A stretch of DNA of 64,000 bases from Roseovarius marisflavi (GTDB lineage Bacteria > Pseudomonadota > Alphaproteobacteria > Rhodobacterales > Rhodobacteraceae): NCBI RefSeq assembly GCF_900142625.1, contig NZ_FRBN01000021.1:1-64000 (forward strand). Reading direction: 5' to 3'. Positions 1-64,000 of the stretch are shown here, in pieces (position 1 is the first letter of the stretch; every line of letters begins with the position of its first letter). Below the pieces are notes generated by a model. It was not told the DNA's origin, ran no database searches, and was given only the letters and a program-made list of their open reading frames with translations. The position numbers and the translations under genes are program-made.

Positions 1-150
1 GTCCCGATTGTCAGCCGAGCGGTGGTGCCGATCACGGGGTGGCTCTTTCCTGAAAAAGCCTGATGCGACTCCGTCTACACAAATGGACTCTGCGTTCCTC
101 TGCTGCGTAGTTTGTTGCATAATCACTTTAATGACCTGAGACCCGGCTAT
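1..150. mobile_element. Possible end of an insertion sequence interrupting the Hint gene
   Basis: The Hint gene on the opposite strand loses family resemblance near 150-165. On the + strand a frame is open from the window edge to TGA at 61-63 (ending WLFPEKA), which would fit a transposase C-terminus. It is followed at 111-120 by the motif TTTGTTGCATAA, which resembles the ends of IS5/IS903-type elements. There is also a short inverted repeat at 41-60 (GGCTCTTTCC and GAAAAAGCC). No target duplication can be seen because the other end is outside the window. Tentative. Confidence 0.3.
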
Positions 151-411
151 CTGAGGGCTGCGCAGGTGGTCAAGCGCACCTTTGCGGATCAGAACCGGGC
201 AGAGATCAGGGCTTTCGGCAAGGTCCTGCGCCTCAAGGCAGCGGCGCCCGGACCAGATCACCGGTTGAAAGCCGCGATCGCGCGTAAGGACGCGCATTCC
301 GGGGCGCAGCGTCTCAACAGGACGTTTGCCTTTCAGGGTGGTGATGGCCGTGCCGGGGGTAAAGCAGGTAACCGCCGAGATTTGGTTTTGGGGGCGACTG
401 AGATCGGACAT
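1..411 (-). CDS. Hint-domain protein, truncated (partial at window edge)
   Basis: The reverse strand from 411 opens a frame that stays open to the window edge (137 codons). Its first 80 or so residues read as a hedgehog/intein (Hint) domain of the kind common in Roseobacter calcium-binding and VCBS proteins. Cys16 in CFTPGT is the presumed nucleophile, followed by TLKGKRPVETLRPGMRVLTR and the RGFQPVIWSG strand. From about residue 84 (near 160) the protein no longer resembles a Hint domain, whose expected VSPxHR segment is missing. I infer the gene was cut by inserted DNA and that the rest of the open frame is fortuitous. Start chosen at the first Met. Confidence 0.55.
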   Translation of the reverse strand, partial: MSDLSRPQNQISAVTCFTPGTAITTLKGKRPVETLRPGMRVLTRDRGFQPVIWSGRRCLEAQDLAESPDLCPVLIRKGALDHLRSPQIAGSQVIKVIMQQTTQQRNAESICVDGVASGFFRKEPPRDRHHRSADNRD

Positions 412-666
412 GGACAATCCTGATAAATTTATAGGCACTGCTCACTTGTTAAGGCGCGTCTCATGCTGTCAAGTAGGTGATCTGGGCGTTGCCGCACCGT
501 CATTAAGCGCGCCGTTTGTGGCGTGAATGTGGGCGTTGAAAGGTCAGGTTTTGACATGAGGCCCATGGTGAATGGTCTTGATTGCGGGTATTGATCTATC
601 AATCGCGTGACGGTTGATTTTGGGGACAGGGCCGCTTTGGCGGGTAGGACAAGAAGAGGATAAGCC
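412..666. other. Intergenic, divergent promoter region
   Basis: This non-coding stretch lies between the divergent Hint gene and the acyl-CoA dehydrogenase. It is AT-rich near 420-450, where promoters for the leftward gene may sit. A purine-rich ribosome binding site (AAGAAGAGGA) precedes the ATG at 667. No RNA gene or repeat recognised. Confidence 0.4.
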
Positions 667-1902
667 ATGGAAATGACGTTGGGAATGCGCCCGGATATGC
701 GGGCGCTGCTGGACCGGGTTGCGGCAATGGTGCGCGACGAGATCATGCCACTGGAGGCCGAGTATCACGCCGAGATCGGCAAAGGCGATCGCTGGGGCTA
801 CACCGCGCGTCAGGCCGAAATCCTTGAAGGCCTCAAGGCGCAGGCCAAGGCCGAAGGGCTGTGGAATTTCTGGCTTACGGATAGTGCGCGCGGCTTTGGC
901 CTTAGCACCGTGGAATACGCGTTTTTCGCTGAGGAAATGGGCAAGACCCCGATGGGGGCCGAGGTGTTCAATTGTAACGCGCCCGATACCGGTAATATGG
1001 AGGTGTTCGAGCGGTACGGCACCGAGGCGATGAAAACCCGCTGGTTGGCACCGCTTCTCGAAGGCGAGATCAGAAGCGCCTATCTTATGACAGAGCCGGG
1101 GGTGGCGAGTTCGGATGCGACAAATATCGCGATGTCCTGTGTGCGCGATGGTGATGACTATGTGCTGAACGGCGAGAAATGGTGGGCGACGGGGGCGGGC
1201 GATCCGCGCTGCAAGGTTTATATCGTCATGGTCAAGACCGGCGGCGATGACATGCCCAAGCATCAGCGCCATTCGATGATAGTGGTGTCCGCCGATACGC
1301 CGGGCATTGAAAAGCTGCGCCCGATGGAGGTGTACGGCCACGACGACGCGCCGCATGGGCACATGCATTTCCGCTTTACCGATGTGCGGGTGCCAGCCGA
1401 GGCCATGTTGCTTGGCGAAGGGCGCGGGTTCGAGATTGCGCAGGGGCGGCTTGGGCCGGGACGGATTCACCACTGTATGCGGGCGATCGGTCAGGCCGAG
1501 GCCGCGCTTGAGATGATGTGTCGACGGTCCCTGGCGCGTGAGGCCTTTGGCAAGAAGATCGCGCAGCTTGGGGCGAATTACGACATCATCGCCGAATGCC
1601 GGATGGAGATCGAACAGGCGCGTCTGCTGTGTCTCAAGGCGGCCTGGATGATGGATCAGGGCGATCCGCGTGCGGCTGCGCCCTGGATCAGCCAGATCAA
1701 GGTGGTGGCACCGCGTGTGGCCCTCAAGGTGATCGACGAGGCGGTGCAGCTTTTCGGCGCTCAGGGGATTTCGCAGGACGTGCCGCTTGGCGCGATGTGG
1801 ACCCATGTGCGCACGCTGCGGCTGGCGGATGGGCCGGATGCGGTGCATCGCCGACAGGTGGCACGGGCCGAGTTGCGCAAATACACCCAGGAAAAGATAT
1901 GA
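667..1902 (+). CDS. Acyl-CoA dehydrogenase family protein
   Basis: A 411-residue flavoprotein of the acyl-CoA dehydrogenase superfamily, close to the ACAD10/ACAD11-like branch. Such enzymes oxidise an acyl-CoA to the trans-2-enoyl-CoA and pass electrons to ETF. Seen in the sequence: an N-terminal helical domain, the mid-domain flavin/substrate signature YLMTEPGVASSDATN (about residues 139-153), NGEKWWATGAGDP (about 172-184), and the C-terminal helical bundle ending LFGAQGISQDVPLG then HRRQVARAELRKY. The start has a good ribosome binding site (AGAGGA, 6 bases upstream). The gene stands alone, with a methyltransferase convergent downstream. The substrate cannot be told from the sequence. Confidence 0.9.
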   Translation: MEMTLGMRPDMRALLDRVAAMVRDEIMPLEAEYHAEIGKGDRWGYTARQAEILEGLKAQAKAEGLWNFWLTDSARGFGLSTVEYAFFAEEMGKTPMGAEVFNCNAPDTGNMEVFERYGTEAMKTRWLAPLLEGEIRSAYLMTEPGVASSDATNIAMSCVRDGDDYVLNGEKWWATGAGDPRCKVYIVMVKTGGDDMPKHQRHSMIVVSADTPGIEKLRPMEVYGHDDAPHGHMHFRFTDVRVPAEAMLLGEGRGFEIAQGRLGPGRIHHCMRAIGQAEAALEMMCRRSLAREAFGKKIAQLGANYDIIAECRMEIEQARLLCLKAAWMMDQGDPRAAAPWISQIKVVAPRVALKVIDEAVQLFGAQGISQDVPLGAMWTHVRTLRLADGPDAVHRRQVARAELRKYTQEKI

Positions 1903-2048
1903 ACCGCCCCTCATCGGGCGGATAGAGCCGCCGCGCCACCCAAGACACTCAGATTAACAGAGGCGACGAGGACGCAGAAGAGGAGGCAGCGGCGGCTTCG
2001 GATAACGATGTATGACCTGCCAAGAGACCGCCAGAAGGCGGCGGACCC

Positions 2049-2930
2049 TTACTGCCGGACCATCAGCGCCAGGCTGGTCATGTGGCTAGCCCCCTTGGTT
2101 GGCCATGGCAAGGCCCCGAGCGGGATTACTTCAAGGCTCACGCCCTCTGCCAGAAGCCGTTCTATTGCGATGCAGGGGCCTGGAATGATCTTTTTGTTGT
2201 CCCACAAAAATGTCAGCCCAGCATAAAAGTCATGCAACAGAATGACACCGCCCCCGGCAAGCGCGTCAATCGCTTTGGGGACTTCCTGATAGACGACATC
2301 AGCATCGTGACTGCCATCAAGAAAAATGAAATCGAACTTGTCCTTGCAGTCAGTCAGATAGTCCAGTGAGTTCTGTGCAACAAAGGTAACCATGTCGCCA
2401 TATCCACCGGCCGCAAGCATGTCGCGCGGCGCATAGGGCTGGGCGCAGCCCTTCCATGGTTGATCGGTGGGGTCGTTGACGTCCGTAATGTCGACCGTCG
2501 TGATCCGGCCATCTGCTCCATTTGCATCTAGCGCAGCGGCGATGTGCAGGGTCGAAAAACCCACATTCGTGCCCACTTCCAGAACGCTTTTGGGTTTCAG
2601 GGCACGGATCAGATGATAGATTGCCCTCTGATCCCCCGGATTAACCCCGCGATTGCCATCGCTTTGCGCTGTCGAGGGGGCCATGTTCATCAGATCTGCC
2701 AGTTTAGGCTCAAGGCTTTCCCATTCGGATATTTTTTCGGCATTGTGCAGGATGTCGTGCAGATCAATTGCGCTTGATGGCAGAAGTGGTTCTGACCTGC
2801 ATGGCTGCCGCTCGATCTGACCGAGCGCCTTGCGGGCCGCGCTTATCTTGCGGTTACGCCTGAGGCCTGCGGGTACAACCTGCTTGATCGCGCGTTTTAC
2901 GTTTGTTTTAAGATTGTTCATTGAGTTCAC
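2049..2930 (-). CDS. Class I SAM-dependent methyltransferase (Methyltransf_24 type)
   Basis: A 293-residue protein with a basic N-terminus (about 45 residues rich in Arg/Lys) followed by a Rossmann methyltransferase core. SVLEVGTNVGFSTLHIA (about 116-132) is motif I binding S-adenosylmethionine. ITTVDITD carries the acidic motif II residue, and FDFIFLDGSHDADVVY is the post-motif II segment typical of Methyltransf_24 and O-methyltransferases. LLHDF follows, where family members bind metal or substrate. It is transcribed leftwards towards the acyl-CoA dehydrogenase. The substrate is unknown; related proteins modify sugars, macrocins or phenolics. A start three codons downstream (second Met) is equally possible. 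Confidence 0.8.
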   Translation of the reverse strand: MNSMNNLKTNVKRAIKQVVPAGLRRNRKISAARKALGQIERQPCRSEPLLPSSAIDLHDILHNAEKISEWESLEPKLADLMNMAPSTAQSDGNRGVNPGDQRAIYHLIRALKPKSVLEVGTNVGFSTLHIAAALDANGADGRITTVDITDVNDPTDQPWKGCAQPYAPRDMLAAGGYGDMVTFVAQNSLDYLTDCKDKFDFIFLDGSHDADVVYQEVPKAIDALAGGGVILLHDFYAGLTFLWDNKKIIPGPCIAIERLLAEGVSLEVIPLGALPWPTKGASHMTSLALMVRQ

Positions 2931-3131
2931 AAATTTGCGTCGTCCTGGGCGGTGCCAGAATGTCTTGTATGCGCTGAAGTTTCAATAGCCATTCCGTCAT
3001 TCCGGTCCGGATGCCGAGACCCTCGAATTGTCTCAACGTCTGCCTGGCTCAGGCCGATTCCGCGCTTTTACTGCCGGATTTATCAAGTGCGGGTCGAAGC
3101 TGCCTTTGCTCAACAGGTTCGAGCCTGCGGC
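2931..3131. other. Intergenic, nothing recognised
   Basis: About 200 bases between the methyltransferase start and a regulator remnant. No convincing coding frame, RNA gene or terminator. It presumably carries the methyltransferase promoter. Confidence 0.3.
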
Positions 3132-3203
3132 CTAGACCTTGCCGTCGGCGTTTGAGCAAAACAGGTCATTAACCACTTCCAGGGTTTTACGGGGGCGCTT
3201 GTC
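3132..3203 (-). pseudogene. Remnant of a second ArsR-type regulator (C-terminus only)
   Basis: Read on the reverse strand, this segment encodes DKRPRKTLEVVNDLFC and a few further residues before TAG (complement of 3132-3134). That matches the C-terminus of the intact regulator at 3993-4346 (DDRPRKILEVVYDLFC), with near-identical DNA over roughly 45 bases. Upstream of the Asp codon the frame no longer resembles an ArsR protein, so only the last 24 codons survive. The remnant and the intact gene bracket the AhpD-like gene, so a local duplication followed by deletion is the simple explanation. Confidence 0.7.
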
Positions 3204-3383
3204 AGGCGTCCCCGCCTGTCGCGCGACATCCCGCGAGGCCGCCTTCAAGGGCGGATGAGCGCGGCCGCACAGAGATCCCTGCACAGGCGAACCGCCTTCA
3301 CGTCGGTGTGATCGCCCGAACGGTTACATTACCGGATCTTTCCGCTTAGCTGGAATGAGAACGCAAACCGAAGGGAGAGTTCC

Positions 3384-3968
3384 ATGACTGCTGAATTCCG
3401 AGTTGAGATCAAACCTGTGAGTGATGATGTGGCCGAAGGTCAGGCCAAGGATCTGTTGGAAGGCGCGCGCGCCAAGCTTGGCTTTGTGCCCAATATGTAT
3501 CGTGGCATGGCCAATGATCCGGGACTTTTGTCGACCTATTTGCATGGCTATGATCAGTTTCGCCAATCGGGGCATTTCACCGCGCCCGAGCAAGAGGTCG
3601 TGTTCCTGACCGTGTCAGAGGCCAATGGTTGTGACTACTGTACGGCGGCGCATTCGATGCTTGCGATAAACGTCTCAAAGCTTGCGCCCGAGCACACCCA
3701 GGCCCTGCGCGATGGCAAGCCGCTGGCCGATGAAAAGCTTGAAGCCCTGCGCCAGTTTACCCACCACATGTGGGAGACACGCGGCCTTCCGAGCAAGGCA
3801 AATGCCGAGGCGTTCAAAGCCGCAGGCTATGGCGATGTGCATGTGCTTGAGATTATTCTGGCTCTCGCGGTCAAGACGATCTCGAATTATGCCAATCACG
3901 TCAACCACACGGAGGTTGATGATGTGTTTGCGCCCTTCGCGGTGGGCAAAGAGGTCGAGCCTGCCTGA
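3384..3968 (+). CDS. Peroxidase-related AhpD/carboxymuconolactone decarboxylase-like protein
   Basis: A 194-residue all-helical protein of the AhpD-like superfamily. The signature EANGCDYCTAAHS (about residues 75-87) holds the redox CxxC pair and downstream His found in AhpD-type alkylhydroperoxidases and YciW/PA0269-like peroxidase-related enzymes. The N-terminal block with GFVPNMYRGMANDP is typical of the subgroup. The expected activity is thiol-based peroxide reduction in the cytoplasm, but many members have unknown substrates. A strong ribosome binding site (AAGGGAGAG) precedes the ATG. It faces the dithiol ArsR regulator tail to tail, with a remnant of the same regulator on its other side, which suggests (inference) a thiol-stress role. 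Confidence 0.8.
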   Translation: MTAEFRVEIKPVSDDVAEGQAKDLLEGARAKLGFVPNMYRGMANDPGLLSTYLHGYDQFRQSGHFTAPEQEVVFLTVSEANGCDYCTAAHSMLAINVSKLAPEHTQALRDGKPLADEKLEALRQFTHHMWETRGLPSKANAEAFKAAGYGDVHVLEIILALAVKTISNYANHVNHTEVDDVFAPFAVGKEVEPA

Positions 3969-3992
3969 TGTTGGCAGGCCAATCCCGTTGAC

Positions 3993-4346
3993 CTAAGGTT
4001 TTGCGCCCTCCTCGGCGGGGGCGCAAAACAGGTCATAGACCACTTCCAGGATTTTACGGGGGCGGTCGTCTGCGAGGCTATAGAAGATCGCCTTGCCGTC
4101 GCGCCGGGTCGTGACCAGCCCTTCAGTGCGCAGCCGCGACAGTTGTTGTGACACGGCCGCCTGACGCGCCGACAGCAGGGTTTCCAGCTCGGTCACCGAT
4201 TTTTCGCCTGACACCAGATGGCACAGAATCAGCAACCGGCCTTCGTGGCTGATCGCCTTGAGAAAATTCGCCGCTGCGGTCGCATTTTCGAGCATGCGGT
4301 CCATTTCGACCGGATCAAGCGTATCATCAAGGACGGGCAGGGGCAT
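3993..4346 (-). CDS. ArsR-family regulator, SqrR/BigR-like dithiol sensor
   Basis: A 117-residue winged-helix repressor. KAISHEGRLLILCHL (about 30-44), then SARQAAVSQQLSRLRTEGLV (59-78) is the recognition helix region, and RRDGKAIFYSL (81-91) the wing. It has two cysteines, Cys42 on the first DNA-binding-domain helix and Cys108 near the C-terminus. This is the pair that forms the tetrasulfide bridge in SqrR of Rhodobacter capsulatus and the disulfide in BigR, and there is no metal-binding CxC motif of the ArsR kind. A persulfide or oxidant-sensing repressor is therefore likely. The longer frame starting at 4454 lacks family resemblance in its first 36 residues, so the start was set at 4346. 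Convergent with the AhpD-like gene. Confidence 0.8.
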   Translation of the reverse strand: MPLPVLDDTLDPVEMDRMLENATAAANFLKAISHEGRLLILCHLVSGEKSVTELETLLSARQAAVSQQLSRLRTEGLVTTRRDGKAIFYSLADDRPRKILEVVYDLFCAPAEEGAKP

Positions 4347-4612
4347 TTCGGGGCTTTCGTGTTCATTGTTGCAAAGATTGTTAGAGTGTTTTGCGTACTT
4401 GTGCAAAACATGGCAACGCGATTGCGCGAAATTGTGATGATGTGTGGCGCGCAAACCGCCGGGTCAGGCATTGGCCTGCTACAAAATCGTGCGGAACCCT
4501 TGCAGCCCCTTGGGCGCAACACTAAGACTCCCTTAGGAACTGGCCGATATAGATCGGGTAAATTGACAAGGTCCGATCGCGGTTGATCGGACAATAGAGC
4601 AGGCGGGCGACG
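4347..4612. promoter_or_regulatory. Divergent promoter region, ArsR regulator and clpP
   Basis: A 266-base region between two divergent starts. It is AT-richer around 4360-4440 (next to the regulator). Closer to clpP there is a GATCGG...CCGATC pair near 4555-4590. No exact operator could be identified. The SqrR consensus ATTC-N8-GAAT was looked for and not found. Confidence 0.35.
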
Positions 4613-5245
4613 ATGAAAGACCCAATGGATACCTACATGAACACCCTCGTACCGATGGTCGTTGAACAGACTAGCCGGGGCGAGCGGGCTTATGACATTT
4701 TCTCACGTCTTCTTAAGGAGCGGATCATCTTTTTGTCCGGTCCCGTTCATGACGGCATGTCAAGCCTGATCGTGGCGCAGCTGCTTCACCTTGAGGCGGA
4801 AAACCCGAGCAAAGAGATCAGCATGTACATCAACAGCCCCGGTGGCGTGGTCACCAGCGGTCTGTCGATCTATGACACGATGCAATATATCCGCCCCAAG
4901 ATCAGCACGCTTGTCGTGGGCCAGGCCGCCAGCATGGGCAGCCTTTTGTTGACGGCGGGCGAGCCGGGCATGCGCTTTTCGTTGCCCAATAGCCGGATCA
5001 TGGTGCATCAGCCTTCTGGCGGTTATCAGGGCCAGGCGACCGATATCATGATCCACGCGGAAGAGACCCTGAAGCTCAAGAAGCGGCTGAACGAGATCTA
5101 TGTACGCCACACCGGCAAGACCCTGAAAAAGGTCGAAGAGGCGCTTGAGCGTGACAATTTCATGTCGCCGGAAGATGCCAAGGCCTGGGGTCTTATTGAC
5201 GAGATCGTCGAGAATCGCGCCAAGAGCGACGAGGACGCGAAGTAA
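4613..5245 (+). CDS. clpP: ATP-dependent Clp protease proteolytic subunit
   Basis: Serine peptidase of 210 residues that forms the tetradecameric chamber of the Clp protease and degrades substrates unfolded by ClpX or ClpA. The catalytic Ser107 sits in [11 protein letters not shown] and His132 in [10 protein letters not shown], and the oxyanion-hole segment [12 protein letters not shown] is present. The length matches the family. The ATG at 4613 follows GGCGGGCGACG. clpX lies 146 bases downstream on the same strand, the usual alphaproteobacterial order, but a strong terminator stands between them, so clpX can probably also be transcribed on its own. Confidence 0.97.
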
Positions 5246-5253
5246 CGCATAAA

Positions 5254-5282
5254 CCCGCCCCCTTGGTGGGGCGGGCGTTTTT
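5254..5282 (+). terminator. Rho-independent terminator after clpP
   Basis: A perfect 8-bp stem, CCCGCCCC (5254-5261) with GGGGCGGG (5268-5275), has a 6-base loop and is followed by CGTTTTT. Confidence 0.85.
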
Positions 5283-5391
5283 GCGATTGTGGAGCTTTTG
5301 CGCCTGACTTAAGCTGGCAGGCGAAACACACGAACACCCGGTCAGATATGGCCAAAAGGCAGACGGCGGCGCAGCGCCCGAAAGGTACGTT

Positions 5392-6660
5392 ATGGCGAAT
5401 AATTCAGGCGGCGACAGCAAGAATACCCTCTATTGCAGCTTTTGCGGCAAGAGCCAGCACGAGGTTCGCAAGCTCATTGCGGGGCCGACCGTGTTCATCT
5501 GTGATGAATGCGTTGAACTGTGCATGGATATCATCCGCGAAGAAACCAAGAGTGCGGGCCTGAAATCAAGCGAGGGCGTTCCGGCGCCGCGCGACATCTG
5601 CAAGGTGCTGGATGATTATGTCATCGGGCAGGCCACGGCCAAGCGCGTGTTGTCGGTTGCGGTGCACAACCACTACAAACGCCTGAACAATTCCGGCAAG
5701 AGCGATATTGAACTGTCAAAGTCCAACATCCTTCTGATCGGCCCGACGGGGTGTGGTAAAACGCTTTTGGCTCAGACACTTGCGCGCATTCTGGATGTGC
5801 CGTTTACGATGGCCGATGCGACGACGCTGACCGAAGCGGGCTATGTCGGCGAGGATGTGGAAAACATCATTCTCAAGCTGCTGCAGTCGAGCGAGTACAA
5901 CGTCGAGCGCGCACAGCGCGGGATCGTCTATATCGACGAAGTCGATAAAATCACCCGCAAGTCCGAGAATCCTTCGATCACCCGTGACGTGTCGGGCGAA
6001 GGGGTTCAGCAGGCGCTCTTGAAACTGATGGAAGGGACCGTGGCCGCAGTGCCGCCGCAGGGCGGGCGCAAGCATCCGCAGCAGGAATTCCTGCAAGTGG
6101 ATACCACCAACATCCTGTTCATCTGTGGCGGGGCCTTTGCCGGTCTTGAAAAGATCATCGCACAGCGCGGCAAAGGGTCGGCCATGGGCTTTGGCGCCGA
6201 TGTGCGCGACAATGATCTGCGCGGCGTGGGCGAGGTTTTCACCGATCTGGAGCCGGAGGACCTTTTGAAGTTCGGTCTGATCCCGGAATTTGTCGGTCGT
6301 TTGCCGGTCATTGCGACGCTTGAAGATCTTGACGAGGATGCGCTTATCACCATTCTGACGCAGCCCAAGAACGCATTGGTGAAACAATATCAGCGGTTGT
6401 TCGAGCTGGAAGGCGCCAAGCTGACGTTTACAGATGACGCGCTGAGTGCAATCGCGAAGCGCGCAATTCTGCGCAAGACCGGCGCGCGCGGGTTGCGCTC
6501 GATCCTTGAAGATATCCTGCTGGATACGATGTTCGAATTGCCGAGCATGGAGAATGTCGAAGAGGTTGTGGTGAACGAAGAAGCCGTCAATTCCGATGCG
6601 GCGCCTTTGATCATCTATGCGGAGAGCAAAGGTAAAAAAGAAGGCGCCAGCGCAGGGTAA
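5392..6660 (+). CDS. clpX: ATP-dependent Clp protease ATP-binding subunit ClpX
   Basis: AAA+ unfoldase of 422 residues that feeds tagged proteins, including ssrA-tagged ones, into ClpP. The N-terminal zinc-binding domain has Cys15, Cys18, Cys37 and Cys40 and is the docking site for adaptors such as SspB. Walker A is GPTGCGKT (117-124), and VYIDEVDK is Walker B. The ClpP-contacting loop lies in the central part and the [13 protein letters not shown] sensor-2 region near the C-terminus. The ATG is preceded by GAAAGG. Length and domain order are standard. The adaptor gene (41134) and the tag-donor RNA (37684) are in the same window. Confidence 0.97.
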
Positions 6661-6689
6661 GCCCTTCGCGGCCCCTGCCGGGACAGACC

Positions 6690-6715
6690 AAGGCCTGTGG
6701 GAAACCGCAGGCCTT
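6690..6715 (+). terminator. Strong hairpin after clpX (GAAA tetraloop), possible terminator
   Basis: An 11-bp stem, AAGGCCTGTGG with CCGCAGGCCTT (one G-U pair), is closed by a GAAA tetraloop. It begins 29 bases after the clpX stop. There is no clear T-run after it, so it may protect the 3' end or pause transcription rather than terminate it. Confidence 0.5.
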
Positions 6716-6858
6716 GTGTCTGGGCGCGGGTTAGAATTTTCGGCGGAAATTCTCGGCGCTCTGGTCACAACGGTTTCCATGGCCAAAGAAGGCAATGCAG
6801 CACTGGACCTTTGCCGCCAAATCCGCCATATCAGGACCAGCATTTGTCGGAGGTTTGG

Positions 6859-7242
6859 ATGGGCATTTTGACGACGCTGTTGCGTACGGTCACATGGTGG
6901 AACGGGCAGACGCTCAACACTCAGCTTTACACATGGCGCAAAGGCGTCAGGGTTGGCGAGGATGCGCAGGGTAACATCTTTTACCGCACCCGGGATGACA
7001 AGCGCCGTTGGGTGATTTTCAATGGCGAGTCCGAGGCCACGCGGGTTGATCCCGATTGGCACGGATGGCTGCACCACACCTATAAAGAGCCGCCGACCGA
7101 AAAGCCGCTGGCGCACAAAGCCTGGGAAAAGCCGCATGAGGAAAACCTCACCGGCACGCCGCTGGCCTATGCGCCTGCCGGGTCGATCCGTCACGCGGCC
7201 CCGGTTGAGCGACGCGATTACGAGGCTTGGTCCCCGGAATAA
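6859..7242 (+). CDS. NADH:ubiquinone oxidoreductase accessory subunit, NDUFA12 family
   Basis: A 127-residue protein of the NDUFA12/B17.2 family, an accessory subunit on the peripheral arm of respiratory complex I in alphaproteobacteria and mitochondria. Family hallmarks are the N-terminal [17 protein letters not shown], then [21 protein letters not shown] and [10 protein letters not shown] (about residues 62-71) followed by the Pro-rich tail. The ATG at 6859 has GGAGG six bases upstream; the frame reads further upstream without family similarity, so this start was preferred. It lies directly upstream of the mlaD-like and DUF2155 genes, an arrangement usual in Rhodobacteraceae. Confidence 0.9.
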
Positions 7243-7252
7243 GGTTGGGTAA

Positions 7253-7711
7253 ATGTCTGAGAATAAAACCGAAGTATTGGTCGGAGGTGTCGTTCTGGCC
7301 GTGGCTCTTGGCTTTCTTGCCTATGCCGGCAAGACCACCGGCATGACACGCGGCGGCAGCGAATATCAGTTGAGTGCCAGTTTTCGCAGCGCCGATGGCG
7401 TGAGTGTTGGCACCGATGTGCGCCTTGCCGGCGTCAAGGTGGGCCGTGTCACCAGCGTCGATCTTGACCCTGCCACCTATCGCGCCAGCGCGAAATTTAC
7501 CGTGCTCGATGGCATCAACGTGCCCGATGACAGCGCGGTCGCGATTTCCTCGGAAGGTTTGCTTGGCGGCAATTACGTCGAGATCATGCCCGGCGGCTCG
7601 CCGTTTTACTTTGCGGCAGGGGATGAAATCGAATTCACACAAGGCTCGGTCAGCCTGGTATCATTGTTGATGAAGTTCGTTTCCGGCTCCGAGGATGGGG
7701 CCGCGAAATGA
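7253..7711 (+). CDS. mlaD: Outer membrane lipid asymmetry protein MlaD-like (MCE domain)
   Basis: A 152-residue single-MCE-domain protein with one N-terminal membrane segment (about residues 8-25, VLVGGVVLAVALGFLAYAG) and a periplasmic MCE domain. It contains FRSADGVSVGTDVRLAGVKVGRV (its two halves fall at about 45-67), SSEGLLGGNYVEIMPG and the end SLVSLLMKF. MlaD forms hexameric rings on the MlaFE transporter that move phospholipids between membranes. The transporter genes are not next to it, as is usual in this family of bacteria. The stop overlaps the next start (ATGA at 7708), so the two are translationally coupled. Confidence 0.85.
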   Translation: MSENKTEVLVGGVVLAVALGFLAYAGKTTGMTRGGSEYQLSASFRSADGVSVGTDVRLAGVKVGRVTSVDLDPATYRASAKFTVLDGINVPDDSAVAISSEGLLGGNYVEIMPGGSPFYFAAGDEIEFTQGSVSLVSLLMKFVSGSEDGAAK

Positions 7712-8067
7712 AACGTGCCTGGCTCGGGCTGGTGTTGTTACTTTGCGCCGGAGCAGGGGCCGCCCAAGAGGTGGCCTCGGTTGGCGCAGGCGCTGTATTG
7801 CGCGGGCTTGACAAGATCAACGGACAGGCCAGAGATCTTGATATGAGCAACGGGGAGGTCACCGAATATGGCCGTCTCACCATTGATCTGGCCCAATGCC
7901 GCTATCCCGAGGGGAACCCGGCGGGTGATGCCTACGCCTTTTTGACGATTCGCGAGACTGCCAGCGGGCGCGAATTGTTTTCCGGCTGGATGCTGGCCTC
8001 TTCCCCTGCGCTCAATCCGCTTGAGCATCCGCGCTATGACATTTGGGTGTTGCGCTGTAAAATCTGA
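7708..8067 (+). CDS. DUF2155 domain-containing exported protein
   Basis: A 119-residue exported protein with a signal peptide of about 19 residues (KRAWLGLVLLLCAGAGAAQ). The mature part is a DUF2155 domain: VLRGLDKINGQARDLDMSNG, then FGRL-like EYGRLTIDLAQCRYP and SGWMLASSPALNPLEHPRYDIWVLRC in pieces to the end. Two cysteines (in QCRYP and LRC) could form a disulfide. Function unknown; the family is restricted mainly to alphaproteobacteria and often sits beside the NDUFA12-like gene. Its 3' end overlaps the convergent aat gene by 34 bases. Confidence 0.85.
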   Translation: MKRAWLGLVLLLCAGAGAAQEVASVGAGAVLRGLDKINGQARDLDMSNGEVTEYGRLTIDLAQCRYPEGNPAGDAYAFLTIRETASGRELFSGWMLASSPALNPLEHPRYDIWVLRCKI

Positions 8068-8678
8068 CGCGGGTCGGTTTCAAGTGGCACGTCGGTGATC
8101 TTTACATCACGTTCAAGGGCTTCCTTTAGCAGAGCATGATAGGTTGCGCGGGGGATTTCCCGTGCGCCCAATCGCGCGAGGTGCGGCGTGATGAATTGCG
8201 TGTCAAACAGGGTAAACCCACAGCGTGACAGGTGGTCGGTCAAATGCGCGAGCGCCAGTTTTGACGCATCGGTGCGACGCGAAAACATGCTTTCGCCAAA
8301 GAATGCCCCGCCGAGTGTGACGCCGTAAACCCCGCCAATCAGCGCGTCATCCTGCCAGATTTCAAGGGAATGGGCGTGTTGCATGTGATGCAGGGCCATA
8401 TAGGCGCGGTGGATCGGTGCGTTGATCCACGTATCTGGCCGGTCGGCACAGGCACGCAATACACCCTCGAAATCACGGTTAAGAGTGACGCGATAATCGC
8501 CGCGTCGCATCAGCCGCGCCAAAGAGCGTGAAATGTGAAATCCATCCAGCGGCAAAACCCCGCGATGCTGCGGATCAACCCAAAAGACCTCCGGGTCATC
8601 GCGGTGCTCGGACATCGGAAAAACGCCCGTCGCATAGGCCCTGAGCAAGATCGCGGGGGACAGGGCAAAGTCGCTCAT
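8034..8678 (-). CDS. aat: Leucyl/phenylalanyl-tRNA-protein transferase
   Basis: Transfers Leu or Phe from aminoacyl-tRNA to N-terminal Lys or Arg of proteins, creating an N-degron for ClpS/ClpAP. It has 214 residues. Family motifs are AYATGVFPMSE near the N-terminus, FWVDPQHRGVLPLDGFHISRSL in pieces (about 31-52), WINAPIHRAYMALH, GGVYGVTLGGAFFGESMFSR (two adjacent blocks) and FDTQFITPHLARLGA. Convergent with DUF2155, sharing 34 bases at the 3' ends. Confidence 0.95.
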   Translation of the reverse strand: MSDFALSPAILLRAYATGVFPMSEHRDDPEVFWVDPQHRGVLPLDGFHISRSLARLMRRGDYRVTLNRDFEGVLRACADRPDTWINAPIHRAYMALHHMQHAHSLEIWQDDALIGGVYGVTLGGAFFGESMFSRRTDASKLALAHLTDHLSRCGFTLFDTQFITPHLARLGAREIPRATYHALLKEALERDVKITDVPLETDPRQILQRNTQMS

Positions 8679-8772
8679 GGGGATGTCTCGGGCGGGTTTG
8701 GGCGGCGATTAATCATTCGGTATCTTTTCGCATGTAAAAACGGGAAAGGCGATACAAGGATGAGGCGCTTCA

Positions 8773-9459
8773 ATGGCAGTCATGGAAAATGGTGTGGCGG
8801 GGTTCATGGGGGATGGGCTTACGATGATGGCCAATCGCACACAGGCGCGGCATGCCCTTTTGGTTGATGCGTTCCGACACGCGATCGCAGATTCGACGGT
8901 AATGCTCGTTGGCGCCGAGGATGGTGCGTGGTGTTATGCGCTTGCGGCAGCTGGTGGATTGCAAGTGGTTGGTATTGAAAAGAATGCCGATCAGGTCGAT
9001 CGGTTCATGCGGCTTCCCGATGTAGGGCTGCGCGAACGCATAGACATGCGCTGTGCTGATCCGATTGAAGAATTACGTTCCGAGGCGGAAGCTGGTCGCC
9101 AATATGATGTCATCATCCTTTTCGATGTCCTTGATGGAATCACGGACCTTTACCAATTTTTTAACTTGCTGATTCAGCTCAAGCCAAGGCTTGTGATTGC
9201 AGATGGCCTGTTTGGCAGTTCTGAAGACGCCGTTTTCATGATTGAGCGGCCACGCGAGGCGCTCGCCGGGAATGGCTATCCCTACCTTTTGCCCAGCCGT
9301 GGAGCGGTGGCGATGGTGGCCTATGACATGGGATTCGATCTGGATTGGATCGATTGGAACGTGCTTGACGAAGATGTACGTCTCGGCCTGTCAGACTACT
9401 ACGCCGATGGGACCAAGTTACGGGCCAGCTTCACCCTTATTCCTGAAGACATCGATTGA
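8773..9459 (+). CDS. Uncharacterised protein with a methyltransferase-like Rossmann fold
   Basis: A 228-residue protein. TVMLVGAEDGAWCYALAAAG (about 41-60) followed by LQVVGIEKN looks like motif I and II of a class I SAM-dependent methyltransferase, and YDVIILFDVLDGI (about 110-122) like its motif IV. LKPRLVIADGLF is reminiscent of the next strand. No substrate-specific region is recognised. Base composition is lower in GC than the neighbours and the gene stands alone, so it may be a transferred gene. A purine-rich AAGGATGAGG precedes the start; a second Met three codons on is an alternative start. Confidence 0.6.
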   Translation: MAVMENGVAGFMGDGLTMMANRTQARHALLVDAFRHAIADSTVMLVGAEDGAWCYALAAAGGLQVVGIEKNADQVDRFMRLPDVGLRERIDMRCADPIEELRSEAEAGRQYDVIILFDVLDGITDLYQFFNLLIQLKPRLVIADGLFGSSEDAVFMIERPREALAGNGYPYLLPSRGAVAMVAYDMGFDLDWIDWNVLDEDVRLGLSDYYADGTKLRASFTLIPEDID

Positions 9460-9774
9460 CAGAGGCGCGCCATTCCCTAGCTCGCCAATGGCGCGCAAAG
9501 GCTTTCGTCCGACTGGTCCAGAGAGCTGATGCAATTGGAAATATCTGCACTGTGTTGCTCTGACCGGCTGCCTCCTTCACCATTGATTTTAGGGGGCATT
9601 GCCCCTGCATCATGTCGGAACGTGTGTCAGCCGCGCGCCCAAAAACCTGAAAAAGGTTCTCAACGGGATTTGGCGCAATCCGAATCCCGCTCAATGTTCC
9701 AGTGATTTTTTAACTTTGCCCGCTAAGTCAGCCGAAGAAAAAGGCTTCTTTGCGAGGCTCGCGTCTGTCTGGCC

Positions 9775-9783
9775 TGTGGATAA
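9775..9783 (-). promoter_or_regulatory. DnaA box upstream of nrdJ
   Basis: TGTGGATAA is the exact complement of the consensus DnaA box TTATCCACA. It lies 335 bases before the nrdJ start. Control of ribonucleotide reductase genes by DnaA is known in Escherichia coli; here it is inferred from one site. Confidence 0.45.
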
Positions 9784-9889
9784 CTCGGGAATGAATCACA
9801 CGGACGTGAATGGGTTGTGTGCTCTGGCGCATAGTCAAATGTTTTTTGTGTAAAAATGAGAAAATTATTCGTTGACCAACTATGGGCTC

Positions 9890-9936
9890 ATACGTCAAGT
9901 TGTGGTCACGGGTTGCAAGGCCACAAGATATAGTGG
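9890..9936 (+). promoter_or_regulatory. Tandem NrdR-like boxes
   Basis: CCACAAGATATAGTGG at 9921-9936 closely fits the NrdR-box consensus acaCwAtATaTwGtgt. A weaker second copy, ATACGTCAAGTTGTGG at 9890-9905, keeps the outer half-site. The boxes are 31 bases apart centre to centre, the three-helical-turn spacing typical of NrdR operators. NrdR is the ATP/dATP-sensing repressor of ribonucleotide reductase genes. The nrdR gene is not in the window. Confidence 0.7.
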
Positions 9937-10109
9937 CTAACCCTGGCAGGGAGTAAAATCCAACACATAACCGGACCGAGACACCGGGCACTTTCATCGC
10001 GGCGTGTGAGGCGCAGGCGACTGGGAAACCGTTATGCCTTTGGCGTCGTCTGGGCGGAAAAAAACTGGCTTTGGCCGAACTTAAAAATGCTGAACATGGG
10101 GCAGTCGAT

Positions 10110-13100
10110 ATGAAGATCGAAAGAAAATTCACCACCTCCGGGACCGACGCATATGCGGCGTTGAACTTTGTGACCACCAGCTCAGAGATCCGCAATCCCG
10201 ATGGCACCACGGTGTTCCGCCTCGACAATGTCGAAGTGCCCGACGGCTGGAGCCAGGTGGCAAGCGACGTCATCGCCCAGAAGTATTTCCGCAAGGCGGG
10301 CGTGCCCGCACGTCTCAAGAAGGTCAAGGAAAAGGGTGTTCCCGAATTCCTGTGGCGCTCGGTGCCCGCAGAGGCCGGCGTTGAAACCGGCGGCGAGACC
10401 AGCGCCAAGCAAGTGTTTGACCGTCTTGCCGGGGCCTGGGCCTATTGGGGCTGGAAGGGTGGCTATTTCACCACCGAGGCCGACGCGAGCGCCTATTACG
10501 ACGAGATGCGTTTCATGCTGGCCAATCAGATGGCCGCGCCGAACAGCCCGCAGTGGTTCAACACCGGCCTGCATTGGGCCTATGGCATCGACGGCCCCGG
10601 CCAGGGCCACTATTACGTCGATTTCGAAACCGCCAAGCTGACCAAATCCAAAAGTGCTTATGAGCACCCGCAGCCGCACGCCTGCTTTATCCAATCCGTG
10701 GCCGACGATCTTGTGGGCGATGGCGGCATCATGGATCTCTGGGTGCGCGAGGCGCGTCTGTTCAAATACGGCTCGGGCACCGGCACCAACTTTTCAAGCC
10801 TGCGCGCTGCGGGTGAAAAGCTGTCGGGTGGTGGCAAATCCTCTGGCCTGATGGGCTTTCTCAAAATCGGTGACCGCGCGGCCGGCGCGATCAAATCGGG
10901 CGGCACCACGCGTCGCGCGGCGAAAATGGTGATCTGCGATGCCGACCACCCCGATATCCAGGAATTCATCAACTGGAAGGTCAAGGAAGAGCAAAAGGTC
11001 GCCAGCATCGTTGCCGGCTCCAAGATGCACGAAGAAAAGCTCAACGAAATCTTCGCCGCGATCCGCGCCTGGGATGGCAGCAGCGAAGATTCGGTCGATC
11101 CCAAGAAGAACGAGCAGCTCAAGACCGCGATCCGCGGCGCCAAAAAGGTTGCGATCCCCGAGACTTACGTCAAGCGCGTGCTGGATTACGCCAAGCAGGG
11201 CTATGAGAGCATCGAATTCCCGACCTATGACACCGATTGGGACAGCGAAGCCTATGCAAGCGTTTCGGGCCAGAACTCGAACAACTCGATCCGGGTGACC
11301 GATGCCTTCCTCAAGGCGGTCAAGGATGATGCCGACTGGGCGCTTCTTAACCGGACCGACGGCAGCGTCGCCAAGACCATCAAGGCGCGCGACCTCTGGG
11401 AAGATGTCGGCCACGCGGCATGGGCCTGTGCCGATCCGGGCATTCAGTATCACGACACCGTCAACGCCTGGCACACCTGCCCCGAAGACGGCGAGATTCG
11501 CGGCTCGAATCCCTGCTCGGAATATATGTTCCTTGACGATACCGCCTGTAACCTGGCCTCGATGAACCTCTTGAAGTTCTTCAAGGATGCCAAGTTTGAC
11601 GCCGACGCCTATGTCCACGCCTCGCGTCTCTGGACCGTGACGCTGGAAATCTCGGTGACGATGGCGCAATTCCCCTCCAAGGAAATCGCGCAGCGCTCTT
11701 ATGACTTCCGCACGCTTGGTCTTGGCTATGCCAATATCGGTGGCCTGCTGATGAACATGGGCCTTGGTTACGACAGCGACGAGGGCCGCGCGCTCTGCGG
11801 TGCCCTGACCGCCGTCATGACCGGTGTCGCCTATGCCACAAGCGCCGAAATGGCCGGCGAGCTGGGCGCGTTTCCGGGCTACAAGCGCAACGAAAAGCAC
11901 ATGCTGCGCGTGATCCGCAACCACCGCAACGCCGCTTACGGCGCGACCGAAGGCTATGAGGGCCTTGCCGTCAAACCCGTGCCGCTCGACCTCGGCAATT
12001 GCCCCGACAACCGCCTTGTCGATCTGGCGATGGCAAGCTGGGACGAGGCGCTCAAGCTTGGTGAAAAGCACGGCTATCGCAATGCGCAGACCTCGGTGAT
12101 CGCGCCGACCGGCACCATCGGCCTTGTGATGGATTGCGACACCACCGGGATCGAGCCGGACTTTGCCCTGGTGAAGTTCAAGAAGCTCGCCGGTGGCGGT
12201 TACTTCAAGATCATCAACCAATCGGTGCCCGCCGCGCTTGAAAAGCTTGGCTATGGCTCGGCGCATATCGAAGAGATCGTCAGCTATGCCGTCGGTCACG
12301 GCACCATCGGCAACGCTCCGGGGATCAACCACACCTCGCTTGTGGGACACGGCTTTGGCGTGAACGAACTGGCCAAGGTTGATGCGGCTCTTGGCTCTGC
12401 CTTTGATATCCGCTTCGTGTTCAACCAGTGGACGCTTGGGCTTGAGTTCTGCACCAATGTTCTTGGCATCCCGGCCGAACAGCTCAACAGCCCGACCTTT
12501 GATCTTCTGGCGCACCTTGGCTATTCGAAAAAGGATATCGATGCCGCCAATGATCACGTCTGTGGTTCGATGACGCTTGAGGGCGCGCCGCATCTTGACC
12601 CGGCGCATTACCACGTCTTTGATTGCGCCAATGCCTGCGGTAAGAAAGGCAAGCGTTATCTGTCGGTTAACAGCCATATCACGATGATGGCCGCGGCCCA
12701 GTCGTTCATCTCGGGCGCGATTTCCAAGACCATCAACATGGCCAATGACGCCACCATCGAGGATTGTCAGAAAGCTTACGAGCTGAGCTGGTCGCTTGGC
12801 GTCAAGGCCAACGCGCTCTATCGCGACGGCTCGAAACTGAGCCAGCCTCTGGCCGCAAGCCTTGTCGAGGATGACGAAGAGGCCGCAGAGGTTCTTGAAA
12901 GCGGATCGGCCCAGGAAAAAGCCAGCGTTCTGGCGGAAAAGATCGTCGAAAAGATCATCGTCAAGGAAATCCAGAAATCGCACCGCGAAAAACTGCCTGG
13001 CCGACGCAAGGGTTATACGCAAAAGGCGATTGTCGGCGGTCACAAGGTCTATCTGCGCACCGGCGAATATGAAGACGGCAACCTTGGTGAAATCTTCATC

Positions 13101-13793
13101 GACATGCACAAAGAGGGTGCGGGCTTTCGCGCTATGATGAACAATTTCGCCATTGCGGTGTCGGTTGGTCTTCAGTACGGCGTGCCGCTTGAGGAATTCG
13201 TCGATGCCTTTACCTTCACCAAGTTCGAACCGGCCGGCATGGTGCAGGGCAATGACAGTATCAAGAACGCCACCTCGATCCTCGACTATATCTTCCGCGA
13301 ACTGGCTGTAAGCTATCTTGATCGCACCGATCTGGCGCATGTCAAACCCGAAGGCGCAAGCTTTGACGACCTCGGGCGCGGCGAAGAAGAGGGTGTCTCG
13401 AACGTCTCGGAAATGAGCAGCGATGCCGCCAGCCGGTCGCTTGAAGTGCTCAAGCAGATCAGCTCGACCGGCTATCTGCGCAAGCGCCTGCCGCAGGAAC
13501 TTATCGTTCTGAACGGTGGCCAGCACATGGCCCGCGCCGTGAGCAATGCGATGGATCCGGTCAACGCGCTGGAAACCCTCGTGCCGGCCACCTCGTCGGG
13601 AACGATGACGGCGACCGTGGCGACGACCACCACGGCGATGGCATCGGGCACCGTGGGCATGGATGCGCGCACCAAGGCCAAACTTCAGGGCTATGAGGGC
13701 GAGGCCTGCGGCGAATGCGGCAACTACACGCTGGTGCGCAACGGCACCTGCATGAAATGCAACACCTGCGGTTCGACAAGCGGGTGCAGCTAA
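10110..13793 (+). CDS. nrdJ: Adenosylcobalamin-dependent (class II) ribonucleotide reductase
   Basis: Reduces ribonucleotides to deoxyribonucleotides without oxygen or an NrdB partner, using adenosylcobalamin to generate the thiyl radical. The 1227-residue length fits the long Rhodobacteraceae NrdJ form. Seen: [34 protein letters not shown], the active-site [35 protein letters not shown], and a C-terminal cysteine-rich tail with CGEC and CMKCNTC, which carries the redox thiols that re-reduce the active site. The start was set at ATG 10110 (MKIERKFT, the usual N-terminus) rather than an upstream TTG. The last 79 coding bases recur 716 bases downstream, beyond a protease gene. Confidence 0.95.
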
Positions 13794-13794
13794 G
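13713..13794 (+). repeat. 82-bp direct repeat, copy 1 (nrdJ 3' end)
   Basis: The last 26 codons and stop of nrdJ plus one base. They recur at 14429-14510 with only three mismatches (Thr/Met, and synonymous changes in Lys and Gly codons). Together the copies bracket the ImmA/IrrE gene. Confidence 0.95.
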
Positions 13795-13805
13795 AGGAGG
13801 TCAAG

Positions 13806-14414
13806 ATGAAGCGTAGGCCAATTCTTACCACTTTACGGGCGACTGAAATTTGGACGGAAATGCTTTGGTTTCGGCGTGAGCTTTATAGCGACGACAAGTT
13901 CTTCAAGATGACCGACGTTTGGGAAACCCTTTGCAACGACTTTGAAAAATGGACGATGAGAACCTATCGATCTAATCAATTGGAAGATTTTAAACGTAAA
14001 GCTGGGGTTGTGGCGCTCGATGATCGCGTTACTCTGACAGCAGATGAAAAGCTTATAGCAAACGCAAAGCATGGCTGTAAGTTATCTAACTTCATTCTTG
14101 CTCACGAGTTGGGGCACCTCGCTCTCGATCACCATGCTAGAGGCGCAGTTGTTAAGAACTTTCAGTTGTTCTCTGGAGCCAACGGCATGTGCAACGTGCC
14201 CCCGACACTGGAAGAATTGGAAACGAACTACGCGGCAGTTTTCTTTCAGTGCGGCGCTGCGTTGGAGGATACTTGCTGGAGCCCAATCCAACTAGCGCAT
14301 CGGGCGTTTTCAGATGTCGAGTATGTGAAAAAGGCGCAGGCGGTCGTTCGACTCGATGTATTTCAGCGTGAGTTGAGGCGGCCAAAGCCAAAACGAGAGA
14401 GGGTTATCTTATGA
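13806..14414 (+). CDS. ImmA/IrrE family metallo-endopeptidase in a repeat-bounded cassette
   Basis: A 202-residue protein with the zinc-peptidase motif HELGHLALDHH (about residues 98-108), where the two His and the Glu of HExxH bind metal and activate water. It is followed by LEELETNYAAVFF, which resembles the third-ligand helix of ImmA/IrrE proteases. Such proteases cleave XRE-type repressors (ImmR of ICEBs1, DdrO for IrrE). No repressor gene lies beside it. A very strong ribosome binding site (AGGAGG at 13795-13800) sits directly behind the nrdJ stop, so it is probably co-translated with nrdJ. The DNA is clearly AT-richer than nrdJ and differs in codon use, pointing to foreign origin. Confidence 0.8.
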   Translation: MKRRPILTTLRATEIWTEMLWFRRELYSDDKFFKMTDVWETLCNDFEKWTMRTYRSNQLEDFKRKAGVVALDDRVTLTADEKLIANAKHGCKLSNFILAHELGHLALDHHARGAVVKNFQLFSGANGMCNVPPTLEELETNYAAVFFQCGAALEDTCWSPIQLAHRAFSDVEYVKKAQAVVRLDVFQRELRRPKPKRERVIL

Positions 14415-14509
14415 TGTCTAACTCGTCAGAATGCGGCAACTACATGCTGGTGCGCAACGGCACCTGCATGAAGTGCAACACCTGCGGTTCGACAAGCGGC
14501 TGCAGCTAA
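14411..14509 (+). CDS. Small ORF: duplicated NrdJ C-terminal cysteine tail
   Basis: A 32-residue frame whose start overlaps the protease stop (ATGA at 14411-14414), preceded by GAGAGAGGG. After a six-codon leader (MMSNSS) it repeats the NrdJ tail: [20 protein letters not shown] and on to the same last residue. Five of the six tail cysteines are kept; the first Cys of the CGEC pair is absent, so the zinc-knuckle arrangement is incomplete. It may be translated, or may simply be the scar of the insertion. No homologous free-standing peptide is known to me. Confidence 0.5.
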   Translation: MMSNSSECGNYMLVRNGTCMKCNTCGSTSGCS

Positions 14510-14510
14510 G
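14429..14510 (+). repeat. 82-bp direct repeat, copy 2
   Basis: Second copy of the nrdJ 3' end (79 of 82 bases identical). The nrdJ-like terminator region follows this copy, suggesting it is joined to the original downstream DNA. Confidence 0.95.
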
Positions 14511-14622
14511 CCTTCGGGCAAACGCAACAAGTTCTGGGGCGGGTGCGCTCGCCCTGAACGCGGATCAGGATACAGGCGAAAAACAATCGGGCGGTAAATA
14601 AATCCACCTGATCCGTGACACT

Positions 14623-14646
14623 GGGGGGCCTCGTGCCCCCCTTTTT
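14623..14646 (+). terminator. Rho-independent terminator of the nrdJ unit
   Basis: A perfect 7-bp stem GGGGGGC/GCCCCCC with a 5-base loop is followed by TTTTT. Confidence 0.85.
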
Positions 14647-14718
14647 CTTGGGTGCACAGGGTGGCCTGTCTCAAAGAATATTTGAAAACAGCGACTTGCG
14701 GCGCAAACTTAAGGTGAA

Positions 14719-14795
14719 TGGTAGGCCCGGAGGGACTCGAACCCCCAACCAAAGCGTTATGAGCGCTCTGCTCTAACCAATTGAGCTACAGGCCC
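14719..14795 (-). tRNA. tRNA with CAU anticodon (tRNA-Met, or tRNA-Ile2)
   Basis: A full cloverleaf of 77 bases including an encoded CCA on the reverse strand. It has an acceptor GGGCCTG, D-arm GCTCAATTGGTTAGAGC, anticodon loop CTCATAA (anticodon CAT) and T-arm GGGGGTTCGAGTCCCTC. It is not an initiator: the acceptor starts with a G-U pair and there is no GGG/CCC anticodon-stem motif. Elongator Met and lysidine-modified Ile2 both carry CAU; sequence alone does not settle which. Confidence 0.9.
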
Positions 14796-14902
14796 GACCT
14801 GAGTGCCGTGGTAAAAGCTGGCGCGCGGGGCGTCAAGGCTTTCACATTGCGAAGCCGTGGCCGATGGTCTAACCGGGGCAAAGCGAAAGACGGAGCACAG
14901 TC

Positions 14903-15952
14903 ATGACCGATAAGAAGACGGGTATAACCTACGCCGATGCCGGTGTTGATATTGATGCGGGCAACGCGCTTGTCGAGCGGATCAAACCCGCCGCCAAACG
15001 CACGGTGCGCCCGGGCGTGATGTCGGGCCTTGGCGGGTTCGGCGGTTTGTTCGACCTCAAGGCGGCCGGGTACGATGACCCGATCCTCGTGGCGGCCACC
15101 GATGGTGTCGGCACCAAGCTTCGGATTGCGATTGATACCGGACACGTGGACGGTGTCGGCGTCGATCTTGTGGCGATGTGCGTCAATGACCTGATCTGTC
15201 AGGGGGCCGAGCCGCTGTTCTTTCTCGACTATTTTGCCACCGGCAAGCTTGAGCTTGATCAGGCCGCGCGCATCATCGAAGGGATCGCGCGGGGCTGCGA
15301 AGGCTCGGGCTGTGCCCTGATCGGCGGCGAGACGGCGGAAATGCCGGGCATGTACGCATCGGGCGATTTCGATCTTGCCGGTTTTGCCGTCGGCGCGATG
15401 GAGCGTGGTCAGGACCTGCCGCGCGATATTGCCGAGGGCGACGTTCTTTTGGGGCTGGCCAGCGACGGCGTGCATTCCAACGGCTATAGCCTTGTGCGCC
15501 GCATCGTCGAGATGTCTGGCCTTGGCTGGGGCGATGACTGCCCCTGGGGTGAGGGCAGCCTTGGCGCGGCCCTGCTGACGCCGACACGGCTTTATGTGCG
15601 CTCGGTTCTGGGCGCGATGAAGCAGGGAGGGGTCAAGGGCATGGCCCATATCACCGGCGGTGGCGTGACCGAGAACCTGCCGCGCGTTCTGCCCGAAGGG
15701 CTTGCGGCGACGGTTGATCTTGGATCGTGGGATTTGCCGCCTGTGTTTCGCTGGCTCGCCGAGACCGGCGGCATGGCCGAGGGCGAATTGCTCAAGACTT
15801 TCAACTCGGGCCTTGGCATGATCGTGGTCGCCGACCCGGCGCGCGCGTCCGAGGTCAAGGCGGCGCTTGAAGCCGCGGGCGAAACCGTGTCCGAGATCGG
15901 CACTGTCACGCGCGGCGATGGAACGGTGAGCTATACAGGCGCCCTGCTGTGA
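14903..15952 (+). CDS. purM: Phosphoribosylformylglycinamidine cyclo-ligase
   Basis: AIR synthetase, fifth step of purine synthesis, closing the imidazole ring of FGAM with ATP. It has 349 residues. Recognised blocks are [72 protein letters not shown] and [16 protein letters not shown] ribosome binding site GGAG precedes the ATG. The purM stop overlaps the purN GTG start (GTGA), so the two are translationally coupled. Confidence 0.97.
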
Positions 15953-16542
15953 GCAAACGCGTCGCGATTTTTCTATCCGGTGGCGGCTCGAACATGCGCA
16001 GCCTTGTCGCCGACATGGTGGGCGATCACCCGGCGCGCCCGGCGCTTGTGCTGTCGAATCGCGCCGATGCAGGCGGGATTGACTGGGCCAAGGGGCAGGG
16101 GATCGCGACCGAAGTGGTCGATCACCGCCCGTTTAAAGGGGATCGCGCCGCATTCGAGGCCGAGATCGCCGCGCGGCTTGTGCCCTACGCGATCGACCTG
16201 ATTTGCCTTGCGGGGTTCATGCGGGTTCTGACGGCGGGATTTGTCGGGCCATGGCAGGGCCGAATGCTGAATATCCACCCCTCGCTTTTGCCGAAATATC
16301 GTGGCCTTCATACCCATGCCCGCGCGCTTGACGCAGGCGAGACCGAGGCCGGTTGTACCGTGCATGAGGTCACCGCAGAGCTGGACGAGGGCCCCATCCT
16401 TGGACAGGCGCGCGTGCCGGTGCGCGTCGATGACACGCCCGAAACCCTTGCCGCACGGGTTCTGGAGCAGGAGCATATTCTTTATCCGGCCGTGTTACGG
16501 CGGTTTGCGGCGGGGGATCGCACGCCGCTTTTCCTGCCCTGA
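15949..16542 (+). CDS. purN: Phosphoribosylglycinamide formyltransferase
   Basis: GAR transformylase, which transfers formyl from 10-formyl-tetrahydrofolate in the third step of purine synthesis. It has 197 residues with the N-terminal [15 protein letters not shown], the folate/catalytic [28 protein letters not shown] (catalytic Asn and His) and [19 protein letters not shown] with the conserved Asp. The start is GTG at 15949, overlapping the purM stop. It follows purM as in most bacteria. Confidence 0.97.
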
Positions 16543-16642
16543 TTGTAGCGCTGCGGTGCGGGGCATTCCATTTCGCCACGATCTGACCTATACCGCGCCC
16601 GGACCACAGCAGGGCACATATAAAAGAGCAAGAGCACCCGGT

Positions 16643-17800
16643 ATGAAAACCATCACCACGACCGAAGAGCTGGCCACCTATTGCGCCATGGCCGCCGAGC
16701 ACGATTATGTCACCGTCGACACAGAGTTTTTACGCGAGCGCACTTATTATTCCAAGCTTTGCCTTGTGCAGCTTGCGGTGCAGAGCAACGAGGCGGACAG
16801 CGCCGTTCTGGTTGATCCGCTGGTCGAGGGCCTGTCGCTTGAGCCGCTTTATGACCTGTTTCGCGATACCTCGGTGGTCAAGGTGTTTCACGCCGCGCGT
16901 CAGGACCTTGAGATTTTCTTTGTCGATGCCGGGGTGATTCCCGATCCGCTGTTTGACAGTCAGGTCGCGGCGATGGTCTGTGGCTTTGGCGAACAGGCGG
17001 GATACGAGACGCTGGTGCGCAAAATCTGCAAGCTGCCGGTCGATAAGACCTCGCGCTTTACCGATTGGTCGCGCCGTCCGCTGAGCGACGCGCAAAAAAC
17101 TTATGCCTTGGCCGATGTGACCCATCTGCGCGATGTTTACGAATATCTGGCCAAAAAGCTTCAGACCTCGGGGCGTGACAAATGGGTTGCAGAAGAGCTG
17201 CGGGTGCTGACCAATCCGGGCACCTATCGGGTTGATCCCGAAGAGGCTTGGAAGCGGATCAAGACGCGCAATTCTTCGGGCAAATTTCTGTCGGTGGTGC
17301 GCGAGTTGGCGCGATTCCGCGAAGAGTATGCCCAATCGCGCGATGTGCCGCGCAGCCGGGTTTATAAGGATGATGCCCTGGTCGAGCTGGCCTCGACCAA
17401 ACCCGCAACGCTTCAGGATCTTGGCCGCTCGCGTCTTTTGATGCGCGAGGGTCGCAAGGGTGAGATTGCCGATGGTATTCTGGCCGCGGTCAAGGCCGGG
17501 TTGGAGTGCCCGCCCGAAAAGGCCCCGGAAGTGGATACCAGCAACGACAAGTTGCAGGTGAATCCGGCGCTGGCCGATCTGTTGCGGGTGTTGCTCAAGG
17601 CCAAGACCGAAGATTACGGGGTGGCTTCAAAGCTGATTGCTTCGGCCTCTGATCTTGACCTGATGGCGGCGGGCAAGCGCGATGTGGCGGCCTTGCAGGG
17701 CTGGCGGCTTGATGTGTTTGGCCGCGATGCCATGCGCCTCTGCGATGGTGAAATCGCGCTGGCCGTCAAAGGGCAGGCGATCGAGGTTGTCGATCTTTAA
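16643..17800 (+). CDS. rnd: Ribonuclease D
   Basis: A 3'-5' exoribonuclease of the DEDD family acting in tRNA 3' maturation. It has 385 residues. The exonuclease domain has VTVDTEFLRERTYY (Exo I, DxE), VKVFHAARQDLEIFF (Exo II) and YALADVTHLRDVYEYL (Exo III). One HRDC domain follows (about 205-285) plus a further helical C-terminal part. The frame is open upstream into purN, but the family N-terminus begins at MKTITTTEEL, so ATG 16643 was chosen. It lies 100 bases after purN. Confidence 0.93.
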   Translation: MKTITTTEELATYCAMAAEHDYVTVDTEFLRERTYYSKLCLVQLAVQSNEADSAVLVDPLVEGLSLEPLYDLFRDTSVVKVFHAARQDLEIFFVDAGVIPDPLFDSQVAAMVCGFGEQAGYETLVRKICKLPVDKTSRFTDWSRRPLSDAQKTYALADVTHLRDVYEYLAKKLQTSGRDKWVAEELRVLTNPGTYRVDPEEAWKRIKTRNSSGKFLSVVRELARFREEYAQSRDVPRSRVYKDDALVELASTKPATLQDLGRSRLLMREGRKGEIADGILAAVKAGLECPPEKAPEVDTSNDKLQVNPALADLLRVLLKAKTEDYGVASKLIASASDLDLMAAGKRDVAALQGWRLDVFGRDAMRLCDGEIALAVKGQAIEVVDL

Positions 17801-17830
17801 GCCGCTCAGGTAGACGAGGTTCAGCCCGCT

Positions 17831-18367
17831 TTAGCGGGTGCTGCGGCGTTCGTTGCGCCCACCGGTCACGATGATGGTGCGCGCCTCTGCCAGGGTCTGC
17901 GTCGAGATGAATTCGGCGGCATGGACCGTGCGCGCCACTGCCGAGCCTTGGGGCGTATTGTCGGGTTGCAGCGCCAGAAGCTTATAGCTCAGCACGCCAT
18001 TCACCGGGCGGCTATCCTTGTTGTTAGGCACAAGGCGCACATCGAACGCGCCCTCACGGGTGCTGAGGCCGGTCACGCGGACAATGGCGCCATCGCTTGT
18101 GCGCTCGATCCGCATGTCGGTGATCTGATCGACCGGCGTGCCCTCATAAACCTCTGCCTTGTTGCGACGGAAGATGCTGTCTTCCCGCTCAGGGATCAGC
18201 GGGTTCACGGTTTCGGACGAGGCTGTAGCCACCGGGCGGGATTTGCTTTTGCCGAACCAGTTGGCCGGGTTGGCCCGCGAGTCGCGCATACCGCCACAGC
18301 CCGCAAGAACCAACGTAGAAACCAGTGTGAGTGCTAGAAGGATGCGCATCAGTACCGCCTTTGACAT
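17831..18367 (-). CDS. Lipoprotein of unknown function
   Basis: A 178-residue predicted lipoprotein: a hydrophobic N-terminus and lipobox LAGC (Cys about residue 24) followed by a charged linker. A compact domain of about 110 residues contains VYEGTPVDQITDMRIERTSDG and FDVRLVP. The second Met (18349) may be the real start. It is a conserved hypothetical of Rhodobacteraceae, anchored to a membrane in the periplasm. Convergent with rnd; divergent from sufE. Confidence 0.75.
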   Translation of the reverse strand: MSKAVLMRILLALTLVSTLVLAGCGGMRDSRANPANWFGKSKSRPVATASSETVNPLIPEREDSIFRRNKAEVYEGTPVDQITDMRIERTSDGAIVRVTGLSTREGAFDVRLVPNNKDSRPVNGVLSYKLLALQPDNTPQGSAVARTVHAAEFISTQTLAEARTIIVTGGRNERRSTR

Positions 18368-18475
18368 CTTTTCCCTCGGTTACCCTATCCGGGCAGGCTT
18401 GAAAAGGTGCAAGCTGGGGCTGGACGTTGATCAATGTGGCACTTAGGTCATGGGGCAAGCAAGAAGGAGCATGCG

Positions 18476-18886
18476 ATGGCCACGGAAACCTTTGAAGAGA
18501 TTGTCGCCGATTTCGAGTTTCTCGAAGATTGGGAAGACCGCTATCGCTATGTCATCGACTATGGCAAGGCGATGCCGGGGCTTGACGATGCGCTAAAGGT
18601 GCCCGCCACCAAGGTCGATGGCTGCGCCAGTCAGGTCTGGCTTCATCCGCGCATCGAGGCGGGGGAGTTCAGCTTTGAGGGCGATAGTGACGCGATGATC
18701 GTGCGTGGCCTGATCGCGGTGCTGCGCGCGCTTTATAATGGGGTGCCGGTGGCTGAGGTCATGAAGGTGGATGCCCCGGCCGAGCTTGGGCGGCTTGGGT
18801 TGAATGACCACCTGTCTGCGCAGCGTTCCAACGGGCTTCGTGCGATGATCGAGCGCATTCGTCTAGTGGCGAGCGAGGCGGCCTGA
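18476..18886 (+). CDS. sufE: SufE family cysteine desulfuration protein
   Basis: Accepts persulfide sulfur from a cysteine desulfurase (SufS/CsdA) for iron-sulfur cluster assembly. It has 136 residues. DFEFLEDWEDRYRYVIDYGK opens the domain, and VDGCASQVWL (about 43-52) holds the acceptor Cys. LRALYNGVP and LNDHLSAQRSNGLRAMIERIR complete the family signature. The ATG at 18476 has AAGGAG upstream; an earlier in-frame Met (18434) has none. The suf operon is not in the window. Confidence 0.93.
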   Translation: MATETFEEIVADFEFLEDWEDRYRYVIDYGKAMPGLDDALKVPATKVDGCASQVWLHPRIEAGEFSFEGDSDAMIVRGLIAVLRALYNGVPVAEVMKVDAPAELGRLGLNDHLSAQRSNGLRAMIERIRLVASEAA

Positions 18887-18934
18887 CGGGGCGTGATCCA
18901 ACGGAGCGCCGCTGGCGCACAGGGTTGGTGGAAT

Positions 18935-18952
18935 GAGGGGTTTTCACCCCTC
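18935..18952. repeat. Inverted repeat between sufE and DUF1638
   Basis: A perfect 7-bp stem GAGGGGT/ACCCCTC with a TTTC loop. No T-run on either side, so it is a hairpin of uncertain role between two convergent genes. Confidence 0.5.
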
Positions 18953-18988
18953 AAGCTCCCCGGAGTATTTATGGAAAGGTGAATTATA

Positions 18989-19639
18989 TCAGTATTTTAC
19001 TGCTTGTTCTTCAAGTGATTTCTCAAGGTCGCCATAGCCGGTAAAGCGGTATTCAAACGTGAGGCCAAGGCGATCTGCGCAGGCTCGTGCCTTGCGGACA
19101 AGGGCCGGATTCTCGGTTTGCGCCTGATAGATCAGCGTCGTGTAGTTGCCGAAAATCATGTCACGCAATTCGGGGTGGCGATCAAGGCCCATGGGTTTCC
19201 AGACGAAGGCGTCGAATTGACGGACCAGAAAATCGGTCAGAAAAAACGCCCGCATGTCATCATCGCCGCGGGCCGCGAAGGCATCATTGCCCTCGAAGAA
19301 AGAGTAGCAGTGCGGCCCCTCGATCATCTCGACGCCGAGGGCGTCACATTTGGCCTGAAGTTGGCCCCCGGTGCCACAGTCGGCATAGACCACGAATATA
19401 TGATCGTAGGCGGCGCGACTTTTTTCGACCGCTTCTGCAACCGCCTCGGTGATTTTATCGGGGTAGAGGTGCAATTTGGCGGGCAGGCAGGTCAGATCCA
19501 TATGATTCCAGCCATTGAGCCGTTTCAGCGTCAGGATTTCATGAGCCAGGGCCCCGCAGGCAATCAGCAGGACACGCCCGCCATCGCGCGCCTCAAGGCC
19601 GCTATGGGTCAGGGTATCATCGTTTGGCAGATCGGTCAT
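18989..19639 (-). CDS. DUF1638 domain-containing protein, likely methionine synthase accessory
   Basis: A 216-residue DUF1638 protein. LLIACGALAHEILTLKRL and HLYPDKITEAV open the domain. FVVYADCGTGG (about 101-111), EGPHCYSFFEG (about 124-134) and the later FLTDFLVRQFD and FGNYTTLIYQ are conserved blocks. The two conserved Cys lie in GDCGTGG- and HCYSF-type motifs. Genetic work in Phaeobacter, as I recall it, links DUF1638 to methionine synthesis in bacteria with a split, B12-dependent methionine synthase. The corrinoid protein gene is immediately upstream, supporting this. Ribosome binding site GGAGAG. Confidence 0.75.
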   Translation of the reverse strand: MTDLPNDDTLTHSGLEARDGGRVLLIACGALAHEILTLKRLNGWNHMDLTCLPAKLHLYPDKITEAVAEAVEKSRAAYDHIFVVYADCGTGGQLQAKCDALGVEMIEGPHCYSFFEGNDAFAARGDDDMRAFFLTDFLVRQFDAFVWKPMGLDRHPELRDMIFGNYTTLIYQAQTENPALVRKARACADRLGLTFEYRFTGYGDLEKSLEEQAVKY

Positions 19640-19653
19640 CGGCTCTCCGTTAC

Positions 19654-19683
19654 GAAAAACGGCCCGCGAGGGACGCGGGCCGT
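19654..19683 (-). terminator. Rho-independent terminator after the corrinoid protein gene
   Basis: On the reverse strand a perfect 10-bp stem ACGGCCCGCG/CGCGGGCCGT with a 5-base loop is followed by TTTT. It stands between two genes transcribed in the same direction, so DUF1638 is either expressed by read-through or from its own start. Confidence 0.8.
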
Positions 19684-19707
19684 GAAGCTTGAAATCAGAC
19701 GTTCAGC

Positions 19708-20412
19708 TTAGCCTGCGGCCAGTTTGTTGTGCTTGCGCGCCATGAAATCCTTGGCGGTTTCGACGGCCACGGCGGCATCGCGGCAATAGGCATCGGCGCC
19801 AATGGCCTTGCCGAATTCTTCGTTCAGCGGCGCGCCGCCGACCAGAACCACGTAATCGTCGCGCTTGCCTTGTTCAATCATCGTGTCGATAACGACTTTC
19901 ATGTAGGGCATCGTGGTGGTCAGAAGCGCCGACATGCCCAGGATATCGGGGGCTTCGGTTTCCAGCGCCTCGAGGTATTTTTCAACCGGGTTGTTGATTC
20001 CCAGATCGACGACCTCGAATCCGGCGCCTTCCATCATCATCGACACCAGGTTCTTGCCGATGTCGTGAATGTCGCCCTTGACGGTGCCGATGACCATCGT
20101 GCCGACGCGCGGCGCGCCGGTTTCGGCCAGAAGCGGCTTGAGGATGGCCATGCCACCCTTCATTGCATTTGCGGCCAAAAGTACCTCGGGGACGAACAGG
20201 ATGCCGTCGCGGAAGTCTTTGCCGACGATGGTCATGCCGCCGACAAGTGCCTCGGTCAGCACCTGGTAGGGCTGCCAGCCACGTTCAAGAAGGATGTTCA
20301 CGCCTTCCTCGATCTCTTCTTTGAGACCATCATAAAGGTCGTCAAACATCTGCTGAACAAGCTCTTCGTTGTCCAGTTCCGACAGGATGATGTCGTCTTC
20401 TTGATCAGACAT
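19708..20412 (-). CDS. Corrinoid (B12-binding) protein, likely cobalamin module of a split methionine synthase
   Basis: A 234-residue protein with an N-terminal helical cap domain (about 1-100, B12-binding_2) and a Rossmann cobalamin domain. GTVKGDIHDIGKN (about 117-129) carries the DxHxxG motif whose His ligates cobalt from below; SALLTTTM and VLVGGAPLNEEF are the other cobalamin loop signatures. It carries the methyl group between donor and acceptor methyltransferases. The start was set at ATG 20412 (AAGGA upstream); the frame runs 54 codons further without family similarity. Its partners here are the homocysteine methyltransferase at 21780 and DUF1638. Confidence 0.88.
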   Translation of the reverse strand: MSDQEDDIILSELDNEELVQQMFDDLYDGLKEEIEEGVNILLERGWQPYQVLTEALVGGMTIVGKDFRDGILFVPEVLLAANAMKGGMAILKPLLAETGAPRVGTMVIGTVKGDIHDIGKNLVSMMMEGAGFEVVDLGINNPVEKYLEALETEAPDILGMSALLTTTMPYMKVVIDTMIEQGKRDDYVVLVGGAPLNEEFGKAIGADAYCRDAAVAVETAKDFMARKHNKLAAG

Positions 20413-20626
20413 TTCGGGAATCCTTGATTGCTGTGCGCGAAGGGCACGGAGTGTTTGTATCTTATGCAGCTTTCGACAATTTGTCGCGGGACCACTTTCC
20501 GGAATGCGACACTGGCCGCACTGCAACCGACTTATAACGACGAATTGCGGCTCAACCCACTGCAAAATTGTCATGATCTATATAAGTCTGTTGCATGTGT
20601 TCCCTTTATGTTCCATTAATTTCCTT

Positions 20627-21715
20627 ATGGCAGGGTATGACTCGATATCGCCTGACCTGCGGGTCACGGCACGCGGCGCGCGCAGCAATGCCGCCGGACG
20701 TTATGAGGCGACCGAAATCCGGTATGAAGCGGATGGTTGGGCGCAAGAGGCGGACGAGAAGCCGCTGCGCACCCATGTCACAGATGAGGTTGCGCGCCGG
20801 ATCATAAGCTACAATCGCTCGCCTGATCTTCCGTTTGACCGGTCGATCAATCCCTACCGCGGGTGCGAGCATGGCTGTATCTATTGCTTTGCCCGTCCCA
20901 CGCATGCCTGGCTTGGGATGTCGCCGGGGCTGGATTTCGAGACCCGGCTTATTGCGCGGCCCAACGCGGCCGCCCTGCTGGATGCAGAGTTGCGCAATCC
21001 GCGCTATGTGCCGCAGCCCATCGCGATCGGCACCAATACCGATCCCTATCAGCCGATTGAGCGAAGCCATGAAATCACCCGCGCCTGTCTTGAGGTATTG
21101 CGCCGGTTCCGGCATCCGGTGGCGATTATAACCAAGGGCACGCTCATCGAGCGTGATCTTGATATTTTGTCGGATATGGCGGCGCAGGGGCTGGTGAGGG
21201 TTGGTATTTCGGTGACCTCGCTTGATGCGGGTCTGGCGCGCAAGCTTGAGCCGCGCGCGCCGTCGCCTGCGCGCCGATTGGCCACGATCCGGGCGCTGAG
21301 TGGTGCGGGGGTGCCGGTGCGCATCATGGCATCGCCGGTTATTCCGGGGTTGACGGATCACGAGATCGAGGCATTGCTTGCCGCCGCTCGCGAGGCGGGG
21401 GCAGACGCGGCGAGCTGGATCATGCTAAGGCTGCCGCTTGAGGTGGCGCCGCTTTTTCAGGACTGGTTGCAGGAGCATTACCCCGACCGCGTGAACCGGG
21501 TGATGAACCGGGTGCGCGAAATGCATGGCGGCAAGGAATACGCCGCCGATTGGGGCAGGCGGATGCGTGGCAGCGGTGTTTACGCGCGCCTCATTGCACG
21601 CCGGTTCGAGGCGGCGGCGGCGCGGCTTGGGCTGGAGAAGGGGCAGACGAGGCTTCGCTTGGACCTGTTTGACCGCCCGTTTGAGAAGGGCGATCAATTG
21701 GCGCTTTTCGGGTAA
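20627..21715 (+). CDS. PA0069 family radical SAM protein
   Basis: A radical SAM enzyme of 362 residues. The cluster motif is CEHGCIYCFAR (CxxxCxxC, about residues 82-92), preceded by DRSINPYRGC. It is related to the spore photoproduct lyase/Rv2578c-like branch (PA0069 family) of unknown reaction. IGTNTDPYQPIE, AIITKGTLIERDLD and ASPVIPGLTDHEIE are the conserved barrel segments. The start at 20627 follows a weak ribosome site; the open frame begins earlier but without similarity. It lies opposite in strand to, and between, the two methyltransferase-cluster genes. Whether it is functionally linked is unknown. Confidence 0.85.
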   Translation: MAGYDSISPDLRVTARGARSNAAGRYEATEIRYEADGWAQEADEKPLRTHVTDEVARRIISYNRSPDLPFDRSINPYRGCEHGCIYCFARPTHAWLGMSPGLDFETRLIARPNAAALLDAELRNPRYVPQPIAIGTNTDPYQPIERSHEITRACLEVLRRFRHPVAIITKGTLIERDLDILSDMAAQGLVRVGISVTSLDAGLARKLEPRAPSPARRLATIRALSGAGVPVRIMASPVIPGLTDHEIEALLAAAREAGADAASWIMLRLPLEVAPLFQDWLQEHYPDRVNRVMNRVREMHGGKEYAADWGRRMRGSGVYARLIARRFEAAAARLGLEKGQTRLRLDLFDRPFEKGDQLALFG

Positions 21716-21779
21716 GGCTCGCCAGGCCTGACAGCCAGCCTCGCGAGACGCGCACGCAAGGGCGCGAAGAGCCTGATAT

Positions 21780-22790
21780 CTAGGCGCGGCGGCGGCGATT
21801 GCGGCGCGGTTCTGGCGTGTCGTCGCCGGTGCCATCGGCCGCCGAGGAAAACGCCCCAAGCGCACCGGTGATCTGATCCAGCGTCGGGCGTTCGCCACGC
21901 GGGCGGGTTTCCAGCGCCTCGCGCATTTTCGACAGATGCTCGGGCATGGTACCACAGCAGCCGCCAATGATCGTCGCTCCTGCGTCACGCGCAAGAATCG
22001 CATATTCGGCCATCAGGTCGGGCGTGCCGTCATAATGGATATGCCCGTCGTGGTATTTCGGGATGCCGGCGTTGCCTTTCGCAATGATCGGGCGCTCGCT
22101 GCCCTGGGCGACAAAGCCAAGCACGGTGCGCAGCAGGTCCGACGCGCCAACCCCGCAATTTGCACCATAGGCCAGCGGCGGATTGCCAAGCTTGTCGACC
22201 ATCGTGGCCATATCGGCCGAGGTCAGGCCCATCATCGTGCGCCCGGCGGTGTCAAAGCTCATGGTGCCACACCAGGGCATATCGGCCAGTTTGAATGCCT
22301 CTGCGGCGGCCTTGTATTCCTCGGGGGCGGAAATGGTTTCCAGCCAGAGCACATCGGCGCCGCCTTCTTTCAGGCCCTCGGCCTGCTCGTGAAAGATTTC
22401 CACCGCCAGTTCATGGGTCAGAGCGCCCATCGGAGCCATGATTTCACCGGTGGGGCCAACAGAGCCGGCCACAACCACCGGGCGGTCATAGCGATCGGCA
22501 ACCTCGCGGCCAATCTCGGCGGAAATGCGCGACAACTCGCGCGCGCGCTTCTCTGCACCGTGCAATTTCAGGCGCGCAGCGTTGCCCCCAAATGAATTGG
22601 TCAGGAAAAGATCGCTCCCGGCATCGACCGCCTGTTTGTACAAAAGCTCAATCCGGTCGGGATGCTGGTCGTTCCACATCTCGGGCGCATCGCCGGATTC
22701 CAGCCCCATATTGAAAAGATTGGTCCCGGTGGCACCATCGGCGAGGATCCAGTCGCGCGCGGCCAGCATCTTGGAGAAGGCATTTGTCAT
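21780..22790 (-). CDS. Betaine-homocysteine/homocysteine S-methyltransferase family protein
   Basis: A 336-residue (beta/alpha)8 homocysteine-binding methyltransferase. LADGATGTNLFNMGL opens the barrel. The zinc cysteines are in YGANCGVGASDLL (one) and IIGGCCGTMPEHL (two). It is followed by a basic, Arg-rich tail (PRRNRRRR). In this bacterial group this protein is the homocysteine-binding half of a split methionine synthase; a betaine-dependent activity is the alternative. The start at 22790 has AGGATAA upstream; an earlier in-frame Met has no such site. The corrinoid protein and DUF1638 genes lie downstream on the same strand, beyond an oppositely oriented radical SAM gene. Confidence 0.85.
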   Translation of the reverse strand: MTNAFSKMLAARDWILADGATGTNLFNMGLESGDAPEMWNDQHPDRIELLYKQAVDAGSDLFLTNSFGGNAARLKLHGAEKRARELSRISAEIGREVADRYDRPVVVAGSVGPTGEIMAPMGALTHELAVEIFHEQAEGLKEGGADVLWLETISAPEEYKAAAEAFKLADMPWCGTMSFDTAGRTMMGLTSADMATMVDKLGNPPLAYGANCGVGASDLLRTVLGFVAQGSERPIIAKGNAGIPKYHDGHIHYDGTPDLMAEYAILARDAGATIIGGCCGTMPEHLSKMREALETRPRGERPTLDQITGALGAFSSAADGTGDDTPEPRRNRRRRA

Positions 22791-22825
22791 GGAATTATCC
22801 TGAATAGAGTCTAGCGCGTTTCCTT

Positions 22826-24187
22826 TCATAAATGCCCACTTGAAGCAAACTCATTTTCTTCATGACTATTGTGAGGTTGGTTCCGATTGGGGCGGGTGAT
22901 CCTGCGGCTGAGATCCGCAAGCCCAAGCGCCAGGGCGGGCCAACTTGTGGCATGGGCGTAAAGCGGTTGATATTGCGGGGCGAAGCTGGCCTTGAACTGG
23001 GCAAGGCCGGTGGCGCCCGAGTGCTGCGCGATCCTGCGCGCGATCAAGCGAGACAGGGCGGAGCGCGCCGTCGTCAGACACGGCTGAGCCGCCAAAGACA
23101 ACCGCGAAAGCCCATCGGTGCGGGCCTCGGACAGGGCCGTGGCAACCAGCAAATGCATGGTCCCCGAGGGGGCCCGTGCCCCGGATCGCATCAGGTCAAG
23201 ACAGCGTTCCCTGTCCGCGGTGTGAAAACTTGCAAAGCCCACAAGGGTGCCGTTTTGCCACGCAAGATAAACATGGTGTCGACGCAGGTAGTCAGGACAG
23301 AACCGCCCCATCGACAGGCCGCGCGCGTCACCTTGACGCCTGCCTCGCTCGCCTGGCGTAGTTTGCGGCGCACCTGGCGAAACCTGCGGCCTTCAAGATG
23401 AAACTGTTGCGGATCAATCACGGCCTCATCGGCGATGTGAAGCGTGGTCAGGCCTGCCCGGCGCAGGGCCGCCGCCACGCGCGGCGTGGTCTTGTAGATC
23501 AGCGCCACCTTGTTGCGCCGATGCGCAAGATCAAGCAGGCTGGGAAGGCCCGCCAAAGCCGCCCCGCGAATGGGGTCGAACATCGCGGTTTCGGTTTGCG
23601 CCGTCGAGACGATGGCAAACTGGCTCTGCCCGACGCTCAACAGGCGCGCGCCGTTTTGCAGGCAAACCCCAAGCTCGGCGCGGCTGATGTCCTGCGGCAG
23701 GTCGCGAATTGGCTCTAGCCCGGATAAAACCGGCGGTGTGGTATTCGCCTCCCTCCAATAGAGAAACCATGCGGCGACCAGGGCCGGCAGGGCATAATAG
23801 ATCAGCCGAAAGGCGAGAATGCCTGCCATAAACTCTGGCGCGGCCCCCTGAGGCAAAAGCCCCAGTGCCGTAAGCTCGAACGGCCCGACGCCGCCGGGCG
23901 TTCCGGTGACAAGCGCCCCCGTCAGCGCGGCCAGATAGACCGGAAAGAGCGTGGTGAAGCACCACGTCATAGCGCACGAGCGCCCAGAAACTAAGCGCGG
24001 TGGCCAGCATCGCCATAATCCATTGCGCGGAGTCCAGGCCAAGCAGGGCATGGACGATCTGAGGCAGGCTTGCGGCGTCAAACCGTTGTGCGGTTGCCCA
24101 AAAACATGCGCCGCCAATCAACAGCGGCATCAATTGCCGCGATGCGGGCCAGACCCGCTGCCTGATCACCGAAAGGCCCTTGTGCAC
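22826..24187 (-). pseudogene. Decayed DUF2156/MprF-like phosphatidylglycerol lysyltransferase gene
   Basis: Three successive reading frames on the reverse strand form one protein of the MprF C-terminal type. Frame one (24187 to about 23950) holds the first membrane segments (LMPLLIGGACFWATAQRFDA). Frame two (about 23950 to 23290) holds two further segments with TPGGVGPFELTALGLLP and the start of the DUF2156 acyltransferase domain. Frame three (23311 to 22826) holds its end, from ARGLSMGRFCPDYLRRHHVY. At both junctions residues expected in the family are missing as well as the frame being shifted, so these look like out-of-frame deletions rather than single-base errors. Intact homologues flip and aminoacylate phosphatidylglycerol. 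Confidence 0.7.
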
Positions 24188-24263
24188 AATACATCCCCTT
24201 GAACCACCAATCGTCAGGTTAGGCGGCGGGGCTTAGCGGCGGCTTAACGTTTAAATCTGTAAT

Positions 24264-24294
24264 GAAAAAAGGCGCACCCGTTAAGGCGCGCCTT
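24264..24294 (-). terminator. Rho-independent terminator after the ATPase zeta gene
   Basis: On the reverse strand a 7-bp stem AAGGCGC/GCGCCTT is followed by a run of T (24265-24270 on the complement). Confidence 0.8.
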
Positions 24295-24319
24295 GCAAAT
24301 CCCCAAGAGGAAAACCCTC

Positions 24320-24634
24320 TTAGATTTCTTTCATCAGCTGATCTTTGGCGATCTTGAGCAATTCGTTCATCTTGCTCCGGATCGTGTCGGCATCGGCGAT
24401 ATCGCCCAGATCACCGGCGACCTTGCGCACCACGTCTTCGTGGCCGGCCTCTTCAAAGTCGGCCTTGACGACCTCTTTGGCATAGGCATCGGCGTCATCG
24501 CCGGTTTTGCCCAGAAGCTCAGCCGCCCAAAGGCCCAAAAGTTTGTTGCGGCGGGCCTCGGCGCGGAATTTCATTTCCTCGTCATGGGCAAATTTGTTTT
24601 CAAACGCGTTTTCGCGATCATCGAATGTGGTCAT
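24320..24634 (-). CDS. F1-ATPase inhibitor zeta subunit (DUF1476)
   Basis: A 104-residue DUF1476 protein, the zeta subunit that inhibits reverse ATP hydrolysis by F1Fo-ATPase in Paracoccus and other alphaproteobacteria. MTTFDDRENAFENKFAHDEE is the inhibitory N-terminal helix; RRNKLLGLWAAELLG and KADFEEAGHEDVVRKV follow in the four-helix bundle. The length equals that of the Paracoccus protein. The start was set at 24634; a longer frame adds 16 unrelated residues. It stands alone with its own terminator and is divergent from purC. Confidence 0.9.
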   Translation of the reverse strand: MTTFDDRENAFENKFAHDEEMKFRAEARRNKLLGLWAAELLGKTGDDADAYAKEVVKADFEEAGHEDVVRKVAGDLGDIADADTIRSKMNELLKIAKDQLMKEI

Positions 24635-24796
24635 AGGTCCATTCCCCATCAGCCAAGGATTAATGTCTACCAAGATATGCAATTCTGTGCGTCAAAGGGC
24701 AAGGGGCCAACGTGATCTTGCGACAATGCTGCCCATGCACTATGAGGACGCAACGGTACGGGGGACTCGGCCCCTGACCCAACCGGCGGAGTTGGC

Positions 24797-25558
24797 ATGG
24801 CGCGGCGCAAGAAAATTTACGAAGGCAAGGCAAAGACCCTCTATGAAGGGCCCGAACCCGGCACGATCATTCAGTATTTCAAGGATGACGCCACCGCTTT
24901 CAACGCGGAGAAAAAGGCGGTTATCGAAGGCAAGGGCGTGCTCAACAACATGCTCTCGGAATATTTCATGACCGGTCTGAACACGATCGGCGTGCCGACG
25001 CATTTCATCAAGCGCATCAACATGCGCGAACAGTTGGTGCGTGCCTGCGAAATCGTGCCGCTTGAAATCATCGTGCGCAACTATGCCGCAGGCTCGATGG
25101 CCAAACGCCTTGGCATCGAAGAGGGCACGCAATTGCCGCGCCCGATTGTTGAATATTGCCTAAAGGATGACGCGCTTGGCGATCCTCTGGTGACCGAAGA
25201 ACATATCGCCGCCTTTGGCTGGGCAAGCCAGCAGGACATGGATGATATCCTGAGCCTTGCGCTACGGGTCAATGATTTCATGGCCGGTGTGATGTTCGGT
25301 ATCGGCATCAAGCTGGTGGATTTCAAGATCGAGGTCGGCCGCGTCTATGACGGTGATTTCCAGCGTCTGATCGTCGCCGACGAGATCAGCCCCGACAGCT
25401 GTCGTTTGTGGGATATCGAAACCGGCCGCAAGCTTGACAAGGACGTGTTCCGCCGTGATCTCGGCAGCCTTACGGATGCCTATACCGAGGTGGCGAACCG
25501 CCTGGGCATCATGCCCAAAGGCGCCACGCCGATGGCACGGCCGACGCTGATCAACTGA
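24797..25558 (+). CDS. purC: Phosphoribosylaminoimidazole-succinocarboxamide synthase
   Basis: SAICAR synthetase, joining aspartate to CAIR in purine synthesis. It has 253 residues. [18 protein letters not shown] is the ATP-binding start; [49 protein letters not shown] and [16 protein letters not shown] are the family blocks. First gene of a purC-purS-alcohol dehydrogenase-purQ run. Confidence 0.97.
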
Positions 25559-25624
25559 GTGCGCGCCTGCGCCCAATGACCACCCGGCGCGCTGCGCGCC
25601 GCCAGACTACATAGGAAAGACGCC

Positions 25625-25864
25625 ATGAAAGCACGCGTGCATGTCATGTTGAAAAACGGGGTTCTCGATCCGCAGGGCGAGGCCGTGCGCCACGCACTTG
25701 GGTCGATGGGCTTTGACGGGGTGAACGGCGTTCGTCAGGGCAAGGTGATCGAGCTTGACCTTGCCGAAACCGACGAGGCCGAGGCCCGCAAGACCGTCAC
25801 CGATATGTGTGAAAAGCTTCTGGCCAATACCGTGATCGAAAGCTACTCGGTGGAGCTGGGCTGA
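25625..25864 (+). CDS. purS: Phosphoribosylformylglycinamidine synthase subunit PurS
   Basis: Small subunit of 79 residues that bridges PurL and PurQ in the three-part FGAM synthetase and helps channel ammonia. KARVHVMLKNGVLDPQGEAV, LGSMGFDGVNGVRQGKVIEL and MCEKLLANTVIESY are typical. The upstream site is AGGAAAGACGCC. Its TGA shares one base with the ATG of the next gene, which is not purQ but an alcohol dehydrogenase. Confidence 0.96.
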   Translation: MKARVHVMLKNGVLDPQGEAVRHALGSMGFDGVNGVRQGKVIELDLAETDEAEARKTVTDMCEKLLANTVIESYSVELG

Positions 25865-26907
25865 TGCGGGCTGCCCGGCTGACGGCCTGGCGGGAACCGC
25901 TTGAAATCGTTGACTTACCTGATCCTGAGGCGCCCAAGGGTGGTGTCGTTCTAAAGGTTCTGGCCTGTGGCGTTTGCCGTTCGGACTGGCATGCCTGGGT
26001 CGGGGCCGATCCTGATGTGTCCTTGCCGCATACGCCTGGCCATGAATTTTGCGGCGAGGTGATTGGCGTCGGTCAGGGCACTTCCCGCTGGCAAATCGGA
26101 GACCGGGTCATTGCGCCCTTTATTCTGGCCTGCGGGGCCTGCTGTGATTGCCGCGCCGGGAATCAGACGATCTGTCTTGATCAGGCGGTGCCGGGGTTCA
26201 CCATTCCGGGCGCCTTTGCCGAACAGATTGCCGTGCCCTTTGCCGATGCCAACCTGACTGCGTTGCCGACAGGGATCAGCCCCGAGCTGGCCGCCGGGCT
26301 GGGGTGTCGGGTGACAACCGCCTGGCACGCACTGACCGGGCGCGCGGCGCTGCGCCCCGGCGAATGGCTGGCGGTTTTTGGCGGGGGCGGTGTCGGGATT
26401 TCGGCGCTGTTGCTGGGGCGTGCGCTTGGCGCGCGCGTCGTGGTGGTTGATATCGTTCCCGAAAAACTCGCCTTTGCCACGGCTCTTGGGGCCGATGCGG
26501 TGGTCAATGCGGCGCAGGTCGATGCCGCGACTGTTGTGAAAGAGATCACCGGCGGCGGGGCCGATCTTGCGATCGAGGCCCTGGGCATTGCGGCCACAAC
26601 CATCGGCGCGCTCAAATCCCTGCGCAAGCTTGGGCGGCTGGTTCAGGTGGGCATGCCTGCGGGCGATCACGCGACCATGCCGATTCCGATGGATGTGGTC
26701 TATTCCGGGCAGCTGGCGATTTACGGCACGCGCGGCATGCCGAGCTGGCGCTATCCCAGTCTGCTCAGCCTGATTGAGGGCGGTCATGTCGATCTTAACC
26801 CGCTGGTGACCCGCCGTATCGCGCTCAGCGGCGTGACGTCAGAGCTTGCGGCGTTTGACAAGGCGGCCCCGCCCGGCGTAGCAGTCATCACAGATTTCTC
26901 AAGCTAA
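25864..26907 (+). CDS. Zinc-dependent alcohol dehydrogenase family protein
   Basis: A medium-chain dehydrogenase/reductase of 347 residues. [10 protein letters not shown] holds the first catalytic zinc ligand and [15 protein letters not shown] the second. The structural-zinc lobe has cysteines in [16 protein letters not shown] (about 98-113). The Rossmann motif is [14 protein letters not shown] (about 172-185). [13 protein letters not shown] suggests NAD preference (Asp after the second strand). It probably oxidises or reduces an alcohol/aldehyde; the substrate is not evident. Its start overlaps purS by one base and purQ follows 10 bases after its end, so it is built into the purine operon. 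Confidence 0.88.
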
Positions 26908-26917
26908 GGAGCGCGCT

Positions 26918-27586
26918 ATGAAAGCGGCTGTCATCGTCTTCCCTGGATCCAACTGCGACCGCGATCTGGCCGTTGCTCTGGAAAGAGCCGGGGCCGATGT
27001 GACCATGGTCTGGCACAAGGATACAGAACTGCCTGGCGGTATGGACCTGATTGGCGTTCCCGGCGGGTTTTCGTTCGGCGATTACCTGCGTTGCGGGGCA
27101 ATTGCGGCCAATTCGCCGATTTGTCGGTCGGTGATCAGCCACGCCGAAAAGGGCGGATACGTGCTTGGTGTCTGCAACGGCTTTCAGGTGCTGACCGAAA
27201 CCGGCCTTCTGCCGGGCGTTCTGCTGCGCAATTCCGGGCTCAAGTATATCTGCAAGCCGGTCTCGCTTACGGTCAAAACCGCCGATAGCGCCTTTACCCA
27301 AGGGTATGCTGCGGGCAGCCATATCACCATTCCGATTGCCCACCACGATGGCAATTACTTTGCCGATGAGGCGACGCTTGACAGGCTGGAAGGCGAGGAT
27401 CGGGTTGCCTTTACCTATGACGACAATCCCAACGGTTCGGCCCGCGACATTGCCGGCATCCTGTCGGAAAACCGTCGGGTTCTTGGCATGATGCCGCATC
27501 CCGAGCGGATGGCAGAGCCAACTCATGGCGGCACCGACGGGGCGGCGATGTTCACCTCGCTTGTGGGCCAGCTTGCCGACGCCTGA
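26918..27586 (+). CDS. purQ: Phosphoribosylformylglycinamidine synthase subunit PurQ
   Basis: Glutaminase subunit of 222 residues that supplies ammonia to PurL. It is a class I amidotransferase: [31 protein letters not shown], the nucleophile Cys in [13 protein letters not shown] (about 82-94) and catalytic His/Glu in MMPHPERM (about 191-198). The site AAGGAG precedes the ATG. purL is not in the window. Confidence 0.97.
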
Positions 27587-27641
27587 TACCAGTGATGCGC
27601 GCGCCTTGAGATGGGCGCCCTCGCGGCCTAAGGTCTAGGCC

Positions 27642-29411
27642 ATGAGCGGCTCATTTATCAAATCCCCGGTTCCGCGCATGCGCACCATAAGCTGGCGGGC
27701 ACGCCTTGTGCTCGTAGTGCTTGTGGTGCTGGCGGTTTCGGTGGTGGTGGTGACCAACCGCCTTTTGACCGACCGGTTTACCGAAAACACCCGCAACCGC
27801 GCTGAACTGCGGCTTGTGCTCTATAGCGGCAACCTGCTGAGCGAGCTGCGCCAGAACGCGATCGTGCCACAGCTTCTGGCGCGCGACCCCGCGCTTATCC
27901 GCGCGCTCAGCACCGATGATTATGCCCAGTCGACGCAACGCCTCATTTCCTTCCTGAGCGAGATTGGCGCCGCCTCTTTGACGCTGCTGGACAAGGACGG
28001 GCGCACGGTGGCCGCGACCGAGCGAAGCTCGCTTGGCAAATCGCTCAAGCAAGAGCCGTATTTCGTCGATGCCCTGCGCTCAAGAGATACTGTTTTCAAG
28101 GTGTTGCGCCAGGAAACCGGGCAGTACAACTTTTACTATTCGCGCCGGATTGATACCCAGAACGAAGTGCTTGGCGTGATCCTTGTCGAGGTCGATTTGC
28201 GCAAATACGAGCGGGCCTGGGCGGGCATTTCCGACGCGGTGATGGTCACCGACAGCGAGGGCCAGATCATCCTTGCGACCGAACCGCGATGGCGCGGTGT
28301 GAGTGAGGCCGACGCCCTGCGCCGCGAGCCTGCCAACAGCGCCATTCAGCGCGCGATTCAGGCCACCGCCGACTGGACCGCGCTGCCGCCCGACGCCTAT
28401 GTGCGCGGCGAGGCGGTGATGCGGGTCGAGGGGCGGGTGGCGTTCCGTGGCTGGCGGATCGCCAGTTTCACCACCTACGCCACCGTGCGCGACAAGGTGA
28501 ACGGCTATCTCGCGCTCGAGATCATGGCCTTTGCGATTCTCCTGGCGCTTGCATTCTATTTCCTGAACCGGCGCACTGTGGTGCGGATGGCCCTGTTTCA
28601 GCGGGAATCGGCAGAGCTTCGCGCATTGAATGCCCGCCTCCAGCGGGAAATCGCCGAGCGTCAGAGAGTGCAGGAGAACCTTGCCGTGGCCGAACAGACA
28701 CTTCAGCAAAGCTCGAAACTGGCCGTTCTGGGCGAGATGTCGGCGGCGGTCAGCCACGAGTTGAATCAACCGCTGGCGGCGATGAAAACCTACCTGGCCG
28801 GGGCGCGGCTTTTGCTGACCCGCAACCGCCCCGACGAGGCGCTGTCCTCGTTCCAGAGGATCGACGATCTGATCGAGCGGATGGGCGCGATTACCAAGCA
28901 GCTCAAGTCCTATGCGCGCCAGAATGGTGACACGTTCGAGCCTGTAAACATGGGCGATGCGCTTGCTTCGGCGCTTGCGATGATGGAACCGCAGCTGCGC
29001 CTGCGCAAGGTCAAGATCGACCGCACCCTGCCTAGTGAACCGGTGATGATCATGGGTGATCGGGTGCGGGTGGAACAGGTCATGATCAACCTTCTGCGCA
29101 ACGCCATGGATGCCACCGAAAACGTCGAGGATGCCACCATCGACATCCTGCTGGCGGCAGGCGAAACCGCGATCCTGACGGTGCGCGACAATGGCAGCGG
29201 CATCATCAACTTCGAGAACCTGTTCGAGCCGTTCTACACCACCAAGCTGCCCGGCGACGGGGTTGGCTTGGGGCTTGCCATTTCATCGGGTATCGTGAAC
29301 GACCTGGGCGGACGCCTCACCGCGCGCAACGCGAGCGGTGGGGGGGCTGTATTTGAGATGCAACTGCCTATCTTGCAACAAGAGCCGGAAGAGACCCGTG
29401 CAGCGGAGTGA
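27642..29411 (+). CDS. dctB: C4-dicarboxylate sensor histidine kinase DctB-like
   Basis: Membrane sensor kinase of 589 residues. Membrane segments lie at about residues 22-40 and 287-306 and enclose a periplasmic double-PAS (dCache) domain of about 245 residues with FYYSRRI and SEGQIILATEPRW. A coiled coil follows (QRESAELRALNARLQREI), then the H-box AAVSHELNQPLAAMKTYLAG, N-box LLRNAMDA, and G-boxes DNGSGI and GVGLGLAISSGIV. DctB senses succinate, fumarate or malate in the periplasm and phosphorylates DctD, whose gene begins 6 bases downstream. No TRAP or DctA transporter gene lies in the window. Confidence 0.88.
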   Translation: MSGSFIKSPVPRMRTISWRARLVLVVLVVLAVSVVVVTNRLLTDRFTENTRNRAELRLVLYSGNLLSELRQNAIVPQLLARDPALIRALSTDDYAQSTQRLISFLSEIGAASLTLLDKDGRTVAATERSSLGKSLKQEPYFVDALRSRDTVFKVLRQETGQYNFYYSRRIDTQNEVLGVILVEVDLRKYERAWAGISDAVMVTDSEGQIILATEPRWRGVSEADALRREPANSAIQRAIQATADWTALPPDAYVRGEAVMRVEGRVAFRGWRIASFTTYATVRDKVNGYLALEIMAFAILLALAFYFLNRRTVVRMALFQRESAELRALNARLQREIAERQRVQENLAVAEQTLQQSSKLAVLGEMSAAVSHELNQPLAAMKTYLAGARLLLTRNRPDEALSSFQRIDDLIERMGAITKQLKSYARQNGDTFEPVNMGDALASALAMMEPQLRLRKVKIDRTLPSEPVMIMGDRVRVEQVMINLLRNAMDATENVEDATIDILLAAGETAILTVRDNGSGIINFENLFEPFYTTKLPGDGVGLGLAISSGIVNDLGGRLTARNASGGGAVFEMQLPILQQEPEETRAAE

Positions 29412-29417
29412 TGCAAA

Positions 29418-30752
29418 ATGCCAAGTGCGATGAAGATTGCGATTGTTGACGACGAAAAAGACATGCGACAGTCGATCAGCCAGTGGCTGGCCCTTTCGGG
29501 CTATGACACAGAGGCCTTTCCAAGCGCCGAAGAGGCGCTGAAATCGCTTGGGGCCGATTACCCCGGTATTGTGGTGACCGATATCAAGATGCCAGGCATG
29601 GATGGCATGCAGTTTCTCAAAAAGCTGATGGGCGCGGATTCAAGCCTGCCGGTGATCATGATCACCGGGCATGGCGATGTGCCAATGGCGGTCGAGGCGA
29701 TGCGCATCGGTGCCTTTGATTTTCTGGAAAAGCCGTTCAATCCCGACCGCATGACCGAGTTGGCCAAAAAGGCCACCAATGCGCGCCGTATGACCCTTGA
29801 TAGCCGCGCCTTGCGCAAGGAACTGTCGGATGGCGGTCAGCTCATGAAAAAGCTGATCGGCACCAGCCAGGCGATGGAGCGTCTCAAGGAGGATATCCTT
29901 GATCTGGGGCAGGCCGATGGCCACGTTCTGATCGAGGGCGAAACCGGCACCGGCAAGACGCTTGTGGCGCATGCCCTGCATGCGGTTGGCGCACGGGCGG
30001 GCAAAAAGTTTGTTTCCGTGTCCTGCGCCGCGTTTGAGGATGAGGCGCTTATCAAGCGGCTGTTCGGCCCGATGCACCCCGAAGACACCCAGTTACCGGC
30101 TGTTGAAGAGGCGCGCGGCGGCACGCTTGTGCTTGAGGATATCGAATCTCTGTCCGAGGCCGCGCAGGCCCGGCTTTTGACCCATATCAACGAGGACGGC
30201 ACGCCGCCCGAGATCCGCATTGTCGCGATCTCCAACATGCAGGACGAGGGGCGCACCTGCGAAGACGCGCTGCGCTCGGATCTGTTTTACCGTCTGGCGT
30301 CGCTGCGCATCACCCTGCCGCCGCTGCGCCAGCGGGGCGAGGATATCCTGACGCTGTTTACCCGGTTCAGCGATCAGTTTGCCGATGATTACGGCTGCGA
30401 GGCGCCGCAGGTCTCGGCCCAGGAGGCAACCCAGTTGTTGCAGGCACCCTGGCCGGGCAATGTGCGCCAATTGTTCAACGTCGCCGAGCGCGCGGTGCTT
30501 CAATCGCGCCGGGGCAGTGGCACCATCGCCTCGCTGCTGATCTCGGATCATCAGGACATGCAGCCGGTGATGACCACCGAAGGCAAGCCGCTCAAGGAGT
30601 ATGTCGAGGCGTTCGAGAGGATGCTGATCGACAACACCATGCGCCGCCATAAGGGCTCAATCGCGGCGGTGATGGATGAATTATGCCTGCCGCGCCGCAC
30701 GCTGAACGAGAAAATGGCGAAATACGGTTTGCAGCGCTCGGATTATCTCTGA
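29418..30752 (+). CDS. dctD: DctD-like response regulator with a degenerate sigma-54 activation domain
   Basis: A response regulator of 444 residues in three parts. The receiver (about 1-125) has IVDDEKD, VTDIKMPGMDG and ITGHGD. The AAA+ domain (about 145-375) has Walker A GETGTGKT and RSDLFYRLASLRITLPPLRQR. A Fis-type helix-turn-helix (about 400-440, RRHKGSIAAVMDELCLPRRTL) follows. The GAFTGA loop that contacts sigma-54 is absent: LFGPMHPEDTQLPAVEEARG stands where it should be, and Walker B reads LVLEDIE rather than LFLDEIE. This resembles Rhodobacter NtrC, which works with sigma-70 RNA polymerase. Activation through another sigma factor is the likely consequence. Confidence 0.88.
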   Translation: MPSAMKIAIVDDEKDMRQSISQWLALSGYDTEAFPSAEEALKSLGADYPGIVVTDIKMPGMDGMQFLKKLMGADSSLPVIMITGHGDVPMAVEAMRIGAFDFLEKPFNPDRMTELAKKATNARRMTLDSRALRKELSDGGQLMKKLIGTSQAMERLKEDILDLGQADGHVLIEGETGTGKTLVAHALHAVGARAGKKFVSVSCAAFEDEALIKRLFGPMHPEDTQLPAVEEARGGTLVLEDIESLSEAAQARLLTHINEDGTPPEIRIVAISNMQDEGRTCEDALRSDLFYRLASLRITLPPLRQRGEDILTLFTRFSDQFADDYGCEAPQVSAQEATQLLQAPWPGNVRQLFNVAERAVLQSRRGSGTIASLLISDHQDMQPVMTTEGKPLKEYVEAFERMLIDNTMRRHKGSIAAVMDELCLPRRTLNEKMAKYGLQRSDYL

Positions 30753-31158
30753 GCGCTCAATCGGCCGCAATCGCATTTTCTCCATTGTAATTCCTCCATG
30801 TGACGCTTTAGTGTAATTGGATGGAGACATGCATTGCGATGCAACCTCCGAGAGAGTTTCGCTATTGGGTGCAGGCTTGGGTTTATATCCCGCAGTTCCC
30901 GATAGGCCGATTGGGCCCCTTAACAGGGGCCAAATACACGCCTGATCCCTGATAGCAGGGTGGTCAGGCCCTGAATTGGCGCCTTGACGGGTGCCGGAGT
31001 AAAAGAACCGCGATGAAGCGCGCGACACATCAAAACGTCATAGCCGGGGCCGCCACAGGCGCCCTGTGCTGCGCGCGCGCTATCGCCCTTATCAGACATC
31101 TCCCGCGACACGCCGCCCCACCGGGGCAGGTGTGTGCGCCGCGATGCAAACGGAAAAC
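30753..31158 (+). promoter_or_regulatory. Long leader region of rne
   Basis: A 406-base gap without a credible gene before rne. It contains a hairpin GGCCCC/GGGGCC at 30914-30931, a nested stem around CCCTGATAGCAGGG at 30946-30971, and a TGCAT..ATGCA palindrome near 30830. RNase E mRNAs usually have long structured leaders through which the enzyme controls its own message; that role is inferred here. Confidence 0.45.
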
Positions 31159-33849
31159 ATGGCTAAGAAAATGCTCATTGATGCCACCCACGCGGAAGAA
31201 ACCCGCGTTGTGGTGGTCGACGGAAACAAGGTCGAGGAATTTGATTTTGAGTCCGAAAACAAACGCCAACTTGCAGGCAATATCTATCTAGCAAAGGTTA
31301 CCCGGGTCGAACCGTCGCTTCAGGCGGCGTTCATTGACTATGGCGGCAATCGCCACGGGTTCCTTGCCTTCTCGGAAATTCATCCCGACTACTATCAGAT
31401 CCCGGTCGCTGACCGCGAAGCCCTGATGGAAGAAGAGCGCGCCTATGCCGAGGCGCAAAAGGAAGAAGACGAAAAGCCCAAGCGGCGCACCCGGTCGCGG
31501 TCGCGCTCAAAGGCCAAGGCAGAAACCACCAAATCCGATGATGCGGTCGTCAATGCCGAGATTTCGGGCATGGAAACCATCGACCTTGAGGGCGAGAGCG
31601 AAGAAGGCTCTTCGCCGATGGAGCGGGTGGCCGAAACCCCCGTGGAAGAGCCCGAATCCGAGCTCAACGAGGCCGCAACCGACACCGCCGATGCCGAAGG
31701 TCTTGGCCAGGACGCGGCTGACGATCATGGCGACGACGAGGGTGACGACAGCGACACCAAGCGCGACCATGCCTCGCGTGATGATGACATCGAATCTGTC
31801 GCCGATGAAGATGACAGCGAAGATATCCGCCCGGTGCGCAAACCGCGCCCGCGTCGCTATAAAATCCAGGAAGTGGTCAAGGTTCGCCAGATCCTTCTTG
31901 TACAGGTCGTCAAGGAAGAGCGCGGCAACAAAGGCGCGGCGCTGACCACATACCTGAGCCTTGCAGGCCGCTATTGCGTCCTCATGCCCAACACCGCGCG
32001 TGGCGGCGGCATCAGCCGCAAGATCACCAACGCGGTCGATCGCAAGAAGCTCAAGGAAATCGCCAATGAGATCGACGTGCCGTCCGGCGCGGGTCTTATC
32101 GTGCGCACCGCCGGGGCCAAGCGCACCAAGGCCGAGATCAAGCGCGATTACGAATATCTTCAGCGCCTCTGGGAGCAAATCCGCGAGCTGACGCTGAAAT
32201 CCATTGCGCCTGCGAAGATTTATGAAGAAGGCGACCTGATCAAACGCTCGATCCGCGACCTGTACAATCGTGACATCGACGAGGTTCTGGTCGAGGGCGA
32301 GCGCGGCTATCGCATCGCCAAGGACTTCATGAAGATGATCATGCCGTCCCACGCCAAGAACGTGAAACATTACGTCGATCAACAGCCGCTTTTCGCGCGC
32401 CATCAGGTCGAATCCTACCTGTCGGGCATGTTCAATCCCACGGTTCAGCTCAAATCCGGCGGCTATATCGTGATCGGTGTGACCGAGGCGCTTGTCGCCA
32501 TCGACGTCAACTCTGGTCGCGCGACCAAGGAAGGCTCGATTGAGGAAACCGCGACCAAGACCAACCTTGAGGCCGCCGATGAGGTGGCCCGCCAATTGCG
32601 CCTGCGCGATCTGGCCGGTCTTATTGTCATCGACTTTATCGACATGGACGAGCGTCGCAACAACTCGGCCGTCGAAAAGCGCATGAAGGACAAGCTCAAG
32701 ACCGACCGCGCGCGCATTCAGGTTGGCCGGATTTCCGGCTTTGGCCTGATGGAAATGTCGCGCCAGCGTCTGCGCCCCGGCATGATTGAGGCCACGACAC
32801 AACCGTGCCCGACCTGTCATGGCACCGGTCTTATCCGCTCGGACGACAGTCTTGCGCTGTCGATCCTGCGTCAGATCGAAGAAGAGGGCGTGCGCCGCCG
32901 CTCGCGCGAGGTTTTGGTGAAATGTCCGGTGGAGATTGCCAATTACCTGATGAACCAAAAGCGCGAGCATGTGGCCGGGATCGAAACCCGCTATGGCCTT
33001 TCGGTGCGTATCGAGGGCGACCCGAGGCTTGTCAGCCCCGATTTCACGCTTGAAAAGTTCAAGACAGCGACTCGCGCCGTGCCCGAAATGGTCATTCCGC
33101 AGTTCGTGTCGGCCCACAGCTCTTTGATGGACGACCTCGAGGATGAGATCGAAGAGGATGTCGCCGAAGACGCGGCGGAGGCCGAAACCGAAGTCGCGAC
33201 CCCGAAAACCAATGGCGAGGCCGATGCCGAGGATGGCGACAAGCCGAAAAAGCGACGTCGGCGTCGGCGTCGGCGGTCGAAATCCAATGGCAATGGTCAG
33301 GATGACAACGGCGAGAATGGTGAAAACGGCGACAATGGCGCTGTAAGCGAAGAGGCCGCGCCCGCGACCGACGCGCAGCCCGCAGAGCAAGCAGCCGAGA
33401 CCGCAGCCGAGCCTGAGGCCGAAGAAAAGCCCAAGCCCAAGCGCACACGCCGCCCCCGCAAAAAGCCCGAGCCCAAGGCGGTTGAGGCTGAGGCCGAGAC
33501 CGGCGCCGGTGCCGCAGAGGCCGACGCGCCTGCCGCTGAGGCAGAGCCCAAGCCGAAGCCAAAGCGCACCCGTGCGCCGCGCAAGAAGAAAGAGCCGGAA
33601 GTAGCCGCAGAGGCGACCCCCGAGACCCCAGCCGAAGCGCCTGTCGCAGACGCGCCGGTTGAGGTGGCCCCCGAACCGACTCCGGAACCGATTGCCGAGG
33701 TGGTCGAACCCGTGGCCGCGCCGGACCCTGCGCCAGAGCCAGAGCCCGCTCCGGTTGCCGCCGCAGCAGAGCCTGCGCCGATGGTGGAAGAGGTCGCAAA
33801 GGAAGACGCCAAGCCCAAACGCCGAGGCTGGTGGTCGCTTGGCGGCTAA
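31159..33849 (+). CDS. rne: Ribonuclease E
   Basis: Endoribonuclease of 896 residues, the core of the RNA degradosome and of rRNA/tRNA processing. The S1 RNA-binding domain (about 36-240) is split by an acidic insertion rich in Glu/Asp. After it come YKIQEVVKVRQILLVQVVKE and SLAGRYCVLMPNT, then the catalytic DNase I-like part with VAIDVNSGRAT and DFIDM holding the metal-binding Asp residues. The zinc-link CPTCHGTG (about 550) joins subunits. The C-terminus is a long Ala/Glu/Pro/Lys-rich disordered tail with basic clusters, used in partner binding. The start at 31159 (MAKKMLIDATH) is the usual N-terminus; a longer frame upstream is not conserved. Confidence 0.95.
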   Translation: MAKKMLIDATHAEETRVVVVDGNKVEEFDFESENKRQLAGNIYLAKVTRVEPSLQAAFIDYGGNRHGFLAFSEIHPDYYQIPVADREALMEEERAYAEAQKEEDEKPKRRTRSRSRSKAKAETTKSDDAVVNAEISGMETIDLEGESEEGSSPMERVAETPVEEPESELNEAATDTADAEGLGQDAADDHGDDEGDDSDTKRDHASRDDDIESVADEDDSEDIRPVRKPRPRRYKIQEVVKVRQILLVQVVKEERGNKGAALTTYLSLAGRYCVLMPNTARGGGISRKITNAVDRKKLKEIANEIDVPSGAGLIVRTAGAKRTKAEIKRDYEYLQRLWEQIRELTLKSIAPAKIYEEGDLIKRSIRDLYNRDIDEVLVEGERGYRIAKDFMKMIMPSHAKNVKHYVDQQPLFARHQVESYLSGMFNPTVQLKSGGYIVIGVTEALVAIDVNSGRATKEGSIEETATKTNLEAADEVARQLRLRDLAGLIVIDFIDMDERRNNSAVEKRMKDKLKTDRARIQVGRISGFGLMEMSRQRLRPGMIEATTQPCPTCHGTGLIRSDDSLALSILRQIEEEGVRRRSREVLVKCPVEIANYLMNQKREHVAGIETRYGLSVRIEGDPRLVSPDFTLEKFKTATRAVPEMVIPQFVSAHSSLMDDLEDEIEEDVAEDAAEAETEVATPKTNGEADAEDGDKPKKRRRRRRRRSKSNGNGQDDNGENGENGDNGAVSEEAAPATDAQPAEQAAETAAEPEAEEKPKPKRTRRPRKKPEPKAVEAEAETGAGAAEADAPAAEAEPKPKPKRTRAPRKKKEPEVAAEATPETPAEAPVADAPVEVAPEPTPEPIAEVVEPVAAPDPAPEPEPAPVAAAAEPAPMVEEVAKEDAKPKRRGWWSLGG

Positions 33850-33874
33850 GGTATCGCCTTGATTTCAAACATGC

Positions 33875-33904
33875 AAACGCCGCGCCCTGAAAAGCGCGGC
33901 GTTT
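33875..33904. terminator. Bidirectional terminator between rne and tusA
   Basis: A perfect 11-bp stem AAACGCCGCGC/GCGCGGCGTTT with an 8-base loop lies between convergent genes. The T residues at either end serve both directions. Confidence 0.8.
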
Positions 33905-33918
33905 CGCGTTGGCGGGGC

Positions 33919-34146
33919 TCAGGATTTGCGGATGATATAGGTCTGAACGCCGTCCGCCTCTTTGGCCTCGACAAGGTCATGCCCGGCCTCGGCGCAAAAA
34001 TGCGGCACGTCGATCACCGCCGCCGGATCATCGGCCTGCATCGCGATGAGATCGCCAACGTCAAGCGATTTCAACCGCTTGCGCAGCTTGAGAACAGGCA
34101 GGGGGCATAAAAGCCCGGTGGCATCCAGGGTATCTTTCGGTGTCAT
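33919..34146 (-). CDS. TusA-family sulfurtransferase
   Basis: A 75-residue TusA/YedF/SirA protein. LDATGLLCPLPVLKLRKRL (about 7-25) includes the CPxP motif with the persulfide-carrying Cys; GDLIAMQADDPAAVIDVPHF follows. Proteins of this family relay sulfur for 2-thiouridine, molybdenum cofactor or sulfur oxidation. A second Cys (in FCAEAGH) is common. Divergent from ccdA by about 80 bases, a frequent pairing. Confidence 0.9.
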   Translation of the reverse strand: MTPKDTLDATGLLCPLPVLKLRKRLKSLDVGDLIAMQADDPAAVIDVPHFCAEAGHDLVEAKEADGVQTYIIRKS

Positions 34147-34227
34147 ACCCGCCAGATAGCGGCCTTGTTACAGCCTGTCCACAAGGTTGTGACGCAATGC
34201 CGGGTGACGCGCGGCCATGAACGGGCT

Positions 34228-34992
34228 ATGTCAAAAGGCATGTTTGGAATCGAAATCATAGACGCCGGCCTTTTGCCCGCGATGATCGTGGCCCTGATGG
34301 CCGGGATCATCTCATTTCTCAGCCCCTGTGTGCTGCCGATCGTGCCGCCATATCTCGCCTATATGAGCGGTATCAGCCTGAGTGAGCTTTCCGATGGCTC
34401 TGGCAAACGCGCCCGCGCGGTGGTGCCGGCGCTGTTCTTTGTTCTGGGCCTTTCGACGGTGTTCTTGTTCCTTGGCTTCACCGCCTCGGCGATTGGCACG
34501 GTGTTCTTGCAATATCAGAGCTATTTCAACACTGTAGCGGGCGTTCTTGTGATGGCCTTCGGGGCGCATTTCATCGGCATCTACCGGATTTCCTTTCTGG
34601 ATCGCGAGGCGCGGATTGATGCCGGGGATCAGGGCGGGTCGTCCTTTGGCGCCTATGTTCTGGGGCTGGCCTTTGCCTTTGGCTGGACGCCGTGCATCGG
34701 GCCACAGCTTGGCGCGATCCTGTCTCTTGCCGCCTCCGAGGGCAACGTCGCGCGCGGCACCACGCTTTTGGCGGTCTATGCCTTTGGCCTTGGCGTGCCG
34801 TTCCTGCTTGTGGCGGCCTTCCTGCCGCGCCTGACCGGGCTTATGGGCTGGATGAAGCGGCATATGGAACAGATCGAGCGGGTGATGGGCCTGTTGCTCT
34901 GGACGATTGGCCTTTTGATGCTCACCGGCGGCTTTTCGGCGTTTTCATTCTGGCTGCTCGAAACCTTTCCGGCGCTGGCGGTGCTTGGATAA
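34228..34992 (+). CDS. ccdA: Cytochrome c biogenesis protein CcdA
   Basis: Membrane protein of 254 residues with six predicted helices. It moves reducing equivalents from cytoplasmic thioredoxin to periplasmic apocytochrome c thiol partners. The two redox cysteines lie in LSPCVLPIVPPYLAYMSG (first helix) and FGWTPCIGPQLGAILSLA (fourth helix), each with the characteristic Pro residues. The start at 34228 is one choice; a Met four codons later or an upstream start would also work. It is divergent from the tusA-like gene, and the hydrolase gene begins about 55 bases downstream. Confidence 0.9.
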   Translation: MSKGMFGIEIIDAGLLPAMIVALMAGIISFLSPCVLPIVPPYLAYMSGISLSELSDGSGKRARAVVPALFFVLGLSTVFLFLGFTASAIGTVFLQYQSYFNTVAGVLVMAFGAHFIGIYRISFLDREARIDAGDQGGSSFGAYVLGLAFAFGWTPCIGPQLGAILSLAASEGNVARGTTLLAVYAFGLGVPFLLVAAFLPRLTGLMGWMKRHMEQIERVMGLLLWTIGLLMLTGGFSAFSFWLLETFPALAVLG

Positions 34993-35046
34993 GTCCTTAC
35001 TCTTGGCAAAATCCTGCGCTAGGCTTGCCCGCGCAAGAGGTAAGGT

Positions 35047-36264
35047 ATGAGCAGCCCCCAACCCCCCGAAGTCCGCCGCAGGCGGGTGTTTTACATTCCG
35101 GGATATGATCCCATTCCGCCGCGCCGCTACCGCGAGCTTTACCGCAAGGAAAGCGCCGCGCAGGCGGGGGTGTCTGGCTATGCCATCTCGCTTGACGCCG
35201 GCGCAGCGGGGGCCCCGGGCGCGCGCTTTGGCTGGAGCGTGGCGGCAAAGATCGACGGCGCAGAGGTGCAAAGCGAGGTCTCGGTGCTGGTCTGGTCCGA
35301 TATCGTCAAATCCAGCATGAATAACGGGATCATCGCCACCTATCTGCAACTGATCCGCACGGCGGCCACCTATATCGGCACGGGCGCTCTGTTCCGGCTG
35401 ATGCGGCTGCGCAAGGGGCCGGTAATCGCAGCGCTTTACCCGGTCGGCTTTCTGATCGCTCAACTGGGGCTGGCTCTGCTGCTGGCCTGGGGACTTGGCC
35501 GTGTTCTCGCCCTCTGGCATCCTTTGGCGGCCTGGGGCGGGCTTTTGGTGGTGCCTGTGGTGCTGGCATGGTTCCGGCGCATGGACGGCCGGTTTTTCGC
35601 CTATTACCTGATGCATGATTACGCCTATTCGGCGCTCCACCTTGGCGCCAACCCGCCCGAGCTCGAGGCGCGCCTGGCCGCGTTCGCCACCGAAATTGCC
35701 GAGGCGTTGACGCAGGACAGTGATGAGGTGCTGGTTGTCGGGCACTCGTCCGGCGCGCATCTCGGGGTGTCGATCCTGGCCGATCTGATCCGCGCGGGGC
35801 GGGTGCCCAAGGACGGCCCGGCGCTGTCGTTCCTGTCGCTGGGACAGGTGGTGCCGATGGTGTCGTTCCTGCCGCGGGCGTATCGCCTGCGGGCCGATCT
35901 GGCGTATCTCTCGGCGCGCAAGGAACTGACGTGGGTCGATGTCACCGCCCCCGGCGATGGCTGCGCCTTTGCGCTCTGCGATCCGGTTTGCGTTACCGGC
36001 GTCGCGCCGGAAAACAAACGCTGGCCGCTGGTACTCTCTGCGGCCTTTTCCCAAACGCTTAGCCCGGAACGCTGGAAGGCGTTGCGGTGGCGGTTTTTCC
36101 GGCTGCATTTTCAATATCTCTGCGCCTTTGATCGCCCCGGTGATTACGATTATTTCCAGATCACCGCCGGGCCCAAGACCCTTGGCAGCCGTTACGCCGG
36201 TCGCGCCCCTTCCAAAAGCCGGATCGAGCGTCCGACCTCGGGCTATCGGAGCATCGCGCCTTGA
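35047..36264 (+). CDS. Membrane-associated alpha/beta hydrolase of unknown substrate
   Basis: A 405-residue protein. VFYIPGYDP near the N-terminus looks like the first hydrolase strand and oxyanion region. Two hydrophobic segments lie at about residues 124-146 and 154-171. VLVVGHSSGAHLGVSILADL (about 232-251) has the GxSxG nucleophile elbow (Ser in GHSSG). Asp and His candidates follow in FDRPGDYDYF and elsewhere. It could be a lipase-type or ester hydrolase acting at the membrane. Its TGA overlaps the TTG start of the cytochrome P450 gene, so the pair is translationally coupled and probably acts on related molecules (inference). Confidence 0.7.
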   Translation: MSSPQPPEVRRRRVFYIPGYDPIPPRRYRELYRKESAAQAGVSGYAISLDAGAAGAPGARFGWSVAAKIDGAEVQSEVSVLVWSDIVKSSMNNGIIATYLQLIRTAATYIGTGALFRLMRLRKGPVIAALYPVGFLIAQLGLALLLAWGLGRVLALWHPLAAWGGLLVVPVVLAWFRRMDGRFFAYYLMHDYAYSALHLGANPPELEARLAAFATEIAEALTQDSDEVLVVGHSSGAHLGVSILADLIRAGRVPKDGPALSFLSLGQVVPMVSFLPRAYRLRADLAYLSARKELTWVDVTAPGDGCAFALCDPVCVTGVAPENKRWPLVLSAAFSQTLSPERWKALRWRFFRLHFQYLCAFDRPGDYDYFQITAGPKTLGSRYAGRAPSKSRIERPTSGYRSIAP

Positions 36265-37646
36265 GCCCGCCGCCGAAACCAACGCCGCGCCCCGGCCGGG
36301 TCTCGCTCTGGCGCTATCTGTGGCTGTTTCGCGAGGATATCCTCTCGGCCCAACCGGCGCGGCTTTATCGCGCCTGGATGGCCGAATTTCGCACCCCGTT
36401 CTTTCGCTCTTACCTTTGCAATCAGCCCGAGCTGATTGACCTTATCCTCAAGACGCGCCCCGATGATTTTCCCAAATCCGACCGCGTCGGCGAGGGGCTG
36501 CGCCCGCTTTTGGGGCAATCGGTTTTTGTCACCAATGGCGATCTGTGGAAGCATCAGCGCCGCATCATCGACCCGGCGTTCGAAGGCGGGCGCCTGCGCG
36601 ACACATTCGCCGCCATGCGCAAGGCGGGCGAGGGCGCGGTTGCGCGCCTTGCGCCGCTCGCAACCGGCCACCCCGTCGAAATCGAGGCAGAGGCCAGCCA
36701 CGCCGCAGCCGACGTGATTTTCCGTACGCTGTTTTCAATCCCGATTGAAAACGCGGTCGCTACGCGGGTGTTTGACGAATTTCGTAACCATCAGCGCACC
36801 CAGCCGGTGTTGAACCTTGCCGCTTTTGTGCCTTTGCCGCGCTGGTTTCCGCGCTTTCATCGTCGTCGTACCCGCGAGACGGCCCGCGCCATTCGCGCGT
36901 TGATAACCGAACTGACGACGACCCGGATGCAGCAGATCACGGCCGACACCGCGCCTGACGATCTGGCCACCAAGATCATGACCACCATCGATCCGGTCAC
37001 CGGTGAGCGGTTTGAGACCGAAGAGATGGTTGATCAGGTGGCGATTTTCTTTCTGGCGGGTCATGAAACAAGCGCCTCTGCCCTCGCCTGGTCGCTTTAC
37101 CTCTTGGCGATGCATCCCGATTGGCAGGACAAGACCGCCGCCGAGGCCGAGGCCGTGATCAGTGAGGCAGGCCCGGAATTTGGCGATATGGCGCGGCTTC
37201 GCGTGACGCGCGATGTCTTCCGCGAGGCGCTGCGGCTTTATCCGCCGGTGCCGATGATGGTGCGCGAAACCACCTGTCCCGAGCGTTTTCGCGACCGTGA
37301 CATCCCGACCGGCGCGCAGATCGTGCTCAGCCCCTGGCATCTGCATCGTCACGAGCGGCTCTGGGATAATCCGGACGGGTTTGATCCGGGCCGCTTTCAG
37401 ACCGAGAACGGCAAGACCTGTCTGCGCAATGCCTATATGCCGTTTTCGGCTGGTCAACGGGTCTGTCCCGGTGCCGGCTTTGCGATGATCGAGGGGCCGC
37501 TTTTGCTGGCCATGCTGGTGCGGACCTATCGGTTTGACCTTGTGGCCGAGCGCCCGGCCATGCCGGTGGCGCATCTCACGGTGCGCGGGCGCGACGGGAT
37601 ATGGCTTGCCATCACCCGGCGCGAGAAAGTGCGCCCCGCCCCCTAG
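36261..37646 (+). CDS. Cytochrome P450
   Basis: Haem-thiolate monooxygenase of 461 residues. The I-helix oxygen-binding motif is FLAGHETSAS (about 266-275). ExxR is EALRLYPP (about 321-328), and the haem-binding loop is FSAGQRVCPGAGFA with the proximal Cys (about 404). The TTG start at 36261 overlaps the hydrolase stop; the N-terminus from there (VSLWRYLWLFREDILSAQPA) fits the family, whereas the next Met would remove conserved residues. No ferredoxin or reductase gene is adjacent, so electrons come from elsewhere. Substrate unknown; it belongs to the Roseobacter fatty-acid/terpene-like P450s by general appearance only. Confidence 0.9.
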   Translation: MSPPPKPTPRPGRVSLWRYLWLFREDILSAQPARLYRAWMAEFRTPFFRSYLCNQPELIDLILKTRPDDFPKSDRVGEGLRPLLGQSVFVTNGDLWKHQRRIIDPAFEGGRLRDTFAAMRKAGEGAVARLAPLATGHPVEIEAEASHAAADVIFRTLFSIPIENAVATRVFDEFRNHQRTQPVLNLAAFVPLPRWFPRFHRRRTRETARAIRALITELTTTRMQQITADTAPDDLATKIMTTIDPVTGERFETEEMVDQVAIFFLAGHETSASALAWSLYLLAMHPDWQDKTAAEAEAVISEAGPEFGDMARLRVTRDVFREALRLYPPVPMMVRETTCPERFRDRDIPTGAQIVLSPWHLHRHERLWDNPDGFDPGRFQTENGKTCLRNAYMPFSAGQRVCPGAGFAMIEGPLLLAMLVRTYRFDLVAERPAMPVAHLTVRGRDGIWLAITRREKVRPAP

Positions 37647-37683
37647 GCAAGCCCCGCCATAGCCCCTATATGTGGCTTGTCTC

Positions 37684-37992
37684 TTCGGGGACTATGGACA
37701 TAAACGCGCTCGTAATACGCGGATCGGACCCGGGGGCGGTACCCGGCGACTCCACCAATAATCCCTTCATTTGGGGGATCCTGGGGTCGAAACAGGATCG
37801 ACGAACGTCTAAAGGGGTATTGCTTTGTCTCGGTGAGGTACCACCGTTATCGGTCCGAAAAGTACAATTGCAAATGACAATCGTGCTCCGGTAGCTCTCG
37901 CAGCGTAAGCTGTTAGAAAAACCGAAAACTAAGCCCTTGCGCCTAGCAGCGTAAGGCGGGGTTCGCAGGCACCTGGCAACAGAAGCCTGCAC
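37684..37992 (+). ncRNA. ssrA: Circularly permuted two-piece tmRNA
   Basis: Rescues stalled ribosomes and adds a degradation tag. The tRNA-like acceptor piece comes first: GGGACTATGGACATAAACGC to ACTCCACCA, ending at 37757. An intervening segment is followed by the coding piece from about 37782 (GGGGTCGAAACAGGATCGAC). The tag frame starts at the resume codon GCA 37870 and reads ANDNRAPVALAA before TAA at 37906-37908, ending in the ALAA recognised by ClpXP. A 3' stem GCAGGC/GCCTGC is at 37965-37990. The order acceptor before coding piece is the alphaproteobacterial permuted form. Outer ends are approximate. Confidence 0.92.
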
Positions 37993-38147
37993 TTTCCTGA
38001 ATTTTCGAGATATTTCCTTCTATTTGCCAACTTTGACGTGGGAAAATCACCTGTAGGTTGATTGTCCGTTTGGATATTCACCTTGCAATGCTGTTCCGTC
38101 GGTGGGACCATCCACGAATAATTGATGATTTATTCAGGATTGGAAAA

Positions 38148-38867
38148 ATGAAAAAATTAATGTTTGCGGCAGTGTCCGCGTTATGCATAACATCCGTTTC
38201 GACGCATGCGGCGACGCTCGCTGATCTTGCGGCAGGGGCGTCACTGGTAGAGGGCGACGTGACATTTTCAGGGTTTGTCTTCACCGATAATACGCCGTTA
38301 CCGGCCTTTCCCGGTGATTTCATTCTCGATCCGGCAAATCTCGAGGTTACTGCGTCCTCTACGGCATCAACGACAACGCTGTCCTTCAGTTTAGATCCCG
38401 GGGCGAGTATCGCGGGGTTTGACACATCATCCGGTCTTCCGCATGTTTTCGATTTTTTCGTCGATTTCAACGTGGCCGTGACCGGCGGATCCACCCGCAC
38501 ACTGACGGACGTAACGCTTGGCGGTGGCGATCTGTTCGCAACAGTGGATGCTTTCTCTGAAGTTGTCTTTGCGGATGCCATAAACACGCCCTCAATCGTG
38601 CTTGAGATTTTCGAAGATGCACAGCCTGACAGCCAAACCAGCGATTCCGCGATGCTGGGCGGTGTAAGTACATTGGGGTTGTTCGGTCAGGTCGAGGGCA
38701 AGACGTTTGTCGAAACCGCCACGGCCGGGCTCAGCACCTTTTCGCTGACCTTTGATCTTTCGGGGACCGCCCCGCCGCCTGCCACCATTCCGCTGCCCGC
38801 GGGCCTGCCGCTACTGTTGGCCGGTCTGGGAAGTCTGGCTCTCTTGCGGCGTCGCAAGACACTCTAG
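38148..38867 (+). CDS. VPLPA-CTERM sorting domain-containing protein
   Basis: An exported 239-residue protein. The signal peptide is about residues 1-22 (KKLMFAAVSALCITSVSTHA). The body is Thr/Ser/Gly-rich beta sandwich-like with no known domain. The C-terminus is IPLPAGLPLLLAGLGSLALL followed by RRRK, the VPLPA-CTERM sorting signal: a short Pro-Leu-Pro-Ala motif, a membrane segment and a basic tail, processed by an exosortase-type enzyme in proteobacteria. A ribosome binding site GGATTGGAAAA precedes the ATG. Probably a surface or exopolysaccharide-associated protein. Confidence 0.85.
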   Translation: MKKLMFAAVSALCITSVSTHAATLADLAAGASLVEGDVTFSGFVFTDNTPLPAFPGDFILDPANLEVTASSTASTTTLSFSLDPGASIAGFDTSSGLPHVFDFFVDFNVAVTGGSTRTLTDVTLGGGDLFATVDAFSEVVFADAINTPSIVLEIFEDAQPDSQTSDSAMLGGVSTLGLFGQVEGKTFVETATAGLSTFSLTFDLSGTAPPPATIPLPAGLPLLLAGLGSLALLRRRKTL

Positions 38868-39002
38868 GCCCAGGTTGACGCTCGGCGCGTCATCTATTGT
38901 AACCTTGCACATCGATCGGCGGCTATTTCGCCGATTGGGTAAGGCGTTGTCGGTGCTGCATTTTTCGCAATCCATTTTACTGAAAAGGAATAGGAGACTC
39001 CA

Positions 39003-39602
39003 ATGCCCAATGTGTTCAACACCCTCGCCGCAGCCGTGGCTTTGTCAACCGCTGCTCTGATTGCTCCGAAACCCGCCGAAGCGCAAGCAGACCCGTTCAT
39101 CGGTCAAATCATGATGGTGGGATATACGTTCTGTCCCCGCGGTTGGGCCAATGCGGACGGCCAGCTTCTGCCGATCGCGCAGTATTCCGCCCTCTTCTCG
39201 CTGTACGGCACGACTTACGGCGGAGACGGGCGCTCGACCTTTGGTTTGCCCGATCTGAGGGGCCGCGTGCCGATGCATGTTGGCAATGGTCCGGGGCTGT
39301 CTTCCTATAGGATGGGGCAAAGGGGCGGAACGGAAACCAACTCTCTGACGGTCAACCAGATGCCGAATCATTCGCACTCTCTTAATGCCTCTCGGTCGAG
39401 TGGAAACACGACAACACCAGAGAGTACCTTTATTGCGGGCACCGGGCGCGACCGGGATTACACAACCAATAGCCCGGATACGACAATGAACGGCAATGCG
39501 ATAGGCCGCGCAGGCGGCGGTCAATCGGTCAACAACATACAGCCTTTCCTCGTCATGCGATATTGCGTTGCGCTTCAGGGCATTTTCCCGTCGCGCAGTT
39601 AA
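39003..39602 (+). CDS. Exported phage tail collar domain protein (MdpB-like)
   Basis: A 199-residue protein with a clear signal peptide (about residues 1-28, ending AEAQA) followed by a phage tail collar domain. FIGQIMMVGYTFCPRGWANADGQLLPI in two blocks (about 32-58), ALFSLYGTTYGGDGRSTFGLPDLRGR in two blocks, then NQMPNHSHS and VNNIQPFLVMRYCVALQG. Homologues are called microcystin-dependent proteins and occur outside phages. The added signal peptide says it is exported, not part of a virion. AGGAATAGGAGA precedes the start. No other phage gene is nearby. Confidence 0.85.
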   Translation: MPNVFNTLAAAVALSTAALIAPKPAEAQADPFIGQIMMVGYTFCPRGWANADGQLLPIAQYSALFSLYGTTYGGDGRSTFGLPDLRGRVPMHVGNGPGLSSYRMGQRGGTETNSLTVNQMPNHSHSLNASRSSGNTTTPESTFIAGTGRDRDYTTNSPDTTMNGNAIGRAGGGQSVNNIQPFLVMRYCVALQGIFPSRS

Positions 39603-39814
39603 ATCGCTGATCGATATAGAGCGGGCGTCGGCCCGTCACTCGGGCCGCCGCTTTTATTGGCATCAGGAATAGCACCGAATCAGGTTGATCGGCCCCGCGC
39701 ACCAATGAACGCGGCGCGGTCGGTATACCAGGACGTTTGTGCTGCAGCGCAGTCTTGGCCGCGACTTGGCAATCGGCGCTTGCGCGGCGTGGGCATGACG
39801 CTATCACTTGCGCC

Positions 39815-41059
39815 ATGACCCCTGCGTTTATCGAAATTTTTGGCGTTTTCCTGCGCATTGGCCTGTTGTCGTTTGGCGGGCCGGCGGCGCAGATTTCGAT
39901 GATGCATGACGACTTGGTCGTGCGTCACAAGTGGCTGAGCGAGCAGCAGTTTCTTGGCGCGCTGTCATTCTGCATGCTGTTGCCGGGGCCTGAGGCGATG
40001 CAATTGGCAACCTATGCGGGCTGGCGGCTGCGCGGCGTGCCCGGCGGGCTTTTGGCGGGGCTGTTGTTCGTGCTGCCGGGGGCCGTTGTCATTCTGACCC
40101 TGGCAATGGGATACGCCTATTTCGGTCAACTGCCGCTGGTGCAGGCGTTGTTTCTTGGGGTCAAGGCGGCGGTGGTGGTGATCGTGCTTCAGGCGCTTTT
40201 GAACCTGTCGCGCCGCGCCCTTGCGGGCGCGCAAAGCTGGGTCTTGGCCGGACTTGGCTTTGCGGCGATGTTTTTCCTGTCGCTGCCCTTTCCGCTGATC
40301 ATCGCGGCGGCGGCGCTCTGGGGTTATCTGGCAAGTCGGGGAGAGGCGAGCGTACCCTCTGTGACCACTCCGGTACCGCTTGGCTCTACCCTGCGCACGG
40401 CCGCATTCTGGGGCGCTCTCTGGGCCGCGCCGATCGGGGGGTCATGGGGGCTTGGGGCGACGTTTCTGACCGATCTGGCGCTGTTCTTCAGCAAACTGGC
40501 CCTGGTGACCTTTGGCGGCGCCTATGCGGTGCTGGCCTATATGACCGAAACCGTGGTCGCGACCAAGGGATGGCTGAGCACGGCGCAGATGATCGACGCG
40601 CTTGGGCTTGCCGAAACCACGCCGGGGCCGCTCATCCTTGTGACCGAGTTTGTCGGGCTTTTGGCGGGTTTTGCCAAAGGCGGGCCGGGGCTGGCCATTC
40701 TGGCCGGGGCGATGACCCTTTGGGTGACGTTTATACCTTGTTTTCTTTGGATATTCACCGGCGCTCCCTATATCGAGAGCCTGCTGGAGCGGCCCCGCCT
40801 CAAGGGCGCTTTGGCGGGAATATCGGCGGCGGTGGTCGGGGTGATTGCGAATCTCTCGGTGTGGTTTGCGCTTCACGTGCTGTTTGGCACGGTGAGCGAA
40901 ACCCGCTTTGGCCCGGTGCCCGAGATCGCAAGCTTTGCCCCCCTCAGTTTCGCCATGGTACTGCTTGCCGGCGCTTTATTGCTCTGGCTGCGCCTGTCGA
41001 TGCTGCGTGTTTTGGGGCTTATGGTGCTGTTTGCGGGCGCTCTGCATGGTTTGAGCTGA
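39815..41059 (+). CDS. chrA: Chromate efflux transporter, ChrA family
   Basis: A 414-residue inner-membrane protein of the CHR family with two homologous halves. Each carries the signature FGGP/FGGAY: LLSFGGPAAQISMMHDDLVV (about 17-36) and LVTFGGAYAVLAYMTETVV (about 234-252). Each is followed by LPGPEAMQLATYAGW or AETTPGPLILVTEFVGL. Long bidomain ChrA proteins export chromate. The ATG at 39815 begins the first recognised helix; a longer frame adds 26 unrelated residues. Monocistronic, with a terminator behind it. Confidence 0.92.
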   Translation: MTPAFIEIFGVFLRIGLLSFGGPAAQISMMHDDLVVRHKWLSEQQFLGALSFCMLLPGPEAMQLATYAGWRLRGVPGGLLAGLLFVLPGAVVILTLAMGYAYFGQLPLVQALFLGVKAAVVVIVLQALLNLSRRALAGAQSWVLAGLGFAAMFFLSLPFPLIIAAAALWGYLASRGEASVPSVTTPVPLGSTLRTAAFWGALWAAPIGGSWGLGATFLTDLALFFSKLALVTFGGAYAVLAYMTETVVATKGWLSTAQMIDALGLAETTPGPLILVTEFVGLLAGFAKGGPGLAILAGAMTLWVTFIPCFLWIFTGAPYIESLLERPRLKGALAGISAAVVGVIANLSVWFALHVLFGTVSETRFGPVPEIASFAPLSFAMVLLAGALLLWLRLSMLRVLGLMVLFAGALHGLS

Positions 41060-41085
41060 GACCGCGCATTGCGGGTCTTTTGTTT
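41059..41085 (+). terminator. Terminator after chrA
   Basis: A stem AGACCGC/GCGGGTCT with one bulged G is followed by TTTTGTTTT, overlapping the last base of the chrA stop. Confidence 0.65.
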
Positions 41086-41133
41086 TGCTTCGAATCCCCT
41101 ATGCTGAATCGCAGCAATTCCCCGGGGTGAAGC

Positions 41134-41598
41134 ATGTCTCGTTCAATCGACTATGGAAATCTGATGCACCGGGCCATGCGTGGCCTGATCCAAGAGGTGT
41201 TGACCGGGGTGCGCGACAACGGCTTGCCCGGTTCGCATCACTTTTTCATCACCTTCGATACGACTCACCCTAACGCCAAACTGGCCGATTGGTTGAAAGA
41301 GCGGTATCCGGCGGAAATGACCGTGGTGATGCAGCATTGGTATGACAACCTGGAGGTCACCGATGACGGGTTTTCGATCACGCTGAATTTCGGCGATGCG
41401 CCTGAAACGCTCTACGTGCCCTATGATTCCATTCAGACATTTGTCGATCCGTCGGTCGAATTCGGTCTGCGGTTTGAAACCCAGGACAGTGATGACGATG
41501 GCGATGACGATGATGACGCCTCTGATCCCGCAAGCCTTGAAGTTGAGTCGGAAAAGACCAAGGCCGATGTGGTCAGCCTTGACAGTTTTCGCAAATAA
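41134..41598 (+). CDS. sspB: SspB-like ClpXP adaptor (alphaproteobacterial type)
   Basis: A 154-residue adaptor that binds ssrA-tagged proteins and hands them to ClpX. The structured domain (about 1-110) has MHRAMRGLIQEVL, HHFFITFDTTHPNAKLADWL, EMTVVMQHWYDNLEV and FSITLNFGDAPETLYVPYDS. An acidic Asp-rich linker follows, then the C-terminal VVSLDSFRK, the short peptide that docks on the ClpX zinc domain. ClpX, ClpP and the tmRNA are all encoded in this window. Confidence 0.93.
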   Translation: MSRSIDYGNLMHRAMRGLIQEVLTGVRDNGLPGSHHFFITFDTTHPNAKLADWLKERYPAEMTVVMQHWYDNLEVTDDGFSITLNFGDAPETLYVPYDSIQTFVDPSVEFGLRFETQDSDDDGDDDDDASDPASLEVESEKTKADVVSLDSFRK

Positions 41599-41714
41599 TC
41601 CGCGTCACAGGGGGATCTTGCGCCCTGCGCGACACTGTATCCCATAGTATACAGTATTGATCTTTCCGGTGCGTGCGGTATGAACAGCACAAACCGCCAG
41701 AGAGAGGCTTTGCC

Positions 41715-43106
41715 ATGACCGCGACCCGCACCGAAACCGATAGTTTTGGCCCCCTAGACGTTCCCGCAGATAAATATTGGGGCGCGCAAACGCAGCGCTC
41801 GATCCAGAACTTCCCGATTGGTTGGGAAAAACAGCCCATCGCCATCGTGCGCGGGCTTGGCGTGATCAAAAAGGCCTGTGCCCAGGCGAATATGGCCTCT
41901 GGCAAGCTTGATCAGACCCTTGGCAATGCGATTGTAGAGGCCGCAGGCGAGGTGATCGAGGGCAAGTTCGACGACAACTTTCCGCTTGTCGTCTGGCAGA
42001 CCGGATCGGGCACGCAATCGAACATGAACGCCAACGAAGTGATCGCCAACCGCGCGATTGAAATCCTCGGTGGCGTGATCGGCTCCAAGGACCCGGTCCA
42101 CCCCAACGACCATTGCAACATGGGCCAGTCGTCAAACGACACTTTCCCGACCGCCATGCATATCGCCGCCGCGATGAGCGCGCGCGACGTGCTTCTGCCG
42201 GGGCTGGAAAAGCTGTTGGCGGGGCTTGATGCCAAGGCCGAAGAGTTCAAGGACATCATCAAGATCGGCCGCACCCACACCCAGGATGCGACGCCGCTGA
42301 CCCTTGGTCAGGAATTCTCGGGCTATGCCCATCAGATCCGCCAGGGGATCGCGCGCGTCAACGCCACGCTGCCCGGCATTTACGAGCTGGCGCAGGGCGG
42401 CACCGCCGTCGGCACCGGGCTCAACACCGCGCCCGGCTGGGGCGAAACCGTGGCGGCCAACATGGCCGAGATCACCGGCCTGCCATTCATCACCGCGCCC
42501 AACAAGTTCGAGGCGCTTGCCGCCCATGACGCGATGGTGTTCATGTCCGGCGCTTTGGCGACAGTGGCGGGCTCGTGCTACAAGATCGCCAACGACATCC
42601 GCTTTCTGGGCTCCGGCCCGCGCTCTGGTCTGGGCGAGTTGATCCTGCCCGAGAACGAACCCGGCTCCTCGATCATGCCCGGCAAGGTCAACCCGACGCA
42701 GGCCGAGGCGCTGACGCAGGTTGCGGCGCATGTGATGGGCAATGATGCGGCGATCAAGTTCGCCGGCAGCCAGGGGCATTTCGAGCTCAACGTCTATAAC
42801 CCGATGATGGCCTATAACCTGCTGCAATCCATTCAGCTTTTGGGCGACGCCGCCGATAGCTTTACCGAGCGGATGCTGAACGGCATCAAGGCCAATGAGC
42901 CGCGTATTGACAAGCTGATGAAGGAAAGCCTCATGCTGGTCACCGCACTGGCGCCGACCATCGGCTATGACAACGCCACCAAGGTCGCCAAGACCGCGCA
43001 TAAGAACGGCACCACCCTCAAGGAAGAGGCGATTGCCCTTGGCCTTGTCGATGCCGAAACCTTTGATCGCGTCGTGCGCCCGGAAGACATGATCGGCCCG
43101 AAATGA
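41715..43106 (+). CDS. fumC: Class II fumarate hydratase
   Basis: Iron-independent fumarase of 463 residues, interconverting fumarate and malate in the TCA cycle. [21 protein letters not shown] in two blocks, [37 protein letters not shown] (catalytic His) and the signature [15 protein letters not shown] (catalytic Ser) are present. GAGAGG precedes the ATG at 41715; an earlier Met lies outside the conserved region. Its stop overlaps the start of a DUF4169 gene (ATGA). Confidence 0.96.
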
Positions 43107-43282
43107 CATCGGGGCCGGTCAATCTGAACCGGTTCAGAAAAGACAAGGCGCGGGCCAAGGACAAGGCCCGCGCGGATGAAAACGCCGTCAAGTTCGGACG
43201 CAGCAAGGCGCAAAAAGAGCTTGAAAAGGCGCGCGCCGCCAAAGCCACGCGCGATCTCGATCAGCTCAAGGGCGAAGAATGA
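43103..43282 (+). CDS. DUF4169 family small protein
   Basis: A 59-residue, very basic and charged protein: [20 protein letters not shown] then [20 protein letters not shown]. It matches the DUF4169 family of short alphaproteobacterial proteins, commonly found directly behind fumC and before a ribbon-helix-helix gene. It overlaps fumC and the next gene by ATGA at both ends, so all three are translationally coupled. Function unknown; the Lys/Arg-rich helix could bind nucleic acid. Confidence 0.85.
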
Positions 43283-43500
43283 GCGCGCGCCCGGTCAAGC
43301 ATTCCCTGACCCTCAAGGGCCATCGCACCAGCGTGTCGCTTGAGGCGGAGTTCTGGCAGGCGTTTCGCGAGATTGCCGCGCAAAAAGGCATGCCTGTCAA
43401 TGCCCTGGCCGCCGAAATCGATGCCGAACGCGGGGTTGATATCGGGCTGGCCTCGGCGATCCGGCTTTACGTTCTGCGCCATTACCGCGCTCTTTCCTGA
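43279..43500 (+). CDS. Ribbon-helix-helix domain protein
   Basis: A 73-residue protein of the ribbon-helix-helix (RHH_4) type. HRTSVSLEAEFWQAFREIAA (about 17-36) is the DNA-contacting strand and first helix, and GMPVNALAAEIDAER the turn and second helix; SAIRLYVLRHYR ends it. Probably a small DNA-binding regulator or partner protein. Start overlaps the DUF4169 stop. Confidence 0.85.
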   Translation: MSARPVKHSLTLKGHRTSVSLEAEFWQAFREIAAQKGMPVNALAAEIDAERGVDIGLASAIRLYVLRHYRALS

Positions 43501-43505
43501 AAAGA

Positions 43506-43537
43506 AAAATGGCGCCGCAGGGATGCGACGCCATTTT
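43506..43537. terminator. Bidirectional terminator, fumC unit and BCCT gene
   Basis: A 9-bp stem AAAATGGCG/CGCCATTTT lies 6 bases after the ribbon-helix-helix gene and about 20 bases after the end of the convergent transporter gene. The T tract is on both strands. Confidence 0.85.
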
Positions 43538-43558
43538 CGGGTTTTTGCGAGCGGTTGA

Positions 43559-45394
43559 TTACTCGGCCGGCACAGGCTCTGCGATGCCGTGCTTGTCGCG
43601 CAGGCTGTCGCGGTAAAGCGCCTTGGTCAGCGCGATTACCATCAGCATCATCACCATGGCAAAGGGCAGGGCCCCGATGATCATGGCATTTTTCAGCGCC
43701 TCGAACGGATCGGCCGCCGCGCCCGAGTTGCCCGCGATGATCAGCGCGCCGATCACCAGCGTCAGGATAAGACCCCAGATGATGCGGTGCTTGACCCCGG
43801 TTTCGGCCTGACCGCCCGACATGATCGTGTTCATCACAAGGATGCCCGAATCCGCCGAGGTGACCAGGAAGGTCATGATCAGCACCACGCACATGATGGT
43901 GATGCTGGTCAGAAGACCGCCGTCGATCATGAAGCTCAGCGTCGCGAACAGCTTGTTGGTGTTGGAGGCGCCGATGATCGCGCCTTGGGCCGCGCCGCTT
44001 AGCTCCAGGTCAATCGCGGTGGCGCCAAGGATGGTCATCCATGCGAAACACACAAGCGCCGGAGCGATGACACAGCCAAGGATGAATTCGCGCACGGTGC
44101 GCCCCTTGGAAATGCGTGCCAGGAACAGACCGACAAAGGGCGAGAACGCAATCCACCAGGCCCAGTAGAAGGTGGTCCAGCCGGCCTGCCAGCCGAACAG
44201 ACGCCCTTCGGTACCGGCCTCATAGGCGGCGATCTTGGTGGCCTCGGGCAATTCGGCGGCGGCGCCGGTCAACCCACTGGCAAAGCCGGAATAGCTGCCC
44301 CAGGCATTGGTGGCCCCACCAAAGAGATCCCCGGCAAGCGGTGCGGCCTCGGCGGGCAGGGCGGCGGCAAAGGCATCCGACGAGAGCGGCCCGTAGGCGT
44401 TGAACGACAGCGACACGAAGTGCAGGATGTAATCGACGAAAGCGGTCGCGTATTTGGTCATCGCAAAGGCGAAAGACCCAAAGATCACGAACACCAGAAG
44501 CAGGATGAAAGACAGCACCAGGTTGAGGTTCGACAGGTACTTGATCCCGCGCCCGACGCCCGAGACCGCCGACATGATCGACATGCCCATGATCGCCAGA
44601 AGCGCCGCGATCAGGCCCACGGTCGAGGGCTTGGGCGTTTCACCGCTCGAATTCATCAGCCATTCCATGCCGGTGACCGCATAAACGCCATCGACGAATT
44701 GCGACACGCCAAAGCCGATGGTCACAGAGACCCCCAGAATGGTGGCCACAACGCCAAGGATATCGACCAGATCACCAATGATGCCATTGGCCGCGCGCCC
44801 AAGGATCGGCGTCAGCGCCGAGCGGATCGTCAGCGGCATGTCGCGGGTATAGGCGTAATAGGCAAGGCTAAGCCCGGTCACCACATAGATCGCCCAGGCA
44901 TGAAAGCCGTAATGCGCGAAGGTGTAGCGATAGGCCGAGGTCACCGCCTCGACTGTATTGCCTTCAACGTCGCCGGCTACAACAACTGGGTTCGACCCCC
45001 AGAGGCCAAGCGGCTCTGCGGTGGCAAAGACCATAAGGCCCACACCGAGACCCGCGCCGAACATCATCGAGAACCATGAAAAGTTGGAAAACTCGGGTTT
45101 TTCGCCCTCGCGCCCCATCAGGCGGCGGCCGGTGGCCGGAATGAGCGCCACGATAAACAGGAAAAAGGCGAAGATGCCGGTCGCGATGATGTAGAAGGTG
45201 TTGAAGCCTTCCAGAAGCTTCCAGTTCAGGCTGGACAGCGTCGCATTGGCATTGAGCGGAAAGATCAGCGCCCAGATCACCAAAAGCACCATGGCCGTTT
45301 TGGATATAAGCGCGATCGGAAGGCTATAGCCTTCGTAAAAACCCGATGGAGCGGTCTTGATCTCCAGATCGGTAAAGGGGGGTTTGATACTCAT
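43559..45394 (-). CDS. BCCT family betaine/choline-type transporter
   Basis: A 611-residue secondary transporter with 12 predicted helices. The glycine-rich helix 3 motif is MMFGAGLGVGLMVFATAEPLG, where the GxGxGxM pattern decides ion coupling. The Trp-rich segment WTTFYWAWWIAFSPFVGLFL and ARISKGRTVREF are the BCCT hallmarks. Such carriers take up glycine betaine, choline, carnitine or DMSP, for osmoprotection or as carbon sources. A large extra loop lies before the Trp-rich helix. No regulatory CBS or long C-terminal extension is present. Convergent with the fumC unit, divergent from a second BCCT gene. Confidence 0.93.
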   Translation of the reverse strand: MSIKPPFTDLEIKTAPSGFYEGYSLPIALISKTAMVLLVIWALIFPLNANATLSSLNWKLLEGFNTFYIIATGIFAFFLFIVALIPATGRRLMGREGEKPEFSNFSWFSMMFGAGLGVGLMVFATAEPLGLWGSNPVVVAGDVEGNTVEAVTSAYRYTFAHYGFHAWAIYVVTGLSLAYYAYTRDMPLTIRSALTPILGRAANGIIGDLVDILGVVATILGVSVTIGFGVSQFVDGVYAVTGMEWLMNSSGETPKPSTVGLIAALLAIMGMSIMSAVSGVGRGIKYLSNLNLVLSFILLLVFVIFGSFAFAMTKYATAFVDYILHFVSLSFNAYGPLSSDAFAAALPAEAAPLAGDLFGGATNAWGSYSGFASGLTGAAAELPEATKIAAYEAGTEGRLFGWQAGWTTFYWAWWIAFSPFVGLFLARISKGRTVREFILGCVIAPALVCFAWMTILGATAIDLELSGAAQGAIIGASNTNKLFATLSFMIDGGLLTSITIMCVVLIMTFLVTSADSGILVMNTIMSGGQAETGVKHRIIWGLILTLVIGALIIAGNSGAAADPFEALKNAMIIGALPFAMVMMLMVIALTKALYRDSLRDKHGIAEPVPAE

Positions 45395-45734
45395 CTGTGA
45401 TTTTCCCGGTTCCGTTTCTATTTGGTTGGGGGCGGATCATTTTGGGTCGTGCCTTGGTCAAGGTCGCGCAGGATGCGGCCTTTCGCCCCATCGCAGGAGT
45501 GTCTCACAAGCCAGAGTTTCGCGGTGGACGGAAATGCGGCGCTCGACCGCCATTTTGCGACGCTTTTTGCCCCCGAGGGGTGACCGCTTGCCCGATATTT
45601 CAGCAATTCTTTAGTGCGAAAAAGGAAACGTGAAGTTTCTGAATCGTCACCCGACCGGGGGCGGCCTGGCCCGTCACGTGCGATTCTGCAGGGCCTTAAG
45701 TACGCATTTGCGACGTTAAAAACGTCGCTTTTGG
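45395..45734. other. Non-coding region between two divergent BCCT genes (left part)
   Basis: No convincing gene. It presumably holds the promoter of the leftward BCCT gene. A stem-loop at 45710-45732 (GCGACGTT, AAA, AACGTCGC, then TTTT) looks like a terminator or the 5' border of the structured region that follows. Confidence 0.4.
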
Positions 45735-45932
45735 GCGGTTATCACGGTGCCCGCGGTTGCGCGAACCGGCGCGGGCTTGTTAGGGTGGCACATCAAACGG
45801 GCCCTTTTGGGAGCAGGCGACAGGACGCAGGCACCGGTCGCCTGGTGCCTCATCGGACCCAGAACGCAACACTAGCCGACGCATCTTGCGTGGCCGCGTT
45901 TCGCCAAAGCCCGCCCCAAGGCGGGCGTTTTT
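45735..45932 (+). ncRNA. Candidate structured RNA ending in a terminator
   Basis: About 200 bases without a coding frame, bounded upstream by a stem-loop with T-run and downstream by a rho-independent terminator. Inside is a perfect hairpin AGGCACC/GGTGCCT (45829-45850) flanked by partly complementary arms (TTTTGGG and CCCAGAA). A small RNA such as 6S RNA, or a leader with premature termination upstream of the BCCT gene, would fit. I could not match it to a named family. Confidence 0.35.
45909..45932 (+). terminator. Rho-independent terminator upstream of the second BCCT gene
   Basis: A 7-bp stem GCCCGCC/GGCGGGC with a 4-base loop is followed by GTTTTT. It lies 45 bases before the BCCT start, so it ends a transcript that is not a protein gene. 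Confidence 0.8.
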
Positions 45933-45976
45933 GCGCGCAAGTTCTACAGAACGGCTAATATAAAAAGGGGGCCTCA

Positions 45977-47689
45977 ATGGCCGAGGAAACAGTAAATCAG
46001 GGCATTCCCACGCCCGATGGTCAATCCGACCTGATCGACACCGAATACGAGGTCGGTCAGGACAACGTGCAACCGCAAGTCGGGCCATTCGGGCTTGATA
46101 TTCACAACCCGGTCTTTTTCATCTCGGGCATGTCGATCGTCTTGTTCGTGTTTTACGCATTGGCCTTGCCCGAACAGGCCGCAAGCGCCTTTAGCTGGCT
46201 GTTCTCGGCCGTGACCAAGGGCTTTGACTGGTTTTTCCTGGGGGCGGCGAATATCTTTGTGGTATTTTGCCTGTTCCTGATCGTCAGCCCCTATGGCAGC
46301 GTTCGCCTTGGCGGGGCCGAAGCGACGCCAGATTATAGCTATGTCGGCTGGTTCTCTATGCTGTTCGCGGCGGGCATGGGCATCGGCCTGATGTTCTTTG
46401 GCGTCTCTGAGCCGATGAGCCATTTCGCAAGCTCGATGGGCGGCACGTCCATGGGCGAGAACGGCCTGCGCTCTGACTGGGCGCCGCTTGGCGCGGCGGG
46501 TGGCGACGCGGGTGAGGCCACGCGCCTTGGCATGGCGGCGACGATCTTTCACTGGGGGCTTCACCCCTGGGCGATCTACGCGGTCGTGGCGCTTGCCTTG
46601 GCCTTGTTCAGCTATAACAAAGGTTTGCCGCTTACCCTGCGCTCTGCCTTTTACCCGATCTTTGGCGAGCGGGTCTGGGGCTGGACCGGCCACCTGATCG
46701 ACATTCTGGCGGTTTTTGCCACGCTGTTCGGTCTGGCCACTTCGCTTGGCTTTGGCGCCGAACAGGCGGCCTCGGGGCTGACCTTTCTTTACGGGTCGGG
46801 CGACGCGGCAGAGGGCACACGAAGCTTCATCGGCATCCCCTACGGCAATACCGAGGAAAGCGGCGCCGAAAATTCGAGCCTGCTTCTGGTGCTGCTGATT
46901 TCCGGGATCACCGCCATCGCGCTTATCTCGGTCGTGCGCGGCCTTGATGGCGGGGTCAAGGTATTGTCCGAGATCAACATGGGGCTGGCGGCGCTCTTAC
47001 TGGGGTTCACGCTGATCGTCGGCGGGCCGATCTTTCTGCTGACGTTCTTCGCGGACAGCCTCTGGGCCTATCTGCAAAACGTCATTCCGCTCAGCAATCC
47101 GTTCGGACGCGAGGACACCAACTTCATGCAGGGCTGGACGGCGTTCTACTGGGCGTGGTGGATCAGCTGGTCGCCCTTCGTCGGCATGTTCATCGCCCGC
47201 GTCAGCCGGGGCCGTTCGGTGCGCGAATTCCTGATTTGCGTGCTGCTGATCCCAAGCCTTGTCTGCGTGCTGTGGATGAGCGTTTTCGGCGGCACCGCCA
47301 TCAGCCAGGTCGTCAATGACGGCTATACCCTGGCCAAGGATGCCTCGCTTGAGCTCAAGCTGTTTTACATGCTGGATCAGTTGCCGCTGGCGACGATCAC
47401 CTCGACCATCGGGATTATCCTTGTGGTGGTGTTCTTTGTCACCTCATCGGATTCCGGCAGCCTTGTGATCGACACGATCACCGCCGGCGGCAAGGTTGAT
47501 GCGCCGGTCACGCAACGGGTGTTCTGGTGTATCTTCGAGGGCGCGGTTGCCATCGTGCTGTTGGTCGGCGGCGGGCTTGCCGCTCTGCAATCGGCGGTGA
47601 TCTCGACCGGCCTGCCATTCACGCTTGTGCTTTTGGTGATGTGCTGGGCGATTTTCCGCGGGCTGCAAAGCGAAAAGCGAAGCCTCTGA
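45977..47689 (+). CDS. BCCT family transporter (second copy)
   Basis: A 570-residue BCCT carrier. GWFSMLFAAGMGIGLMFFGVSEPMSHF in two blocks gives the helix-3 motif (GMGIGLM), and GWTAFYWAWWISWSPFVGMF plus ARVSRGRSVREF the core. It is clearly a different paralogue from the neighbour at 43559: shorter, with the SEPMSHF variant seen in choline/betaine carriers of the BetT/OpuD group. AAAGGGGG precedes the ATG. Substrate assignment is not possible from sequence alone. Confidence 0.93.
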   Translation: MAEETVNQGIPTPDGQSDLIDTEYEVGQDNVQPQVGPFGLDIHNPVFFISGMSIVLFVFYALALPEQAASAFSWLFSAVTKGFDWFFLGAANIFVVFCLFLIVSPYGSVRLGGAEATPDYSYVGWFSMLFAAGMGIGLMFFGVSEPMSHFASSMGGTSMGENGLRSDWAPLGAAGGDAGEATRLGMAATIFHWGLHPWAIYAVVALALALFSYNKGLPLTLRSAFYPIFGERVWGWTGHLIDILAVFATLFGLATSLGFGAEQAASGLTFLYGSGDAAEGTRSFIGIPYGNTEESGAENSSLLLVLLISGITAIALISVVRGLDGGVKVLSEINMGLAALLLGFTLIVGGPIFLLTFFADSLWAYLQNVIPLSNPFGREDTNFMQGWTAFYWAWWISWSPFVGMFIARVSRGRSVREFLICVLLIPSLVCVLWMSVFGGTAISQVVNDGYTLAKDASLELKLFYMLDQLPLATITSTIGIILVVVFFVTSSDSGSLVIDTITAGGKVDAPVTQRVFWCIFEGAVAIVLLVGGGLAALQSAVISTGLPFTLVLLVMCWAIFRGLQSEKRSL

Positions 47690-47715
47690 CAGCGCAAGGT
47701 AAATGACAGATCATG

Positions 47716-47754
47716 GCCCCCCGGTGCTTGCGTGCCGGGGGGCTTTGCTGTTTT
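47716..47754 (+). terminator. Terminator after the second BCCT gene
   Basis: A 9-bp stem GCCCCCCGG/CCGGGGGGC with a 10-base loop is followed by TTTGCTGTTTT. Confidence 0.75.
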
Positions 47755-47789
47755 GTGCCTGCACTCACAGATTTCAGGGGGATATCGCG

Positions 47790-49010
47790 GTGACATTGGA
47801 TGTTGAATTTGTACGGTCCCAGTTTCCGGCCTTTGCAGAGCCCTCCCTTCAGGGGCAGGCGTTTTTCGAGAATGCCGGCGGGTCCTATACCTGCGCGCCG
47901 GTGATTGCCCGGCTTGAGCGCTATTACCGTCAGCGCAAGGTTCAGCCCTATGCCCCCTACGAGGCCAGCCGCCTTGCAGGCGAGGAAATGGACGAGGCGC
48001 GCGCGCGCCTTGCCGCGATGCTTGGCGTGGCCAATGACGAGGTAAGCTTTGGCCCCTCGACCACGGCCAATACCTATGTTCTGGCCCAGGCGGTGCGCAA
48101 ATGGATGGAGCCGGGCGATGCCATCATCGTCACCAATCAGGACCACGAGGCCAATTCAGGCCCCTGGCGGCGTCTGGCCGACGAGGGCTTTGAGGTGCGC
48201 GAATGGAAGGTCGATCCCGACACCGGCATGCTTGACCCCGAAGACCTTGAGGCCCTGCTGGACGAGCGCGTGCGCCTCGTGTGTTTTCCCCATTGCTCCA
48301 ACGTTGTGGGGGCGATCAACCCGGTGGTTGCCATCACCGCGCTGGCCCATGCGGCGGGGGCGTTTGTCTGTGTCGACGGCGTTAGCTATGCGCCGCATGG
48401 CCTGCCGGATGTGGGCGGAATGGGGCCGGATATCTATCTGTTTTCGGCCTATAAAACCTATGGGCCGCATCAGGGCATCATGGTGATCCGCCGCGAGTTG
48501 GGCAATCTGCTGCCCAATCAGGCGCATTATTTCAACGCCGATACGCTCTACAAACGTTTTACCCCGGCTGGCCCCGATCATGCGCAGGTGGCGGCAAGTG
48601 CGGGCATGGCGGATTATTTCGACGATCTGGCGACGCATCACGGCATCACCGGCGAGGCCTCGGCGCGGGCGGTTGGCGTGCATGACCTGATGCGCGCGCA
48701 TGAGGTAACGCTGCTACAGCCGCTTCTGGATTACCTCAAGGATCGCAATTCGGTCCGGCTTTTGGGCCCTGACCGCGCCGAAGATCGCGCACCCACGGTG
48801 GCGGTTGCCCTGAACAGACCCGGCGAAGAGGCGGCCACGGAGCTTGCCAAACACGGCATCATGGCAGGGGGCGGAGACTTTTACGCGGTGCGCCCGCTGA
48901 CGGCGATGGGGATCGATCCCGCGCAGGGCGTTTTGCGCCTGAGTTTCGTGCATTACACAAGCCGCGACGAGATTGATGAACTATTGACGGCCCTCGACGA
49001 TATTCTTTGA
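47790..49010 (+). CDS. Class V aminotransferase-fold PLP enzyme (cysteine desulfurase-like)
   Basis: A 406-residue PLP-dependent enzyme of the class V/SufS fold. FFENAGGSYTCAPV starts the substrate region, GPSTTANTYVLAQAV binds cofactor phosphate, and NQDHEANSGPW contains the ring-stacking His. PHCSNVVGAINPV precedes VDGVSYAPHGLPDV (Asp on the pyridine N), and FSAYKTYGPHQG holds the Schiff-base Lys. The sulfur-carrying Cys loop typical of true SufS proteins is not obvious, so another lyase or aminotransferase activity is possible. The start is a GTG with AGGGGG nine bases upstream; the frame extends further upstream through a terminator hairpin, which argues against an earlier start. Confidence 0.8.
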   Translation: MTLDVEFVRSQFPAFAEPSLQGQAFFENAGGSYTCAPVIARLERYYRQRKVQPYAPYEASRLAGEEMDEARARLAAMLGVANDEVSFGPSTTANTYVLAQAVRKWMEPGDAIIVTNQDHEANSGPWRRLADEGFEVREWKVDPDTGMLDPEDLEALLDERVRLVCFPHCSNVVGAINPVVAITALAHAAGAFVCVDGVSYAPHGLPDVGGMGPDIYLFSAYKTYGPHQGIMVIRRELGNLLPNQAHYFNADTLYKRFTPAGPDHAQVAASAGMADYFDDLATHHGITGEASARAVGVHDLMRAHEVTLLQPLLDYLKDRNSVRLLGPDRAEDRAPTVAVALNRPGEEAATELAKHGIMAGGGDFYAVRPLTAMGIDPAQGVLRLSFVHYTSRDEIDELLTALDDIL

Positions 49011-49058
49011 TCCGCGCCCCGAGTCGCGACGTATGACTATAAAACACCGGGGCAGGAC

Positions 49059-50480
49059 ATGAGTGACGATAAACCGACAATCCTATGGCTGCGGCGCGAT
49101 TTGCGTCTCGCGGATCATCCCGCACTTGTTGCGGCCTGCAAGAATGGTGGGCCGGTTATTCCGGTTTTCATCCATGACGAGAGCGTTGCCACCCTTGGCG
49201 CCGCGCCGAAATGGCGGCTTGGCCTGTCGCTGGCGGAAATGGCCCGCGCGCTTGAGGGCAAGGGTAGCCGACTTATCCTGCGCATGGGCGATCCGCTTGA
49301 CGTGCTGCGCGCGCTTGTGGCGGAAACCGGGGCAGGGGCCGTGCATTGGTCGCGGCTCTATGATCCGCAGTCGATCGAGCGCGACAAGAGGGTCAAATCC
49401 GCCCTGCGCGACGAGGGTGTCGATGCCCAGAGCCACGCCGGCCACCTGATGTTCGAGCCCTGGACAGTCGAAACCAAGACCGGCGGCTATTACAAGGTCT
49501 ACAGCCCGATGTGGCGCGCCGTGAAGGACCGCGAGGTTGCAGCCCCGCTCGCGGCGCCCGCGACGATCCCAACCCCTGATAATTGGCCCGAAAGCGATGC
49601 GCTTGAGGATTGGAAGATGTCGGCGGCAATGCGGCGCGGCGCGGCGATTTGCGCGCCCTATCAACGGGTTGGCGAGGCAGCGGCGATGGAGCGGCTGCAC
49701 GACTTCACCGGCGATGTGATTGCGGATTACAAGGATGACCGCAACCTTCCGGGCGTGGATGGCACGTCGGGCTTGTCCGAAAACCTTACTTTGGGCGAGA
49801 TTTCGCCGCGCCAGTGCTGGCATGCCGGACAGCGCGCGCTGCACGAGGGGGCGAAGGGCGCGGAAACCTGGATCAAGGAACTGGTCTGGCGCGAGTTTGC
49901 CTATCATCTGATGTATCACACGCCCCATATCCTGACCGATAACTGGCGGCGCGAATGGTCGGCTTTCCCCTGGAACGAGAATGGCGACACGCCAGAGGTT
50001 CTGGCCTGGAAACAGGGGCGCACCGGCGTGCCCTTTGTCGATGCCGCCATGCGCGAGATGTATGTCACCGGGCGCATGCACAATCGCGCGCGGATGATCG
50101 TGGCGAGTTATCTCACCAAGCACCTGATGACCCATTGGCGCGTCGGGCTTGAGTGGTTCGCCGACTGCCTGACCGATTGGGACATGGCCTCGAATGCCAT
50201 GGGCTGGCAATGGGCGGCGGGCTGTGGCCCGGATGCGGCGCCCTATTTCCGGGTGTTCAACCCCGAAACCCAGCTTGACAAGTTCGACGCCAAGCGGGTC
50301 TATACCGACCGCTGGATCGCCGAAGGCCAGGCTGAGCCGTCCGACACGGCGCTGTCTTATTTCGCGGCTGTCCCGAAACGCTGGAGCCTTGATCCGCAGG
50401 ATAAATACCCCGAACCGCTGCTGGATCTGGCCGAGGGGCGCAAACGCGCCCTGGCGGCCTATGGCGACCGGGGGTTCTGA
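49059..50480 (+). CDS. phrB: Deoxyribodipyrimidine photo-lyase
   Basis: Light-driven repair of cyclobutane pyrimidine dimers using FADH-. It has 473 residues. The N-terminal antenna domain starts ILWLRRDLRLADHPALVAA. The FAD domain has TSGLSENLTLGEISPRQCWH, ELVWREFAYHLMYHTPHIL, GVPFVDAAMREMYVTGRMHNR in two blocks, RMIVASYLTKHLMTHW, and the signature DWDMASNAMGWQWAAGCGPDAAPYFRVFNP read in pieces. All are class I CPD photolyase hallmarks. The lipid gene cfa follows directly. Confidence 0.96.
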   Translation: MSDDKPTILWLRRDLRLADHPALVAACKNGGPVIPVFIHDESVATLGAAPKWRLGLSLAEMARALEGKGSRLILRMGDPLDVLRALVAETGAGAVHWSRLYDPQSIERDKRVKSALRDEGVDAQSHAGHLMFEPWTVETKTGGYYKVYSPMWRAVKDREVAAPLAAPATIPTPDNWPESDALEDWKMSAAMRRGAAICAPYQRVGEAAAMERLHDFTGDVIADYKDDRNLPGVDGTSGLSENLTLGEISPRQCWHAGQRALHEGAKGAETWIKELVWREFAYHLMYHTPHILTDNWRREWSAFPWNENGDTPEVLAWKQGRTGVPFVDAAMREMYVTGRMHNRARMIVASYLTKHLMTHWRVGLEWFADCLTDWDMASNAMGWQWAAGCGPDAAPYFRVFNPETQLDKFDAKRVYTDRWIAEGQAEPSDTALSYFAAVPKRWSLDPQDKYPEPLLDLAEGRKRALAAYGDRGF

Positions 50481-50554
50481 AAATAATGAAAAATATTGAT
50501 CAGACGGGGCATCTCGCCCTAGCCTATGCACAAGAGATACTGGGGACGCAGCGC

Positions 50555-51763
50555 ATGATTCTGACCGACACCACCGGCCAGAAAGACCTGCCGCGCTATT
50601 TTGCGCAGGTCTTCGAGCTGACCAAAAAGATCAACGCCGGGCGGCTTGACTATGTTCTGCCCGATGGCCGGGTGTTTCGCGCCGAGGGGCCAAAGCCCGG
50701 CCCGGTGGCCGAGGTGGTGGTGAAAAACCCCGACTGCTTTGCGCGCCTCATTCGCGAGGGCGACCTTGGGTTTTCGGACGCCTATCTTGATGGCTGGTGG
50801 GACACGCCCGATCTTCAGGCGCTGATGGATTTCGTGCATACCGACAACGACGTGATCTATGACGGATTTCCCGGCATGTCGCTTGTGCGCGCCTATGAGC
50901 GGTTGCGCCATTTTCTCAAGGGCAATTCCAAGCGGCAGGCGAAAAAGAACATCAGCCATCACTATGACCTTGGCAATGATTTCTATCGCCTCTGGCTTGA
51001 TAAAACCATGACCTATTCCAGTGCGCTGTTTGAAACCGGCCAGGAAAGCCTTGAGCGCGCCCAAACCGCGAAATACGCCAGCATGGTCGATCAGATGGGG
51101 GTGAAGCCCGGCGATCACGTGCTTGAAATCGGCTGTGGCTGGGGTGGCTTTGCCGAATATGCGGCGCGCGAACGTGGTCTGCGGGTGACCGGCCTGACCA
51201 TCAGCCGCGAACAGCTTGCCTATGCCAGGGATCGGATCGCCAAGGCCAACCTGTCGGATATGGTTGACCTGAAGCTACAGGATTACCGCGACGAGCGCGG
51301 CACCTATGACGGTATCGCCAGCATCGAGATGTTCGAGGCGGTGGGCGAAAAATACTGGCCGTCCTATTTCGAGACCGTGCGCGAGCGCCTGCGCCCCGGC
51401 GCCATGGCCACGCTTCAGGTCATCACCGTCGAGGATCGCCGCTGGGAGGCCTATCGAAAGGGCGTCGATTTCATCCAGAAATACATCTTTCCCGGCGGCA
51501 TGCTGCCAAGCCCGACTGTGCTGCGCGCCGAGGCCGAAAAGGCGGGGCTTGTCGTGGCGCGCTCGATCGAATTTGGCCAGGGCTATGATCAGACGCTGCG
51601 CCGCTGGCATGAAACCTTCAACGCGAAATGGGATCAGATCGCGGCCATGGGCTTTGATGACCGGTTCCGGCGGATGTGGAATTTTTATCTCACCTCTTGT
51701 GCCTCGACCTTTCACGTGGGTAACTGTGACGTGACACAAATCACGATCACAAGGCCAAGGTGA
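50555..51763 (+). CDS. cfa: Cyclopropane-fatty-acyl-phospholipid synthase family methyltransferase
   Basis: A 402-residue SAM-dependent enzyme of the mycolic acid cyclopropane synthase family, which methylenates or methylates unsaturated phospholipid acyl chains at the membrane. ISHHYDLGNDFYRLWLDKTM is the bicarbonate/substrate region and TYSSALFETG follows. VLEIGCGWGGFAEYAA binds S-adenosylmethionine; EMFEAVGEKYWPSYF and IFPGGMLPS carry active-site residues. The start chosen is ATG 50555 (GGGGACGC upstream); an in-frame ATG at 50486 would add 23 less typical residues. It ends one base before trgA. Confidence 0.9.
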   Translation: MILTDTTGQKDLPRYFAQVFELTKKINAGRLDYVLPDGRVFRAEGPKPGPVAEVVVKNPDCFARLIREGDLGFSDAYLDGWWDTPDLQALMDFVHTDNDVIYDGFPGMSLVRAYERLRHFLKGNSKRQAKKNISHHYDLGNDFYRLWLDKTMTYSSALFETGQESLERAQTAKYASMVDQMGVKPGDHVLEIGCGWGGFAEYAARERGLRVTGLTISREQLAYARDRIAKANLSDMVDLKLQDYRDERGTYDGIASIEMFEAVGEKYWPSYFETVRERLRPGAMATLQVITVEDRRWEAYRKGVDFIQKYIFPGGMLPSPTVLRAEAEKAGLVVARSIEFGQGYDQTLRRWHETFNAKWDQIAAMGFDDRFRRMWNFYLTSCASTFHVGNCDVTQITITRPR

Positions 51764-52222
51764 ATGCCCGTAACAGATAAAATGCCCACGTCCGCCAAGA
51801 TGGTTGCCGCCATCGGGTTGGGGGCCCTGGGGTGGATCGCCTCAGAGGTGTTCCGCCCGCTGATGCCGCCAGACACGAATTTCGGTATCTTCAACGAGGT
51901 CAATGTCGTGCTTGGCCTGCTCTGCGGCTGGTTCGTGGCCGGAACGCGCCTGGGCCGGGGCTATGCCGAAGGCTTTAGCGCCGGGTTGACTGGAGGCGGC
52001 GCGATGGTGTTCTGGGCCTTGTTCCTGCAAAGCTTCAACGAGATGCTGCGGCGCGCGCTGGACAATCGCTATGATGGCGTGGTCGAGGGGCTTACGGCGG
52101 TGGTGGAGCTTGGCGTTGAATATGGCACCTATATGCTGAACGGGCCGCTTATCGGGCTGTTGCTGGCGGGGAGTGTCATTGTCGGCGTGGTCGGGGAGTG
52201 GGTGTCGCACCGCTGGTCATGA
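51764..52222 (+). CDS. trgA: TrgA family membrane protein (tellurite resistance locus)
   Basis: A 152-residue membrane protein with about three hydrophobic segments (about 13-28, 45-60 and 129-145). MVAAIGLGALGWIASEVFRP and NFGIFNEVNVVLGLLCGWFV match TrgA. In Rhodobacter sphaeroides trgA, trgB and cysK form a tellurite-resistance locus; the same three genes in the same order are found here. TrgA's molecular function is unknown. The stop overlaps the start of trgB (ATGA). Confidence 0.88.
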   Translation: MPVTDKMPTSAKMVAAIGLGALGWIASEVFRPLMPPDTNFGIFNEVNVVLGLLCGWFVAGTRLGRGYAEGFSAGLTGGGAMVFWALFLQSFNEMLRRALDNRYDGVVEGLTAVVELGVEYGTYMLNGPLIGLLLAGSVIVGVVGEWVSHRWS

Positions 52223-53331
52223 GCGGACCATTATTTATCTACGGCCCGCTTGGGTGTCAGCCGCTTTTGAGCGCAAGCCTTGGGCAAGATGGTGTTGATC
52301 TCGCCCGCATCGCCACTCTGCCAGAGTATGAGGTGACGGCCCAAAGTGGTGGGCCTTTGATGGCCGGGCTTTGCCCCGGCAGGAGCCGGGTCGAGGGTTG
52401 GCTTGTCACCGATAGTGACGCGGTGGCGCGGCTTGCCTATCTGGCCGAGGTATTTGATCTGGGCGCGCCGGTGCCGGTAGCTCTTGAGCTTGCGGGCAAG
52501 ACCATCGAGGCGCTGACCTTTCCCGGCCACCCCGGTTCAGAGCCCTGGCAGCAAGAGGCGTGGGCCAGCCGCTGGGGTGATCTGATAGAGGTGGCGGCGG
52601 CGGAAATAACCGCACTCATGGCGCGCGTGCCTGCCGGTGATCTTGCCGGGCGCTTGCAGATCGTCCTGTCGCGCGCCGCAGCGCGCGTGGCCGCAAGAAC
52701 GGCCGTTCCCGCCGATCTGCGCAGTGCCGCAGACGCGGGGCAAGCCGATGAAATCGCCTGTGATATTTCTCACGCCGGGTATTTTCTGAGCCGCAATTAT
52801 ACCCTGCGCCACCCCCGCTTTGACGGCACCATGAGCGCGCCGATGCGCCGCGAGGTCTTTGTCGCCACCGACGCCGCGCTTGTGCTGCCCTATGACCCGG
52901 TCACCGACAGGGTCTTGCTTGTCGAACAGTTCCGTATGGGGCCTTATGGGCGCGGTGACCCGCGCCCCTGGATGCTGGAGCCGGTCGCGGGGCGGATGGA
53001 TGCGGGCGAAACCCCCGAACAGACCGCGCGGCGCGAATGCCTTGAAGAAGCCGGGCTTGAGCTGCGCGTGCTTGAGAAGATTTCAAGCCATTACTGCACA
53101 CCCGGCTATTCGACCGAATATTTCCACCTGTTTCTCGGGTTGTGCGATCTGCCCGAGGAAACCGTGGGGCAGGGCGGACTGGCCAGCGAGCAAGAGGATA
53201 TTCGCACCCATATCATCGGATATGACCGGGCAATGACCCTTTTGACCAGCGGCGAGGCCAACAACGGCCCCCTGATCCTGAGCCTGATGTGGCTGGAGCG
53301 GGAACGCGCGCGCCTGCGTGCATCTGCTTGA
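52219..53331 (+). CDS. trgB: TrgB family protein with NUDIX hydrolase domain
   Basis: A 370-residue protein. The N-terminal part (about 1-150) is gamma-glutamylcyclotransferase-like: LFIYGPLGCQPLLSASLG, with a substrate-binding look. The C-terminal NUDIX domain (about 200-355) has the Nudix box GRMDAGETPEQTARRECLEE followed by AGLEL, with all GX5EX7REUXEEXGU residues present. It resembles ADP-ribose pyrophosphatases. In R. sphaeroides TrgB contributes to tellurite resistance. Start at ATG 52219, coupled to trgA; an upstream GTG is less likely. Confidence 0.88.
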   Translation: MSGPLFIYGPLGCQPLLSASLGQDGVDLARIATLPEYEVTAQSGGPLMAGLCPGRSRVEGWLVTDSDAVARLAYLAEVFDLGAPVPVALELAGKTIEALTFPGHPGSEPWQQEAWASRWGDLIEVAAAEITALMARVPAGDLAGRLQIVLSRAAARVAARTAVPADLRSAADAGQADEIACDISHAGYFLSRNYTLRHPRFDGTMSAPMRREVFVATDAALVLPYDPVTDRVLLVEQFRMGPYGRGDPRPWMLEPVAGRMDAGETPEQTARRECLEEAGLELRVLEKISSHYCTPGYSTEYFHLFLGLCDLPEETVGQGGLASEQEDIRTHIIGYDRAMTLLTSGEANNGPLILSLMWLERERARLRASA

Positions 53332-53388
53332 GTTTCCGGGGCTGAGGCCCTAAGTGTGGACAGCAATTTTACAACAGGAGCACGGGCA

Positions 53389-54420
53389 ATGCGCATTGCA
53401 AAGGATCTGGCCTCGGCGGTAGGGAATACCCCGCTCATTCGGCTTCGGCGTGCCAGCGAAGAGACAGGCTGTGAAATCCTCGGCAAATGCGAATTTCTCA
53501 ATCCTGGTCAGTCGGTCAAGGATCGCGCGGCGCTGTTCATTATCCGCGACGCCATCGCGCGCGGCGACCTCAAGCCCGGCGGCACGATCGTCGAAGGCAC
53601 GGCCGGCAACACCGGCATTGGCCTGGCCCTTGTCGGGGCCTCGCTTGGGTTCAAGACGGTGATCGTGATCCCCGAAACCCAGAGCCAGGAAAAGAAGGAT
53701 ATGCTGCGCCTTGCCGGGGCGGATTTGGTGCAAGTGCCAGCGGCGCCCTATTCAAATCCGAACAATTTCGTCCGGTATTCCGAGAGATTGGCGGAGGAAC
53801 TTTCCAAAAGCGAACCTAATGGCGCGATCTGGGCCAACCAGTTCGACAACGTGGCCAACCGTCAGGCCCATATCGAAACCACCGGCCCCGAGATCTGGGA
53901 ACAGACCGGCGGCAAGGTCGATGGCTTTATCTGCGCGGTCGGGTCGGGCGGCACATTGGCCGGCGTCGGCATGGCGCTTCAGCCTAAGGGCGTGAAAATC
54001 GGCATCGCCGATCCGATGGGGGCCAAGCTTTATTCCTACTACACCACCGGCGAGCTGGCCTCGGAGGGTGGCTCGATTGCCGAGGGCATCGGTCAGGTCC
54101 GCATCACCAAGAACCTCGAAGGCTTTACCCCCGATTTCGCCTGTCAGGTGCCCGATCCCGAGGCGCTTCCGATTGTGTTTGACCTGCTTGAACATGAAGG
54201 CCTGTGCATGGGCGCCTCGACCGGCGTGAACGTGGCCGGCGCGAAGCGCATGGCGCGCGAAATGGGGCCGGGCCACACCATCGTGACCATCCTGTGCGAT
54301 TATGGCACGCGCTATCAGTCCAAGCTGTTCAACCCCGAATTCCTGCATGCCAACAACCTGCCGGCACCTGCCTGGCTTGATCATGCACCACGCTCGATCC
54401 CCGGAGTATTCGCCGAGTGA
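53389..54420 (+). CDS. cysK: Cysteine synthase A
   Basis: PLP-dependent O-acetylserine sulfhydrylase of 343 residues, making cysteine from O-acetylserine and sulfide. GNTPLIRLRRASEE, FLNPGQSVKDRAALF with the Schiff-base Lys, EGTAGNTGIGLAL (substrate Asn loop), VGSGGTLAGVGMAL (phosphate-binding) and EGIGQVRITKNL are present. Third member of the trgA-trgB-cysK arrangement. The site AGGAG precedes ATG 53389. The stop overlaps the GTG start of the following channel gene. Confidence 0.94.
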   Translation: MRIAKDLASAVGNTPLIRLRRASEETGCEILGKCEFLNPGQSVKDRAALFIIRDAIARGDLKPGGTIVEGTAGNTGIGLALVGASLGFKTVIVIPETQSQEKKDMLRLAGADLVQVPAAPYSNPNNFVRYSERLAEELSKSEPNGAIWANQFDNVANRQAHIETTGPEIWEQTGGKVDGFICAVGSGGTLAGVGMALQPKGVKIGIADPMGAKLYSYYTTGELASEGGSIAEGIGQVRITKNLEGFTPDFACQVPDPEALPIVFDLLEHEGLCMGASTGVNVAGAKRMAREMGPGHTIVTILCDYGTRYQSKLFNPEFLHANNLPAPAWLDHAPRSIPGVFAE

Positions 54421-56861
54421 GACATCTTTTACGATCGCTTTGCCTGATCCTTGCGCTGTGCTTTGTCACCCTGCCCATCACCGGGACCGGGCAGATGGCC
54501 TATGCCCAGCAAACCATCGAAGGGCCGGATTACGCCGCCTGGGAAGACACCGCGACGCGGGTTGAAACCGCGATTGAAAGCGGCGGGGTCAGCACTGAGA
54601 TCCTTGAGGATCTGCGCCGCGAGCTGACCCAATGGCGCGAGCAGTTCGTCAATGCACTGGGTGCGAATTCGACCACGATCAAAACCGTTCAGGATCAGCT
54701 TGAGGCGATTGGCCCGCCGCCCGAAAACGGCACCGAGGCCGAGGATATCAGCGCACAGCGCGACGAGTTGAACCGTCGCCTTGCGCGGCTTCAGGCGCCG
54801 GTGCGCACCGCCGAATTGGCCCGCAGCCGTGCCGACGGCCTGATCCAGGGCATCGACGAGATCATTCGCAACCGCCAGACCGCAGAGCTTTTGCGCCTTG
54901 GCCCGTCCCCGATCAACCCGCTGCACTGGCCCGAAGGCGCGCGCGTGCTCTATCAACTTGCCGAAACCGTTCAGCGCGAGGTGACGGGCGATTGGGAAAC
55001 CCCGGTCGGGCGCACCGTGTTCAACGACAATCTGCCGGTCATCATTGCCTGGCTTTTGGGCGGGCTGGTCCTGTTGGCGCGGGGGCGGCACTGGTCGAAC
55101 CGGCTGATGCGGCATATCACCAAGGAAGACGTCAGTGCCGGGCGCTGGATGGTGACCTTCCTGATCTCGCTTGGTGAATGGCTCTTGCCCTATGCCGGGG
55201 TCTATGCCCTGGTGAGGTCGCTCTCGGCGACGGCGCTGTTTGGCGCCCGAGGCGAGCTTGTTTTGGCCACCGTCCTGCCGGCGGCGTTCATTTTCCTGCT
55301 GGCGCGGTGGCTTGCCCTGCAGATTTTCCCGCGCACTGAAAAGCGCGATCCCCTGCTTAATCTGGATGCCAGGTGTCGCTATTCGGGGCGCCTTTACGGC
55401 GCCTTGATGGGGCTTGTGATCGCGGCCTTCTATTTCTTGCGCAATATAGCCGAGCAAATCAACTGGAGCGAGGAAGCCACGAACGTGGTGCTTTTCCCGG
55501 TTCTGGTGCTGGCGGGGTTGTTGCTGTTCCGGCTGGCCAAGCTGTTGCTGATGCACAGCCGCGCCGCCAGAGGCGACAGCGATGCCGAGGAAACTTTCCG
55601 CGACCAACTGGCGCGTCTGTTGGCGCGCGCGCTCATGCTGCTTGCTGTTCTTGCGCCGGTGCTGGCGGCTGTTGGCTATCTCGAGGCGGCGCAGGCGATG
55701 ATGTTGCCGGCCTTGCTTTCACTGATGCTGTTGGGGGCGCTCTTGGTGCTGCAACGGGTGGTGACCGAGGTTTACGTCATGCTGAGCGGCAACCGCGAAG
55801 GTGCCGACGATGCCCTGATGCCGGTCTTGGCAGGCTTTGCTCTTGTGGTTCTGTCGCTGCCCTTGTTCGCGCTGATCTGGGGCGCGCGCCCGGCGCAACT
55901 GACCGAGATCTGGGTGCGCTTTACCGAGGGTGTAACCGTCGGCGGCACCCAGATATCGCCGTCGATCTTCCTGACACTGGCGGTCGTCTTCGTGCTTGGC
56001 TACCTGCTGACGCGGCTGGTGCAGGGCGCGCTCAAGAACACCGTTCTGCCCAAGACCAAGCTTGATGCGGGCGGGCGCAATGCCATCGTGTCGGGCGTCG
56101 GCTATGTCGGGATTTTCCTCGCGGCGCTTGTGGCGATCACCAGTGCGGGCATCGACCTTAGCTCGCTTGCCATTGTCGCCGGTGCCCTGTCGGTCGGGAT
56201 CGGTTTCGGCCTTCAGAACATCGTGTCCAACTTTGTCAGCGGTATCATCCTTCTGATCGAGCGCCCGATTTCCGAAGGCGACTGGATCGAGGTTGGCGGC
56301 AAGCATGGCTATGTGCGCAGCATCAGCGTGCGCTCGACCCGGATCGAGACCTTTGACCGCACGGATGTGATCGTGCCGAACGCGGATTTCGTCAGCGGTA
56401 CGGTGACCAACTATACCCGTGGCAATACCGTGGGCCGGGTGATCGTGCCGGTCGGCGTCGCCTATGGCAGCGATACCCGCAAGATCGAGACCATCCTGCG
56501 CGAGATTGCCGAGGCGCACCCGATGGTGCTTGCCGTGCCGTCGCCGAACGTCGTTTTCAGGGGATTTGGGGCAAGCTCGCTTGATTTTGAGATTCGCGCC
56601 ATCCTGCGGGACGTCAATTTCGTGATGTCGGTCCACTCTGATATGAACCATGAAATTGCGCGCCGTTTTGTTGAAGAAGGTATCGAAATTCCTTTCCCGC
56701 AACAGGATGTCTGGTTCCGCAATGGCGAGGCGCTGTCGGGCAAACCGGCCATCGCGCAGGAAGCCCCGCCAAGCGATGCGAAAACCCCGCCACCAAGCGA
56801 ACCGGCGCAAAAGACCGAGGCCGACTACGACGGCGAGGGCGGCGAAGGGGACGGGCGATGA
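54417..56861 (+). CDS. DUF3772 domain MscS-type mechanosensitive channel
   Basis: An 814-residue inner-membrane protein. It starts with a GTG overlapping the cysK stop, a signal peptide (about 1-30) and a periplasmic coiled DUF3772 region (about 35-175). About ten helices follow, and the MscS core ends the set with GALSVGIGFGLQNIVSNFVSG (TM3 gate; 21 residues read as two blocks, GALSVGIGFG and LQNIVSNFVSG). LLIERPISEGDWIEVGG and STRIETFDRTDVIVPN are the cytoplasmic beta domain, then a Pro/Glu-rich acidic tail. Opens under membrane tension to release solutes, which fits two osmolyte carriers nearby. Confidence 0.9.
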   Translation: MRHLLRSLCLILALCFVTLPITGTGQMAYAQQTIEGPDYAAWEDTATRVETAIESGGVSTEILEDLRRELTQWREQFVNALGANSTTIKTVQDQLEAIGPPPENGTEAEDISAQRDELNRRLARLQAPVRTAELARSRADGLIQGIDEIIRNRQTAELLRLGPSPINPLHWPEGARVLYQLAETVQREVTGDWETPVGRTVFNDNLPVIIAWLLGGLVLLARGRHWSNRLMRHITKEDVSAGRWMVTFLISLGEWLLPYAGVYALVRSLSATALFGARGELVLATVLPAAFIFLLARWLALQIFPRTEKRDPLLNLDARCRYSGRLYGALMGLVIAAFYFLRNIAEQINWSEEATNVVLFPVLVLAGLLLFRLAKLLLMHSRAARGDSDAEETFRDQLARLLARALMLLAVLAPVLAAVGYLEAAQAMMLPALLSLMLLGALLVLQRVVTEVYVMLSGNREGADDALMPVLAGFALVVLSLPLFALIWGARPAQLTEIWVRFTEGVTVGGTQISPSIFLTLAVVFVLGYLLTRLVQGALKNTVLPKTKLDAGGRNAIVSGVGYVGIFLAALVAITSAGIDLSSLAIVAGALSVGIGFGLQNIVSNFVSGIILLIERPISEGDWIEVGGKHGYVRSISVRSTRIETFDRTDVIVPNADFVSGTVTNYTRGNTVGRVIVPVGVAYGSDTRKIETILREIAEAHPMVLAVPSPNVVFRGFGASSLDFEIRAILRDVNFVMSVHSDMNHEIARRFVEEGIEIPFPQQDVWFRNGEALSGKPAIAQEAPPSDAKTPPPSEPAQKTEADYDGEGGEGDGR

Positions 56862-57577
56862 CAGAGCTGTTGTTTCGCACCGATCCCTACCTGACCGAGG
56901 CAAGCGCCAGGGTGGTCGTCCACACGCAGGAGGGCGGCGTTGTGCTGGACCGGACGCTGTTTTACGCCACCGCCGGCGGGCAGCCCGGCGATAGCGGACG
57001 GATTGCATGGGACGGGCGCGTCTTGCCGATTGCGACGGCCGTCAAGGCAGGTGACGACAAGATCGCGCTTGTGCCGTCTGAACCTGTTGCGCTACCTCCG
57101 GTCGGGGCCATCGTGGTCCAACATCTCGATTGGGCCCGGCGGCACAAACTGATGCGGATGCACACCGCGCTTCACCTCTTGTCGGTGATCATTCCGCTGC
57201 CCGTCACGGGCGGCGCGATTGCCGAGGAACGCAGCCGCCTTGATTTCGATATGCCCGAGGCGCCCGAGGATCGCGACACCCTGCAAGAGCATCTCAACCT
57301 GCTGGTGGACCGTGATTTGCCGGTCACGGATGAATGGATCACCGATGACGCGCTGCGCGCCAATCCGGGGCTTGTGAAAACCATGTCGGCGATGCCGCCG
57401 CTTGGCTCTGGTCACGTGCGCCTCGTGCGGATCGGGCAGGGGCGGGATCAGGTCGATCTGCAACCCTGCGGCGGCACCCATGTGGCGCGCACCGGCGAAA
57501 TCGGCCGCCTGCGGCTTGGCAAGGTCGAAAAGAAGGGCCGCCAGAACCGCCGGGTCTATCTTCACCTCGACAGCTAG
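56858..57577 (+). CDS. alaX: Alanyl-tRNA editing protein AlaX-like
   Basis: A 239-residue free-standing editing domain related to AlaRS/AlaX, hydrolysing Ser- or Gly-tRNA-Ala. LDRTLFYATAGGQPGDSGRI is the N-terminal half. Zinc ligands are in MRMHTALHLLSVII (HxxxH, about 93-106) and DLQPCGGTHVARTGEIG (Cys and His, about 201-217). The start overlaps the channel stop (ATGA), making it the last gene of the cysK-channel-alaX chain. Convergent, with a 4-base overlap, with the AI-2E family gene. Confidence 0.92.
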   Translation: MTELLFRTDPYLTEASARVVVHTQEGGVVLDRTLFYATAGGQPGDSGRIAWDGRVLPIATAVKAGDDKIALVPSEPVALPPVGAIVVQHLDWARRHKLMRMHTALHLLSVIIPLPVTGGAIAEERSRLDFDMPEAPEDRDTLQEHLNLLVDRDLPVTDEWITDDALRANPGLVKTMSAMPPLGSGHVRLVRIGQGRDQVDLQPCGGTHVARTGEIGRLRLGKVEKKGRQNRRVYLHLDS

Positions 57578-58713
57578 GCCGCGGTCTTGTCGCGCGCGCC
57601 CGGCCCGCGCGGCTCAAGATCCTGCGCGGTTTCCGGCAGGCCTTCGCGCGACAGCAGAATGGCGACCCGGCGCAGGCCCGGCACATGGCTGCACACGATC
57701 ATAAGCGCGACCATGATCGGCACCGACAAAAACATGCCCGGAATGCCCCAGACGGCGGCCCAGAACGCCAGGCTGATGATGATCCCGAACGACGAAAGCC
57801 GCAAGGCGCGCCCCATCAGCATGGGGTCGATGACATTGCCGTTCATGAACTGAATCCCGCCCACAAGCGCGAAAATCACCAGCGCCAGCGTGCCATCGGC
57901 AAGCTGCACATAGGCGACCAGAGCCACAAGAACCGTCGCCACGATCGAGCCGACATTGGGGATATAGTTGAGCACGAAGGCGAGAATCCCAAGCGGCCCG
58001 GCAAGATCAAGCCCGAAGAACAGCGCCACCCCGTAAACCATCCCGCCGGTCACCGCGCTGACGGCGGTCTTGACCAGAAGATAGTAATTGACCCGGTGGA
58101 TGATCGAACCGACGATTTTGCTGACCTTTTGGGCCTGCTCCGCGTCACCAAAGAAATTCTCAAGCTTGGTGTTGAAGCGAATCCTCTCGGCGAACAGAAA
58201 GCCCACGAAAAGGATCACCAGAACCGTGCCCTGCATCAGGTTGCTTGCCTGACCGGCCAGGGCACGCAGATAGCCCGCCACATCCAGCGTCGACAGCGAA
58301 TTGAGCACCGATTGCTCGGCGTCGGGGCCAAGCCAGGCCACCATCGCCGCAATCGCCTGGGGCGCGCGGTCGGTATAGGCCAGCGTGGTCGAGAGCACCG
58401 TGTTGACCTGGGACAGGATGATCGCCGACAGCGACAAAAGCGCCATCGAGATCATGAGCAGGGCCACAACACTCGCCAGCCAGTTCGGAATGCGCACCGG
58501 TCCGACCCGCACTCGCGCAATCGAACTTATGGCGTCCGAGGTCAGACTGAACAGTATGATCGCCGTGGCCAGAGAAATCAGTAAGAACCGTGCCTGTACC
58601 AACAAGAACAGGACCACTGCAAAGGCGATAATCACCTGTGCAATGGTGCGAATGCGCTGAAACTCAGGTGTCGGCGGGGTGGCTGTATGCTGTTGGTTGG
58701 AATTTTCGGGCAC
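57574..58713 (-). CDS. AI-2E family transporter
   Basis: A 379-residue inner-membrane protein with about eight helices of the AI-2 exporter/PerM-like family. The family signatures GLDLAGPLGILAFVLNYIPN followed by VGSIVATVLVAL, GNVIDPMLMGRALRLSSFG and AVWGIPGMFLSVPIMVALMI are all seen near the C-terminus. Members export AI-2 or exchange sodium for protons; the substrate is not predictable. It is transcribed leftwards away from the tRNA-Ser gene. Confidence 0.9.
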   Translation of the reverse strand: MPENSNQQHTATPPTPEFQRIRTIAQVIIAFAVVLFLLVQARFLLISLATAIILFSLTSDAISSIARVRVGPVRIPNWLASVVALLMISMALLSLSAIILSQVNTVLSTTLAYTDRAPQAIAAMVAWLGPDAEQSVLNSLSTLDVAGYLRALAGQASNLMQGTVLVILFVGFLFAERIRFNTKLENFFGDAEQAQKVSKIVGSIIHRVNYYLLVKTAVSAVTGGMVYGVALFFGLDLAGPLGILAFVLNYIPNVGSIVATVLVALVAYVQLADGTLALVIFALVGGIQFMNGNVIDPMLMGRALRLSSFGIIISLAFWAAVWGIPGMFLSVPIMVALMIVCSHVPGLRRVAILLSREGLPETAQDLEPRGPGARDKTAA

Positions 58714-58863
58714 GAGTACGCCTGTTTTGATCTGTTGCTGTCTGAAAACCTTAGGATAGTGACCTGATTATTCAGAATTTTTGCGAAAGTTACAATCACT
58801 AGCGCACAGAACACACAGACCCCCTTGCAAATCCTATGCCCCAGCGTCTAGAAACCGCGCAAC

Positions 58864-58953
58864 GGAGCGGTGGCCGAGTGGTCGAAGGCGCACGCCTGGA
58901 AAGTGTGTAGGCGGGAGACCGTCTCCAGGGTTCGAATCCCTGTCGCTCCGCCA
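58864..58953 (+). tRNA. tRNA-Ser (GGA anticodon)
   Basis: A 90-base tRNA with an encoded CCA. The acceptor GGAGCGG pairs with TCGCTCC; the anticodon loop is CTGGAAA (GGA, serine), and a long class II variable arm (TAGGCGGGAGACCGTCTC region) and T-arm AGGGTTCGAATCCCT follow. It marks the border between the conserved region and accessory DNA. Confidence 0.95.
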
Positions 58954-58977
58954 CAAACCATTCGCGAACCCGAGACG

Positions 58978-59000
58978 AGGCCCCTGTGAGGGCCTTTTTT
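58978..59000 (+). terminator. Terminator after tRNA-Ser
   Basis: A 6-bp stem AGGCCC/GGGCCT with a 6-base loop is followed by six T. Confidence 0.8.
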
Positions 59001-59302
59001 CTTTTTGTTTCAAAGGGGTTTAGCGGAGCCATCCGACTTTCGGAGACTGGCCGTTGGCCCGAAATTGGTCTCCGAACGCCCCGCGTCTCCTTTCACCCGC
59101 CCTTCACCCAAATCGAGACGCATTCAAAATTGCTTGTTTTTTCAGGTGCTTGCCGAAAATGGATTGCGCCGCAGTTGAGGCAGGTTCGACCGCTATCGAA
59201 ACGAGCAGAGACACCCGAGGGCGGCGTAGTTCTTCGAAACAGTGCGAACGGTCGCGAGAAGTCTTTGATGACAAACAGACTTTCCGCTCATAGCCTGGCG
59301 GC
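59001..59302. other. Non-coding stretch beside tRNA-Ser
   Basis: About 300 bases with no recognised gene. No copy of the tRNA 3' end and no integrase gene are seen here. It probably includes the promoter of the DUF3883 gene. Confidence 0.35.
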
Positions 59303-60112
59303 ATGTTGAATGGGCCCTGGACCGATGAAGAAAACGACCTGATCGTCGCGGATTACTTCGCGATGCTGGCCGAGGACATGGCGGGCCGTCCCTACAACAA
59401 GGCTCAGCACCGGCGCAATTTGATGCCCCTTTTGCGGAGCCGAACGGAAGGCTCGATCGAGTTCAAGCATCAGAACATCAGCGCGGTGCTGAAGGGGCTC
59501 GGTGAAGATTGGATCCCCGGCTACAAGCCAGCGTTCAATTTCCAGATGACCTTGGTCGATGCTGTGGCACGTTGGTTGGCATGGAACCCGGCCTGGCTTG
59601 GGCGGATGCCGGGCTCGCGACCAGCAAATGGTTTGCGCGAGGCTGCGCAGATCTGGATTGGACCGTCACCGACGTTGTCGAACCAGCCGCCGCCGCAAGA
59701 ACTGGAGCAGATGCTGCATGTCGCCCGAAAATTCGACGTGGCGGGTCGAGACGAACGCAATCGGGCCCTTGGCCGGGCGGGAGAAGAACGCGTCGTGGCT
59801 CATGAACGATCCGCACTGAAAATAGCCGGTCGGGATGATCTGGCACGAAAGGTGCGTTGGGTTTCAGAAGAGGACGGCGATGGTGCCGGGTATGACATTG
59901 CCAGCTTCACGCCGGACGGACGGGAGCGATTGATCGAGGTGAAAACGACAAACGGCTGGGAACGCACGCCCTTTTACATTTCCCGCAATGAACTGGCGGT
60001 CGCCGAAGAGCGCCGGTCGGAATGGTGCCTGTTTCGCCTCTGGAACTTCTCGCGTGAGCCGAAAGCGTTTGAGCTGCGCCCCCCGTTAAGTGCAAAGAAC
60101 ACGTTCAAATAG
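59303..60112 (+). CDS. DUF3883 domain-containing protein
   Basis: A 269-residue protein. The N-terminal part begins GPWTDEENDLIVADYFAML, a helical Myb/SANT-like stretch seen in many DUF3883 proteins. The C-terminal DUF3883 domain (about 155-255) is a PD-(D/E)XK-like fold: GRAGEERVVAHERSAL, GYDIASFTPDGRERLIEVKT (Asp and ExK) and FYISRNELAVAEERRSEW. Such proteins occur in restriction, helicase and defence contexts and are probable DNA-binding or nuclease components. It stands alone next to gene fragments. Confidence 0.75.
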   Translation: MLNGPWTDEENDLIVADYFAMLAEDMAGRPYNKAQHRRNLMPLLRSRTEGSIEFKHQNISAVLKGLGEDWIPGYKPAFNFQMTLVDAVARWLAWNPAWLGRMPGSRPANGLREAAQIWIGPSPTLSNQPPPQELEQMLHVARKFDVAGRDERNRALGRAGEERVVAHERSALKIAGRDDLARKVRWVSEEDGDGAGYDIASFTPDGRERLIEVKTTNGWERTPFYISRNELAVAEERRSEWCLFRLWNFSREPKAFELRPPLSAKNTFK

Positions 60113-60222
60113 TGCTTCCTTGCCAACTTGTAAGCTTTCTGCAAGGAGATCAAGGCGTTAGCACTGACGCGCTTGACCTCAAACTTTGTGATGGGACTGC
60201 CGATCGCGAACGCGTGAATTTC

Positions 60223-60921
60223 TTATTTTGGCGGCCCGGTAGCACCGACTTCGCTCGGACCCGCCTCCCAATCCGCATAGCTTGATCCGTTGGGCAGCTT
60301 CCAAAGAATTCGGCCGTTTGCGCTCGCTCCGATCACGGCTGCCGCAGCGGCTGAAACTGATGAAAAACTATAATTGCTGGTAAACAGGAGAAACTTTCCG
60401 TCTTCACGCAACACGCCCTTTTCAACCAGCGTGGAGCGCAAAGTCGTGGTTCCTCTGGGGATTGTGGATGTCGTTCGAAGCCGCGCTTTTGACCCCGCTT
60501 GAACGATGAAATCTCCAGACGGGCCGACCACCATTTCTGCTGAATAGCCTTCGCCACGGAAAAAGAACTTTGGGCTTTCGCTCGGTTCAGGCTGTGGCAT
60601 GCTCTCTTCTGTTGGTGTCAATTGCGGGGCACGCCCACGCATCTCGCGAAACACATCCCAGCCGAGAGCGCCGACCAGTGTCTTCGTCTGATCGACAAAT
60701 TCGTCCATGGCCGCTCGATCAGGAAGCGGTAGCTTCCCGGCATCGTTGGACGGCATTCTGGTATTGGGGAGGGTCCAGCGAGGATTGCTCCCAGCGCTAC
60801 GGATCAAACATGCTTCCACGTAGCGAGCATGGCTCTTGGTTAGGTTCTCATCTTTGCTTATCAGGACAACCGTATCTGTCCAAAAACCTTTGGCATCTCG
60901 CCCGCTTTCATTCGAGTTGTG
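60223..60921 (-). pseudogene. 5'-truncated GIY-YIG/DUF4357 domain gene
   Basis: From about 60921 leftwards the reverse strand encodes HNSNESGRDAKGFWTDTVVL, then ISKDENLTKSHARYVEACLI, the second half of a GIY-YIG nuclease-type domain. A C-terminal DUF4357 domain follows (FIVQAGSKARLRTT...SSVSAAAAAVIGASANGRILW, about 60240-60530). The catalytic GIY-YIG part and start codon are missing, replaced by RepB-like sequence. The GTG at 60819 is an internal codon, not a genuine start. Intact relatives are defence-associated proteins. Confidence 0.7.
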
Positions 60922-60933
60922 AGTGGATACCGG

Positions 60934-61043
60934 ACGATCCGGGCGTTCCCGAGCAGCTTTGCCAGATACCCTTTGATGACGGTCAGCTGCAGGTGGTCCT
61001 GGCCGTAGGAGTCCTGGATCGATGTGATACCTTCACCGCGCCA
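60934..61043 (-). pseudogene. Fragment of a plasmid partition protein RepB-like C-terminus
   Basis: The reverse strand reads GITSIQDSYGQDHLQLTVIK then GYLAKLLGNARIVRY. This resembles the C-terminal helix region of RepB/ParB-type partition proteins (plasmid partitioning protein RepB C-terminal domain). Only about 35 residues remain. It is joined on its left to the DUF4357 gene fragment and on its right to an IS transposase. Confidence 0.55.
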
Positions 61044-61428
61044 CGGTCGTCTCAAACATATGGCGCAACAGTTCGCTCTCGCGAAACCGCCCATGCCGGT
61101 TCTTGGAAAATGTCGAGTGATCAGGCACGCGGTCACTCAGATCAAGACGGCAGAACCAGCGATATGCAAGGTTGAGATGAACCTCCTCACACAGGCGGCG
61201 TTCGGACCGGATGCCAAGGCAGCAGCCCACCAAAAGCATGCGGATCAGTAACTCTGGATCGATGGAAGGACGGCCCGTGTGGCTATAAAACTCAGCCAGA
61301 TACTGGCGGATGCCGCTCAGATCGACAAACCGGTCAATCGAACGAAGCAAGTGATTTTGCGGGATGTGATCCTCCAGCGAGAACTCATAAAACAGCGCCG
61401 CCTGTGCTTCCTGCCTCGGTCCCAACAT
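61033..61428 (-). pseudogene. IS1182/IS5-type transposase, N-terminal fragment
   Basis: A 131-codon fragment. FYEFSLEDHIPQNHLLRSID, SHTGRPSIDPELLIRMLLVG, RSERRLCEEVHLNLAYRWFC and DHSTFSKNRHGRFRES are the N-terminal transposase domain (DUF772/InsH). Full-length proteins have about 450 residues; the catalytic DDE part is missing, cut at the RepB-like fragment. The upstream element end may be near 61490 (GAGTTTTTCAACA). Confidence 0.85.
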
Positions 61429-61920
61429 CGCAAAATCCCCCGATTAATATGGGAATTGAATCAGTGATGCACGCCTCGATCAAGGAAGAGTTTTTCAACA
61501 AAATAAGCCCGAAGTGGCGAATGCTTCGGTTGCGGCCGAGGTCTGGTAAGGGAGGGGAGAGGGCGATGTTGCGTTTCAGCCGCATGCGAAGTTTGCAGAA
61601 ATTTGCCGCTGTTCACGCTTCCGTCTAAAACCGCTTTACTCGGGAACTCAACCTCTCAACTCGACCCGATTTCAAGGTCAACGGTGCCGCCGCTCTTGGC
61701 GGGTGGCGTGGCCTCTGCACGACCTATAGAGCAGTGTCACTGTCCGTGCAGAGACTGGTTCGAATTAGTCAGGCAGCACCCAGCGATATGCTGATCCTCC
61801 AGTTTATGGAACAAAACTATCCCAGATGGCGGACCACTCAATGGGGCTATTCCAGCCAGTTGATCTGAAATTTCCCTGTGCTATCATAAAAGCGGCCAAT
61901 TCGGCTGACAGGGGGCACTC
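61429..61920. other. Non-coding stretch: IS end and an inverted repeat
   Basis: It contains the presumed outer end of the IS1182-type fragment (about 61486-61500). At 61713-61753 there is a perfect 9-bp inverted repeat CTCTGCACG/CGTGCAGAG with a small palindrome (AGTGTCACT) inside the loop. No credible gene. The last part carries the promoter and GACAGGGGGC ribosome site of the HD gene. Confidence 0.45.
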
Positions 61921-62787
61921 ATGTTCAATCCCACCGCAGTCGTGGCCGCTGAATTTGGAGACCACCTCGCCAAGACATATCTTCAGTATTTCTCAGGACG
62001 TAAGAGCGAATATGCCGCGTTTTTAAGTGGGAGTGCTCGCATGTTGCTTGAGCGGTTGGGCAACTCTGACGCTCTTTACCACAATGCTGAGCACACAATG
62101 ATGGTCACGCTGGTGGGCCAGGAAATTATCCGGGGTCAGCTTGTTACCCGTGCCGTTCAGCCAGAAGACTGGCTGCACTACATCGTGGCACTTTTGGTGC
62201 ATGACATTGGATTTTCCCGTAACATCTGCGAGGGCGACACCGACACCCAAGTCGTAATCAACGAGGCAGGAGATCGAATTTGCCCGCCTCGCGGCTCGTC
62301 GGATGCGTTTCTCGCGCCATATCATATTGATCGTGGCAAGATTTACGCCCGTCAGCGCTTTGGCAAGTCCGGACTGATTGACGAAGAGCGGATAGCTCGG
62401 GCTATCGAGTACACACGCTTCCCAATGCCTGGTGACCCGTTCTATGCCAGTACAGAGAGTGAAGAAGCCTTGGTGCGAGCTGCTGACCTTATTGGCCAGA
62501 TCGCCGACCCGTTCTACCACCGCAAGATCAGCGGGCTTTACCATGAGTTTGTGGAAACTGGCTATGCGCAAAAGTTAGGGTACAGTTCACCTATGGACCT
62601 TATGGAGCAATTTCCGAATTTCTTTTGGCAGCAGGTCCAACCGCTGATTGGCCCGGCGCTTAGGCATCTTGAGCGATCCATGTATGGCAAGCAATGGGTG
62701 GCGCAACTGTATAATCATGTCTTCCAGGTCTCGCACCGTGCCAGTTGCCTTGGACCGTTCCCCGGTCCGGCCGATGCCCGGTCATAA
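61921..62787 (+). CDS. HD domain-containing metal-dependent phosphohydrolase
   Basis: A 288-residue protein. The HD-type metal site is spread over YHNAEHTMMV (about 54-63, first His pair) and LLVHDIGFSRN (about 92-102, the HD dyad). A later helical region has AIEYTRFPMPGDPF and ADLIGQIADPFYHRK with an Asp ligand. The domain usually hydrolyses nucleotides or cyclic nucleotides. The last 20 or so residues (HRASCLGPFPGPADARS) look atypical and may reflect the nearby IS3 scar. The AT content is higher than the core genome. Confidence 0.75.
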   Translation: MFNPTAVVAAEFGDHLAKTYLQYFSGRKSEYAAFLSGSARMLLERLGNSDALYHNAEHTMMVTLVGQEIIRGQLVTRAVQPEDWLHYIVALLVHDIGFSRNICEGDTDTQVVINEAGDRICPPRGSSDAFLAPYHIDRGKIYARQRFGKSGLIDEERIARAIEYTRFPMPGDPFYASTESEEALVRAADLIGQIADPFYHRKISGLYHEFVETGYAQKLGYSSPMDLMEQFPNFFWQQVQPLIGPALRHLERSMYGKQWVAQLYNHVFQVSHRASCLGPFPGPADARS

Positions 62788-62857
62788 AACGAGGGGGATT
62801 AAGTTGTTCAGTGTAGTTTAGGCACTGTCCGACGTCAGCGCTTGTCACCATAAAACG

Positions 62858-62980
62858 CAAGGCAAGGTCGAGCGCTGGCACCAAACCCTGAAGGACCGCA
62901 TTCTACTGGAAAATTACTTACTGCCCAGCGATCTCGAAGCCCAGATTGAGGCCTTCGTCGATCATTGTTATCTGAGCCAG
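62858..62980 (+). pseudogene. IS3-family transposase fragment (OrfB C-terminal part)
   Basis: The + strand reads QGKVERWHQTLKDRILLENY then LLPSDLEAQIEAFVDH, the conserved end of the IS3 integrase core that includes the last catalytic Glu (KxERWHxTLK). There is no start, and the frame is lost after about 41 codons. Confidence 0.8.
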
Positions 62981-63019
62981 TCCCCAATTGTTGGGCAGGA
63001 TCTGACGTAAATTACGCTA

Positions 63020-63112
63020 CTTTTTGCACCTGCTGATCGTCTGTTTGCCTTTCAGCGCTTAAAACACAACCCTGGCCTTGAATTCTGGATGATATTGCTT
63101 CTGTTTCGACAT
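63020..63112 (-). pseudogene. IS3-family OrfA N-terminal fragment with an in-frame stop
   Basis: On the reverse strand from ATG at 63112: MSKQKQYHPEFKARVVF, stop TAA, then ALKGKQTIS. This is the N-terminus of an IS3 OrfA (helix-turn-helix) with Glu replaced by a stop. It points opposite to the OrfB fragment 40 bases away. Confidence 0.75.
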
Positions 63113-63366
63113 TCCTGATCTTCTTCGTTTTGACGAGCAGCAGACTACAAATCGCAGCTTGCGTCAGTGTCTGATTTTCCGGGGGTAGCTCAATGTGCCA
63201 TAAAAACAGGCAGCACAGGTTAGACTTTTTGTGCGGCGTTCTTCATTGAATGATCGACATCAGCAATGTTCGCACATGCGGAAAACAGCCTTTCATATCA
63301 GTATCATTGCGCCGGTAACAAAATCGTGTTTACTGTTTGGGGACATTTCTTAAGGTCTAATTCCCA
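63113..63366. other. Non-coding stretch before the last gene
   Basis: Contains the likely outer border of the IS3 OrfA piece (about 63150-63190) and AT-rich DNA with the promoter of the following gene. No other feature recognised. Confidence 0.35.
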
Positions 63367-64000
63367 TTGTTCCAACTTGCTCAAAACACATTATACGATT
63401 GGGCCGGATATCTGGGTGTAGGGTTCTACTTAGCATCATACGCGCTTTTGCAAATGGGCCTTGTCCGGGGCTCGCATTATCCCTACGCAATCATGAACCT
63501 TATTGCAGCCAGCCTGGTTTTGCTCAGCCTTTCCGTGAAATTTAATTTGTCGGCCGCGATCATTCAGATCATGTGGATCATCATCAGTACCTTTGGGATT
63601 TGCCGCCTGTATGTGATTGAACGGACCACGCGGTTCAACGAAAACGAACTCAGGCTTATAAATGATGTCCTGTACGATATGCCCAAACCACTTGCCCGCA
63701 AGTTTCTGAACCGGGGGATTTGGATCGACGCGGACGTGGGAACGGAACTAACCCGCGAAGGCGCGGATGTTACGAACCTCGTCTATCTGCTGAATGGCCG
63801 GGCGGACGTAATTTCACAGGAAAAAAGCATCGCGTCGATCAGGGGCGGTTTCATCGGCGAAATGAATGTAATGCAACCGGGCCCGGCCTCTGCGACCGTG
63901 GTCATAGACCAGCCCTCCCGGATTTTTGTGGTTCCCGGCGAAGCGTTGCGCAAGACCGCGAATACCGACAGCGAATTCCGCGCTTATCTGCAAGAGCACT
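63367..64000 (+). CDS. Membrane protein with CBU_0592-like and cyclic nucleotide-binding domains (partial)
   Basis: An open frame starting with TTG at 63367 (in-frame TAA just upstream at 63358, AAGGT before it) runs 211 codons off the window. Residues about 8-85 hold three hydrophobic segments: LYDWAGYLGVGFYLASYALL, YAIMNLIAASLVLLSLSVKF and IIQIMWIIISTFGICRLYVI. This matches CBU_0592-type membrane proteins. A cyclic nucleotide-binding-like domain follows: ELTREGADVTNLVYLLNGRA, GGFIGEMNVMQPGPASATVV and FVVPGEALRKT. It probably senses a nucleotide or acts as a membrane-bound regulator. Confidence 0.7.
   Translation, partial: MFQLAQNTLYDWAGYLGVGFYLASYALLQMGLVRGSHYPYAIMNLIAASLVLLSLSVKFNLSAAIIQIMWIIISTFGICRLYVIERTTRFNENELRLINDVLYDMPKPLARKFLNRGIWIDADVGTELTREGADVTNLVYLLNGRADVISQEKSIASIRGGFIGEMNVMQPGPASATVVIDQPSRIFVVPGEALRKTANTDSEFRAYLQEH

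Follow-up and report, generated by a model that had tools for sequence, protein, structure and literature searches.

ImmA of ICEBs1, IrrE of Deinococcus and CapP of CBASS are ImmA/IrrE (MEROPS M78) peptidases. Known elements integrate into the 3′ ends of protein genes and restore the gene, and Rhs/CdiA loci carry displaced orphan C-terminal modules downstream. Each of these systems resembles in part a Roseovarius marisflavi locus behind nrdJ, the gene for the class II (B12-dependent) ribonucleotide reductase (RNR). According to Loderer et al. 2017, the six extreme C-terminal cysteines of NrdJ bind zinc and relay electrons to the active site, and turnover with TCEP requires all six (PMC5704485). 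The same study describes the loss of the tail domain of T. maritima NrdJ through spontaneous cleavage, the encoding of the cysteine-rich domain (CRD) as a separate subunit in NrdJa+b, and the failure of a separately expressed tail domain to restore truncated NrdJ (PMC5704485).

The window (the whole stretch of 64,000 nucleotides of R. marisflavi DNA analysed in this work) harbours an intact nrdJ on the plus strand (10071..13793; PF02867, PF08471 and PF12637 TSCPD), listed from a TTG, with an ATG present slightly further in. Repeat comparison demonstrated that its 3′ end (tail copy 1, 13713..13794, plus strand) recurs downstream (tail copy 2, 14429..14510, plus strand) with 79 of 82 positions identical (96% identity, 3 mismatches, spacing 716 nt), as the sequence-only reading of this DNA had reported. 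The repeat comprises 78 sense bases and the stop codon of nrdJ plus one further base. The C-terminal tail of NrdJ, a zinc-binding electron shuttle with six cysteines, is encoded for the most part by copy 1, which includes five of these cysteines. The remaining direct-repeat families at 11-17 kb are 20-28 nt long and at most 86% identical; the 82-nt repeat is real and far beyond chance. Behind the nrdJ stop lies a Shine-Dalgarno-rich gap (13795..13805, plus strand) with AGGAGG immediately 3′ of the stop, and the peptidase ATG is 15 nt past the first base of that stop. The peptidase gene (13806..14414, plus strand) encodes a divergent HExxH metallopeptidase of 202 aa, M78/ImmA-IrrE-like by motif (family A in this work). 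Its GC content was 0.49 (0.43-0.54 in 300-nt windows within the gene) vs. 0.58 in the last 1,400 nt of nrdJ. This gene and a mini-ORF are all that lies between the repeats, without a site-specific recombinase; the earlier description of a low-GC accessory insert lacking an integrase, with AGGAGG behind the nrdJ stop, holds.

The peptidase gene is flanked by nrdJ on one side and, on the other, by a terminator and a tRNA followed by further ORFs, which we take to be purM- and purN-like. Neither a CapH repressor nor a CBASS cyclase or effector adjoins it in the window, and the tRNA, located beyond the module, was the sole match of the Rfam scan. In a simple scan of the window, the plus strand showed no terminator-like site from the end of nrdJ to the peptidase gene; all plus-strand terminator-like sites in 13500-14760 use the stem at 14623, 3′ of the module, and nrdJ and the peptidase are therefore predicted to share a transcript. 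The native nrdJ 3′ structured region (14530..14645, plus strand) includes the terminator-like site at 14623-14641, and its counterpart in the sister genome G308 comes directly after nrdJ. This region contains the GGGGCGGGTGCGCTCGCCC hairpin, a GATCAGG...CCTGATC stem and then the terminator. It folds with a z-score of -3.25 vs. shuffles, has no Rfam match and is a possible 3′-derived RNA; its hairpin motif was found in 37 of the 69 non-carrier nrdJ ends of the genus.

Copy 2 lies within an in-frame ORF of 32 codons (14411..14509, plus strand; sequence and frame check) encoding a free NrdJ tail (MMSNSS plus 26 residues), which the sequence-only reading had overlooked together with the occurrence of the same layout in another genus. 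The mini-ORF ATG overlaps the peptidase stop (14411-14414), and the frame stays open through copy 2 to its stop. In-frame mini-tail ORFs were also found in Rhodobacteraceae bacterium NBU2976 (L003, ATGA overlap with the peptidase stop), in the MAG UBA3080 (L002, ATG approximately 20 nt past the peptidase stop, AGGA ahead of the ATG) and in G299 (TGATG overlap with the peptidase stop), so that all four intact-looking family-A loci have an in-frame ATG. G319 and G278 were classed as damaged by our own reading: G319 has an in-frame TAG near the peptidase start and a copy 2 without a start codon, and in G278 the peptidase frame is out of register with the ATG behind nrdJ and copy 2 is absent. Copy lengths were 81, 123, 123, 74 and 73 nt in family A and 86 (G037), 57 (G469), 81 (G077) and 79 nt (G316) outside it, so that the repeat ranges from 57 to 123 nt over the loci. 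An in-frame start ahead of the copy was present in 5 of 9 loci (the four intact family-A loci and G077, with a GTG overlapping the stop), a frequency that could be explained by chance according to a rough estimate. The codon differences between the copies are better evidence for the mini-tail: they were 14 synonymous to 2 non-synonymous in intact family A (P = 0.022 vs. a half-neutral model) and 2 synonymous to 5 non-synonymous in the other five loci. Gene conversion from nrdJ can on its own maintain this synonymous pattern of copy 2 and so restricts its value as proof. The mini-tail varies as a unit: one of the six cysteines is missing in the window and two are missing in G299, and its leader differs from genome to genome.

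Window peptidase residues 100-104 are HELGH, with H100, E101, G103 and H104 invariant in four aligned members, and an E-x-E-[AT]-N motif follows, as in the M78 members occupying the same position in other genomes (families B and C). The match of the window protein to Pfam PF06114 (Peptidase_M78) was below the cut-off (E=0.042, 14.1 bits, cut-off 22), and no PF06114 match was listed for the L002 and L003 peptidases, while the family B and C members tested were above it (6/6). The name ImmA/IrrE protease proposed from the sequence thus appears reasonable for the fold class, as judged by the motifs, but the protein falls short of formal Pfam membership. The best PADLOC model for the window peptidase was capP (E=9e-4), as in all nine carrier peptidases tested, with E values of only 9e-4 to 5e-3 in the three of family A; RmrA was the next model in 5 of 6 family B and C peptidases. 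An AlphaFold model of family A built from three sequences had a mean pLDDT of 38.7. Sequence searches of the PDB gave unrelated weak matches with the family-A profile (best E 0.04), without an M78 relative, and non-significant matches to CapP (E 0.34) and an IrrE orthologue (E 0.97) with the family-B profile. Families B and C are clearly related (E 1.6e-19). By contrast, the hhalign alignment of A vs. B was limited to the 13-residue HExxH stretch, which indicates that the slot was filled by zinc peptidases at least twice.

All strong members found of families A and B were located directly behind nrdJ (17/17, in 11 genera), and 13 of them came up regardless of position. This does not support a lone cassette with accidental cargo; the sequence-only reading had envisaged a one-gene cassette. 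All six genomes with family A, the window type, carry it directly behind nrdJ, and protein similarity alone led to five of them. It was searched in draws of 84 genus, 295 family and 13 other genomes and in one contig collection, rather than in all genomes, and the sample is small (six genomes, four intact-looking). The 84 genus genomes gave four strong matches, all at nrdJ, and one weak match; the 295 family genomes gave G000 and G278 again and two weak matches. L002 and L003 were obtained from a genome-contig scan and are the same DNA as G477 and G444, the two matches among 13 genomes of their genus. The weak family-A matches (G158, G283 and G301) were rejected: their frames are approximately 290 aa long and no nrdJ tail was found at their loci L006, L007 and L010.

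Family B, a true Peptidase_M78, was behind nrdJ in 11 of 11 strong members. Its profile, built from three sequences (G037, one of the nine strongest matches, and G351 and G336, which entered via the slot), gave 12 matches at E<=1e-15 in 11 of 394 family genomes. The nine at E<=1e-37 were directly behind nrdJ (9/9), as were the eight independent of profile building (8/8); the three between 1e-18 and 1e-15 had no nrdJ tail nearby. Family B was searched in this draw of 394 family genomes, which may have missed members in the rest of the genus of the window. A class-wide draw gave no family-B match in 376 genomes, at least 5 of them from the same family; this draw included no known carrier as a control. 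Family C comprises G469, G323 and G457. When 238 genomes were searched with its profile, 14 of them yielded 15 matches: six were family-B cross-matches at nrdJ and nine had no recognised nrdJ tail nearby. As the three family-C genomes are absent from these 14, dedication of family C to nrdJ is not demonstrated. The variant tail of G195 escaped the motif search and was identified by eye, and an nrdJ near some family-C or weak family-B matches may be hidden likewise.

GC content was below that of the own nrdJ in all 20 carrier peptidases measured (0.42-0.56 vs. 0.55-0.68). With first-ATG calling, four of six family-A and five of 11 family-B members have the peptidase ATG 13-16 nt past the first base of the stop codon of nrdJ. 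A comparison of 20 carriers with 129 non-carriers revealed no NrdJ tail residue that clearly divides them (lowest p 0.047 in many tests). Peptidase distances followed NrdJ distances in family A (Pearson 0.88, Mantel p 0.003, n=6) and did not in family B (0.18, Mantel p 0.25, n=11); the family-A result is not what would be expected of a freely moving cassette. At the thresholds applied, no plasmid, phage or viral contig matched family A, and searches of plasmids and viral contigs with family B gave three distant matches in plasmid records (34-48% identity) and a single one in a viral contig (36%).

The tail copy was present in only one of 11 family-B carriers, so the repeat does not define the association with nrdJ. 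It was also absent in two of the three family-C carriers, and tail copies accompany unrelated, non-peptidase cargo in G077 and G316. Several of these loci showed further peculiarities. In G316 (L041:1653-2200), the slot contains two small uncharacterised genes, of 69 and 79 aa, which are separated by a decaying tail copy. G077 (L073:1722-2205) harbours a 57-aa protein (MATNPPKGDG...) followed by an identical tail copy with a GTG overlapping the stop, and a similar-looking protein lies behind nrdJ in G023 (L171). In G469 (L075:1820-2497), the family-C peptidase frame continues out of frame across the tail copy, giving a chance C-terminus; a small ORF precedes the peptidase here and in G457.

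We surveyed the slot between the nrdJ stop and the nrdJ terminator across the genus (77 nrdJ ends, 75 of them with at least 600 nt downstream). The slot is empty in the sister genomes G308 and G314 and holds other small genes in some genomes. HExxH peptidases occupied it in 7 of the 77 ends: family A in G000, G278, G319 and G299, family B in G351 and G336, and family C in G323. Three of these seven score for PF06114, compared to approximately 0.04 expected if the genus's 180 matches were random (P ~1e-5, given an assumed 3,900 genes per genome). Other occupants were found in G316, G301, G307, G362, G302, G328 and G359, a list drawn from the hairpin motif and ORF length and incomplete; the peptidases are the largest class among the listed genus occupants (7, next class 3). 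The conserved nrdJ 3′ hairpin was 600-980 nt past the stop in 6 of 8 genus carriers tested (the seven with peptidases and G316) and was not found in the other two, while in the 37 of 69 non-carriers that have it the median distance was 103 nt; six, at 474-589 nt, were other-occupant genomes. In the wider family, where 56 of the first 67 tail matches were examined, one slot peptidase was found (G457, family C); the known carriers G278 and G444 are among the remaining 11.

Duplicate loci per genome were dropped from the slot counts, and 15 of 187 parsed loci had no parsed nrdJ end. G354 was excluded because its contigs (L042 and L043) break inside the nrdJ tail; they have a common 55-nt end, as assemblers leave at repeats, which suggests a repeat at the break, and no insert is visible, although one is probably missing. 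Longer-frame second tails located on other contigs (G110, G337 and G387), weak second matches with long frames (G189 and G263), and an HExxH match approximately 1.7 kb behind nrdJ in G326 were left uncounted. The same applies to G032 (L076:1600-1700), whose second partial tail, approximately 0.1-0.2 kb behind the first across an N run, may be a scaffolding artefact. A protein type of 91-96 aa (TIECDGxTSEPLxIEV), recognised by eye, occupies the slot of G307, G362 and G354, with a second form in G359 (L027, L028, L043 and L117).

The sister genomes G308 and G314 are seamless empty sites in which nrdJ, with a single copy of the repeat, passes directly into the sequence that follows copy 2 in the window. 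Over flank blocks of 100 nt, identity to the window is 88-100% for G308 and 75-99% for G314. The insert is thus absent from these two and replaced by other genes elsewhere, a presence/absence comparison that the sequence-only reading had called for, and these sites are in line with its proposal that a deletion between the repeats would leave a normal nrdJ. There are also signs that the repeats still recombine. When copy 2 was compared with 145 distinct nrdJ ends, the host genome's own nrdJ was the nearest in eight of nine loci; in the window, copy 2 matches the nrdJ of the sister G308 at 79/81 positions vs. 78/81 for its own. The L002 and L003 copies begin at the same codon and match their own nrdJ at 112 and 119 of 123 positions, respectively, vs. 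107 of 123 between the two copies. The repeats of G319 and G299 have 0 mismatches over 73-74 nt, and their peptidases are 69% and 56% identical to that of the window. The proximity of copy 2 to its own nrdJ and the mismatch-free repeats point to either gene conversion or recurrent exchange. Tail searches covered 84 genus and 394 family genomes; where a second tail copy shared the contig with nrdJ, it was approximately 0.1-1.1 kb away, and none was at long-element distance. An integrase gene was not recognised in any of the six inserts read, and no integrase-borne parent element was found.

We tentatively favour the reading of this locus as an NrdJ-dedicated metallopeptidase module that would recognise or trim the NrdJ tail and be gained and lost by recombination. 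Support is good for the anatomy of the locus and fairly good for the dedication of families A and B. We infer NrdJ as the peptidase substrate, and likewise the shared transcript, the production and decoy role of the mini-tail, any trigger and the transfer route. The peptidase, its gene sitting between the nrdJ stop and the nrdJ terminator, would be made from the nrdJ message, and in family A a translationally coupled mini-ORF would supply a free NrdJ C-terminal zinc/electron-shuttle tail. As the most likely mechanism, the peptidase would bind or trim the exposed C-terminal tail of the host NrdJ, and perhaps also of the class II RNRs of phages, and thereby reduce the supply of dNTPs in response to some trigger; the mini-tail, produced together with the peptidase, would act as a decoy or brake. 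The failure of a separate domain to rescue truncated NrdJ (PMC5704485) speaks against a role of the mini-tail as a functional spare, so that a decoy, inhibitor or adaptor remains. The module would enter and leave via homologous recombination across the highly conserved tail DNA, so that precise loss would give back a normal nrdJ. A more specific version seems unlikely to us in its full form: an RNR kill-switch, in which the peptidase would clip the NrdJ tail of host or phage and halt dNTP synthesis, the free tail being a titratable decoy that sets the threshold.

Other explanations lead from the same observations to different conclusions. A passive hotspot is doubtful, though the main rival: foreign single-gene fragments would enter at the nrdJ tail by RecA-dependent/homology-facilitated recombination (transformation, gene transfer agents), the tail duplication would be a scar, and the peptidase would be unrelated to NrdJ function. 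The conserved DNA of the nrdJ tail serves well as an anchor for such recombination, and this explanation accounts for the variety of cargo (unrelated genes in the slot of G316, G301, G307, G362, G302, G328, G359 and G077) and for the scars (tail copies behind non-peptidase cargo in G077 and G316). The low peptidase GC in 20/20 carriers measured, the family-B distances that do not track those of NrdJ and the lack of an integrase gene in the six inserts read are also in line with it. It does not account for the fidelity of two unrelated peptidase families to the slot (17/17 strong members found, 13 of them regardless of position), with peptidases as the largest class of listed genus occupants (7 vs. 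next 3), or for the mini-tail, which in intact family A retains its start codon and nearly its whole protein sequence. An ancient tandem duplication of the 3′ end of nrdJ, later interrupted by a gene and neither mobile nor functional, is highly improbable; the divergence of family A tracks NrdJ (Mantel p 0.003, n=6), which is in its favour, but the seamless empty sites in G308 and G314 speak against it, as do the repeats of G319 and G299, free of mismatches over 73-74 nt despite 69% and 56% peptidase identity.

We also give very little credence to descent from an integrase-carrying element whose attachment site was the 3′ end of nrdJ and of which one gene between attL and attR is left. The repeat does lie at the 3′ end of a conserved gene that is left intact, but its length ranges from 57 to 123 nt and the second tails on the nrdJ contig in the 84 genus and 394 family genomes searched are approximately 0.1-1.1 kb from nrdJ, with none at long-element distance. 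A defence gene that uses the nrdJ promoter is improbable: NrdJ would merely be the host operon, providing a CapP/RmrA-like stress or phage sensor with a strong growth-linked transcript. Defence genes are commonly low in GC and patchily distributed; capP was the best PADLOC model in 9/9 carrier peptidases (the three of family A at only E 9e-4 to 5e-3), RmrA was second in 5/6 of families B and C, and some phages carry a class II RNR with this tail. However, no partner gene adjoins the peptidase in the window, and the free NrdJ tail is left without a reason.

A class II RNR with an NrdJ-type tail was found in four phage records and in viral contigs. A 31-kb metagenomic viral contig (L222) starts inside an nrdJ tail (positions 1-86); no integrase was recognised in the ORF list of its first 3 kb, and the contig was set aside. 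In the open-licence literature, we found neither nrdJ together with ImmA nor an nrdJ insertion in Rhodobacteraceae, and the nrdJ-peptidase pairing was absent from the titles among the matches listed; as far as that literature shows, the pairing is unreported. Many bacteria and some phages make their DNA precursors with a class II RNR. Two unrelated peptidase families kept 3′ of nrdJ would suggest a level of RNR control not described before or a defence directed at RNR, and the kill-switch, if true, would mean proteolytic control of the DNA precursor supply via a substrate tail duplicated as a separate gene. The genome-encoded free redox tail permits a direct test of peptidase, NrdJ and mini-tail together, and the intact gene, natural empty sites and 57-123 bp repeats make a clean system for the turnover of an integrase-free single-gene insert.

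Compared to the known systems, the window peptidase resembles the M78 peptidases in its HExxH and second E-x-E-[AT]-N motif, its small stand-alone form and capP as its nearest PADLOC model. It differs in being fixed behind nrdJ without an adjoining HTH repressor or CBASS genes, in the position of family A under the Pfam M78 cut-off and in the RNR tail copy that follows it. The direct repeat of the gene end flanking the window insert, with the target gene intact, recalls the elements integrated into 3′ ends, but here there is no integrase, the repeat is variable, the insert has one gene and most family-B carriers lack the repeat. As in the Rhs/CdiA loci, a displaced copy of a gene 3′ end lies downstream, whereas the NrdJ tail copy is near-identical to the tail in use and is not a toxin. 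The duplicated DNA encodes the extreme C-terminal end of the cysteine-rich domain of NrdJ, a domain that NrdJa+b encodes separately; the CRD there is 150-220 aa long (PMC5704485), vs. 32 aa for the mini-ORF, and the full-length NrdJ of the window retains its tail. An NrdJb-like CRD would have all six cysteines: the mini-tail of the window has five and that of G299 four, while those of L002 and L003 have all six.
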